In this document: piece after piece, positions 1 through 35,920 of the stretch | How the letters are laid out: the number at the start of each line of letters is the position of its first letter | Position numbering within the stretch: position 1 is the stretch's first letter | From: an uncultured Bacteriovoracaceae bacterium | Lineage (GTDB): Bacteria > Bdellovibrionota > Bacteriovoracia > Bacteriovoracales > Bacteriovoracaceae | DNA length: 35,920 nucleotides | Assembly: GCA_950054155.1 (NCBI GenBank) | Contig: CATLOT010000035.1 | Location: 1-35,920 of the forward strand | Direction of reading: 5' to 3' | The notes under the pieces: generated by a model | Told to the model about the DNA's origin: nothing | Database searches by the model: none | What the model saw: the letters and a program-made list of their open reading frames with translations, nothing else | Program-made: the position numbers and the translations under genes

Positions 1-87
1 CTGTTAGATTTTTTGGCGATCTATGCGATTTATCATAATCAGATTATTGAGGGGGTTCGAAGGCCTCGGATCCTTAATATGGTTTAG
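1..87 (+). CDS. C-terminal fragment of an unidentified protein
   Basis: Frame 1 is open from the first base to a TAG stop at 85-87 and gives 28 residues, beginning LLDFLAIYAIYHNQ and ending RRPRILNMV. The gene starts upstream of the window, so only its tail is visible and no family can be named. It ends 22 bases before the stop of the convergent minus-strand gene at 110, a spacing typical of a real gene end. The residue composition is protein-like, but the fragment is too short for certainty. Confidence 0.5.
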   Translation: MLDFLAIYAIYHNQIIEGVRRPRILNMV

Positions 88-109
88 GTCCATTTAAGGG
101 GGTCAGTTT

Positions 110-946
110 CTACCTTAAAACAATCTTTAGAACTGAGTTCCAGCGATTGTGCATGATTTTAATGAGCTTGATATTTTGGCTTGAGAGGTCATTATTTTCT
201 TTTGTCATTTTCATATGAAAGGTATTCCAAGCAAGATTTAGCTCCTCAAGTCTTTTAATAAGGAATTCTTGATCTTTTTCAAAGAGAAGTTTCTCATCAA
301 CTTTCTTAAAGAAGTGCAACCAGACGGTATGAAAAGGGCCTTTTATTCCTGGTTTTAAAAGCTGGATAAGTGTCAGCTCAGCAGTAAGCGCCATTTGATG
401 AATCTTCGGTTCAATTATCCTTTTCCCGTCAAAGAAGGGAAAGAAGTTAGTGTTAGCGGTAAGAAGAAACTCTTCTAGAGTATGCATGAGGCGATAGTTG
501 GTATTGGCCATGACTCCAAGATCAGAGATGAGGTGAAGGAGGGAGTCCGTGTGATCTTTATTATTCTCACTAGAAAAATTCACCTGTCTTCGTTGAGGAG
601 CAAGGATGAGGCGATCAAGTTTTCTTGCCTTTTGATAGATCTCATTGAGAGTTTCACTGCATTCCTTGTTAAGGGTAGAGCAGCTTTTAGAAAAGGAGCT
701 GTATTGCCTTTGCATCTCTGTCACATGCTTAAAAATATCAATTGTATTTTCGTGAATGGGGTGGAGCTTTTTAAGAATGAGAAAGAACTCTTGGGAGATG
801 GCACGAAGCTGCGGCAAAACATAGCGAGTGAAACTTCTGGAATCAATTTTGATTTTATCCTGATCGTAAAGATAATAGGATGTGCTCACCTGAGCCTGCG
901 CCAGGTGTATTTGGGTAAAAAGCAAAAGGATAAGAAATTTCCTCAT
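110..946 (-). CDS. exported protein of unknown function
   Basis: I do not recognise this protein. From the ATG at 946 it begins with a clear signal peptide (MRKFLILLLFTQIHLAQAQ, AxA-type cleavage after about residue 18), followed by a mostly helical, charged mature part of about 260 residues with no visible catalytic motif. A TTG eight codons upstream (970) keeps the same frame, but it would put a longer basic stretch before the hydrophobic core and has no better ribosome site, so I prefer the ATG. Neither start has a strong Shine-Dalgarno. The gene follows the 1540-980 gene on the same strand by a few tens of bases and probably shares its transcript. Envelope or periplasmic location is inferred from the signal peptide only. 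Confidence 0.75.
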   Translation of the reverse strand: MRKFLILLLFTQIHLAQAQVSTSYYLYDQDKIKIDSRSFTRYVLPQLRAISQEFFLILKKLHPIHENTIDIFKHVTEMQRQYSSFSKSCSTLNKECSETLNEIYQKARKLDRLILAPQRRQVNFSSENNKDHTDSLLHLISDLGVMANTNYRLMHTLEEFLLTANTNFFPFFDGKRIIEPKIHQMALTAELTLIQLLKPGIKGPFHTVWLHFFKKVDEKLLFEKDQEFLIKRLEELNLAWNTFHMKMTKENNDLSSQNIKLIKIMHNRWNSVLKIVLR

Positions 947-979
947 GGAGGATAGTTTATACCTTCTCAAGGAAGGTTA

Positions 980-1540
980 TCAAGCAGCGAACTCTTCGTA
1001 CTCCCTATTGGTTTTAAGCTTCATATAGCGAGGGACCTTGCACAGACTAGGAAAGGGGCGAAACCATCCATCTTTACTAAAGGCTAAACTAATATCATAG
1101 GACTGAGCAGCAGACTTCTTTTTAACAAGCTTTTGAGGAAAGAGCTGAGGTGCAAATTCTTTGAGCTCAAAACGCCAATTGACGTTGTGAGGGAGTTCTC
1201 CGCTAAAAATAGCAGCAAGACAAATAAAGGCTCCCATTTCGCTAGCACTAACGATAATGGACTCATCTTTTAGCCCTTTAAGAGTCTTGATGAGCTCTCT
1301 CTTTGTGTTTTCAATCTCGTCTTCATTGAGATGAATGTAATGACACATTTGTTCTCTCAAGGGTCTGGAGAGTCTTCCTTTTTCCTGTTCACTTAGTTTG
1401 AACTCTTTAAACTCGGTCATCAAGGTCTGTGATACGCTAAAGCTTCTTTTACCGAGATCGAAGGAAACATTTTTGAGGCAGCGCTTTTGACCTTCTTTTT
1501 TAAGAGTGATCTTTCCATTGCACACATGTCTTCTTCCCAT
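980..1540 (-). CDS. conserved-looking cytoplasmic protein of unknown function
   Basis: A 186-residue protein with no signal peptide or membrane segment; I do not recognise the family. The start is the ATG at 1540, preceded by AAGGAAAC at good spacing. The N-terminus is basic (MGRRHVCNGK), the middle (about residues 50-110) looks helical and charged, and the C-terminus is Lys/Arg-rich and ends EEFAA. Cysteines are scattered rather than paired, so a metal site is not obvious. It is the first gene of a likely two-gene minus-strand unit with the exported protein at 110-946, and lies downstream of ileS beyond that gene's terminator, so it probably has its own promoter in 1541-1634. Function unknown. 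Confidence 0.75.
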   Translation of the reverse strand: MGRRHVCNGKITLKKEGQKRCLKNVSFDLGKRSFSVSQTLMTEFKEFKLSEQEKGRLSRPLREQMCHYIHLNEDEIENTKRELIKTLKGLKDESIIVSASEMGAFICLAAIFSGELPHNVNWRFELKEFAPQLFPQKLVKKKSAAQSYDISLAFSKDGWFRPFPSLCKVPRYMKLKTNREYEEFAA

Positions 1541-1634
1541 GGGAGTTTCCTTCGTTAAAATTGAAATTCTATTTTAAAACGATTCCATTCTCTTATCGTC
1601 TCAAGTGTGGATTTTTTTAGAGAAAGATAAAGAA

Positions 1635-1656
1635 AAGGCCCTCATCTGAGGGCCTT
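1635..1656 (-). terminator. Rho-independent terminator of ileS
   Basis: A perfect 10-bp stem (AAGGCCCTCA at 1635-1644, TGAGGGCCTT at 1647-1656) with a two-base centre. Read on the minus strand it follows the ileS stop by about 25 bases, and its tail (TTCTTTATCTTTCT) is U-rich. Confidence 0.85.
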
Positions 1657-1681
1657 GAGTAACCTTAAGCTTTTGAAATAA

Positions 1682-4600
1682 TTAGGCTTTTGAAATATGA
1701 AGCATAAGCTCGTGCTCTTCAATTGAAAAAGAGTGAGCGTTCGTTTTTTCAGTTGTTTCTTTCAGATCAACTGCCAAGGTTTCTCCACAGATATAGTCTT
1801 TGTGTTGAATTAAGGCACTTTTGAGTTTCTCTGAATCGGTAGCAAATGAGATTGAGATGCGGTCTTCCACATTGAGACCGATATCTTTTCGCGTTCTTTG
1901 GATTCGGTTCACACATTCTCGCGCAAGGCCTTCATCGATGAGCTCATCAGTGAGGTTACAATCAAGATCGATACTGATGTAGCGATTACTGATTGCCTGA
2001 GTACCAGCTTTGGCCTCACGAAAGATGAGGAAGTCATCTGGAGTAAAGGCTTCGTCTCCTAGGAGGAGTGAACCATTTTCTTCGAGTTCTTGTAGCTGTG
2101 CTGTTGTGAGGGACTTAATAAGTTTCATAAATTGGCCCATACGTTTGCCGAATCGCTTTCCTAAAACAGGAAGATTTGGTTTGGCATAGAGGTCAATATA
2201 CTTATCTTCTTGGGTATCATACTCAACATTTTTGATATTAAGTTCGGACTTAATATAAGTTTCAAGCTTAGAGATTTCATCAAGCAGCTCTTGATCTTGA
2301 TGAATGATTGTAACGCGAGCAAGAGGCGTTTTTACTTTAATCTTCTCTTCAGTTCTTTTTTGTCTTCCGAGAAGGATTAACTGTTGCATGCGATCAACGG
2401 CCTGCTCAAGCTTAGGGCGAATGAGTTTTTCGTCTGCCACGGGATAGTCGCAAAGATGAACTGATTCAGGATGAGCTGACTTATCCGTGAAGGCGAGGAG
2501 TTCTTGATAGATATGCTCACTAAGGAAAGGCGCGAAAGGGGCCATCGCCTGAGAAACCTCAAGAAGACAGCGGTAAAGGGTAGAGTAGGCTGCGCATTTA
2601 TCCGTGTTGAGTCCTTCTCCCCAGAAACGAGTTCGGTTGAGGCGGATGTACCAATTGGTGAGATCCTCAATAAAAGTAAAGAGGGCCGGCACAACATTGT
2701 AGAGGCGGTAGCCTTCCATTTCTGTCGCAATATTCTTCTTAAGAGTTTGCAGGTTTGAGAGAATCCAATTGTCAGTAATATTGTCTGAAACTTCAAAATT
2801 CGTCGCGGCATTCCATCCATCAACACTGGCATAAGTGGAAAAGAACTTATGGGAGTTGAGCCAAGGGAGGAGCGCTCGCCTTACCATATCTTTAACACCA
2901 GCATCGGAAAAGCGCATTTCCTCCGCACGAACCAAGCCAGAATTGATCAGGTAGAGTCTCATGGCATCAGCACCATAGTTCTCCATAAGTTCATCAGGAG
3001 CGGTGTAGTTCTTGAGGCGTTTTGACATCTTCTTGCCATCTTCGGCCATCACGATGCCATTCACAATGACATTCTTAAAGGCAGGCTTATCAAAAAGAGC
3101 AGTCGCTAAAATTGTAAGGGTATAAAACCAGCCCCTTGTTTGGTCGAGGCCCTCTGCGATGAATTCTGCTGGGAAACCTTTTTCAAACATTTCTTTATTT
3201 TCAAAGGGGTAATGCAGTTGAGCGTAGGGCATAGAACCTGACTCAAACCAGCAGTCGAGGACTTCAGTAATCCTCTTATATTTTCCCTTTTCTCCTTCAA
3301 CACTAAACTCAAGAGGGTCAACATGCTCACGGTGAAGATCATCTAATTCCACACCGGTGTAGTTCTTAAGTTCTTCAACGGAACCAACACAGATGAATTT
3401 ATCTTCTTCGTCGTTATACCAAACAGGAAGAGGGGTGCCCCAAACACGGTTTCTAGAGATGGACCAATCTCTTGCTCCCTCTAGCCATTTTCCAAAACGT
3501 CCGCCTTTGATATGGCCTGGGACCCAGTTGATTTGGGAATTGGAATGAAGCAGTCTCTCTTTTATCTCTTCGACTTTTACATACCAACTCGGAATCGCCT
3601 TATAGATGAGAGGCGTGTCTGAACGGTAGCAAAAGGGGTAACTGTGAACCAGAACCCCTTGGTCGTAGAGTTTTCCTTCATCTTTGAGGCGCTTGATAAT
3701 GGGCTTGTCGGCGTCTTTGATATACTCACCAACGTAGTCCGTTATTTCTTTTGTATATTTGCCTGCATCATCTACGGGGCAGGCGAAGACTTCAGCAAGT
3801 CCTGCTTCTTTCATGACACGATTATCATCTTCACCAAAACCTGGGGCGAGGTGGACGATACCAGTACCAGCATCTGTGGTGACATAATCATCATTATGAA
3901 TTTGAAAGGCTCCCTTTGCCGCTTGATCTGCGAAATAAGGAAAGAGTGGCTCATAGGTTTTCCCTTTGAGTTCACTTCCTTTGAGCTCTTTTATAACGGT
4001 AAGGTTTCTCTTCTTTTCGTAGTTAGGAAGAAGGTCCTTCGCAAAATAGATATTCTTTCCAAGGTCTTCATCTTTGATGAGAACATAATCGATATCAGCT
4101 CCTGTACAAAGCCCAAGATTGGAAGGAAGAGTCCAAGGAGTTGTTGTCCAAGCTGAGACATAAGCCTCTTCTTCTTTGAGTTTAAAGAGTACTGTTACAG
4201 CAGGGTCTTGAACGTCTTGATAGTTTTGTCCTGCTTCAAAGTTTGAGAGGACCGTTCCCAGTGCTGTTGAGAAAGGAACAACTCGAGTGCCTTGATAGAT
4301 GAGGTTCTTGTCCCAAAGTTGCTTGAATACCCACCAAACGGACTCCATGAAGTTTGTGTCCATGGTTTTGTAATCGTTTTCAAAATCAACCCAACGGCCA
4401 ATTCTTTTGACTGTCTTTTCCCATTCAGAAGTATAGCGCTGAACGATTCCACGACATTCATTATTGTAGCCAGCGACGCCCATTTCTTTGACGGCATCTT
4501 GAGCAGACATGCCAAGTTTTTTATCGATTTCGTGTTCTACAGGAAGTCCATGACAATCCCAGCCAAAGCGGCGCTCAACATAGCGGCCTTTCATCGTCCA

Positions 4601-4825
4601 GTAGCGAGGAACAGCATCCTTGAGAATACCGCCAACCAGGTGGCCATGATGGGGGAGACCTGTCGCAAAAGGAGGACCATCATAGAAAATATAGGGAGCG
4701 CCATCTTTTGTTTTTTCCAGTGACTTTTTAAAAGTCTGATTATCGTCCCAAAACTTCAGAACCTTGTGCTCGGTATCGACAAATGAAAAGCTATCGTTTG
4801 AGTTACTAGAATTTGATTCGCTCAC
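1682..4825 (-). CDS. ileS: isoleucyl-tRNA synthetase, eukaryote-like (type 2)
   Basis: Charges tRNA-Ile with isoleucine in the cytoplasm. It is a class I synthetase of 1047 residues, full length for the family. The HIGH signature appears as HHGH at residues 59-62 after YDGPPFATGLP, and KMSKR is at 599-603. The CP1 editing domain lies between them, with its Thr-rich TTTPWTLPSN segment near 227-236 and TDAGTGIVHLAPGFGEDD near 317. Stretches such as GRWVDFENDYKTMDTNFM and MESVWWVFKQLW are those of the eukaryote/IleS2 branch rather than the E. coli type, and the usual C-terminal zinc-finger cysteines of the E. coli type are absent. It starts with GTG at 4825, preceded by CAGGAG five to six bases upstream. 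It is monocistronic, with its own terminator. Type 2 enzymes are commonly insensitive to mupirocin; that is family knowledge, not visible here. Confidence 0.97.
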   Translation of the reverse strand: MSESNSSNSNDSFSFVDTEHKVLKFWDDNQTFKKSLEKTKDGAPYIFYDGPPFATGLPHHGHLVGGILKDAVPRYWTMKGRYVERRFGWDCHGLPVEHEIDKKLGMSAQDAVKEMGVAGYNNECRGIVQRYTSEWEKTVKRIGRWVDFENDYKTMDTNFMESVWWVFKQLWDKNLIYQGTRVVPFSTALGTVLSNFEAGQNYQDVQDPAVTVLFKLKEEEAYVSAWTTTPWTLPSNLGLCTGADIDYVLIKDEDLGKNIYFAKDLLPNYEKKRNLTVIKELKGSELKGKTYEPLFPYFADQAAKGAFQIHNDDYVTTDAGTGIVHLAPGFGEDDNRVMKEAGLAEVFACPVDDAGKYTKEITDYVGEYIKDADKPIIKRLKDEGKLYDQGVLVHSYPFCYRSDTPLIYKAIPSWYVKVEEIKERLLHSNSQINWVPGHIKGGRFGKWLEGARDWSISRNRVWGTPLPVWYNDEEDKFICVGSVEELKNYTGVELDDLHREHVDPLEFSVEGEKGKYKRITEVLDCWFESGSMPYAQLHYPFENKEMFEKGFPAEFIAEGLDQTRGWFYTLTILATALFDKPAFKNVIVNGIVMAEDGKKMSKRLKNYTAPDELMENYGADAMRLYLINSGLVRAEEMRFSDAGVKDMVRRALLPWLNSHKFFSTYASVDGWNAATNFEVSDNITDNWILSNLQTLKKNIATEMEGYRLYNVVPALFTFIEDLTNWYIRLNRTRFWGEGLNTDKCAAYSTLYRCLLEVSQAMAPFAPFLSEHIYQELLAFTDKSAHPESVHLCDYPVADEKLIRPKLEQAVDRMQQLILLGRQKRTEEKIKVKTPLARVTIIHQDQELLDEISKLETYIKSELNIKNVEYDTQEDKYIDLYAKPNLPVLGKRFGKRMGQFMKLIKSLTTAQLQELEENGSLLLGDEAFTPDDFLIFREAKAGTQAISNRYISIDLDCNLTDELIDEGLARECVNRIQRTRKDIGLNVEDRISISFATDSEKLKSALIQHKDYICGETLAVDLKETTEKTNAHSFSIEEHELMLHISKA

Positions 4826-4976
4826 GCTGACTCCTGATGAAAATCCTCATTTAAGCCGCTAACTCTAACAAAATAAAGAGGTTATGGCGAGAGGCGCAGG
4901 GGGCAAGAGTTGCCTTTTAAAGGGAATAAAACGAGAGGAGTGAAGGCCTAAAAAGAGGTGTGCCGACAAGTAAGTT
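4826..4976. other. divergent intergenic region of ileS and the FecR-like gene
   Basis: This 151-base gap must hold promoters for both directions. I see no convincing -35/-10 pair and no T-box-like leader for ileS. The ileS ribosome site CAGGAG lies at its left edge, while the plus-strand gene has only a distant AAGAGGTG. Confidence 0.4.
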
Positions 4977-6473
4977 ATGAGAATTGCTAAACTTCGTTCG
5001 ATTTTCCTCTTTCTGCTCCTTGGACTGTGTCTGGGAATAGGGGGGGAGCTGACTTCGATGGGAAGAATTTACGGCCAAGAAGAATCAAAGTCAGAAGAAA
5101 AAGTGAAGATTTATGTCAGTCCTGATGAGCAGCTCATCAATCCCTCTGTCATCAATTATCGCGGAGAAAAGGCCTCTCTTATCGATTGGGGTGAGTTGGA
5201 AGAGTCGAGCTTTCTCGATCTCGATCAATGGCGAGTGGGAATTAAAGTTAAGCAAAACACTCCACGCTGGCGGCGTAATCTTCAAGAGAGAAGGTTGCGT
5301 GAAAAGGTGGGGTATGTTCTTGAATGCGTTGGCGAGTGTCGAGTTTATAGAGGAATTGGTCATGCAAAAGTTAACTTTCTCTCTACAGTAAGAGAAGGGG
5401 ATGAGCTTCAAACGATGGATGACTCCTATGTTTGGGTCTATATGCTCGATGGAACCTTAGTGCGCTTATCTCCTCGAGGTTCTCTCACTTTTAAAGAATT
5501 TAATGTAGGAAAGAGTACAAATTTTATGTTTTTGCGCCTCAATGCAGGGAATACTCTCGTTTGGGGGCGCCATGGTGAAAAATTTAAGCCTCAAACAATT
5601 AAGGAAACGGACTCTCTCTTCTTTCCTCTCTCTTTTTCAAAGGCCAATCCTCCCAGTCGTGAAAAGAGACTGAATGAAGAGAATCTCTTTGATTTCTTAG
5701 AAGATAAGAATGATACGATTGATAAGTATAAGCGTCTCAATGGTCTTATTGAGCAAAATAAGAGTTTCACTCGCAAGAAGACAGAGTATTTCCTGGTGAT
5801 GCCTAATGGCACGGTTAAGGCTGAAGAGGTTTCAGCAGAGTTTGTTGTGCTCACTGGGAATAAGAGTTTTTTTAAATTAAGAGAAAAGAAGCAGATTGGT
5901 CTTGAAGGTGATTTTCAAGAAGCGCGTGGCACTTTCTATCACCGAGGTTTTAATAACACTGATACAAGAGAGATCGTAGCGGGTCAGTGGTACGAGGTTG
6001 ATGCTAAGGGCCGGTACATGAGGGAAAAGCCTGAGCCTGGTGTTTTGGCCATGGGTGAATTCGTGACTCAGAACATTCCGACAATTTTAATAGCGCGAGA
6101 GCTTCTTTTTCAGAAATATTCACTCTTTGCTCATGAGCAAATGAATGAGCGGGAGCTTGCCGAGGAGCATGGTTATCGCTTGTGGGGAAGTCGAGAGAAT
6201 GAAAAGAGTGACTATCAGCAGCGCCTGCGCTTTCTGATTGAATACACAAGAAGGGTTGAAACCACCAACCTTCTCGTTGCCGAACAGTTTAAGAAGAAAC
6301 TTGAGCAAAAAGGTGAAAAGTGGAACTCTTCTGAGTACACCCAAGACTTTTATCGCAAAGCGATGGGGGACTTTTACAATTATCGCGAAGGGGCTAGTAT
6401 ATTTTCAGGGGTAAAAGAATCCCTCAATTCAGAGAGAAAGCCTTTCTGGAAGAAAATAAAATCTAAGAAATAA
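4977..6473 (+). CDS. exported protein with a FecR-like domain
   Basis: A 498-residue protein with an N-terminal signal sequence (hydrophobic core about residues 8-23, processing probably near GQ at 33-34). Residues about 112-198 match the FecR-type fold seen in periplasmic proteins: a Cys-containing lead-in (CVGECRVYRG), then VREGDELQTMDDSYVWVYML and DGTLVRLSPRGSLTFKEF, a run of short beta strands. The C-terminal 300 residues are charged, apparently helical and unrecognised. Classical FecR proteins pair with an ECF sigma factor and a TonB receptor, but neither is adjacent, so a signalling role is not supported; a structural or envelope-binding role is more likely. The ribosome site is weak (AAGAGGTG about 17 bases upstream of the ATG). 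maf follows 9 bases after the stop, suggesting one transcript. Confidence 0.8.
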   Translation: MRIAKLRSIFLFLLLGLCLGIGGELTSMGRIYGQEESKSEEKVKIYVSPDEQLINPSVINYRGEKASLIDWGELEESSFLDLDQWRVGIKVKQNTPRWRRNLQERRLREKVGYVLECVGECRVYRGIGHAKVNFLSTVREGDELQTMDDSYVWVYMLDGTLVRLSPRGSLTFKEFNVGKSTNFMFLRLNAGNTLVWGRHGEKFKPQTIKETDSLFFPLSFSKANPPSREKRLNEENLFDFLEDKNDTIDKYKRLNGLIEQNKSFTRKKTEYFLVMPNGTVKAEEVSAEFVVLTGNKSFFKLREKKQIGLEGDFQEARGTFYHRGFNNTDTREIVAGQWYEVDAKGRYMREKPEPGVLAMGEFVTQNIPTILIARELLFQKYSLFAHEQMNERELAEEHGYRLWGSRENEKSDYQQRLRFLIEYTRRVETTNLLVAEQFKKKLEQKGEKWNSSEYTQDFYRKAMGDFYNYREGASIFSGVKESLNSERKPFWKKIKSKK

Positions 6474-6482
6474 GGCCTAAGA

Positions 6483-7112
6483 ATGGAAAAATTTGATCTG
6501 GTGCTTGCTTCTCAAAGTCCGAGAAGACGTGAACTCCTAGGTTGGATAGATATTCCCTTTGATATTCATCCAAGCTCTGTAGAAGAAGTGACTCAGGAAA
6601 CAGAGCCCACGGCTTTTGCTATCGACCTTGCTGCACTAAAGGGACGTGATATTTGGAAGGAACTTGAGGAGGGGCCAAAGAATGCTCTCATTGTTTCTTC
6701 TGATACCATTGTCGAGCTCAATGGAAAGATCTACGGAAAGCCAAGATCTAAAGAGGAAGCACGGCAAATGCTTCTCGAGCTTTCCAATCAATGGCATCAA
6801 GTTGTCACTGCTGTTTTTCTTAAAGGAAAGGTTGCCGGAGAGGTCAGAGAACATTCCTTTGCGGTAAAGACAAAAGTAAAGTTCTCTTCAATAGGTGAGG
6901 ACATCATGGAGCCTTATCTCAAGAGTGAAGAGTCCATGGATAAGGCCGGCGCCTATGGCATCCAAGGCAAGGGGCTGGTTTTTGTCGAAGCTATTGAAGG
7001 TTCCTACTCCAATGTTGTGGGCTTTCCTTTGGTGGAGTTTTTAAATGAACTTAAGGTTTTTATAGGTCTTGGAAAGAATGCTGAAAACTGGCGGGAGTAT
7101 TTCTCATGTTGA
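6483..7112 (+). CDS. maf: Maf-family nucleoside triphosphate pyrophosphatase
   Basis: Hydrolyses non-canonical or excess nucleoside triphosphates to the monophosphate and pyrophosphate. The family signatures are clear: LASQSPRRRELL at residues 8-19, the SSDTIVELNGKIYGKP block with catalytic Asp74, and DKAGAYGIQGKG near 155-165. These residues resemble the YhdE type (dTTP/UTP pyrophosphatase) more than YceF, so I would call it dTTP/UTP-specific with moderate certainty. At 209 residues it is slightly longer than the usual 190-200. It starts with ATG nine bases after the FecR-like gene, and its stop overlaps the next gene by seven bases, so the three genes are probably co-transcribed. Confidence 0.95.
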   Translation: MEKFDLVLASQSPRRRELLGWIDIPFDIHPSSVEEVTQETEPTAFAIDLAALKGRDIWKELEEGPKNALIVSSDTIVELNGKIYGKPRSKEEARQMLLELSNQWHQVVTAVFLKGKVAGEVREHSFAVKTKVKFSSIGEDIMEPYLKSEESMDKAGAYGIQGKGLVFVEAIEGSYSNVVGFPLVEFLNELKVFIGLGKNAENWREYFSC

Positions 7113-7579
7113 AATTAATGACAGCGGCCATCCTTGTTGGACTTCTTCACCAAGCAGATGCTCAGGAAGTCGAAAATAATATTTTTGAATACACCAAGAA
7201 AATTCATAAGAGCTTAGAGGATTTAAAAAATCTTAAGCCTGAAAATTATTTCAGCGAGGTTGATCAATACAGAACTGACCTTGAAAAATTCTTTGAACAA
7301 AAAAAACGAGTTTGTGAAGGGGAGTTTTCAACGGTTATCCTCAATGAAAGCTCCGCCAGTAATCAAAAGAGAAAGCCTGTTAAGTTAAAACCTAAAGAAC
7401 GTAAGCTCTGCTTTAGAGAGCTGAAGGCACTCCAGCTTACCTTTATCAATAATATGTTTCAGGCCCGCAAGAATTATATGCTTCACCTCAGTCAAGAGAG
7501 GATGAAGGAGTTGGAGCTTGCGCGTGAGAAAGCTGTAAAGAGTTTACAGCGCAGCTTTGATAGAAAAAGCCGACTTTAG
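7106..7579 (+). CDS. small exported protein of unknown function
   Basis: 157 residues with a signal peptide (MLKLMTAAILVGLLHQADA, cleavage before QEVENN). The mature part is highly charged and looks helical or coiled-coil (many Lys/Glu, for example HLSQERMKELELAREKAV). It has two cysteines (CEGEFS and KLCFREL) that could form one disulphide. I do not recognise the family. The ATG at 7106 has GGGAG eight bases upstream, inside the end of maf, and overlaps maf by seven bases, indicating translational coupling. Its TAG stop (7577-7579) lies in the loop of the terminator at 7569-7586. Confidence 0.75.
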   Translation: MLKLMTAAILVGLLHQADAQEVENNIFEYTKKIHKSLEDLKNLKPENYFSEVDQYRTDLEKFFEQKKRVCEGEFSTVILNESSASNQKRKPVKLKPKERKLCFRELKALQLTFINNMFQARKNYMLHLSQERMKELELAREKAVKSLQRSFDRKSRL

Positions 7580-7586
7580 AGTCGGC
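7569..7586. terminator. shared bidirectional terminator holding two stop codons
   Basis: The stem is GCCGACT (7569-7575) and AGTCGGC (7580-7586) with loop TTAG. The loop contains the TAG stop of the 7106 gene and, on the other strand, the TAA stop of the 7782 gene. The minus-strand tail is TTTTTCTATC, so it should terminate well in that direction; the plus-strand tail (CTTTGAATGG) is poorer. Confidence 0.75.
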
Positions 7587-7782
7587 CTTTGAATGGTTTT
7601 GTTAGCGACTTACTTTTAAGGACAGACTTAGAGGGTCTTGAACTTAACTTCGCAGCGGGCGAGCGCTTGAGTTGGTTAAGCTTAACCTCGATGATCTTAC
7701 CTTTAGAAAAGACACTTACGTCTTTTACATTAGTTGCTGTCTGTACTGATTTTGAAGTCGTCGAATTATTGTCATGGCCCAT
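7576..7782 (-). CDS. small basic protein of unknown function
   Basis: A 68-residue Lys/Ser-rich protein with no signal peptide or membrane segment. The start is ATG at 7782, preceded by AAGGAG at a spacing of seven bases, one of the best ribosome sites in the window; this is the main reason to accept the gene. The C-terminal third is strongly basic (KSVLKSKSLTKPFKGRL), compatible with nucleic-acid or membrane-surface binding, but that is only a guess. It converges on the 7106-7579 gene, overlapping it by four bases inside a shared terminator hairpin. The opposite frame (7589-7810) has no ribosome site and ends in low-complexity hydrophobics, so I read it as the shadow. Confidence 0.65.
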   Translation of the reverse strand: MGHDNNSTTSKSVQTATNVKDVSVFSKGKIIEVKLNQLKRSPAAKLSSRPSKSVLKSKSLTKPFKGRL

Positions 7783-8124
7783 GATTAGCTCCTTATTTTC
7801 TTTAAGTTAGTAATGATTTGCAGTCTCCTTTAGAGTGCTCATCGCTATTTAAAGAAAATTAAGGACGAAAAACGCCACGCTCTTTAAATAGGATGGTCTA
7901 AAGAATCTGCGCTTTGAGTAAAGCTAGACTCAATACAACCTCCTGACGGTTTGGTCTAAGATACCGTACTTTGTTAATCGGCTATAATTAGCCGAAACTT
8001 AACAACTTTTGCATCTTGTTATCCCCACTATAGCACACAACAGAAAATTGGCCAGAGACCTAGACAGGCAAAGTCCTCCCTAGTGCTGCGAGAATTGTAA
8101 ATGCTTGAAATCTAGGGCAATCTA
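7783..8124. other. gene-free region with a hairpin
   Basis: About 340 bases with no credible protein gene. It must contain the divergent promoters of the 7782 small gene and the TPAT operon. The clearest structure is at 7973-8003: GTTAA, then CGGCTA, a TAAT loop, TAGCCG, and TTAAC closing the outer arm. TATAAT at 7983-7988 lies inside it without a good -35. I see no tRNA, tmRNA, SRP or RNase P signature. An unrecognised small RNA cannot be excluded. Confidence 0.4.
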
Positions 8125-8157
8125 ATGGGTGTTAGCACATTTAGCAAGGGTTTAGAC

Positions 8158-9126
8158 GTGACAAAGATTTTTGGAATCTTGGCATTTCTCGTAGTTTTTT
8201 CAGGCTGTTCAAGCATGAGAAGTGTCGCTCTTAAGACGGCAGCGCCGCTATTTATGGACTCTATGGCCGGTATTGAAGGGGAGGGTTCTTGGCTTCAGTT
8301 TAAGATGGGAACACCTGCAAACCTTACTCTCATTGATGGCCTTCTCGCCGTAAGGCCTCTGGATGAAAACCTCTTGGCCGCCGCTATTAAGGGAAACGCT
8401 GGCTATGGTTTTGGCGTGGAAGAGACCCTTTATCTTGAAGACAAATTAGCTGAGGTTGAAAACTCGGTCCATAAAGAGAGAGCCCTTTATTATTACACCA
8501 AGGCCTTTAATTATGGTCTCAAGTATCTTGAAGCGAATGATCTCTCCTTAGACGAACTGACGAAGTCCTTAAAAACGAAACAAGGAATCGTTGGTCTCCT
8601 GGATTCTCAACTGAGTGGAGATATGACTTCTTTAGAGTCGATGCTCTACATGGGACAATCTTTAGGTTCAATGGTTAATCTTCAAAGAGAGAATATTCAA
8701 ATGGTGAGTTACTTGCCACTCGCTAAGGGCATCTTTGATTGGGTTTGTGACGTCAAAAGAGATATCGCTCACGGCATGTGCGATATTTTCTATGGAAGTT
8801 ATGAAGCAGGGAGACCTGCTATGCTTGGAGGGAATCCCGAAAAGGGGCGTGAGATCTTTGAAAAGTTTATTAAAGAGAATCCGGCCAACTGGTTAGCGCG
8901 CGTGAGCTTTCTTGAGCACTTTGCTATCCCTCAGTACGATGAAGATATCTATCTCTCTCAAAAGAAAGATCTCGAGAAGTTTGTTGTGCTTCACAAAGAA
9001 CAACTTAAGTGGTCGCCTAGTGGGGATGAAAATCCTATGTTCGCAAATAAACGATTGCGTCTTTTTCAAGCGATCGCTGTAAAGAGATTTGAAATTATAA
9101 AAAAGTACGAAAAAGATATTTTTTAA
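8158..9126 (+). CDS. tatT: TatT-type lipoprotein of a TPAT TRAP transporter
   Basis: The T component of TPAT (tetratricopeptide-associated TRAP) transporters, a lipid-anchored periplasmic helical-repeat protein that assembles with the substrate-binding P subunit. From the GTG at 8158 the protein is 322 residues with a textbook lipoprotein signal (MTKIFGILAFLVVFSGC, lipid-modified Cys17). The mature part has the TatT hallmarks: early GLLAVRPLDENLLAAAIKG, then GYGFGVEETLYLE, RALYYYTKAFNYGLKYLE, and a later LGGNPEKGREIFEKFIKENP repeat. An ATG at 8125 in the same frame would add 11 residues; both have weak GGG-type ribosome sites, and I prefer GTG because it gives a normal-length signal. It directly precedes the P, Q and M genes, which strongly supports the assignment. 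Confidence 0.88.
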   Translation: MTKIFGILAFLVVFSGCSSMRSVALKTAAPLFMDSMAGIEGEGSWLQFKMGTPANLTLIDGLLAVRPLDENLLAAAIKGNAGYGFGVEETLYLEDKLAEVENSVHKERALYYYTKAFNYGLKYLEANDLSLDELTKSLKTKQGIVGLLDSQLSGDMTSLESMLYMGQSLGSMVNLQRENIQMVSYLPLAKGIFDWVCDVKRDIAHGMCDIFYGSYEAGRPAMLGGNPEKGREIFEKFIKENPANWLARVSFLEHFAIPQYDEDIYLSQKKDLEKFVVLHKEQLKWSPSGDENPMFANKRLRLFQAIAVKRFEIIKKYEKDIF

Positions 9127-9142
9127 TAAAAAGGTGTATGAC

Positions 9143-10108
9143 ATGAAGAAGATCCTCACAATTGCCCTTATTGGCTTAATGACTCAAGTAAGTGCCGCCA
9201 GAATTAAAGTTGGAGTTCTCGCTCCAGAGGGAACCAACTGGGCGAAGCACATGAAGAAAATGGGTAAAGAAATAAAAACTGCGACTAAGGGAAAGGTAAA
9301 ATTTAAGTTTTACTTTGGAGGCGCTCAAGGGGATGAGAATGATGTCCTGAGAAAGGTGAGGATTAATCAACTCCAGGGAGGAATCTTTACTGGTAAAACG
9401 CTCGGGGATATTCACGGAGATATCCGCGTCGTTGAAATTCCTTTTGTCTTTGGTGACGATAGAGCAAAGGCCTGGTCAACAGTAGAGAAACTAACGCCTT
9501 ACTTTGATAAGAAAATCAAATCAAAAGGTTTTGAAAATCTTGGCTTCTTTGAAATCGGTCTCGTTTACTTTGTTTCTCAAAAGAAGACAGAAAGTTTATC
9601 GGCATTGAGTGGAGTTAAAATTTGGTCATGGGAAGGTGATCGTATTGTTGAGACTATGATCAAGAAAATGAATCTTGTCTCTGTCCCCCTTCCTCTTCCT
9701 GATGTTCTCTCTTCTTTATCGACGGGAATTATCGAAGCCGCTTATGCTCCAGCTATGCCTATTGTTGCTCTTCAGTGGAGTTCTAAAGTTAAGTACCTTG
9801 TGGATTTTCCCATTGCCTATTCCGTAGGTTCATTTTTGATTAGTGATAAAGCCTGGAAGAAAATTTCTCCTGAGCATCAAAAGGTTGTAAAGACTATTGC
9901 TGACAAATATATGAAAAAGGTGAATGAATCTAATATCGCCGACAATCAAGATGCCCTAAAGGCGATTCAGGCTAATGGCGTCCAAATGCTTCAGTTTCCT
10001 AAAGCTGATCAAGAGAAAGCGAAAACATTAAAATCTGAAATTATGACAAAACTAAAGGGGACTCTCTTTAGTGATGAAGGCTTAAATAAATTAAAGTCTG
10101 TTCTTTAA
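9143..10108 (+). CDS. tatP: TRAP transporter solute-binding protein, DctP/TatP type
   Basis: Periplasmic substrate-binding subunit that hands a (usually carboxylate) ligand to the TRAP membrane subunits. It starts at the ATG at 9143, with AAGGTG seven bases upstream; a GTG three codons earlier is less likely. A signal peptide (MKKILTIALIGLMTQVSAA) precedes 300 residues with DctP-family features: IKVGVLAPEGTNWAKHMKKM, FKFYFGGAQGDENDVLRKVR, GVKIWSWEGD near residue 160, and DVLSSLSTGIIEAAYAP near 190. The usual DctP ligand arginine region is replaced by GVKIWSW, as in TPAT P subunits, so the substrate cannot be read from the sequence. It follows tatT by a short gap and precedes tatQ by 35 bases, so it belongs to the same operon. 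Confidence 0.93.
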   Translation: MKKILTIALIGLMTQVSAARIKVGVLAPEGTNWAKHMKKMGKEIKTATKGKVKFKFYFGGAQGDENDVLRKVRINQLQGGIFTGKTLGDIHGDIRVVEIPFVFGDDRAKAWSTVEKLTPYFDKKIKSKGFENLGFFEIGLVYFVSQKKTESLSALSGVKIWSWEGDRIVETMIKKMNLVSVPLPLPDVLSSLSTGIIEAAYAPAMPIVALQWSSKVKYLVDFPIAYSVGSFLISDKAWKKISPEHQKVVKTIADKYMKKVNESNIADNQDALKAIQANGVQMLQFPKADQEKAKTLKSEIMTKLKGTLFSDEGLNKLKSVL

Positions 10109-10143
10109 GCTCTTTAGAGATTAGGTAAGCGCAAGGAGGCGTT

Positions 10144-10668
10144 TTGCTTTTCAAAATAGTCCACAAAATAGATTCGTTGGCTGAGAAGGGAATTACCGCC
10201 CTTCTCGTTCTCTCTGTCTTTGCGATGCTTGGAATGAGCGTTTCCAATATCGTTCTTCGCTGGTTTGACTCTCATGTTTTATGGTTTGAGCCGGCCGTCA
10301 GGTATTTGGTTTTTATCTGTGCTTTCCTAGGAGGTGCTATTGCCACTGGTAAACGCACTCATATTGGAATAGACCTGATTGGTAAATACTTTGAAGCAAA
10401 GGAAATGTGGGAAGCCCACCGTTGGATTGGAAGAATTATTGATTTTGCTTCCATCATAGTGCTCCTTTATCTAACAAGTGCTTGTGTTGATTTTGTCGCT
10501 GAAGAAGCCAAATATGGCCGAGATAATGTTTTCATCGGTCTTCACGCCAAGCATTTAGCTGCGATTATTCCCTTCGGTTTTGGCATAATCTGCTTTCGCT
10601 TTATTACAAATATTATTCTGTCTTTTTCAAAAGAGTTTCGTTTCAACGTTAATGGAGGGCATGAATAA
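10144..10668 (+). CDS. tatQ: TRAP transporter small membrane subunit, DctQ/TatQ type
   Basis: Small four-helix membrane subunit of the TRAP transporter, 174 residues. It starts at a TTG (10144) with a near-perfect AAGGAGG four to five bases upstream, which decides the start. Four hydrophobic segments fit the family: about residues 18-38, 50-66, 96-115 and 136-158. The DctQ-type motif region is visible as FEPAVRYLVFICAFLGGAIA followed by KRTHIGIDLIGKYF, with the conserved HIGIDL. Its TAA stop overlaps the ATG of tatM by one base (TAATG), indicating translational coupling and equal dosage of Q and M. Confidence 0.93.
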   Translation: MLFKIVHKIDSLAEKGITALLVLSVFAMLGMSVSNIVLRWFDSHVLWFEPAVRYLVFICAFLGGAIATGKRTHIGIDLIGKYFEAKEMWEAHRWIGRIIDFASIIVLLYLTSACVDFVAEEAKYGRDNVFIGLHAKHLAAIIPFGFGIICFRFITNIILSFSKEFRFNVNGGHE

Positions 10669-11927
10669 TGGAATGGCTAATTATTCCTGGAATCGCTCTT
10701 CTCGCTCTTCTTGGAACACCACTTTTTATCATAATGGCCCTGGCAGCAATGGTTGGGTTTCACCTCTCTGAGATTCCACTTGTTGCGGTTGCAATTGAAA
10801 TTAATAAGCTCTCTTCTCAGGCGAGTATTTTAACAATTCCACTCTTTACGTTTGCAGGCTATATGATGGCCGAGAGTGGATCTCCTAAAAGGCTTTTAAG
10901 ATTTGCGGAAGCGAGTCTAGGGTGGTTGCCTGGCGGTGTTGCCATTGTCAGTCTTGTCATTTGTGCCTTTTTTACGGCCTTTACTGGGGCGAGTGGGGTG
11001 ACCATTATTGCTCTTGGGGGGTTGCTCTATCCTATTTTAAATAATGAAGGATATACGGAGAAATTTTCGCTTGGCCTTATCACAACATCAGGTTCTCTCG
11101 GCTTACTCTTTCCACCGTCGCTTCCGATTATCCTTTATGGTCTTGTTACCAATGTCGATATTGAAAAGCTTTTTGTTGCGGGGATTCTCCCGGGAATTCT
11201 TCTGATCGTTATTCTCTCTCTCTATGCGATTCGAAAGGGAACACTTCAAACAAGTCATACTAAATTTGAAGTTAAAGAGTTATGGGACAGTTTTAAGGGA
11301 TGCTGGTGGGAAGTACTTCTCCCTGTTGGAGTCCTCTATGGCATCTATAGTGGTAAGACGACGACGACAGAAGCTGCTGCTGTGACAGCTTTTTATATCT
11401 TCATTATTGAAGTGTTCATTTATCGGGACCTTAAAATTACTAAGGATATCCCAAGAGTGATTAAAGACTCTATGAGTTTAGTAGGGGGAATTCTTCTTAT
11501 CTTATGTTGTGCTCTTGGTTTTACAAATTGGCTTGTAGATGAAGAAATTCCGATGAAGATTCTTGAATTCATGCAAACCTATTTAACGAGTAAGTACAGC
11601 TTTTTACTCTTCCTGAATATCTTCTTGCTTATTGTTGGTTCTTTGATGGATATTTTTAGTGCGATAATTGTGGTTGTTCCTCTGATTACGCCGATAGCGG
11701 AAGAGTTTGGAGTTAACCCCATCCATCTTGCGATTATCTTCCTCACAAATTTGGAAATAGGCTATATCACTCCTCCTGTGGGGATAAACCTCTTTATTAG
11801 TAGTTTTCGATTCAAGAGACCAATAACTGAACTTTATAGGGCATCATTTCCCTTTCTCTTACTTATGTTGGTTGCGCTCGCTATAATTACTTATGTCCCT
11901 GCATTGAGTTTATTTCTTGTAGAGTAG
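10668..11927 (+). CDS. tatM: TRAP transporter large permease, DctM/TatM type
   Basis: Large membrane subunit that carries the Na+-driven transport pathway; 419 residues with about a dozen hydrophobic segments. DctM signatures are clear: IPLFTFAGYMMAESGSPKRL near residue 57, FFTAFTGASGVTIIALGGLL near 102, TSGSLGLLFPPSLPIILYG near 140, and IFLTNLEIGYITPPVGINLF near 360. The ATG overlaps the tatQ stop by one base. A secreted protein begins five bases after its stop, so the operon probably runs on. Direction and ligand cannot be inferred from the sequence; family members are importers. Confidence 0.95.
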   Translation: MEWLIIPGIALLALLGTPLFIIMALAAMVGFHLSEIPLVAVAIEINKLSSQASILTIPLFTFAGYMMAESGSPKRLLRFAEASLGWLPGGVAIVSLVICAFFTAFTGASGVTIIALGGLLYPILNNEGYTEKFSLGLITTSGSLGLLFPPSLPIILYGLVTNVDIEKLFVAGILPGILLIVILSLYAIRKGTLQTSHTKFEVKELWDSFKGCWWEVLLPVGVLYGIYSGKTTTTEAAAVTAFYIFIIEVFIYRDLKITKDIPRVIKDSMSLVGGILLILCCALGFTNWLVDEEIPMKILEFMQTYLTSKYSFLLFLNIFLLIVGSLMDIFSAIIVVVPLITPIAEEFGVNPIHLAIIFLTNLEIGYITPPVGINLFISSFRFKRPITELYRASFPFLLLMLVALAIITYVPALSLFLVE

Positions 11928-11932
11928 GTATT

Positions 11933-13531
11933 TTGGGTAATTTTTGTCGCAAATTTCTATTTATTCTCCTTTTGCTTGGGATTTCTGCCCAAGCAAAAGA
12001 TGATTCCAATTCCTATTATGATGCCGTCTTCTTAGGGGAGAAGGATGCTGGTCAATATGAAGGTCCAGTTAATTCTTTGGTTAACTTTGACGAGCATTTG
12101 GCGACAAAAACTTTTTTAGATGATCTCTTTGAGGAAGATTTCTTTCTCGATCTTTCCTCACCGGCTGTTGGAGTTCTAAAAGAGAGCTGGTTCAACGAGT
12201 TACCAGGGATGAGTTCATGCCCCAATTATTACCTCAAAGATAATATTGAATATATTCGTTATCTCTACCGATTAATTACCATTTCTTATCTCTTTGAGTC
12301 TCTTAAGGAGCATGCAAAGGTCGCTTATTCTTTTGGAATCGATAATAAGGTTTGTACCCTTGATTGGAAGGATGTCTTTGGTAAATGTTCCCCAGAGACA
12401 GTTGATATGAAAACCTTTGTGCGCAGAACACGAAGCCGTTATCTTATTGGGTACGATGTTCTTCAAAACCCGCAATTTAAGTCAAATCAAAAAAGGTCTT
12501 GGATAAGTGAGAAAAGAGATCTCGTAAGTGATAATAGTTTAGAAACAATTGTGGACTATAGGCTTAGAAAATATTGTGAAAAGAATGGCTGCAAGGACCT
12601 CGATGAAGCCGGCCTCTTCAAGTTTCTCAAGAATACCTGTGAACAAGACAAAGAGCATATTCAAACCTTTTGCTCCGAAAAAGACAGCTTGTTCGGAATT
12701 AGTGAAACCTCTATTCCAAGAGATCTTTTAACAACTTCGAATGTTATGAGAGTTATTAATGACGGCGGTTTCGCGAAGAATTGTCTTAATCGTTACTCAA
12801 GCCTCTTCAGTAAAAGAGAGCGAAAGTACCCTTGGCTAGAGGGGCTATTCTTCTATCTTGATAAACAAATTAAGAAGGAAGAGCGAAAGTATGCCCAAGG
12901 TGAGGTTTTCCTACCAGGAGCTTTAAAAGAATTTGATGATCGGGGACTAACTGAATTTCTCTTTGTTACTCCAACTCCCACTCCAACACCGGTACCTGTT
13001 GTCGTAACGCCAAAGCCGACACCAAAACCTGTCGTGGTAGCGAAGGCAACACCTACGCCTAAACCAACTCCAAGGCCGACTCCAAAACCTACACCAAAGC
13101 CGACACCTAAACCCAAGCCTTCTCAATTTGAGTTAGCTCGCATGAAGCTTGTTCGCAAGCAGCTCAAAAGATCGCCTGTTGATATGAGTCAATTCTCTCA
13201 AGAGTTTACTTTTTCTCCTCAGGTGGTCAGGGCCATTAGTGCTCCTCTCAAAGACTTTCAAACGAGAGAAGCTCTCGAAGACCTCAAGCGCTTTGATAAG
13301 TTGGGAACCAAGAGACAGCCTGTTCGTCTTCTCTTTCTAAAGCTTCTTATTGATCAAGAAGAGCATACGGGGCTTTGGAATATTGTCGGGGTTCTCGGAA
13401 ATACTTTCTACGTCATAAATGATCTTGAGAAAAAGAGAATACCGGTTGTTGTTGAGTTAAAGAATGATGAAAGTACAGGGCATATCTGGCAGCTTACCAT
13501 CATTAATGAGCGCTTTTATAAGAAGAAATAA
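11933..13531 (+). CDS. exported protein with a Pro/Thr-rich linker
   Basis: 532 residues, starting at a TTG (11933) with TAGGT-like pairing just upstream, followed by a signal peptide (hydrophobic residues 8-17, cleavage near AQAK at 19-22). The N-terminal part (about 25-340) is unrecognised and has eight or so cysteines, including a KYCEKNGCKD pair and CEQDKEHIQTFCSEKD, suggesting disulphides. Residues 346-396 are a low-complexity linker of TP, KP and VV units. The C-terminal 135 residues form a second domain ending in a beta-rich stretch (LFLKLLIDQEEHTG, LGNTFYVINDLEKKR). Such linkers usually connect two extracytoplasmic domains across or along the cell wall. It is encoded five bases after tatM, so it may be functionally tied to the transporter. 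Confidence 0.8.
   Translation: MGNFCRKFLFILLLLGISAQAKDDSNSYYDAVFLGEKDAGQYEGPVNSLVNFDEHLATKTFLDDLFEEDFFLDLSSPAVGVLKESWFNELPGMSSCPNYYLKDNIEYIRYLYRLITISYLFESLKEHAKVAYSFGIDNKVCTLDWKDVFGKCSPETVDMKTFVRRTRSRYLIGYDVLQNPQFKSNQKRSWISEKRDLVSDNSLETIVDYRLRKYCEKNGCKDLDEAGLFKFLKNTCEQDKEHIQTFCSEKDSLFGISETSIPRDLLTTSNVMRVINDGGFAKNCLNRYSSLFSKRERKYPWLEGLFFYLDKQIKKEERKYAQGEVFLPGALKEFDDRGLTEFLFVTPTPTPTPVPVVVTPKPTPKPVVVAKATPTPKPTPRPTPKPTPKPTPKPKPSQFELARMKLVRKQLKRSPVDMSQFSQEFTFSPQVVRAISAPLKDFQTREALEDLKRFDKLGTKRQPVRLLFLKLLIDQEEHTGLWNIVGVLGNTFYVINDLEKKRIPVVVELKNDESTGHIWQLTIINERFYKKK
12968..13120 (+). repeat. Pro/Thr/Lys low-complexity coding repeat
   Basis: Encodes TPTPTPTPVP, VVVTPKPTPKP, VVVAKATPTP and then a ladder of KPTP and RPTP units. 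The repeat is imperfect at DNA level (varied codons such as ccaact, ccgaca, cctaca), so it is kept by protein-level selection and is not a simple DNA microsatellite. Confidence 0.85.
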
Positions 13532-13535
13532 AAAA

Positions 13536-13557
13536 GGGGGCCTCCTGAGAAGCCCCC
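13536..13557 (-). terminator. terminator between convergent genes
   Basis: The stem is GGGGGC (13536-13541) and GCCCCC (13552-13557) with a ten-base loop that can pair further internally. On the minus strand the tail is TTTTTATTTCTTC, so it ends the 14236-13586 transcript; A-rich sequence just upstream of it on the plus strand gives partial function for the 13531 gene too. TGACTCAGTCA (13558-13568) follows immediately. Confidence 0.8.
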
Positions 13558-13585
13558 TGACTCAGTCACATTTTAAGTGCGACGA

Positions 13586-14236
13586 TTAGTCATATTTCTT
13601 TGCAATTTTCTTAAGTCTCTTTGTTACAGTCTTACTTAGGTCAAGAAGAAGAACGAAACCTGAGTTCTCACCGTTAGCATCTGGGCCAACAAGAGAGATA
13701 TTTCCGGCACGAGCGCTACCTGAGTAGTAACGAGCTGTAATGATGTTGTCCTGACCGATATCAACTTTTACAGGAACAAATACACCAAAGAATTTTGGTC
13801 CTAGATAGAAAGACATGTTCTTCCACTTAGGAATAGTAAAAGCTACAGCAGGGAGACGTCCTGAAGATACACCTGGAAGGTTTCTACCACCTGGAAGTGA
13901 TTGAGGAGGAAGAAGTTGAAGGTCACCGTTGAAAACGTCCTGAAGTGAAACACTGATAGACATAAGTGTTCCAGCTGATTGGAGGTCTGGCTCAACAGCA
14001 ATATATGAATTGTCATACTTAGGGATGTTGTATCTTAGTCCACCGTCAAGTTGAATATTTTCAAAGACCATAGAAATAAGAATGTTGTCTTGTTGGAGCA
14101 CTAGATCAGGTCCATTAACACCTGGGATATCTAGTGATGTTTTTCCGTCTCCACAACTACTCCCAAGAATTGCAGATAGAAGAATTAGGGTTGATACAAA
14201 AAGGTTTCTGGCTCTCGTTACTCTAAAGATGTTCAT
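13586..14236 (-). CDS. probable lipoprotein of unknown function
   Basis: 216 residues with an N-terminal basic-hydrophobic signal (MNIFRVTRARNLFVSTLILL, then SAILGSSCGDG). The cysteine at about residue 28 sits in a loose lipobox (LGSSC, with Gly rather than Leu at -3), so lipid attachment is likely but not certain. The mature protein is beta-rich and Gly/Pro-rich (for example LLPPQSLPGGRNLPG and SFYLGPKFFGVFVPVKV), with a basic C-terminal helix (KTVTKRLKKIAKKYD). I do not recognise the family. The gene stands alone, with a strong terminator downstream and, in its leader, a perfect 12-1-12 inverted repeat at 14246-14270. Codon choice looks regular, and the elaborate leader suggests tight or high expression; that part is inference. 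Confidence 0.75.
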   Translation of the reverse strand: MNIFRVTRARNLFVSTLILLSAILGSSCGDGKTSLDIPGVNGPDLVLQQDNILISMVFENIQLDGGLRYNIPKYDNSYIAVEPDLQSAGTLMSISVSLQDVFNGDLQLLPPQSLPGGRNLPGVSSGRLPAVAFTIPKWKNMSFYLGPKFFGVFVPVKVDIGQDNIITARYYSGSARAGNISLVGPDANGENSGFVLLLDLSKTVTKRLKKIAKKYD

Positions 14237-14641
14237 GGTTTTCTCTCAAAAGAAACGTCGTTTCTTTTGATGATCGGGGTTCTTTTTACAGCGAACGGAC
14301 AAATTCAATAAACGTACAACAAAAAATCACGATCAAAATAGTTTCAAAAAATGTAATCGATAAACGTAGTCAAGTTTCTCACCGCTGCCTAAGCCTATCA
14401 AAATCTTTATTAGGGTCAATTCTAAAATCGGAAAAATATTCCCTTACTTTAGAAGGGAATTAAAAAACTTAAGGACTACGTTTAGTTTTAGGTAGTTAAG
14501 GATTTTTAAGTACGAAGGTGTGACTATTAAAAGAAAACAATACTTCTGTACAAGGCCGTTGGTAAATTGCCTCAAAATTGAGTCACTGGTCTAAATTGCC
14601 TTGTGGGAGCGGGAAATGGCGTTTTTTGATACTCTAGATAT
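14237..14641. other. gene-free divergent region with short repeats
   Basis: About 400 AT-rich bases with no credible ORF. Besides the leader palindrome it holds three copies of TAAACGTA (14309-14316, 14361-14368, and inverted at 14477-14484). Two of these extend to an 11-bp inverted pair, TAAACGTAGTC (14361-14371) and GACTACGTTTA (14474-14484). It also holds a direct repeat TAAATTGCCT at 14563-14572 and 14592-14601. Promoters for both flanking genes must lie here, but I cannot place them confidently. Confidence 0.5.
14246..14270 (-). promoter_or_regulatory. perfect palindrome in a lipoprotein gene leader
   Basis: TCAAAAGAAACG (14246-14257) and CGTTTCTTTTGA (14259-14270) are exact inverse complements around one base. 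It ends nine bases from the ATG of the 14236 gene, right beside its GAGAG ribosome-site candidate. It could be an operator, or an mRNA hairpin that affects stability or ribosome access. Confidence 0.6.
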
Positions 14642-15031
14642 ATGGATAATCTTAGGGTTTTTTCCACATTCAAATCAGCCCAAGGCTCTTTTTCAGGTCG
14701 CTCAGTGATGAGTAAGAAAGAGAGGCTTAAAAACCTTCCCCGAGATAAGAATGGAATGGTTGAACGCTCTTTAGATAATAAAGAAAGTCTTTCCCGTAAT
14801 GAAATCCTAGAAAAGCTTAAAAAGGCAAAGGGCCCAGAACAGCATCAAAAGAAAGTCCAAGGTCAGCGTTTTGGCGACAGCTTTATGGCCGAAGAAAGTT
14901 CTGGTGATATTAAAAAGAACGATCCTAAAGATCCTATGACTACTGAAAAATTAAAATCGATGCTTAATTCAGGCGTGGTGAACTTTAGTGGCAAAGAACA
15001 AGAGATCCTCAGTAAAATCCTCAATAAGTGA
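14642..15031 (+). CDS. small polar protein of unknown function
   Basis: 129 residues, Lys/Ser/Glu-rich, no signal peptide or membrane segment, probably largely disordered until a helical C-terminus (TEKLKSMLNSGVVNFS and GKEQEILSKILNK). I do not recognise the family. The ATG at 14642 has no clear ribosome site. An internal ATG at 14708 (MSKKERLKN) has AGGTCG about ten bases upstream and is a reasonable alternative start giving 107 residues. The C-terminal short helix pattern is loosely like that of FlgM anti-sigma factors, but there is no neighbouring flagellar gene and I would not name it so. Its TGA stop abuts the stop of the convergent DHH gene with no base between. Confidence 0.6.
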   Translation: MDNLRVFSTFKSAQGSFSGRSVMSKKERLKNLPRDKNGMVERSLDNKESLSRNEILEKLKKAKGPEQHQKKVQGQRFGDSFMAEESSGDIKKNDPKDPMTTEKLKSMLNSGVVNFSGKEQEILSKILNK

Positions 15032-16024
15032 TTATTTATCGTCTAGCATCAGTTCAATCTTGGGAACTGTCTCTCTTATAATTTCCTCAATTTTACCTTC
15101 AATTAGGGTTGCTGCTGAGTGGTCGTGACCACCACCTCCAAGGGCTTGGGCCATCACTCCGACATCGACATCACCTGCCGAACGCATTGAGATTTTAACC
15201 ATATCGCCAACTTGGCGAAACATACAGGCGACCTTTATGTTATCGAGTATGAGGAGATAATTGACGAGACCATGGGTATCTTCAGTATCGACGTTAAACT
15301 TTTCAAGACTCTCTTCCGTTAGGCTGAGCCAAGCGATTCGTCCATCATCTGAGGACTGAGCACTTGAGAGGACAATTCCAAGCATTTGCATATAGCTAAT
15401 TTGCTTAGTGCCATAGATCTTATTGTAGGCTTTAGGGGGCTCTATACCTGTATCCATTAACTTTGCGATAAGGCGATGAGTGTTGCCCGTCACCGTGGGA
15501 TAGCGAAAGCTACTCGTATCGATAAGAATACTTGTATAAAGGGCGTACGCCATTTCTTTAGTAAAGGGAACTCCAATTGATTCAATGAGACTACCAACGA
15601 GCTCCCCAGTGGCAGCCATGGTCGTGTCGATACAGTGGATTGCTGCAAGCTCACGAGGAGCGGGGTGGTGATCAATAAAGAGGAGATTCTTCGAGTTGGG
15701 AACTACAGTCTGAAGCTGGGTGCCTATTCTGCTGAGTGAGTTTGTGTCCGTGACGATAAAGAGATCTATTGTATTTTTATGATCTTTGGGAAGGGACGCC
15801 TTATATTCCTCGTAGGAGATGACACAGTCATCAGGATCGAGGTAGCGGTAGCGCTCAAGGAGGGGCTCCTCATTGACGCAAATAGCATTCTTACCAATTT
15901 TTCTCAAGGCCATACAAAGAGCAATTTCCGAGCCAATCCCATCAGCATCGGGTTGGATATGGGTGGTAATCACAATATTCTTGGCCTTTTCAGTCAAGGA
16001 TTTAAAAAGTTGAATCATTCTCAT
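15032..16024 (-). CDS. nrnA: DHH-family phosphoesterase, NrnA-like
   Basis: Probable nano-RNase / 3'-phosphoadenosine-5'-phosphate phosphatase of the DHH-DHHA1 family, acting on very short oligoribonucleotides in the cytoplasm; 330 residues, normal length. The metal-binding motifs are all present: HIQPDADG with H22, D26 and D28, FIVTDTN with D93, the DHH motif itself at 118-120 (FIDHHPAP), and ILIDTSSFRYP near residue 167. The DHHA1 substrate loop GGGGHDHSAA is near 296-305. It starts at ATG 16024 with only a weak AAGATG ribosome site; an ATG two codons in is equally possible. It is divergent from the ABC operon at 16137 and ends flush against the 14642 gene. Confidence 0.92.
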   Translation of the reverse strand: MRMIQLFKSLTEKAKNIVITTHIQPDADGIGSEIALCMALRKIGKNAICVNEEPLLERYRYLDPDDCVISYEEYKASLPKDHKNTIDLFIVTDTNSLSRIGTQLQTVVPNSKNLLFIDHHPAPRELAAIHCIDTTMAATGELVGSLIESIGVPFTKEMAYALYTSILIDTSSFRYPTVTGNTHRLIAKLMDTGIEPPKAYNKIYGTKQISYMQMLGIVLSSAQSSDDGRIAWLSLTEESLEKFNVDTEDTHGLVNYLLILDNIKVACMFRQVGDMVKISMRSAGDVDVGVMAQALGGGGHDHSAATLIEGKIEEIIRETVPKIELMLDDK

Positions 16025-16065
16025 ATGTCATCTTATCGGATTCTAAAGTGAGGGCTATAGGATTT

Positions 16066-16094
16066 TTAACAATTTAGAAACTTTTTGCTACTCT
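16066..16094 (+). promoter_or_regulatory. candidate promoter of the ABC operon
   Basis: TTAACA (16066-16071) matches a -35 box at five of six bases. After 17 bases comes TACTCT (16089-16094), a weaker -10 candidate. It lies about 40 bases upstream of the first gene of the ABC operon. Support is by position and consensus only. Confidence 0.3.
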
Positions 16095-16136
16095 TTTAAA
16101 GGAATAAGACAGATTTACTCAAGGAGAGAGTGAAGA

Positions 16137-17078
16137 ATGGAGAGTGCATCGCAATTTGCTCTTGAGTTAAAAAATATCACTAAGAGTTATCCTGGTGTCC
16201 TTGCTTTGGACAATATCAATCTTCAAGTGAGACGCGGCAGTGTTCATGGCTTTATTGGACCAAATGGGGCAGGTAAGTCGACTACAATGAAGATCATTGC
16301 AGGGCTTATTCCACCCAATAGTGGCGAGGTGTATATAAACGGTGTCGATGCTCTCAAAAGAAAGTCTGATGCTGCAAGTTCTATTGGAATTCTTCCTGAA
16401 ACACCTCCTCTTTATACGAATATGAAAGTGAGAGATTACCTTCGCTTTTGCCAGGACATTAATAATCAATCTATGCCAGCTCGTGAAGAAATTTTGGACG
16501 AAAAAATTGAACGCTGTGGTCTTACTTCGGTACAAAATAGACTTATTGGACCTTTATCAAAAGGGTTCAAGCAAAGAGTCGCCATAGCTCAAACGCTTGT
16601 CTATGGTGCAGAAATTATAGTTCTTGATGAGCCAACAGTTGGCCTTGATCCCAATGCTATCGCAGAGATGCGAGATTTAATTCTTGAACTCAAGAAAGAC
16701 CACACAATTCTCCTTAGTACTCATCAGCTTTACGAAGTCGGTCGTGTCTGCGATGAGGTGACTATTATCAATAATGGAAAAATCTTAAAAACGGGCAACC
16801 TCACTGAAGTGCAAAGTGAGTTTAGCGCCTATAAGACCTTTGAGGCCTTAGTTCCTAAAGTAGGTGAGGCTTTAAAGACAAACTTATTGGCGAAAGAATA
16901 TGTTCAAGGTTGTGACATAAGTGAAAGAGCAGGGGAATATCTTATCAAAATTCGAGTTTCCGGTGGGGAAGATCACCGCTCTCAATTAACATCACTTATT
17001 GTCGAGCATGGTAACCTCTTTCAATTTACGGAGAGAACGATGGAACTTGAGGATATCTTTAAGGAGGTTGTGAGGTGA
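16137..17078 (+). CDS. ABC transporter ATP-binding protein, GldA-like
   Basis: Nucleotide-binding subunit of an ABC-2 type exporter; 313 residues. Walker A is GPNGAGKST at 41-49, the signature is LSKGFKQR at 140-147, Walker B is IIVLDEP at 160-166 with the following VGLDPN D-loop, and the H-loop is STHQ near 194. The LPETPPLYTNMKV segment in the Q-loop region is typical of the GldA/NosF-like group. A roughly 90-residue C-terminal extension after the ATPase core is also typical of that group. ATG 16137 has AAGGAGAGAG upstream. It opens a five-gene operon and overlaps the permease gene by four bases (GTGA). Gld names come from Bacteroidota gliding; homologues elsewhere are generic, so gliding is not implied. 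Confidence 0.93.
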   Translation: MESASQFALELKNITKSYPGVLALDNINLQVRRGSVHGFIGPNGAGKSTTMKIIAGLIPPNSGEVYINGVDALKRKSDAASSIGILPETPPLYTNMKVRDYLRFCQDINNQSMPAREEILDEKIERCGLTSVQNRLIGPLSKGFKQRVAIAQTLVYGAEIIVLDEPTVGLDPNAIAEMRDLILELKKDHTILLSTHQLYEVGRVCDEVTIINNGKILKTGNLTEVQSEFSAYKTFEALVPKVGEALKTNLLAKEYVQGCDISERAGEYLIKIRVSGGEDHRSQLTSLIVEHGNLFQFTERTMELEDIFKEVVR

Positions 17079-17818
17079 GTACCTTTAAGGGAATATGGGT
17101 TTTAACGAAGAAGGAGCTTAAAGATAGTTTCTTGTCACCTCTCGTTTATATTTTGTCAGCCCTCTTTTGTTTTTTAATGGGTTGGCTTTTCTTTAATTAC
17201 CTTATTGCTTCTAAAGAGTTTACCGAACAAACCCTCTCGCAAAGTGTTCTTTTGCCTATTTTTGGTAATATGAATTTTATCTTTCTCTTTCTTGCCCCCT
17301 TATTAACGATGAGAACCTTTTCCGAAGAAAGAAAGTTAAAAACGATCGAACTTCTCCTCACATCACGTTTGAGTCACTTTCAAATTATTATGGCAAAAAT
17401 GATTTCCACGTTTTTGATGGCGTCATTTATGATTTCCTTAACCTTTATTTTTCCCATTATCTTGGCCATGAGTGGGTATGAGCACTGGTCTATTGTTGCC
17501 TCAAGTTATGCCGGAATTTTTCTCTCTGTTCTTTGCTATATAGCAGTGGGATGTTTTGCTAGCTCGTTGACTGATAACCTTGTGGTCTCAGCATTACTTG
17601 GCTTTACGATCCTCCTTGGAATCATGCTCTTTTCTCTGACGGGAAATGCCACTCAAAATATTATTCTTGGACAACTCTTTCAGTATTTAGCCGTTCCTTT
17701 TCATTTTGACAGCTTTATCAAAGGAGGTATCCGCTCCTATAATATCCTCTATATGTTTTCGTTCATTGGTTTTTTCTCTTACTTAACCCACCTCAGCCTG
17801 GAGTCTCGTAAATGGTAA
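17075..17818 (+). CDS. ABC-2 type permease, GldF-like
   Basis: Membrane subunit of the exporter; 247 residues with six predicted membrane helices (about residues 22-45, 60-80, 103-125, 135-160, 165-185 and 222-240). The cytoplasmic loop after helix 2, APLLTMRTFSEERKLKTIEL, is the conserved ABC-2/NosY/GldF motif that contacts the ATPase. The start is GTG at 17075, embedded in the end of the ATPase gene (GTGA overlap), with AAGGAGG a little upstream. Its stop overlaps the next gene by seven bases. The cargo cannot be deduced. Confidence 0.92.
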   Translation: MSTFKGIWVLTKKELKDSFLSPLVYILSALFCFLMGWLFFNYLIASKEFTEQTLSQSVLLPIFGNMNFIFLFLAPLLTMRTFSEERKLKTIELLLTSRLSHFQIIMAKMISTFLMASFMISLTFIFPIILAMSGYEHWSIVASSYAGIFLSVLCYIAVGCFASSLTDNLVVSALLGFTILLGIMLFSLTGNATQNIILGQLFQYLAVPFHFDSFIKGGIRSYNILYMFSFIGFFSYLTHLSLESRKW

Positions 17819-19341
17819 AGCATAAAGGGCCTAGAGGCTGGGTCATTACTCTTTTTTGTGTTTTAAACTTCCTTCTTTATTTAGTTGTGATCGGGATGTG
17901 GATTAGTATTCCAGAGGAGACAAAGCTCAATCTCTTTACCACGATTACTTCCTTGGCAATGACCAGTGGATTGCTTCTTATTAATAAAGAGGCTTTTAGC
18001 TCTTTCTATCAATCTCATTTCTTTAAAAAATTGATGAGCTCACTTGTCAGTATTTGTCTCATCTTTATTATTCTCGGGTTTCTTAATTTTCTAAGTTTCA
18101 AGAACCCTATCGTATGGGATGTAACTAAAGGGAAAATCAATTCACTTACTGATCAAACAAAAAGTGTTCTTAGTGATATTGAAGGGGATGTTTCTTTTCG
18201 AATCTTCTCTTTAAAGAAGCACTACCAACTTGTCTATGCCTTGGCCGATCTTTATCGCCTTGAGAAGAAGAATATAAAGATTAGCTTTGTCGATGCTGAA
18301 CTTGAGCCCCAACTTGTGCGTAAGGTGGGAATAACGAAAGTACCGGCCATTGAAGTGAGCTACAGAGGGAAAACAAAAGTTGTATCTAACCTCAATGAAC
18401 TTGAGTTAACAAATGCGCTAGTTAAGGTTTCAAGAAGTTCTGAGCCAACTCTTTACTTTATTAAGGGACATGGGGAATTAGATCTCTTCTCCTATGAAAA
18501 TGAGGGAGCATCACATCTTTCTTCTCTTTTAAAGGCGCAAACCATGGAAGTGCGCTTTCTCAATTTAAGGGAAAAGGCGCAGGTCCCTCGTGACGCCAAG
18601 GCCGTTATCCTTCTTGGGAGTAAGGAAGGCTTCTTTCCCAATGAAATTAAAGCACTCAAAGATTACCAAAAGGCTGGAGGAGATTTAATTTTTGCTCTTG
18701 ATCCTGATTTCAATGGACAAGGTCCAACTGATCTTTATGAGCTTCTCTCTGATTTGGGTATTCACATGAGAAATGATTTGGTTATCGATCAAATCAAACA
18801 CGTAAATGGTTCTCAAGGGAGTGTGCCAGTCATTCATCATCTGGACCCAAAACATCCTATTACGAAAGATTTTAAAGGAGATGTTTTCTTTCCTTTAGTT
18901 CAATCCATGGAGTTTCAAGATAAGGAGTGGCAAGAAATAGCACGCTCGAATCGATTTCCCGCTGCATGGGGAGAGACGAGTCGAAAAGAGTTAACCTCAA
19001 TGAAGCTAAGCTTTACCCAAGGGGAAGATCATCAGGGGCCTCTCGTTTACGCTGCCACCAAAGAAGAAGGTGATTCAAAAGTTGTCGTCATTGGAAATTC
19101 AACTTTCATTAGTAATACCTACAAAAAATTTCCTAAGAACTTTCAGTTCTTTCTCAATGCCATTAGCTGGGTGGTTGAGGAAGAGCGACTCATCACCTTG
19201 AATTCTCCCGTTCTTGAAGACAAGCCCGTTTTTATGAGTCAAAACCAAATTGGAGTCATTTTTTATTTCTCCATTATCTTTTGCCCTCTGGTGCTCGTTA
19301 TCATGGCCTTCTTATTCTATCGTAGGAGAAACCACGGATAA
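17812..19341 (+). CDS. GldG-like membrane-anchored extracytoplasmic protein
   Basis: 509 residues; the auxiliary subunit that accompanies GldA/GldF-type ABC pairs. Three hydrophobic segments lie at the N-terminus (about 10-31, 42-60, 70-95), a large soluble domain of about 370 residues follows, and a final membrane helix (IGVIFYFSIIFCPLVLVIMA) ends in RRRN. The soluble part shows the family pattern: WDVTKGKINSLTDQTKSVLS at 105-124, the STPTLYFIKGHGELDL-like SEPTLYFIKGHGELDL near 210, and GGDLIFALDPDF near 285. The ATG overlaps the permease gene by seven bases; the TAA stop overlaps the next ATG by one. Role beyond the complex is unknown. Confidence 0.9.
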   Translation: MVKHKGPRGWVITLFCVLNFLLYLVVIGMWISIPEETKLNLFTTITSLAMTSGLLLINKEAFSSFYQSHFFKKLMSSLVSICLIFIILGFLNFLSFKNPIVWDVTKGKINSLTDQTKSVLSDIEGDVSFRIFSLKKHYQLVYALADLYRLEKKNIKISFVDAELEPQLVRKVGITKVPAIEVSYRGKTKVVSNLNELELTNALVKVSRSSEPTLYFIKGHGELDLFSYENEGASHLSSLLKAQTMEVRFLNLREKAQVPRDAKAVILLGSKEGFFPNEIKALKDYQKAGGDLIFALDPDFNGQGPTDLYELLSDLGIHMRNDLVIDQIKHVNGSQGSVPVIHHLDPKHPITKDFKGDVFFPLVQSMEFQDKEWQEIARSNRFPAAWGETSRKELTSMKLSFTQGEDHQGPLVYAATKEEGDSKVVVIGNSTFISNTYKKFPKNFQFFLNAISWVVEEERLITLNSPVLEDKPVFMSQNQIGVIFYFSIIFCPLVLVIMAFLFYRRRNHG

Positions 19342-20684
19342 TGAAGAACCTCATCCTTCTTGTTATTGCTATCTCATTGGGCGTCTTTACTTACTTTTTT
19401 CAAGAGCTTCAGGATCGTGAGGACTATAAAAATGAGCAGAGAAAAGGGCAAATTCTTAATCCTGAGGAACTAGGGGAGATAAAAGGTTTTAGCCTGCCTC
19501 AAGTCGATCTCATCAAACAAGGTGACCAGTTTCTTTTCCCTGAATCTGGTGAACTCGTTGATGAGAGGCGCGTGGAGTGGTTTATGAAAATTCTCGCTGG
19601 AGTCAAAATCAAGCGAGTTATTCCTAAAGAACAATGGCAGAATAAAAAAAGAGAAGACTTCTTTGACGATGAAGAAAAAAAGATTGAGTTTATCTTTCAT
19701 GGTCAGAGTGTCTCTTTCCTTCTTGGGAAAAAACTTGATTTTGATCGTAGTTTTTATATGGAGGTTACAACCCAAGAGAAAACAGAACTTGTTATAGCCT
19801 TTGATTCTGGCGACCACGAGGCAATTTACGATAAAAGTCAGGCGCATCGCTCTGATCATCACTATCAACGTATATTATCTCTCATTAATCTCGATAAGAA
19901 TTTCTTTAAGGATCATCGGATTTTTCGTCATTGGATGAATAAGAAGTGGAGCCTCCTAGAACTTGATTTCACTGACGGACGAAATCGTGATTACACTATT
20001 AATTTCCCCGAAGCGAAGACAAACCCTGCTGTCCCCAATCTTCTGAGCCTCAAAAACCAAGCGGTTCTTGATCTTGAAAAAAAGATTGTTAGCCTTGAGG
20101 CCGTAAGCTTTTATAAAGGAAAGAATTCGCTCCCTCCTCTTGTGAAGGTGACGGTTAATTCAACTCAAGGAGAGGCGCGACTTGAAGTCTACCCAAGTGC
20201 TGACCCTAAGCTAAAAGATCATCACTTGTTGAAAAGCTCTCTAGATGGACACACCTATGTCGTGAAGTCAGCCGATATATTAGTTCTTTTGGCCCCTGTT
20301 CAAAACTATTGGGATCTCCGTCTTTTAAGAGAGAGACCCAGTCAATTAGGTGTTCAATTTGAGGACAGAGGTGATCTTATCTCATTTAAAAGTGAAGATG
20401 GTCGTTTCTACGCCGAAGGAAAAAAACTAAAGCCAATACATGAGTCTTTTAAGGGGTTACTTGATTTTCTGAGGCAACCAGCATCCTATTGGAGTGCGGG
20501 GAGTGAGATAAGGGAAAGCGCTGTTAAGCAGTTTGAACTCGATTGGGGTCAAGGAGTATTTTTCCTCATGATTCGCTCAGGGGAGATTGTCCTGTACCAT
20601 GAAGAGAGCACCCAGGCTTTAATTTATAAAATCGAGGGAAGTCCTCCAATAAAAGTTATGGGCGTTGATTATTTTTATGAATGA
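19341..20684 (+). CDS. DUF4340-like membrane-anchored protein
   Basis: 447 residues with a single N-terminal membrane anchor (MKNLILLVIAISLGVFTYFF) and a long extracytoplasmic region. Placement directly after a GldG-like gene, the single anchor and the repeated beta-rich segments (for example KIEFIFHGQSVSFLLGKKLD followed by FYMEVTT) fit the DUF4340 family, which regularly follows GldG-like genes. The DUF4340 call is from context and overall pattern, not from a diagnostic motif. The ATG overlaps the preceding TAA by one base, and the 3' end overlaps the next gene by eight, so all five genes are likely translated in a chain. Confidence 0.78.
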   Translation: MKNLILLVIAISLGVFTYFFQELQDREDYKNEQRKGQILNPEELGEIKGFSLPQVDLIKQGDQFLFPESGELVDERRVEWFMKILAGVKIKRVIPKEQWQNKKREDFFDDEEKKIEFIFHGQSVSFLLGKKLDFDRSFYMEVTTQEKTELVIAFDSGDHEAIYDKSQAHRSDHHYQRILSLINLDKNFFKDHRIFRHWMNKKWSLLELDFTDGRNRDYTINFPEAKTNPAVPNLLSLKNQAVLDLEKKIVSLEAVSFYKGKNSLPPLVKVTVNSTQGEARLEVYPSADPKLKDHHLLKSSLDGHTYVVKSADILVLLAPVQNYWDLRLLRERPSQLGVQFEDRGDLISFKSEDGRFYAEGKKLKPIHESFKGLLDFLRQPASYWSAGSEIRESAVKQFELDWGQGVFFLMIRSGEIVLYHEESTQALIYKIEGSPPIKVMGVDYFYE

Positions 20685-21357
20685 TATCTTAAATAACTAT
20701 TTTTCTAGCTTTCTTCATCCTTGGCACACTCAAGAGCTCCTGAGGAAGCGTCGTCTCTATGAGACAGAAGTGAAGGAACCCGCTCAGCTTGAATTGGTAG
20801 GAAGCGAAGAGCTCAAGCCTCTTGAAGAAAGTGTTGGCGTTAATTTTGAACAGAGCCTTACTATCTCTTGGCTCTTTGTTGTTATGAATGGCTTCTATGT
20901 TTTAATAGGACACTTCATGGGCCTTGTCGCCTTTGAAGGATTTAGCTCCAAGGGAATTTTCCTTGATTCATTCCAGTCACTCCTGAGTATCTCAGCAATT
21001 GGTTTTCTCCTTTTGAAGACTGTTTTCTTTCCCCTCTTTTTTTGGGTCTACAGTAAGTTTTGGATTAATATCATTAAGATCTTTTCAACTCTCTTTGAAA
21101 AAGATGAAGATGTTGATCGCGTGAGTGAAGAGATCGTCACCAACGCCTTTACCACCCACACCTTTTTGGTCATTCCCATCTTTGGAGATCTTCTCCATCG
21201 TATTGCTAATCTTGTCTATCTCTTTGGTGGTCTTCGCAAAAACCTAGGTTTCAATACCCTTCAAGCAGGTCTTGTTATTGTGTGCCCGCTTCTTCTCTTC
21301 CTCTTCGCTCTCTTTATGATGGCCCTGAGCGTTGGGATGATGGCTTCAGGTCTTTAA
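20677..21357 (+). CDS. polytopic membrane protein of unknown function
   Basis: 226 residues from the ATG at 20677; a TTG four codons earlier (20665) is an alternative. The ribosome site is weak, as expected for a gene translated by coupling from the overlapping upstream gene. About 55 polar residues precede four or five membrane segments (about 68-90, 100-135, 160-185 and 195-224). The arrangement of a cytoplasmic N-terminus plus a compact helical domain resembles Yip1-like proteins, but I would not assign it. It ends the ABC operon and is followed by a hairpin and T-run. Confidence 0.8.
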   Translation: MNDILNNYFSSFLHPWHTQELLRKRRLYETEVKEPAQLELVGSEELKPLEESVGVNFEQSLTISWLFVVMNGFYVLIGHFMGLVAFEGFSSKGIFLDSFQSLLSISAIGFLLLKTVFFPLFFWVYSKFWINIIKIFSTLFEKDEDVDRVSEEIVTNAFTTHTFLVIPIFGDLLHRIANLVYLFGGLRKNLGFNTLQAGLVIVCPLLLFLFALFMMALSVGMMASGL

Positions 21358-21377
21358 GATTCTGTAAGAATTTTTTT
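21356..21377 (+). terminator. probable terminator of the ABC operon
   Basis: AAGATTCT (21356-21363), loop GTA, AGAATTTT (21367-21374) with one G-U pair, followed by a run to seven Ts. The stem is AT-rich and overlaps the stop codon, so it is modest in strength. Confidence 0.45.
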
Positions 21378-21416
21378 AGTTTTCTATCTCTTTGAAATTC
21401 TTAATTGCGCAATTTG

Positions 21417-21440
21417 TTGGCCGAAATTCTCTCTGGCCAA
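21417..21440 (+). terminator. hairpin with T-run upstream of tdk
   Basis: TTGGCC (21417-21422) and GGCCAA (21435-21440) flank a 12-base loop and are followed by TTTTCTGATT. It could be a second terminator of the ABC operon, or an attenuator if transcription of tdk starts upstream of it. Confidence 0.4.
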
Positions 21441-21529
21441 TTTTCTGATTCCTAGTAAACTGAAATCTACACACAACACAACATCCACTTTACACGCTTA
21501 TTAAAGTGCCATTTCTAAAGGAGTTAGAC

Positions 21530-22171
21530 ATGGTTGGATACAACATGGGACATTTAGCGTCCGGAGTAGTCGAGGTTGTTTGCGGCCCGATGTTTTCCGG
21601 CAAAACAGAAGAACTTATTCGTCGTGTGCGCCGAGCACAAATTGCCCGACAAAAGGTTCAAATCTTCAAACCTGCCATTGATGATCGTTATCACGAATCA
21701 GACGTGGTTAGTCATTCAAGCCACTCGGTTGAGGCAATGCCTGTGGCGAATTCATTAGAAATCTTGACTCATCTCTATGACTCGACTCGTGTTGTGGCCA
21801 TTGATGAAGTCCAGTTCTTTGATGAAAATATTATTCCTGTCATTAAGAAGCTTGCTCGCCGTGGGATTCGCGTAATTTGCGCAGGCCTCGATCAGGACTA
21901 CAAAGGAAGCTCCTTTGGACCCCTTCCTGAACTTCTTTGCATGGCCGATAGAGTTGATAAGATTCAAGCGATCTGTACGGTTTGCGGTGCGCCTGCATCA
22001 AAAACATACCGTCGTAATGCTGATGAAATCACTGATCAAGTTCTTGTGGGAGAGAGTGAGAGTTATGAAGCTCGCTGTCGTGGCCACTGGGATGACCATG
22101 AAGAGAGTGAAGATTTACTTGCTTTTTCTCATTCGCTACAATCGGGGGCAACTAACGAACTTAGCGAATGA
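21530..22171 (+). CDS. tdk: thymidine kinase
   Basis: Phosphorylates thymidine (and deoxyuridine) with ATP, the salvage entry to dTMP; 213 residues, class II (bacterial/cytosolic type). P-loop GPMFSGKTEELIRR begins at residue 19, and DEVQFFD is at 92-98. The structural zinc ligands are C149 and C152 (CTVCGAP) and C183 with H186 (CRGH). The lasso-loop segment YRRNADEITDQVLVGESESYEARC is in place. ATG 21530 has AAAGGAG six bases upstream, better than a GTG eight codons earlier. It is followed after nine bases by a uracil phosphoribosyltransferase-like gene and then hpt, forming a nucleotide-salvage run. Confidence 0.96.
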   Translation: MVGYNMGHLASGVVEVVCGPMFSGKTEELIRRVRRAQIARQKVQIFKPAIDDRYHESDVVSHSSHSVEAMPVANSLEILTHLYDSTRVVAIDEVQFFDENIIPVIKKLARRGIRVICAGLDQDYKGSSFGPLPELLCMADRVDKIQAICTVCGAPASKTYRRNADEITDQVLVGESESYEARCRGHWDDHEESEDLLAFSHSLQSGATNELSE

Positions 22172-22180
22172 TAGAAAATT

Positions 22181-22999
22181 ATGAATAAAGACTCTCATTA
22201 TGACTCTCTTCCTTTTCATCTAAGTGAAATTGAACATGAGTATGGAAAAAAGGTTCACATTTTAGCGGAACCTTTCTGTCAGTCGGTCATGGCTAGAATT
22301 GGCCACCCTCAGACATTCTTACCTGAACTCAACCACTTGATGGAGTTTTGTTATAAAACTTTGCTAGAGAGGGCTGTCAGTGAACTTTTTGATCGTGAAG
22401 TCATAAAGAGTGACACACGAATGAAGGAGTTCACTGAAGCCGGTGTCTTCTGGGGCCAAGTAGTGAGCCCAAACTCTAAGGCTGTTTGCGTTGATATGGC
22501 CCGTGCTGGCACATGGCCAAGCCATACCTGTTTTGAACAGTTGCATCTCATTCTTAATCCAAAGAACCTCAGACAAGACCATTTTTACTTGAATCGAAAA
22601 ACAAATGATCAGGGCCAAGTCATCGGTGTTGATGTAAGTGGCTCTAAGATCGGCGGCGACGTTGAAGGGGCCTATGTTCTCTTTCCTGATCCCATGGGAG
22701 CAACTGGCGGAAGTCTTTCTCATTGTGTGGATCACTATAAGAAAGAGGTTAAGGGAGCGGCTAAGAAGTATATTGCCCTTCATCTCATTGTCACGCCTGA
22801 GTATCTAAAGAGAATGACGACGGATCATCCTGATGTGGAAATCTTCGCTCTTCGTTTAGATAGAGGGCTATCCTCAAAAGAGGTTCTCGAAGCAAAACCT
22901 GGGCATTTTTGGGATCAAGAAAAAGGTCTTAATGATCATCAGTATATTGTCCCTGGCGCTGGTGGCGTCGGAGAAATTTTAAATAATTCATTCGTTTAA
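22181..22999 (+). CDS. uracil phosphoribosyltransferase-like protein, enlarged
   Basis: Likely converts uracil and PRPP to UMP. At 272 residues it is about 60 longer than standard Upp (near 208). Family marks: the PRPP loop FPDPMGATGGS at 168-178 (Upp has DPMLATGGS), ARAGTWPSH at 107-115 matching the LRAG region, THPDVE-type TDHPDVEIFALRLDRGL at 214-230, and LNDHQYIVPGAGGVGE at 250-265, matching the uracil-binding C-terminus. Between the last two there is an extra block of about 19 residues (231-249) absent from E. coli Upp, and the first 25 residues are also extra. Uracil specificity is therefore probable but not proven. It sits between tdk and hpt with short gaps. Confidence 0.75.
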   Translation: MNKDSHYDSLPFHLSEIEHEYGKKVHILAEPFCQSVMARIGHPQTFLPELNHLMEFCYKTLLERAVSELFDREVIKSDTRMKEFTEAGVFWGQVVSPNSKAVCVDMARAGTWPSHTCFEQLHLILNPKNLRQDHFYLNRKTNDQGQVIGVDVSGSKIGGDVEGAYVLFPDPMGATGGSLSHCVDHYKKEVKGAAKKYIALHLIVTPEYLKRMTTDHPDVEIFALRLDRGLSSKEVLEAKPGHFWDQEKGLNDHQYIVPGAGGVGEILNNSFV

Positions 23000-23012
23000 T
23001 GAGGAGGGCCCC

Positions 23013-23534
23013 ATGGCCATCGAAGTTTACCTTTCAGAAGAAAAAATCCAAAGTCGAATTAAAGAGCTTGCGAATGAAATAAATGAGCAATACAAAGGCA
23101 AGGAACTCACGGTAATAGGCGTTCTCAATGGAGCGTTTATGTTTACGGCAGATCTTATTCGCCACCTCAATATTCCAGTAACTCTTGAGTTTATGTCTGC
23201 TTCGTCTTACGGTGATGGGACAACCAGTTCAGGTAAGCTTGAAATTAATCTCGATATTAAGAAGGATATTAAAGACAAGCATGTTCTTATAACTGAGGAT
23301 ATTGTCGATACAGGACTTACTCTCTCAGTTCTCAGAAAGGATCTTGAAGCAAGAGGACCAGCCTCTTTAAAACTCGCTTCATTTCTTTTTAAACCTGCAC
23401 GCCTTGAACATAAAGTTGATATCGACTTCTTAGGTTTTGAAATCGAAGATAAGTTTGTCATTGGCTATGGACTAGACTTCGCAGGACGCTATCGTGAGCT
23501 TCCTTATGTTGGAATATACAACGAGGGAAAATAA
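23013..23534 (+). CDS. hpt: hypoxanthine phosphoribosyltransferase
   Basis: Salvages hypoxanthine (and usually guanine) with PRPP to IMP/GMP; 173 residues, full length. The PRPP-binding motif VLITEDIVDTG is at 91-101, LNGAFMFTADLIR at 38-50, the SSYGDGTTSSG flexible loop at 64-74, and the purine-binding region FVIGYGLDFAGRYRELPYVG near the C-terminus. ATG 23013 follows the Upp-like gene by 13 bases with GAGGAGG just upstream. Its TAA stop directly abuts the ATG of the GHMP kinase gene. Confidence 0.96.
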   Translation: MAIEVYLSEEKIQSRIKELANEINEQYKGKELTVIGVLNGAFMFTADLIRHLNIPVTLEFMSASSYGDGTTSSGKLEINLDIKKDIKDKHVLITEDIVDTGLTLSVLRKDLEARGPASLKLASFLFKPARLEHKVDIDFLGFEIEDKFVIGYGLDFAGRYRELPYVGIYNEGK

Positions 23535-24545
23535 ATGGGCGTTAAGGTTGAGGGCTCTGTTCGCGTTGATCTCTTGGGGGGCACGTTAGATATCACTCCC
23601 ATTAATTACGTTCTTCGTAATGTCGTCACCCTCAATCTCGCGACTTCTCTCAAGGCCGTGGTCGAAATAGAAGAAACCCAAGATGATGGGGTTTTAATCG
23701 TTTCTAGGGATTATCATTCAGAAACCTTTTTTAAGGAGAGTGATTTTAATGAGGACTCTCTGAGAGGAGAAACCTTTGGACCTCTTAGCTTTGTTGCCCA
23801 AATCCTCTCCCATCTCAACCTCACCACTCAGGCTAAGGTAACCCTACAATCGGGAAGCCCTCCTGGTGCAGGACTTGGTGGTTCTTCTGCAATGGGAGTC
23901 ACACTCTATCAAGCTATTTGTAAATACAAGTCGATCTCTTTTGATCGTGATCAGGCCATAAAAGAAGTGAACACAATTGAAGCACGTATTCTCAACTGTG
24001 GTCCTGCTGGTTATCAGGATTACTATCCTGCCGTTTATGGGGGAGTGCTTGCACTAAAGCCTATTGTTGGTGGAATTGAGGTCGAACAACTCTTTAGTAG
24101 GGAACTGAAGGCTTTTCTTGAAGATCATCTTACCCTTGTGTATTCCGGGCAAACACGTTTAAGTGGAATCAACAACTGGGAAGTTTATAAGAAGTTCTTT
24201 GATAATGACTCTCAAACGCGAAAAGGAATGGGAGAAATTTGTGACTTAAGTTTTAAGGCTTATTCTGCACTTAAGAGTGATGATTTTTCTTCTCTGATTG
24301 ACCTCATTGGACAAGAGGGAGAGCTTAGAAAAGGTCTTTTTCCCAATATACAAACGCCAGAAATGAATCAACTTCATGAAGATCTTCTTAAACTACAGCC
24401 CTCAATAAAACTTAAGATTTGTGGTGCTGGAGGGGGAGGATGCTTCCTTATCTGTCATCCTAAAGAGCTAAAAGACTCTGTTCATAAGCTTGTAGAAGCC
24501 CATCAGATGACGAAACTTCTTTTTTCTATCGAAGAACCTCTCTAA
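23535..24545 (+). CDS. GHMP-family sugar kinase, HddA-like
   Basis: A small-molecule kinase of the galactokinase/homoserine/mevalonate/phosphomevalonate superfamily; 336 residues. Motif 1 is GSVRVDLLGGTLDITP at 7-22, motif 2 (ATP loop) is SGSPPGAGLGGSSAMG at 106-121, and motif 3 is KICGAGGGGCFLI near 294-306. The combination of RVDLLGGTLD with PAGYQDYYPAVYGG (near 155-168) is most like D-glycero-D-manno-heptose-7-phosphate kinase and fucokinase-type enzymes, so a sugar substrate is likely; the exact sugar is not readable. It starts with ATG immediately after the hpt stop, an arrangement pointing to operon transcription, though it is not obviously a salvage enzyme. No other lipopolysaccharide or nucleotide-sugar gene is adjacent. 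Confidence 0.82.
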   Translation: MGVKVEGSVRVDLLGGTLDITPINYVLRNVVTLNLATSLKAVVEIEETQDDGVLIVSRDYHSETFFKESDFNEDSLRGETFGPLSFVAQILSHLNLTTQAKVTLQSGSPPGAGLGGSSAMGVTLYQAICKYKSISFDRDQAIKEVNTIEARILNCGPAGYQDYYPAVYGGVLALKPIVGGIEVEQLFSRELKAFLEDHLTLVYSGQTRLSGINNWEVYKKFFDNDSQTRKGMGEICDLSFKAYSALKSDDFSSLIDLIGQEGELRKGLFPNIQTPEMNQLHEDLLKLQPSIKLKICGAGGGGCFLICHPKELKDSVHKLVEAHQMTKLLFSIEEPL

Positions 24546-24550
24546 TCCGG

Positions 24551-24556
24551 TATAAT
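24551..24556 (+). promoter_or_regulatory. consensus -10 box upstream of the four-cysteine gene
   Basis: An exact TATAAT six bases after the GHMP kinase stop. Initiation about seven bases downstream would place the start of the transcript at roughly 24563, right at the ribosome site AGGAGG. No recognisable -35 lies 16-18 bases upstream. Confidence 0.4.
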
Positions 24557-24565
24557 GGTATAGAG

Positions 24566-24571
24566 AGGAGG
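24566..24571 (+). promoter_or_regulatory. strong ribosome binding site without a canonical start
   Basis: AGGAGG, the full anti-Shine-Dalgarno complement, is followed by ATTTATTATCCAAG. No ATG, GTG or TTG lies at 4-12 bases; in the open frame the codons at 24576 and 24579 are ATT and ATC. Confidence 0.55.
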
Positions 24572-24575
24572 ATTT

Positions 24576-25547
24576 ATTATCCAAGACCATTCTTCCATTC
24601 AAAATAGTATCGTAGGCCTTTCTATGAAAGGTGGGCGGCGTGATCAATTCTTTTTTTGCTTACTCGAGCAACATGGAGAGGAGAGCCGCTGGTTTCTACG
24701 CTCCTTGCTCCAGGTGAAAGACGAAGAGGGCTTAAGTGGAGATGAGGCGATTCGCGCCTGGATTGAAAAGTATGAAGTCATGAAAATGGTTTTAGACTTT
24801 CCTTTGAGCCAAGCGGCCTGTGCGACCTGCTTACTTGATTGTCCTGGAAGCGCCAATTGTCCTGAGCCCTCGGTAAAAGAAGTGCGAAGACAAATGAAAT
24901 CCATCCTTGATCATGATGAAAGTCTTCGCCAAGAAAATCCTAAGAAGTACGAGCAAGATCGCAATAGTGATGACCTCTTTGATTATGGCCGCAATATTAT
25001 TTCTCTGCCTGCTACCAACTATATGTTGACGCGATCTTTTAAGAGGCGTTTAAAAAAAGGTTTCATTCCTTATTGGAATAGAGCTCTCGACTTTTGGGTT
25101 TGGTGCCTCTACTACAATCAACTCTTGGACCTCTTTAATTTTAGCTTTGATTCATTTGGTAATACTTCACTAATGGTTCAGTCGCGCTTTAGTTATTTAA
25201 GAAGACATTTTCCAGATGAGCTATCTCTTTTTGAGGCGAATGGATCCATTGTATTAATCGAACTCTTACGAGCTGGAGTTCTTCTTAAAAGAGATATCCT
25301 TAATATGGCCGATATGGAATTAGGCGTAGAGGCGAGAATTGATATTATAAAGAAAATTGAAAAGAGCTGTAATATCTTTATCTATGACCATGATTTAGAG
25401 CTCCTTGTCCGCAACCCAAGGGCATTTGACAGCTTTCTCCTTGCGGTCGCGGGGAAGAATAAACTTCAAGGCCTAAGTAAAGAATTACCCGACTGGACAA
25501 GACCGCGAGAAATTAATTTTATCGCACCGACCTTTTCGGAGGCTTAG
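24576..25547 (+). CDS. four-cysteine protein of unknown function, possible ATT/ATC start
   Basis: Not recognised. The first conventional start is ATG 24624 (307 residues), but that ATG has no ribosome site. A strong AGGAGG at 24566-24571 instead points to ATT 24576 or ATC 24579 in the same open frame, adding 15-16 residues. I mark the ATT as the start provisionally. Counting from ATG 24624, four cysteines lie at 66, 69, 73 and 79 (CATCLLDCPGSANC, spacing CX2CX3CX5C), suitable for a zinc or iron-sulphur site. The rest is helical and aromatic-rich (FWVWCLYYNQLLDLFNF near 153), without signal peptide or clear membrane segments. The gene converges on the 26031 membrane-protein gene and overlaps it by 29 bases. 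Its TAG stop lies in the loop of a short hairpin. Confidence 0.7.
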   Translation: MIQDHSSIQNSIVGLSMKGGRRDQFFFCLLEQHGEESRWFLRSLLQVKDEEGLSGDEAIRAWIEKYEVMKMVLDFPLSQAACATCLLDCPGSANCPEPSVKEVRRQMKSILDHDESLRQENPKKYEQDRNSDDLFDYGRNIISLPATNYMLTRSFKRRLKKGFIPYWNRALDFWVWCLYYNQLLDLFNFSFDSFGNTSLMVQSRFSYLRRHFPDELSLFEANGSIVLIELLRAGVLLKRDILNMADMELGVEARIDIIKKIEKSCNIFIYDHDLELLVRNPRAFDSFLLAVAGKNKLQGLSKELPDWTRPREINFIAPTFSEA

Positions 25548-26031
25548 AGCCCTTTTTTTCTTTGGGATTCTTCTCCCGAAAATAGCCCATCCCGATAGCA
25601 CAAAAGAGAAAGAGAAGGCCGACAATAAGGTAGGCCAGTGCTTTAATAGGGGAATCAAAAAGAGAAAAGAAGCCTGCCAAGGTGATCAAAGGTCCCGCTG
25701 TCCAAGCATAGAGGGCGAGATATCCGCGCGCTACATACTTTCCTTTCCACCAGAGGAAGTTCACAAAGAGATGATAGATAAAGGCCATCCCAAGCAGAAA
25801 AATCAAGGCGTTCTTGTAGAGGGCAAGGAGTTGAAATTTAATATCTTCGTTAAATCCGCCCTGGATATCAGGTCTGACTTGGAGCAAAATTTCGATAATT
25901 TGATTGTAGAACTCTAGTGAAGTGAAGTTGCGATAAATTGTATTGAAGAAAATGAGGTCGCCCAGTAAAAAAGCAAAAATGGCCACTTTCTTAAAAGAGA
26001 GGAGGTCAAATTGAGAATAGATTTTGTCCAT
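25519..26031 (-). CDS. four-helix membrane protein of unknown function
   Basis: 170 residues with four hydrophobic segments (about 14-33, 72-95, 102-124 and 128-150) and a very basic tail (EKNPKEKKGSKPPKRSVR). The N-terminus carries charged residues before helix 1, and a periplasmic or cytoplasmic loop of about 40 residues lies between helices 1 and 2. I do not recognise the family. The ATG at 26031 has no strong ribosome site. The basic tail is encoded in the stretch that overlaps the convergent gene by 29 bases. It is divergent from the cation antiporter gene, with 53 bases between the two starts. Confidence 0.7.
   Translation of the reverse strand: MDKIYSQFDLLSFKKVAIFAFLLGDLIFFNTIYRNFTSLEFYNQIIEILLQVRPDIQGGFNEDIKFQLLALYKNALIFLLGMAFIYHLFVNFLWWKGKYVARGYLALYAWTAGPLITLAGFFSLFDSPIKALAYLIVGLLFLFCAIGMGYFREKNPKEKKGSKPPKRSVR
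25541..25559 (+). terminator. weak terminator in a convergent overlap
   Basis: GGCT (25541-25544), loop TAG (the stop codon), AGCC (25548-25551), then C and seven Ts. The four-base stem is short for a terminator, but the T-run is good. It lies within the coding end of the opposite gene. Confidence 0.35.
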
Positions 26032-26084
26032 AATTTAGCGCTTATGATAAGGTGTTTCTTTATTAACAGTATCAGGTAGACCTT

Positions 26085-27020
26085 ATGCTCGTGCAAGTTC
26101 TTATTCTTGTCCTCTCTATTGTCGCTCTCTACTATGGAGCAGAATTTGCTCTTGAGGGAGCTGAAAAAATTGGTTTATATTTTGGCCTCTCGCCCCTTGT
26201 GGTAGGTCTTGTTCTGATTGGTTTTGGAACTTCGCTTCCTGAGTTCTTTGTGTCCCAGATTGCTTGTTGGAATAACGAGCCTGGTATCGCCCTTGGTAAT
26301 ATTGTGGGCTCTAATATCGCCAATCTCTTTCTTATTATGGGAATTAGTGGCTTAGTGACACCTCTCTTTATCTTACAAAAGTCGATTAAGAGACAAATGA
26401 TCATTCATATCTTGCTAACAACACTTCTTGCAGTCGTGATTCTTTATTTCGGGATAACACCTTTAGCCTCTGTCTTGCTCTTTCTCTTTTTCATCTTCTT
26501 TCTGTGGGATACTTTTAGAGAAATGAGAAAGGAAAGACAGTTAAGAAGTGCAGAGGATGAAGAAGAGGTAGAGAAGTTAGAGCTCTTTATCTTCGGCAAA
26601 CTTGTGATTGGTTTCGTCTTTCTTTACTTTGGTGGGGAATACTTGGTGAGTTCTGGAACAGCTCTTGGAAAGGAATTGGGTGTACCAGCTTATGTGATCT
26701 CTGCCGTCTTTGTGGCCTTTGGCACTTCATTTCCAGAGTTAGTGACAGCAATGATTGCTTGTGTAAAAAAGAAAAATACAGACCTCATTACAGGAAATAT
26801 TATAGGCTCCAATATTTTTAATGTGGCCTTCGTCATGGGCTCTATTGGCTTCTATGACATCAAGATAACTCAGAACTTCAACCAAGAGCTTATTCTATTA
26901 GGTGCAGCTTCTGTTTTTCTCTTGCTTCTTGTTCTTCTTAAGAAGAATTTTGGTCGTCTGCCCGGAGCCATCTTTCTTTCTAGCTACGGCTATACTGTTT
27001 ACTACTGGGTGAGCCATTAG
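26085..27020 (+). CDS. calcium/sodium antiporter, CaCA family (YrbG-like)
   Basis: Membrane exchanger of the Ca2+:cation antiporter superfamily, probably exporting Ca2+ in exchange for Na+ (or H+). 311 residues with about ten hydrophobic segments arranged as two inverted repeats. Both alpha repeats are intact: GFGTSLPEFFVS (46-57) with GNIVGSNIANLF (71-82), and VAFGTSFPELVTA with GNIIGSNIFNVAF in the second half; the acidic residues (Glu52 and its partner in FPEL) are the ion ligands in this family. The middle loop is charged (RKERQLRSAEDEEEVEKLE). ATG 26085 is preceded by AGGTAG. It stands upstream of, but is not tightly joined to, the methyltransferase gene. Confidence 0.93.
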   Translation: MLVQVLILVLSIVALYYGAEFALEGAEKIGLYFGLSPLVVGLVLIGFGTSLPEFFVSQIACWNNEPGIALGNIVGSNIANLFLIMGISGLVTPLFILQKSIKRQMIIHILLTTLLAVVILYFGITPLASVLLFLFFIFFLWDTFREMRKERQLRSAEDEEEVEKLELFIFGKLVIGFVFLYFGGEYLVSSGTALGKELGVPAYVISAVFVAFGTSFPELVTAMIACVKKKNTDLITGNIIGSNIFNVAFVMGSIGFYDIKITQNFNQELILLGAASVFLLLLVLLKKNFGRLPGAIFLSSYGYTVYYWVSH

Positions 27021-27088
27021 ATTTTTGCCTTTACTGGTAAAAGTGAGAATTGCTATTCTTAGGCAAATCAATTTTGAGGAGAAAACCC

Positions 27089-27889
27089 ATGGCCAAGAGT
27101 GCTAGTGAATTACCTGTTGAAAAAAAATATAAACTCTATGAGGCTTCCGTGCAAAATCACATGGCCGATATCGAGTTTATCCAACAAGAATTTAAGGCAC
27201 TTCGTGGACGCAAGCCAAAGTCACTTCGTGAAGACTTTGGCGGAACCGGGGCTATGGCCTGTGACTGGGTTAAAGAGAGCAAGGAAAACACCGCCGTTGC
27301 GATTGACCTTGATCCTGAGCCGGTAGAATACGGAAAGCAAAAGCACTACAGCCGTCTTAACGATGAAGAGCAAGGCCGCATGAAATACATTATGGGCAAT
27401 GTCTTAGATCGCTATGACTTTAAGAATGACGTTACAGTTGCCTTTAACTTTAGTTACTTTATCTTCAAAAAGCGCCAAGAGCTTCTTCAGTACTTTAAAA
27501 GTGTAAAAGACTCTCTTCATGAAGATGGGGTTTTCTTTGTCGATATCTTTGGAGGAACTGAGTGCTTCCAAGAGATGGTCGAAGAAACAGAATTTGATAA
27601 GCACTCTTATTTTTGGGACTGTGATAATTACAACCCTCTTACAGGAGAGGTTCTCTACTATATCCACTTTAAGACCAAGGGAACCAAGTACGAGAAGGTC
27701 TTTACCTATGACTGGCGCCATTGGACTGTTCGTGAGATCACCGAACTTATGGAAGAAGCAGGATTTTCAAAAGTCGTCACTTATTGGGAAGGCGAAGATG
27801 AAGATGGTGACGGAGATGGAGAGTTCTATCAATCAAAAGAAGAAGAGAACTGCGAGTCTTGGGTTACTTATATCGTAGGATTAGTATAA
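27089..27889 (+). CDS. class I SAM-dependent methyltransferase
   Basis: 266 residues from ATG 27089, which has TGAGGAGA about six bases upstream; a TTG 13 codons earlier is less likely. Motif I is REDFGGTGAMACDW at 47-60, motif II is AIDLDPEPVEYG at 71-82, and the later DSLHEDGVFFVDIFGG corresponds to the post-I/IV segment. An acidic block near the C-terminus (GEDEDGDGDGEF) is distinctive. The substrate cannot be read; the FWDCDNYNPLTGEVLYYIHF segment suggests a small-molecule or protein methyltransferase of an uncharacterised group. The last nine bases overlap the convergent 28303 ORF, and its terminator lies inside that ORF. Confidence 0.9.
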   Translation: MAKSASELPVEKKYKLYEASVQNHMADIEFIQQEFKALRGRKPKSLREDFGGTGAMACDWVKESKENTAVAIDLDPEPVEYGKQKHYSRLNDEEQGRMKYIMGNVLDRYDFKNDVTVAFNFSYFIFKKRQELLQYFKSVKDSLHEDGVFFVDIFGGTECFQEMVEETEFDKHSYFWDCDNYNPLTGEVLYYIHFKTKGTKYEKVFTYDWRHWTVREITELMEEAGFSKVVTYWEGEDEDGDGDGEFYQSKEEENCESWVTYIVGLV

Positions 27890-28303
27890 GACGGTCTCAA
27901 AAGAGACCTCTTTATTTTGTTTGAGATAGGGAAGGGAGAAATGCTGAGGGTTATGGCCCAGGCAAAGCACTTCCTTCTTTTCATTTTGAGGCTTGATAAT
28001 CTGAAAGGCCTCTTTTACAGCTTTATTGATATCTGGAAATGATTTCTCTACTTGAAGCAAGTAGAACGTCTCTCCATAGTGATTAACTGTAAAGAAGGAC
28101 TTCTCGTTGGCCGGAAGATGCTTAAGGTGAGCTTCAAGGTTTCCATCAAGAAGATAGTTAAACCACTGAAAGGGACTCTCTCGCTTATAGAGAGGCTCTT
28201 CTGACACCCAAAGGCACGCCAGCGTTTTTGGAGTTATAAGATTGAGGAAATCAGACTGTTCAGAAACGGTCTTATTTTGCACGGATTCCGTCCAGAACTC
28301 CAT
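27881..28303 (-). CDS. small protein of unknown function downstream of nusB
   Basis: 140 residues, no signal peptide, membrane helix or known motif. The composition is protein-like (aromatics spread through the chain, for example FFTVNHYGETFYLLQVEK and LCLGHNPQHFSLPYL). The ATG at 28303 lies 32 bases inside the end of nusB and has no good ribosome site. A GTG at 28282 with GGA upstream would reduce the overlap and is an alternative. Either way it would be translated by coupling from nusB. It is the last gene of the nrdR-nusB run, and its end overlaps the methyltransferase gene. Function unknown; I accept it mainly because of length and operon fit. Confidence 0.6.
   Translation of the reverse strand: MEFWTESVQNKTVSEQSDFLNLITPKTLACLWVSEEPLYKRESPFQWFNYLLDGNLEAHLKHLPANEKSFFTVNHYGETFYLLQVEKSFPDINKAVKEAFQIIKPQNEKKEVLCLGHNPQHFSLPYLKQNKEVSFETVLY
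27893..27908 (+). terminator. terminator of the methyltransferase gene, inside the opposite ORF
   Basis: GGTCTC (27893-27898), AAAA loop, GAGACC (27903-27908), followed by TCTTTATTTTGTTTG. It starts four bases after the methyltransferase stop and is also coding sequence (residues EVSFETV) of the minus-strand ORF. Confidence 0.65.
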
Positions 28304-28742
28304 TCACAAAGCGACCAGATTGAGCGTTTCCATATTTCTTGGCCAGCTCAACCAATTCATTAATCACAACCTGGTAGGGAGTATCAAAGTGCTTAAGTTC
28401 TTCAGTTCCGATGAGAAGGACACAGCGTTCAATCTTTTCTAGATTATCCAGATTCTCACGCTTGGTTTCCTTGCGAATAATTTCTTCATTTTCAGTCATG
28501 TGTTTCGCCACACCTTGAATGAGTTTATTAGCAAAGAACCAGTTTCCATCATCAATTTGATTGTCGGGATGCTCTTCATCGTGAGCAGTATAAGACTCTC
28601 TAAATTCAAGAATACTCTCTTCTAAATCTGCAGCACCCATCGCTCCATCGAGGAAAGCATTTTTGAGTTCACTATTTTCTTTAATAAAGAGTTGGAAGAG
28701 AAACTTGAACGCAAATTCACGTCCAGGAGTTTTAGATTTCAA
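28272..28742 (-). CDS. nusB: transcription antitermination factor NusB
   Basis: All-helical RNA-binding protein that, with NusE (S10), binds boxA and supports rRNA antitermination. 156 residues, a normal length. The N-terminal RXXAXXXLFQ-type motif appears as GREFAFKFLFQLF at 7-19, and the C-terminal signature GRFVNGVLDGI is at 142-152. The helix LVIGTEEL-like LLIGTEELKHFDTPYQVVIN near 108-127 is diagnostic. It starts at TTG 28742 with AAGGA about seven bases upstream, 11 bases inside the end of nrdR, so the two are translationally coupled; the nrdR-nusB order is common. It is followed by the 28303 ORF with a 32-base overlap. Confidence 0.96.
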   Translation of the reverse strand: MKSKTPGREFAFKFLFQLFIKENSELKNAFLDGAMGAADLEESILEFRESYTAHDEEHPDNQIDDGNWFFANKLIQGVAKHMTENEEIIRKETKRENLDNLEKIERCVLLIGTEELKHFDTPYQVVINELVELAKKYGNAQSGRFVNGVLDGIRAK

Positions 28743-29235
28743 GCTGAGATCCTTTAGAATTTAGGGATTCGTTATTAATGAGCGGTTGAAGAGGGGACTT
28801 CTCAAGATTGGAGACAAAGTCTTGAACATCGTTGAAAGTCCAATAAAAGGAGGCAAAGCGCACATAGGAAACAGGGTCGAGTTTATAGAGCTCTTCCATG
28901 ACGTAGTTTCCGATAAGGTCACTGCGAATCTCTTTAAGAGAAAGTTCAGCGAGATGTCTTTCAAGCCCATCAATGAGAGCATGAATCTGGTCTCTGCTGA
29001 CCGGGCGCTTTTGGCATGCTTTGGTAAGACCCTTGATGATCTTTTCACGATTGAAATTCTCACGCCTACCATCTGCTTTCACAAGGGCAGGGAGTTGCTG
29101 TGTGAAGTTCTCATAAGTCGTAAAACGCTTGTCACAGTCGTCACATCGACGGCGTCGGCGAACCGCCATTCCATTTTGTAGAATTCGCGTTTCTATAACT
29201 TTAGTGTCTTGTGCGTGACAGCTTGGGCAGTGCAT
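28732..29235 (-). CDS. nrdR: ribonucleotide reductase repressor NrdR
   Basis: Zinc-ribbon plus ATP-cone repressor that senses ATP/dATP and controls ribonucleotide reductase genes. 167 residues. The zinc ligands are C3, C6, C31 and C34 (MHCPSC and CDDC), followed by the KRFTTYE motif; the ATP cone spans about 48-140 with VKADGRRENFNREKIIKGL and the YVRFASFY end. ATG 29235 has AGAGG about eight bases upstream. It is the first gene of the nrdR-nusB unit, divergent from the 29335 gene. I see no NrdR box in its 99-base upstream region. No nrd structural genes lie in the window. Confidence 0.97.
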   Translation of the reverse strand: MHCPSCHAQDTKVIETRILQNGMAVRRRRRCDDCDKRFTTYENFTQQLPALVKADGRRENFNREKIIKGLTKACQKRPVSRDQIHALIDGLERHLAELSLKEIRSDLIGNYVMEELYKLDPVSYVRFASFYWTFNDVQDFVSNLEKSPLQPLINNESLNSKGSQLEI

Positions 29236-29334
29236 CTTTTAAACCTCTAATTTTCATAGTTTTACCCCAACGCTAGCAACCTTGGCAAACAGTGGCGTCA
29301 TCTTCAATAATTTACCTAGAGTTATGGAGGACTT

Positions 29335-30273
29335 ATGAAATATATCCTTATTATTTTAAGGCTTAGTGTTCTAGGCCTACTTCTTACTAAGAATGCATAT
29401 TCGTTCAGCGCGTCACGATTTGAGAATGAGACCTGCCCTCAAACACTTCAGGAGCGCTCCAACGGCTATTACTCGGTTAGGCCACCCCTGGTCTTTCAGG
29501 GCGATGATACGACAGTTCTTCAGAAGGTGACCGGCCCAGAGGGACGCTTTTATCAAGCTTATAATTCTCAAATGACGGTAAGGCTTGAAGGAGATCTTGC
29601 CAGTATTGAGGACTTTGTCGTTTATCAGGAAGACCTTTGGCTTCTCTCTGACGGTGAACTCTTACAATTCTCTTCTCAAGGAAGACTTCTTAACCGTTAC
29701 CGCTATCCTCATTGGGAGAGATATGAGAAACCGCTAGGATTGGAATACTATGAGAACTCTTTAATCATTGCTCACGGTAAGCTCGGACTCGTCCAGTTTG
29801 ATCTCAAAAGCCAAGAGTTTTCATTTCTTAGTCCCGTTAACACCTGGCAAGAAGATGATCGTCGCTCAATGGCCGTTGCTGTCACTGTTTTTGAAGGCAA
29901 GGCCTATGTCGCCTTAACCGGCCTTCAGCAGGGCTCTTTTAATGGTGTTGTCAGCTATGATCTCAGCTCGGGAGAGATTTTGAATTCTGCCCGTTATCGC
30001 AATGGGCGTGAGGGTGTGATTGATCCACGGGCAAAAATATATGCCCACGCAGGGGATATCTTTCTCAATAATGGCGGATGGATTCATCGTCATGAAATTA
30101 AAGATTTGTTACGCAGAAGAAATGCGAAACCTTATTGGATGTCGATTCCCTATCAGAGTGGAAATCTCAATCGTTTTTTAATGATTAGAGGGGACTTTGT
30201 CTTTGATGGAGGAGCAATTCTAGGGTGCGCTATTAATGAGCGCACTCCTATATTTGCCAAGAGGATTCTTTAA
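29335..30273 (+). CDS. exported protein, possible beta-propeller, unknown function
   Basis: 312 residues with a signal peptide (MKYILIILRLSVLGLLLTKN, cleavage near AYSFS). The mature part is made of short repeated beta-like units (for example LASIEDFVVYQEDLWLLSDG, then YYENSLIIAHGKLGLVQFDL and VFEGKAYVALTGLQQGSFN), the pattern expected of a beta-propeller of the PQQ/Kelch-like class, but no diagnostic signature is present. Two cysteines lie near the ends (ENETCPQ and LGCAIN). ATG 29335 has GGAGG at ideal spacing. The gene stands alone and ends with a TAA inside TTTAAA, where it overlaps the stop of the convergent gene. Confidence 0.8.
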   Translation: MKYILIILRLSVLGLLLTKNAYSFSASRFENETCPQTLQERSNGYYSVRPPLVFQGDDTTVLQKVTGPEGRFYQAYNSQMTVRLEGDLASIEDFVVYQEDLWLLSDGELLQFSSQGRLLNRYRYPHWERYEKPLGLEYYENSLIIAHGKLGLVQFDLKSQEFSFLSPVNTWQEDDRRSMAVAVTVFEGKAYVALTGLQQGSFNGVVSYDLSSGEILNSARYRNGREGVIDPRAKIYAHAGDIFLNNGGWIHRHEIKDLLRRRNAKPYWMSIPYQSGNLNRFLMIRGDFVFDGGAILGCAINERTPIFAKRIL

Positions 30274-30662
30274 AGACGATCACATCTAAAGCGGATGGTG
30301 TAAAAGCCATCTGCCCCAGATGCTCTGTATTCTACAAAGCCAAACTGGGCATTTTCTAAAAGCTCTCGTGTCCCCAAGAATTTATTGACGAGAATCTCGA
30401 CACTATAACCTTCAACTCCATCACCAATAGTCGGGTAGTAGCCCTCTAGTTTCTTCCAGCTTTTAAAGTAGTTGCTTCTAGGATTGTAATATTCATCAAT
30501 GAGACCACGGTCTTGTCCATTAATAAGATATTCTAAATTTTCATTATGAGTTTCTACAGAGAGAGTGAAGACCTCTCCCTCAAAACTAACATCACTACAA
30601 CTGAAGTCATGAGCGAAGAGAGAGCTTGAAATGAGGCTTAGTAAAAGAATGAGATTCTTCAT
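30270..30662 (-). CDS. small secreted protein of unknown function
   Basis: 130 residues from the ATG at 30662, which has AAGGAG seven bases upstream; the same frame is open a further 20 codons, but those precede the signal peptide and are rejected. The signal peptide is MKNLILLLSLISSSLFA, cleaved before HDFSCSD. The mature part of about 113 residues has two cysteines (FSCSD near the start and RFRCDRL at the very end), ideally placed for a disulphide that ties both termini, and a beta-rich composition. Family unknown. Its TAA stop (on the minus strand) and the TAA of the 29335 gene share the palindrome TTTAAA, a four-base overlap. Confidence 0.75.
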   Translation of the reverse strand: MKNLILLLSLISSSLFAHDFSCSDVSFEGEVFTLSVETHNENLEYLINGQDRGLIDEYYNPRSNYFKSWKKLEGYYPTIGDGVEGYSVEILVNKFLGTRELLENAQFGFVEYRASGADGFYTIRFRCDRL

Positions 30663-30722
30663 CTTTTTCTCCTTAATTAGGTTATTCACCACACTTATCA
30701 TTCGTCTGAGGCCTTGGTCCAA

Positions 30723-30743
30723 AAGCGTATAAGAATTACGCTT
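30723..30743. other. hairpin upstream of the small secreted gene
   Basis: AAGCGTA (30723-30729) and TACGCTT (30737-30743) are perfect inverse complements around a seven-base AT-rich loop. Neither side has a proper T-run, so an operator or leader element is as likely as a terminator. Confidence 0.35.
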
Positions 30744-30786
30744 AGAAACTCTGTTATGATTTTGTTAGGAGGAGGGATAGTAAAGA

Positions 30787-30810
30787 AAGAGCCCGTGATT
30801 ACGGGCTCTT
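30787..30810 (-). terminator. terminator of glyA
   Basis: AAGAGCCCGT (30787-30796), GATT loop, ACGGGCTCTT (30801-30810), a 10-bp perfect stem nine bases beyond the glyA stop. The minus-strand tail is TCTTTACT. The plus-strand side (ATCGTTTTTTT) is an even better T-run, so the element probably works in both directions. Confidence 0.85.
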
Positions 30811-30819
30811 ATCGTTTTT

Positions 30820-32070
30820 TTAGTAGACTGGAAAATCACGGCAAAGGGCTTTCACCTCTGTGCTAATCTTTTGAATTTCATCAGGATTTTCCTTACTCTT
30901 AAAGACTCGACCAATCCAGCTTGCGATCATGTCCATATGTTCTTCTGTCATTCCACGAGTGGTAATTGCAGGAGTACCAAGACGAACACCAGAGGTAACA
31001 AAGGGACTTCTCTTGTCACCAGGAATCATATTTTTGTTACAAGTGATATGGGCCGCTTCAAGTAACTTTTCAGCTTCTTTTCCCGTAAGGCCAACAGAGT
31101 CCACATTGACGAGGACGAGGTGGTTGTCGGTGCCACCTGAAACAATCTTGATACCTTGCTCTTGAAGCTTTTCAGCTAAGCGCTTGGCATTCTTGATCAC
31201 TTGTTCTTGGTAAGCTTTGTACTCAGGTTGAAGGGCTTCTTCAAAGGCAACTGCTTTGGCGGCAATGACGTGCTCTAAGGGACCACCCTGGATACCAGGA
31301 AAGATATTAAAATTCATTTTCTTCGCAAGCTCTTCATCATTAGTGAGAATGATGCCACCACGAGGTCCGCGAAGAGTCTTGTGTGTTGTCGATGTCACAT
31401 AGTGAGCATGCTCGACAGGGGAGGGATGAACACCAGCTGCGACAAGACCACTGATATGGGCCATATCAACCATAAGATAAGCGCCAACAGCATCGGCTAT
31501 TTCACGAAACTTTTTAAAATCAATAGTGCGTGAGTAAGCCGAAGCACCAGCAACAATCATTTTAGGTTTTTCTTTCTTAGCAATTTCCATGATCTCTTCA
31601 TAGTCGAGCTCTTCCGTCTCGGGGTTAAGACCATAGGATACGATATTGTAGAGCTTGCCCGAGAAGTTCACTGGAGAGCCGTGAGTGAGGTGGCCACCTT
31701 GAGCGAGGTCCATACCCATAACTTTGTCACCTGGCTCTAAAAGAGCAAAGTAAACGGCCATATTGGCCTGACTTCCTGAGTGAGGCTGAACATTGGCAAA
31801 CTTAGCACCAAAGAGTTCTTTAAGACGATCAATTGCAAGTTGTTCAGCAGAATCGACAAATTCACAACCACCATAGTAGCGCTTCTTTGGGTAACCCTCA
31901 GCATACTTATTGGTAAGGATAGTTCCTTGAGCCTGCATAACGGCAGAGCTTGCGTAGTTCTCTGAAGCAATAAGCTCGAGACCTTCTTCTTGTCTCTTTC
32001 TTTCAAGGTCAATGAGCTCTGCAATCTTAGGGTCCATTGAGGTAATTGATTTTGAGTTGGGATGAAACAT
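30820..32070 (-). CDS. glyA: serine hydroxymethyltransferase
   Basis: PLP enzyme that interconverts serine and glycine with tetrahydrofolate, the main source of one-carbon units. 416 residues, full length. The PLP lysine is K231 in [22 protein letters not shown] is at 33-41, the [11 protein letters not shown] block at 93-103, and [13 protein letters not shown] at 201-213. ATG 32070 has AAGGAGT about five bases upstream, inside the end of fabF, and the two genes are one base apart, so glyA is read as the last gene of the fab cluster. A strong terminator follows. Confidence 0.98.
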
Positions 32071-32071
32071 T

Positions 32072-33322
32072 TTAGACTCCTTCTCTTTTTAAAATGAGAG
32101 AGCAGTTCGTACCACCAAAACCAAACGAGTTGTTAAGGGCGTAGTCTACTTTCTTCTCAATGGGTTTATTGGGAATGTAGTTGAGGTCACATTCAGGATC
32201 TTGGTTTTCAAGATTAATGGTCGGAGGAAGCATTCCTGTGTGAAGGGCCATGGCACAGAAAACAGTTTCAATCCCACCAGCTGCTCCAAGGAGGTGCCCC
32301 GTCATAGACTTAGTCGAAGAGACATGAAGGTTGTAGGCGTGATCACCAAAAGTCTTTTTAATGGCGTTCGTTTCACCAACATCTCCAAGTGGAGTTGAAG
32401 TTCCATGGGCGTTGATGTAGCCCACCTGTTCAGGAGAAATTCCTGCCATCGCAAGAGAGGCCTTCATACACTGACCAGCCCCAACACCTTCTGGGTGGGG
32501 AGCTGTGATATGGTAAGCATCAGAGCTTGAGCCGTGGCCGACAACTTCAGCATATATTTTCGCGCCTCTTTTCTTTGCCGACTCATAGTCTTCGAGAATA
32601 ATAATACCAGCGCCTTCACCCATGATGAAACCATCGCGTCCTGTATCGAAGGGGCGTGAAGCTTTTTCTGGCTCATCATTACGACGAGAAAGAGCTTTCA
32701 TATTAGCGAAACCTGAAATGGTCATGTCTGTAATCACAGACTCGGTACCACCTGTGATCACGACGTCTTGTTTTCCTAACATGATTTCTGTCGCTGCCGT
32801 TGAAATAGCGTGAGCAGCAGAAGCACAGGCAGAGGCTACGGTGTAGTTAATACCTTTGAGTTCATACTGAATACTAATAAGACCTGAGGCCATATTAGGA
32901 ATAATAGAAGGAATGAAGAAAGGGGAAACACGACGAGGTCCTCTTTCAAGATAAGTGCTGTGTTGACCTTCGATAATCGGAAAGCCACCCATACCAACAC
33001 CAAGAATACAGCCTACTTTTTCAGGATCGTAATTGCCCCAGTCTTTAGGAGTAAATCCAGCATCGCGAATGGCTTCGTCAGTGCTGTGAAGTCCGAGGTG
33101 AATAAAGCGGTCGTAACGAGCATGCTCTTTCTCGGGAAGGATCTCATCAGAGAGTTTAAAGTTCTTTATTTCGCCAGCGATTTTTACGGCAAGATTTTCT
33201 GTATTAATTTGTTCGATGTGAGAAATGCCAGGCTTTCCTTCCATAGCATTGCCCCAAACTTCTTTGAGGTTTTGGCCAAGGCCACAAGCAATGCCCATTC
33301 CCGTGATAGCAACTCTTCTCAT
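32072..33322 (-). CDS. fabF: beta-ketoacyl-ACP synthase II
   Basis: Condenses acyl-ACP with malonyl-ACP in fatty-acid elongation. 416 residues. The catalytic set is complete: nucleophile C166 in [12 protein letters not shown]306 in [13 protein letters not shown]338 in SSTKSMTGH, and H343. GFGGTNCSL near the C-terminus and [14 protein letters not shown] near 231 are also typical. ATG 33322 is preceded by AAGGTAGGT. It follows acpP beyond a strong terminator and has a TATAAT-type -10 just upstream, so it may have its own promoter as well as read-through from acpP. Confidence 0.97.
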
Positions 33323-33339
33323 AATGTACCTACCTTATG

Positions 33340-33345
33340 ATTATA
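33340..33345 (-). promoter_or_regulatory. candidate -10 box upstream of fabF
   Basis: Read on the minus strand it is an exact TATAAT about 20 bases before the fabF ATG. No clear -35 hexamer lies 16-18 bases upstream of it. Its position just downstream of the acpP terminator fits an independent fabF-glyA promoter. Confidence 0.35.
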
Positions 33346-33400
33346 ATTTCGCCCAAAGTATAGAATCCTACGGAACGTGCCGTCCACCCTCGCGCATACA

Positions 33401-33427
33401 AAAAAGGCTCCCATCGGGAGCCTTTTT
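33401..33427 (-). terminator. terminator between acpP and fabF
   Basis: AAAAAGGCTCCC (33401-33412), loop ATC, GGGAGCCTTTTT (33416-33427), a 12-bp perfect stem. On the minus strand it lies about 20 bases past the acpP stop and ends TTTTTTGTATG. It is the strongest terminator in the window. Confidence 0.9.
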
Positions 33428-33447
33428 CTTTTTATTGTGCTTTGTGC

Positions 33448-33672
33448 TTATTGCTTAGTTTCAAGATAAGTAACAACGTCACTTACTTTCTTAAGACCTT
33501 CAGCATCTTCCTCTGGGATTTCGATACCAAATTCGTCTTCCATCTTCATCATAAGCTCTACGATGTCGAGTGAATCAAGGTTAAGATCGTCTACGAAGCT
33601 TGTGCTTGTAGAGATTTTTCCCATATCAACTTTAGTTGCGTCGCTGATAAGTTTGATGACTTTTTCTTCCAT
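33448..33672 (-). CDS. acpP: acyl carrier protein
   Basis: Small acidic carrier that bears growing acyl chains on a 4'-phosphopantetheine. 74 residues. The attachment site is S34 in NLDSLDIVELMMKMED, and the IEIPEEDAEGLKKVSDVV end is typical of helix IV of the fold. ATG 33672 has AGGAGA six bases upstream. It follows fabG by about 45 bases and is followed by a strong terminator, consistent with acpP being made in large excess. Confidence 0.98.
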   Translation of the reverse strand: MEEKVIKLISDATKVDMGKISTSTSFVDDLNLDSLDIVELMMKMEDEFGIEIPEEDAEGLKKVSDVVTYLETKQ

Positions 33673-33718
33673 TTTTATCTCCTAATGTATTTCAAAAATC
33701 ACAACGTGAAATTCAGTA

Positions 33719-34483
33719 TTATATGTAAAGACCACCGTCTATTTTAATTGTTTCACCAGTAATATAAGAACTGGCATTGCTTAGCAAGAAGTTTACGAGG
33801 TTTGCGACCTCCTGCGTTGTTCCAAAGCGCTTCATTGGAATTCCGGAGAGATAGCCCTCTTTTGTCTCCTCTTTAAGCGCATCAGTCATATCAGTATCGA
33901 TAAAGCCGGGGCAAATAGCATTACAGCGAACATTCTTTGCTCCTAGCTCTTTTGCAAGGGACTTTGTAAGCCCAATCATTCCGGCTTTTGAAGCAGCATA
34001 GGCGATCTGACCAGCGTTACCCATAAGGCCTACGATTGAAGAAATATTCACCACACTGGCATTTTCTGCTCTTAAGAAGCCACGGCTAAGCACCTGGCTC
34101 ACCATAATGGCGCCTTTAAGGTTAGTATTGAGAGTTGCTTCCACATCTTCTTCTTTCATGCGAAGAACGAGCTGATCACGAGAAATGCCGGCATTATTAA
34201 CAAGACCTTCAATAACTCCATGCTCTTTAGCAAAGGCATCAAGTGCTGTTTTGATTTGCTCAGTATTTGTAACGTCGAACATTACCGCAGTTGCCATGCT
34301 AGCACCTAGCTTTTCCAGGTGGCCTTTCATCTCTTCGGCGACGCTCTCTTTACCTTCGCGAAAGTTGAAAACAACATGGGCGCCTTGCTCGGCGAGGGAT
34401 TCAACAATGGAGCGACCGATTCCACGAGTTGCTCCAGTCACAAGAATTTTCTTTCCTTTGAGATCTTCAAAATTGGCTTTCAT
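33719..34483 (-). CDS. fabG: 3-oxoacyl-ACP reductase
   Basis: NADPH-dependent reduction of beta-ketoacyl-ACP in fatty-acid elongation; short-chain dehydrogenase fold, 254 residues. Cofactor loop [10 protein letters not shown] at 16-25, NNAG at 96-99, and the catalytic triad S149, Y162, K166 (SSIVG and YAASK). [12 protein letters not shown] near 190 and the [14 protein letters not shown]-terminus are typical. The ATG overlaps the fabD stop (ATGA), so the two are coupled, with GGAGCTC upstream as the ribosome site. Confidence 0.97.
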
Positions 34484-35433
34484 GATAAGAGCTCCTCAAG
34501 TTCTTCAAAAGCTCCTTCCTTGTCGAGGGAGATCACTTTGATATTGCGGTTAATTTTTCTGATAAGACCCATAAGAACACGACCCGGTCCTACTTCAAGG
34601 CAGATGGTATCGTCTGGCAGGGCCTGAATACTTTGTGTCCATCTGACAGAGCCATCGACTTGTTCGATAAGATTCTGCTTGATGACTTCCCCTGCAGTGT
34701 CAGCTGGGTACTCTTTGGCATCGATATTAGCGACATAGGGAACGAAGCTTGAGCGAAACTCAATTGTGTTGAGGTGCTCAGCGAGTTTCTCACGCGCGGG
34801 TTTCATAAGGCTTGAATGAAAGGGAGCTGAAACATTGAGTTCTACACAGCGATAGGGATCGGAGATATTTTCTTCAAACCACTTTACCGCGCGGTCACAG
34901 GCCTCAGCATGACCAGAGATGACTGTTTGATTGGGCTCGTTGAAGTTTGCTGGCATGACTTCATTGTCTTCAAGGCTTACGGCCTTACAGCACTCTTCGA
35001 TCTTTTCCATGGGGATTTTCATCACAGCAATCATTTTGCCCTTTCCTGCAGGAACGGCTTCTTGCATGTATTGACCACGAAGGTTCACGGCTTTGACAGC
35101 ATCTTCAAAGCTAATAACCTTTGCTGCACAGAGAGCGGCGTACTCACCAACAGAGTGGCCAAGGACGCGGTCAATTTTTACACCTTTATTAAGGAGGATT
35201 TCCCATGCCTTATCAAAGAGGGCCATGGAGTGGGTAAGGATGGCGGGCTGAGTGTTGGCCGTCATCTTAAGCTCTTCATCTGGACCCTCAAGCATCATCT
35301 TTTTGAGATCGAAGTCGAGGGCACCATTGGCCTTATTAAGAAATTCAAAAGAGGGATGACCCTCAAGGCCCTTTCCCATGCCAACGTACTGAGCGCCTTG
35401 TCCAGGGAAAACGAGTGTCACTGATTTAGTCAT
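34480..35433 (-). CDS. fabD: malonyl-CoA:ACP transacylase
   Basis: Transfers malonyl from CoA to ACP. 317 residues. Nucleophile S94 in [10 protein letters not shown], the [16 protein letters not shown]-terminal motif at 9-23, and catalytic H206 in SAPFHSSLM are all present. ATG 35433 has TGGAG seven bases upstream. It follows fabH by 18 bases and overlaps fabG by four, so the three are one transcription unit. Confidence 0.97.
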
Positions 35434-35451
35434 AGTTTACTCCAGTGGATA

Positions 35452-35920
35452 TTAGTAGGTAAGGAGAGTAGCCCCAAAAGTGAGACCAGCACCAAAGGCA
35501 TCAAAGAGGACTGTATCACCACGCTTAATGCGTCCATCCTCAATCGCCTCATGAAAGGCAATAGGAACAGTTGCAGCGGAGGTATTTCCGTAATGCTCAA
35601 TATTCGTGATCATTTTCTCCATGGGAAGCTTAAGAAGCTTTGCCGTAGTTTCAATGATTCTAATATTGGCCTGGTGAGGAACAACCCAGTCGATATCTTC
35701 TAGACCCATGCCCGCTTTTTCTAAGCAAACACGAGCATTGTCTGCAAGAGTTCGGGTGGCGACTTTAAACATCTCTCCACCTTTCATTTGCATATAATGA
35801 GATTCTTCTTTGAGGTGATGGGCTTCAATAGGTGTCACTGCTCCACCAACGGGTTGGTTAAAGAAGTGGCCACCTGATCCATCAGTACCAAGATGACTTG
35901 AGTGAATTTTAGAGCTTTCG
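35452..35920 (-). CDS. fabH: beta-ketoacyl-ACP synthase III, C-terminal part
   Basis: Catalyses the first condensation, acetyl-CoA with malonyl-ACP. The frame stays open to the window edge, so the N-terminal half and the active-site cysteine lie outside; about 155 residues are visible. The FabH C-terminal catalytic His is in VVPHQANIRIIE and the Asn in NIEHYGNTSAATVPIA; GAGLTFGATLLTY is the usual end. Upstream residues HSSHLGTDGSGG also fit the family. A GTG at 35838 inside the frame is an internal valine, not the start. It leads the fabH-fabD-fabG-acpP-fabF-glyA run. Confidence 0.95.
   Translation of the reverse strand, partial: ESSKIHSSHLGTDGSGGHFFNQPVGGAVTPIEAHHLKEESHYMQMKGGEMFKVATRTLADNARVCLEKAGMGLEDIDWVVPHQANIRIIETTAKLLKLPMEKMITNIEHYGNTSAATVPIAFHEAIEDGRIKRGDTVLFDAFGAGLTFGATLLTY

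Follow-up and report, generated by a model that had tools for sequence, protein, structure and literature searches.

A separable fifth gene behind the tatTPQM transporter genes of Bacteriovoracaceae encodes an exported two-domain orphan

The tatTPQM-X locus

The window, by which we mean the whole stretch of 35,920 nucleotides of an uncultured Bacteriovoracaceae bacterium that was analysed, carries a TPAT transporter locus followed directly by a gene for an exported protein (Table 1). The subunits T, P, Q and M that the initial annotation placed here in order were all recovered, each with a Pfam match above its cut-off: 93 bits for TAtT (PF16811, cut-off 26.5), 135 for DctP, 58 for DctQ and 292 for DctM. 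A TPAT is defined by a TAtT-domain protein, by DctP/DctQ/DctM-type subunits encoded beside the T gene, and by a TatT that is a lipoprotein. The first two are present, with the subunits in order; the third is read by pattern alone, from the lipobox FSGC in the window and a lipobox in 55 of 68 T N-termini of the family. A further mark of a TPAT, at the level of protein chemistry, is a TatT trimer in complex with TatP. Of the two possible starts of tatT, the GTG at 8158 yields the better lipoprotein signal (VTKIFGILAFLVVFSGC), the other being the first ATG at 8125. TatT of the window had no significant match among PDB sequences.

The fifth gene, which together with its product we call X, begins directly after tatM, five bases beyond its stop and with a TTG start at 11933, as had been annotated. 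The other spacings are 7 bp between T and P, 35 bp between P and Q, and a 1-bp overlap of Q and M. The five-base junction between tatM and X showed no terminator-like site. The genome (3.52 Mb in 61 contigs, 99.9% complete) has a single DctM and a single DctP match, both at this locus, so that by these models the TPAT is its only TRAP-type system, and one PF16811 protein was found in it.

Table 1. Features of the tatTPQM-X locus and its surroundings in the window
Feature	Coordinates	Strand	Evidence
"FecR-like" (working label), exported protein, first gene of the conserved neighbourhood	4977..6473	+	weak similarity to LipL45/Lsa33 model, E 0.0019, far below cut-off; synteny
maf, nucleotide pyrophosphatase	6483..7112	+	PF02545 5e-54; TIGR00172
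ORF157, small exported protein, conserved upstream neighbour	7106..7579	+	synteny; no family match
Small basic ORF, 68 aa, divergent from tatT, motif SLRPxKSxxxxKSLRPK	7576..7782	-	conserved; no Pfam match
Intergenic region, presumed promoter of tatTPQM-X	7783..8124	+	matching region precedes X in a relative lacking TPQM
tatT, TRAP T-component lipoprotein (alternative GTG start 8158)	8125..9126	+	PF16811 93 bits; lipobox FSGC
tatP, DctP-type solute-binding protein	9134..10108	+	PF03480 5.5e-39
tatQ, DctQ small permease subunit	10144..10668	+	PF04290 1.6e-15
tatM, DctM large permease subunit	10668..11927	+	PF06808 8.7e-87; the genome's only DctM
X, 532-aa exported two-domain orphan	11933..13531	+	signal peptide, helical Cys domain ~62-340, linker ~341-397, C-domain 398-526
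Terminator-like hairpin just 3' of X	13535..13558		T-run on minus-strand reading

Between positions 7400 and 8400 no Rfam family was detected. No sigma-70-like site was seen on the plus strand upstream of tatT, in a scan whose total fell below that of shuffled sequence and is thus uninformative. The two exported proteins that flank maf, the FecR-like protein and ORF157, belong to no family, and for both of them synteny with TPQM-X holds throughout Bacteriovoracaceae. The small basic ORF between ORF157 and tatT lies in the same place in most mapped loci; its relatives are mostly of about 55-90 aa, with the motif in the C-terminal part. Downstream of X, on the minus strand (13586-14236), a convergent gene encodes an exported or lipoprotein-like orphan of 216 aa that is conserved, and sometimes duplicated, in relatives.

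Architecture and relatives of X

The description of X as a secreted two-domain protein with cysteines is borne out by its 532 residues, in which we found a signal peptide, a Cys-containing N-part, a linker and a C-part. The signal peptide has no lipobox, its cleavage is read as AQA-KDD, and a lipobox-like pattern occurs in one of 68 N-termini of the X family. AlphaFold2, run on 37 sequences, gave a pLDDT of 79.9 for whole X and 92.4 for the C-domain alone, and predicts an all-helical N-domain that is joined by the linker to the C-domain. Six cysteines (96, 141, 152, 236, 247 and 284) are invariant in 65 of 65 X sequences longer than 430 residues. The TP/KP linker that had been noted is present in X of the window (~345-396), but across the family its composition varies, with 2-47% Pro, and only its length is kept (47-71 residues, median 58); consequently, we regard the TP/KP repeat as a local style and the tether length as the conserved feature.

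A proline-rich linker could suggest a TonB-like energy transducer or a wall-anchoring protein. A match to the TonB_N polyproline model points in this direction, at 21.7 bits against a cut-off of 33, but it is confined to the linker, where the proportion of Pro is not conserved, and the model matched one of 37 X members. In the same 37 members, searched against Pfam at E 0.01, the C-part had no match at all, and neither a TonB C-terminal domain nor a wall-binding family was found. We rejected this reading, which we consider very improbable.

Other searches were also negative. Against Pfam, NCBIfam, PHROGs and PADLOC X fitted no family, with only linker-only or very weak matches, and against PDB sequences it gave only linker or chance-level matches. 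In fold searches with whole X and then with the C-domain, the best Foldseek E values were 0.88 and 1.2, and VIA-align gave a best Z of 3.3 and none of 2 or more, respectively; the lack of a PDB fold match does not prove a new fold. In none of the Pfam, PDB-sequence and fold searches did X match a known binding or anchoring domain.

X has relatives close to home. A scan of genome contigs with the single protein gave no matches, though genomes of relatives exist, and a query with an alignment returned 39 X loci, with named relatives (GTDB contigs) in Bacteriovoracaceae, Halobacteriovorax and Bacteriovorax. A profile of the C-domain matched 109 of 368 genomes of the phylum; the listed matches all fall in Bacteriovoracaceae (129 genomes), and the 239 genomes not listed gave none. 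Homologues of X occur in 111 of the 129 family genomes, far beyond chance and not unique to this genome, and X is single-copy in nearly all of them. Judged by sequence, X is a lineage-specific orphan of Bacteriovoracaceae.

Gene order, splits and losses in the family

The fifth gene had been assigned to the TPAT locus, and in the family it does lie there: X directly follows tatM in 83 of 129 genomes, 44 of them mapped gene by gene and 39 assigned solely because T and X lie 2679-3080 bp apart. Of the remaining genomes, 8 are cut by contig ends, 4 have T-P-X, 6 have T-X, 6 have X without TPQM, 4 could not be placed and 18 are without X. The 39 named loci show the order T-P-Q-M-X wherever the contig is long enough; they overlap the genomes of the census and were left out of the count. 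X was never found off this locus where the contig was informative, so that a position of the fifth gene elsewhere in relatives was not borne out.

This regularity favours the idea that X is a genuine fifth TPAT component, acting in ligand capture or docking and freed for another job in a few lineages only. Further points in its favour are that X remains with T and P when the operon is split and that its rate of change covaries with theirs (see below). The notion of X as simply an extra transporter component does not hold, however, in six genomes that have X without TPQM (G158, G136, G140, G145, G134 and G052) and in six that have TPQM without X anywhere (G009, G019, G048, G051, G053 and G157; in G053 the absence rests on genome-level X searches). 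Since an obligate subunit should be present if and only if TPQM is, and there are six exceptions each way, we do not class X as a TPAT subunit. Nor is X relaxed in closely related genomes that keep it alone, and we regard a true fifth component as somewhat unlikely.

In some genomes the operon is split. G014 and G163 keep T-X at the home locus and P-Q-M orthologues together on another contig, and in G059, where T-X is likewise at home, another contig starts with an M orthologue. T-P-X stays at home with Q-M elsewhere in G025, G031 and G118, and with a fragmentary M elsewhere in G128. By genus code these splits fall into at least three groups (g9; g20/g26; g24), and g24 also holds the full order (G029 by gene map, G117 by spacing). 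X remained beside T or T-P in all the splits that we observed, and in none of them beside Q-M. Furthermore, G137 has T-X and no DctM, in a genome that is 81% complete, and in G055 and G160 a short T precedes X and a DctM is encoded elsewhere, in the case of G055 within a second-type TPAT. As a separate observation, on the 7.7-kb contig of L069 tatT (4460-5416) comes directly after the FecR-like gene, and the rest of the contig beyond tatT contains none of Maf, ORF157, P, Q, M and X.

In the six genomes that lack T, P, Q and M at the locus, the FecR-like gene, Maf and ORF157 are followed by X at a distance of about 410-525 bp. One of these genomes, G158, is a single contig of 4,153,408 bases, and none of the six has a DctM above the cut-off anywhere (G134 has a sub-cut-off match of 9.9e-4). 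All six carry a second-type PF16811 protein elsewhere, which says little, given that PF16811 is found in 123 of the 129 family genomes; the same frequency leaves a test of whether X always needs a PF16811 protein powerless, and we dropped this idea. A tree of Maf and the FecR-like protein from 60 genomes does not unite the X-only genomes in one clade, and places G140 (X only) as sister to G141 (full operon) with SH-aLRT 88. On this quick tree, which has several long branches, a minimum of 13 changes is required over five gene-order states.

X is under purifying selection in the X-only genomes. In pairs among G140, G136 and G158, with synonymous sites saturated, its pN of 0.15-0.20 is close to that of maf (0.17-0.19), and in the more distant pairs of G134, G145 and G052 with G158 the values are 0.26-0.39 for X and 0.24-0.30 for maf. 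As X is kept in species that have lost the whole transporter, it must have a function of its own. The DNA 5' of X in G140 aligns with that 5' of tatT in G141 with a score of 383, against a best of 28 in 100 shuffles, and consequently X apparently took over the promoter region of T after the loss of TPQM; the more distant G145 and G052 show little or no similarity to that tatT-upstream region.

Taken with the persistence of X without TPQM and of TPQM without X, the inheritance of the T promoter region would suit an envelope gene that is unrelated to the transporter and has no more than the operon promoter in common with it. What speaks against such independence is that X stays on the T side in all splits and that its rate covaries with those of T and P in preference to those of Q and M. 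Using pairwise distances among 33 genomes that hold all eight genes, with the other genes controlled and 500 permutations, a test that leaves some shared ancestry in the values, we obtained r 0.32 for X-T (0/500 permutations as high) and r 0.22 for X-P (6/500). There was no covariation for X-M (r 0.09, 92/500 permutations as high) or X-Q (r -0.16, 473/500). X and ORF157 also covary (r 0.24, 4/500 permutations as high), and part of the signal of X may be a neighbourhood effect. Rate covariation agrees with the splits in linking X to T and P and not to Q or M, and we consider an unrelated gene unlikely.

A proposed T-side envelope protein and comparison with known systems

The reading that we favour, with about as much confidence as doubt, is that X, specific to Bacteriovoracaceae, is exported to the envelope, probably to the periplasm, as a protein of two domains. 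Its gene would as a rule be the last of the TPAT operon and be expressed together with the transporter; X would work on the side of T, or of T and P, rather than of QM, and would have in addition a role outlasting loss of the transporter. This reading draws on the synteny, on the retention of X with T in the splits and without TPQM under purifying selection, on the promoter region taken over from T, and on the rate covariation. We place X at the T side because of the complex proposed for Treponema TatT and TatP and the precedent of BstC, both considered below. Under this reading, the N-domain, stabilised by disulphides, and the C-domain on its tether would each bind a different envelope partner, and in this way X might hold or feed, in the outer periplasm, a lipoprotein of the T type with lipid cargo; PQM would be an optional step, adding only import into the cell. 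The signal peptide, the cysteines, the two predicted domains with their tether, the synteny and the retention of X are seen in the sequences, whereas the operon, the location of X, its disulphides, its cargo and its contact with T are predictions. Counted against a T-side role are the six genomes that retain X after T has disappeared from the locus, the six in which TPQM persists without X, and the covariation of X with ORF157; nor has either domain a known fold that would hint at function.

A wider proposal is that Bacteriovoracaceae have an envelope system for hydrophobic cargo, made up of T-component lipoproteins and X, that works independently of TRAP. The TRAP permease would then be an optional and repeatedly lost add-on, and X a new kind of T-component partner unrelated to solute-binding proteins. 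We put this forward as a doubtful, speculative extension. The gene orders of this family (T-X, T-P-X, X alone, TPQM without X) amount to natural experiments in which the periplasmic module and the permease come apart, and they bear on the cargo of TPAT and on the role of the T component. X itself is conserved, its two predicted domains match no recognised fold, and the bacterial family that carries it has members that prey on other bacteria.

Second-type TAtT/TPAT loci of the same family and phylum (e.g. L172-L176, L161-L165) have the same T-P-Q-M order; unlike the locus described here, they have no X after tatM in the ten inspected (L161-L165, L168, L172-L174 and L176). In two of these ten, L161 and L162, the gene directly after tatM encodes an exported protein (of 651 and 377 aa) that looks unrelated and does not match the X profile. 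Second-type TAtT proteins also occur alone, without P, Q and M (L211-L217), and in genus g33 (L216, L217) the lone gene is followed by apparent ExbB/ExbD-type genes, a putative assignment from frame reading.

Our literature searches, with subscription literature mostly outside their scope, turned up no publication that deals with a fifth TPAT gene or with TPAT in Bacteriovoracaceae. The TPAT of Treponema pallidum (TatT Tp0956, TatP, TatQM) resembles the present one, in the available account, in combining a PF16811 lipoprotein with DctP/DctQ/DctM-type partners in one operon. According to the accessible text of a review, Treponema TatT and TatP form a complex, with the proposed task of moving hydrophobic ligands through the periplasm. 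The same text describes a three-gene operon with no fifth gene, unlike here, and a TatP that is a lipoprotein, whereas only 4 of 61 TatP proteins in our family have a lipobox-like N-terminus. BstC of Methylococcus capsulatus is a sterol-binding PF16811 protein that is proposed to act without a TRAP permease, a precedent for T-components outside TRAP; an RND-type protein and a phosphonate-type binding protein have been suggested as its partners, and nothing like X is named in the available part of that paper (PMC10942540). The TPAT is known in kind, and what is new is the five-gene arrangement with a separable orphan.
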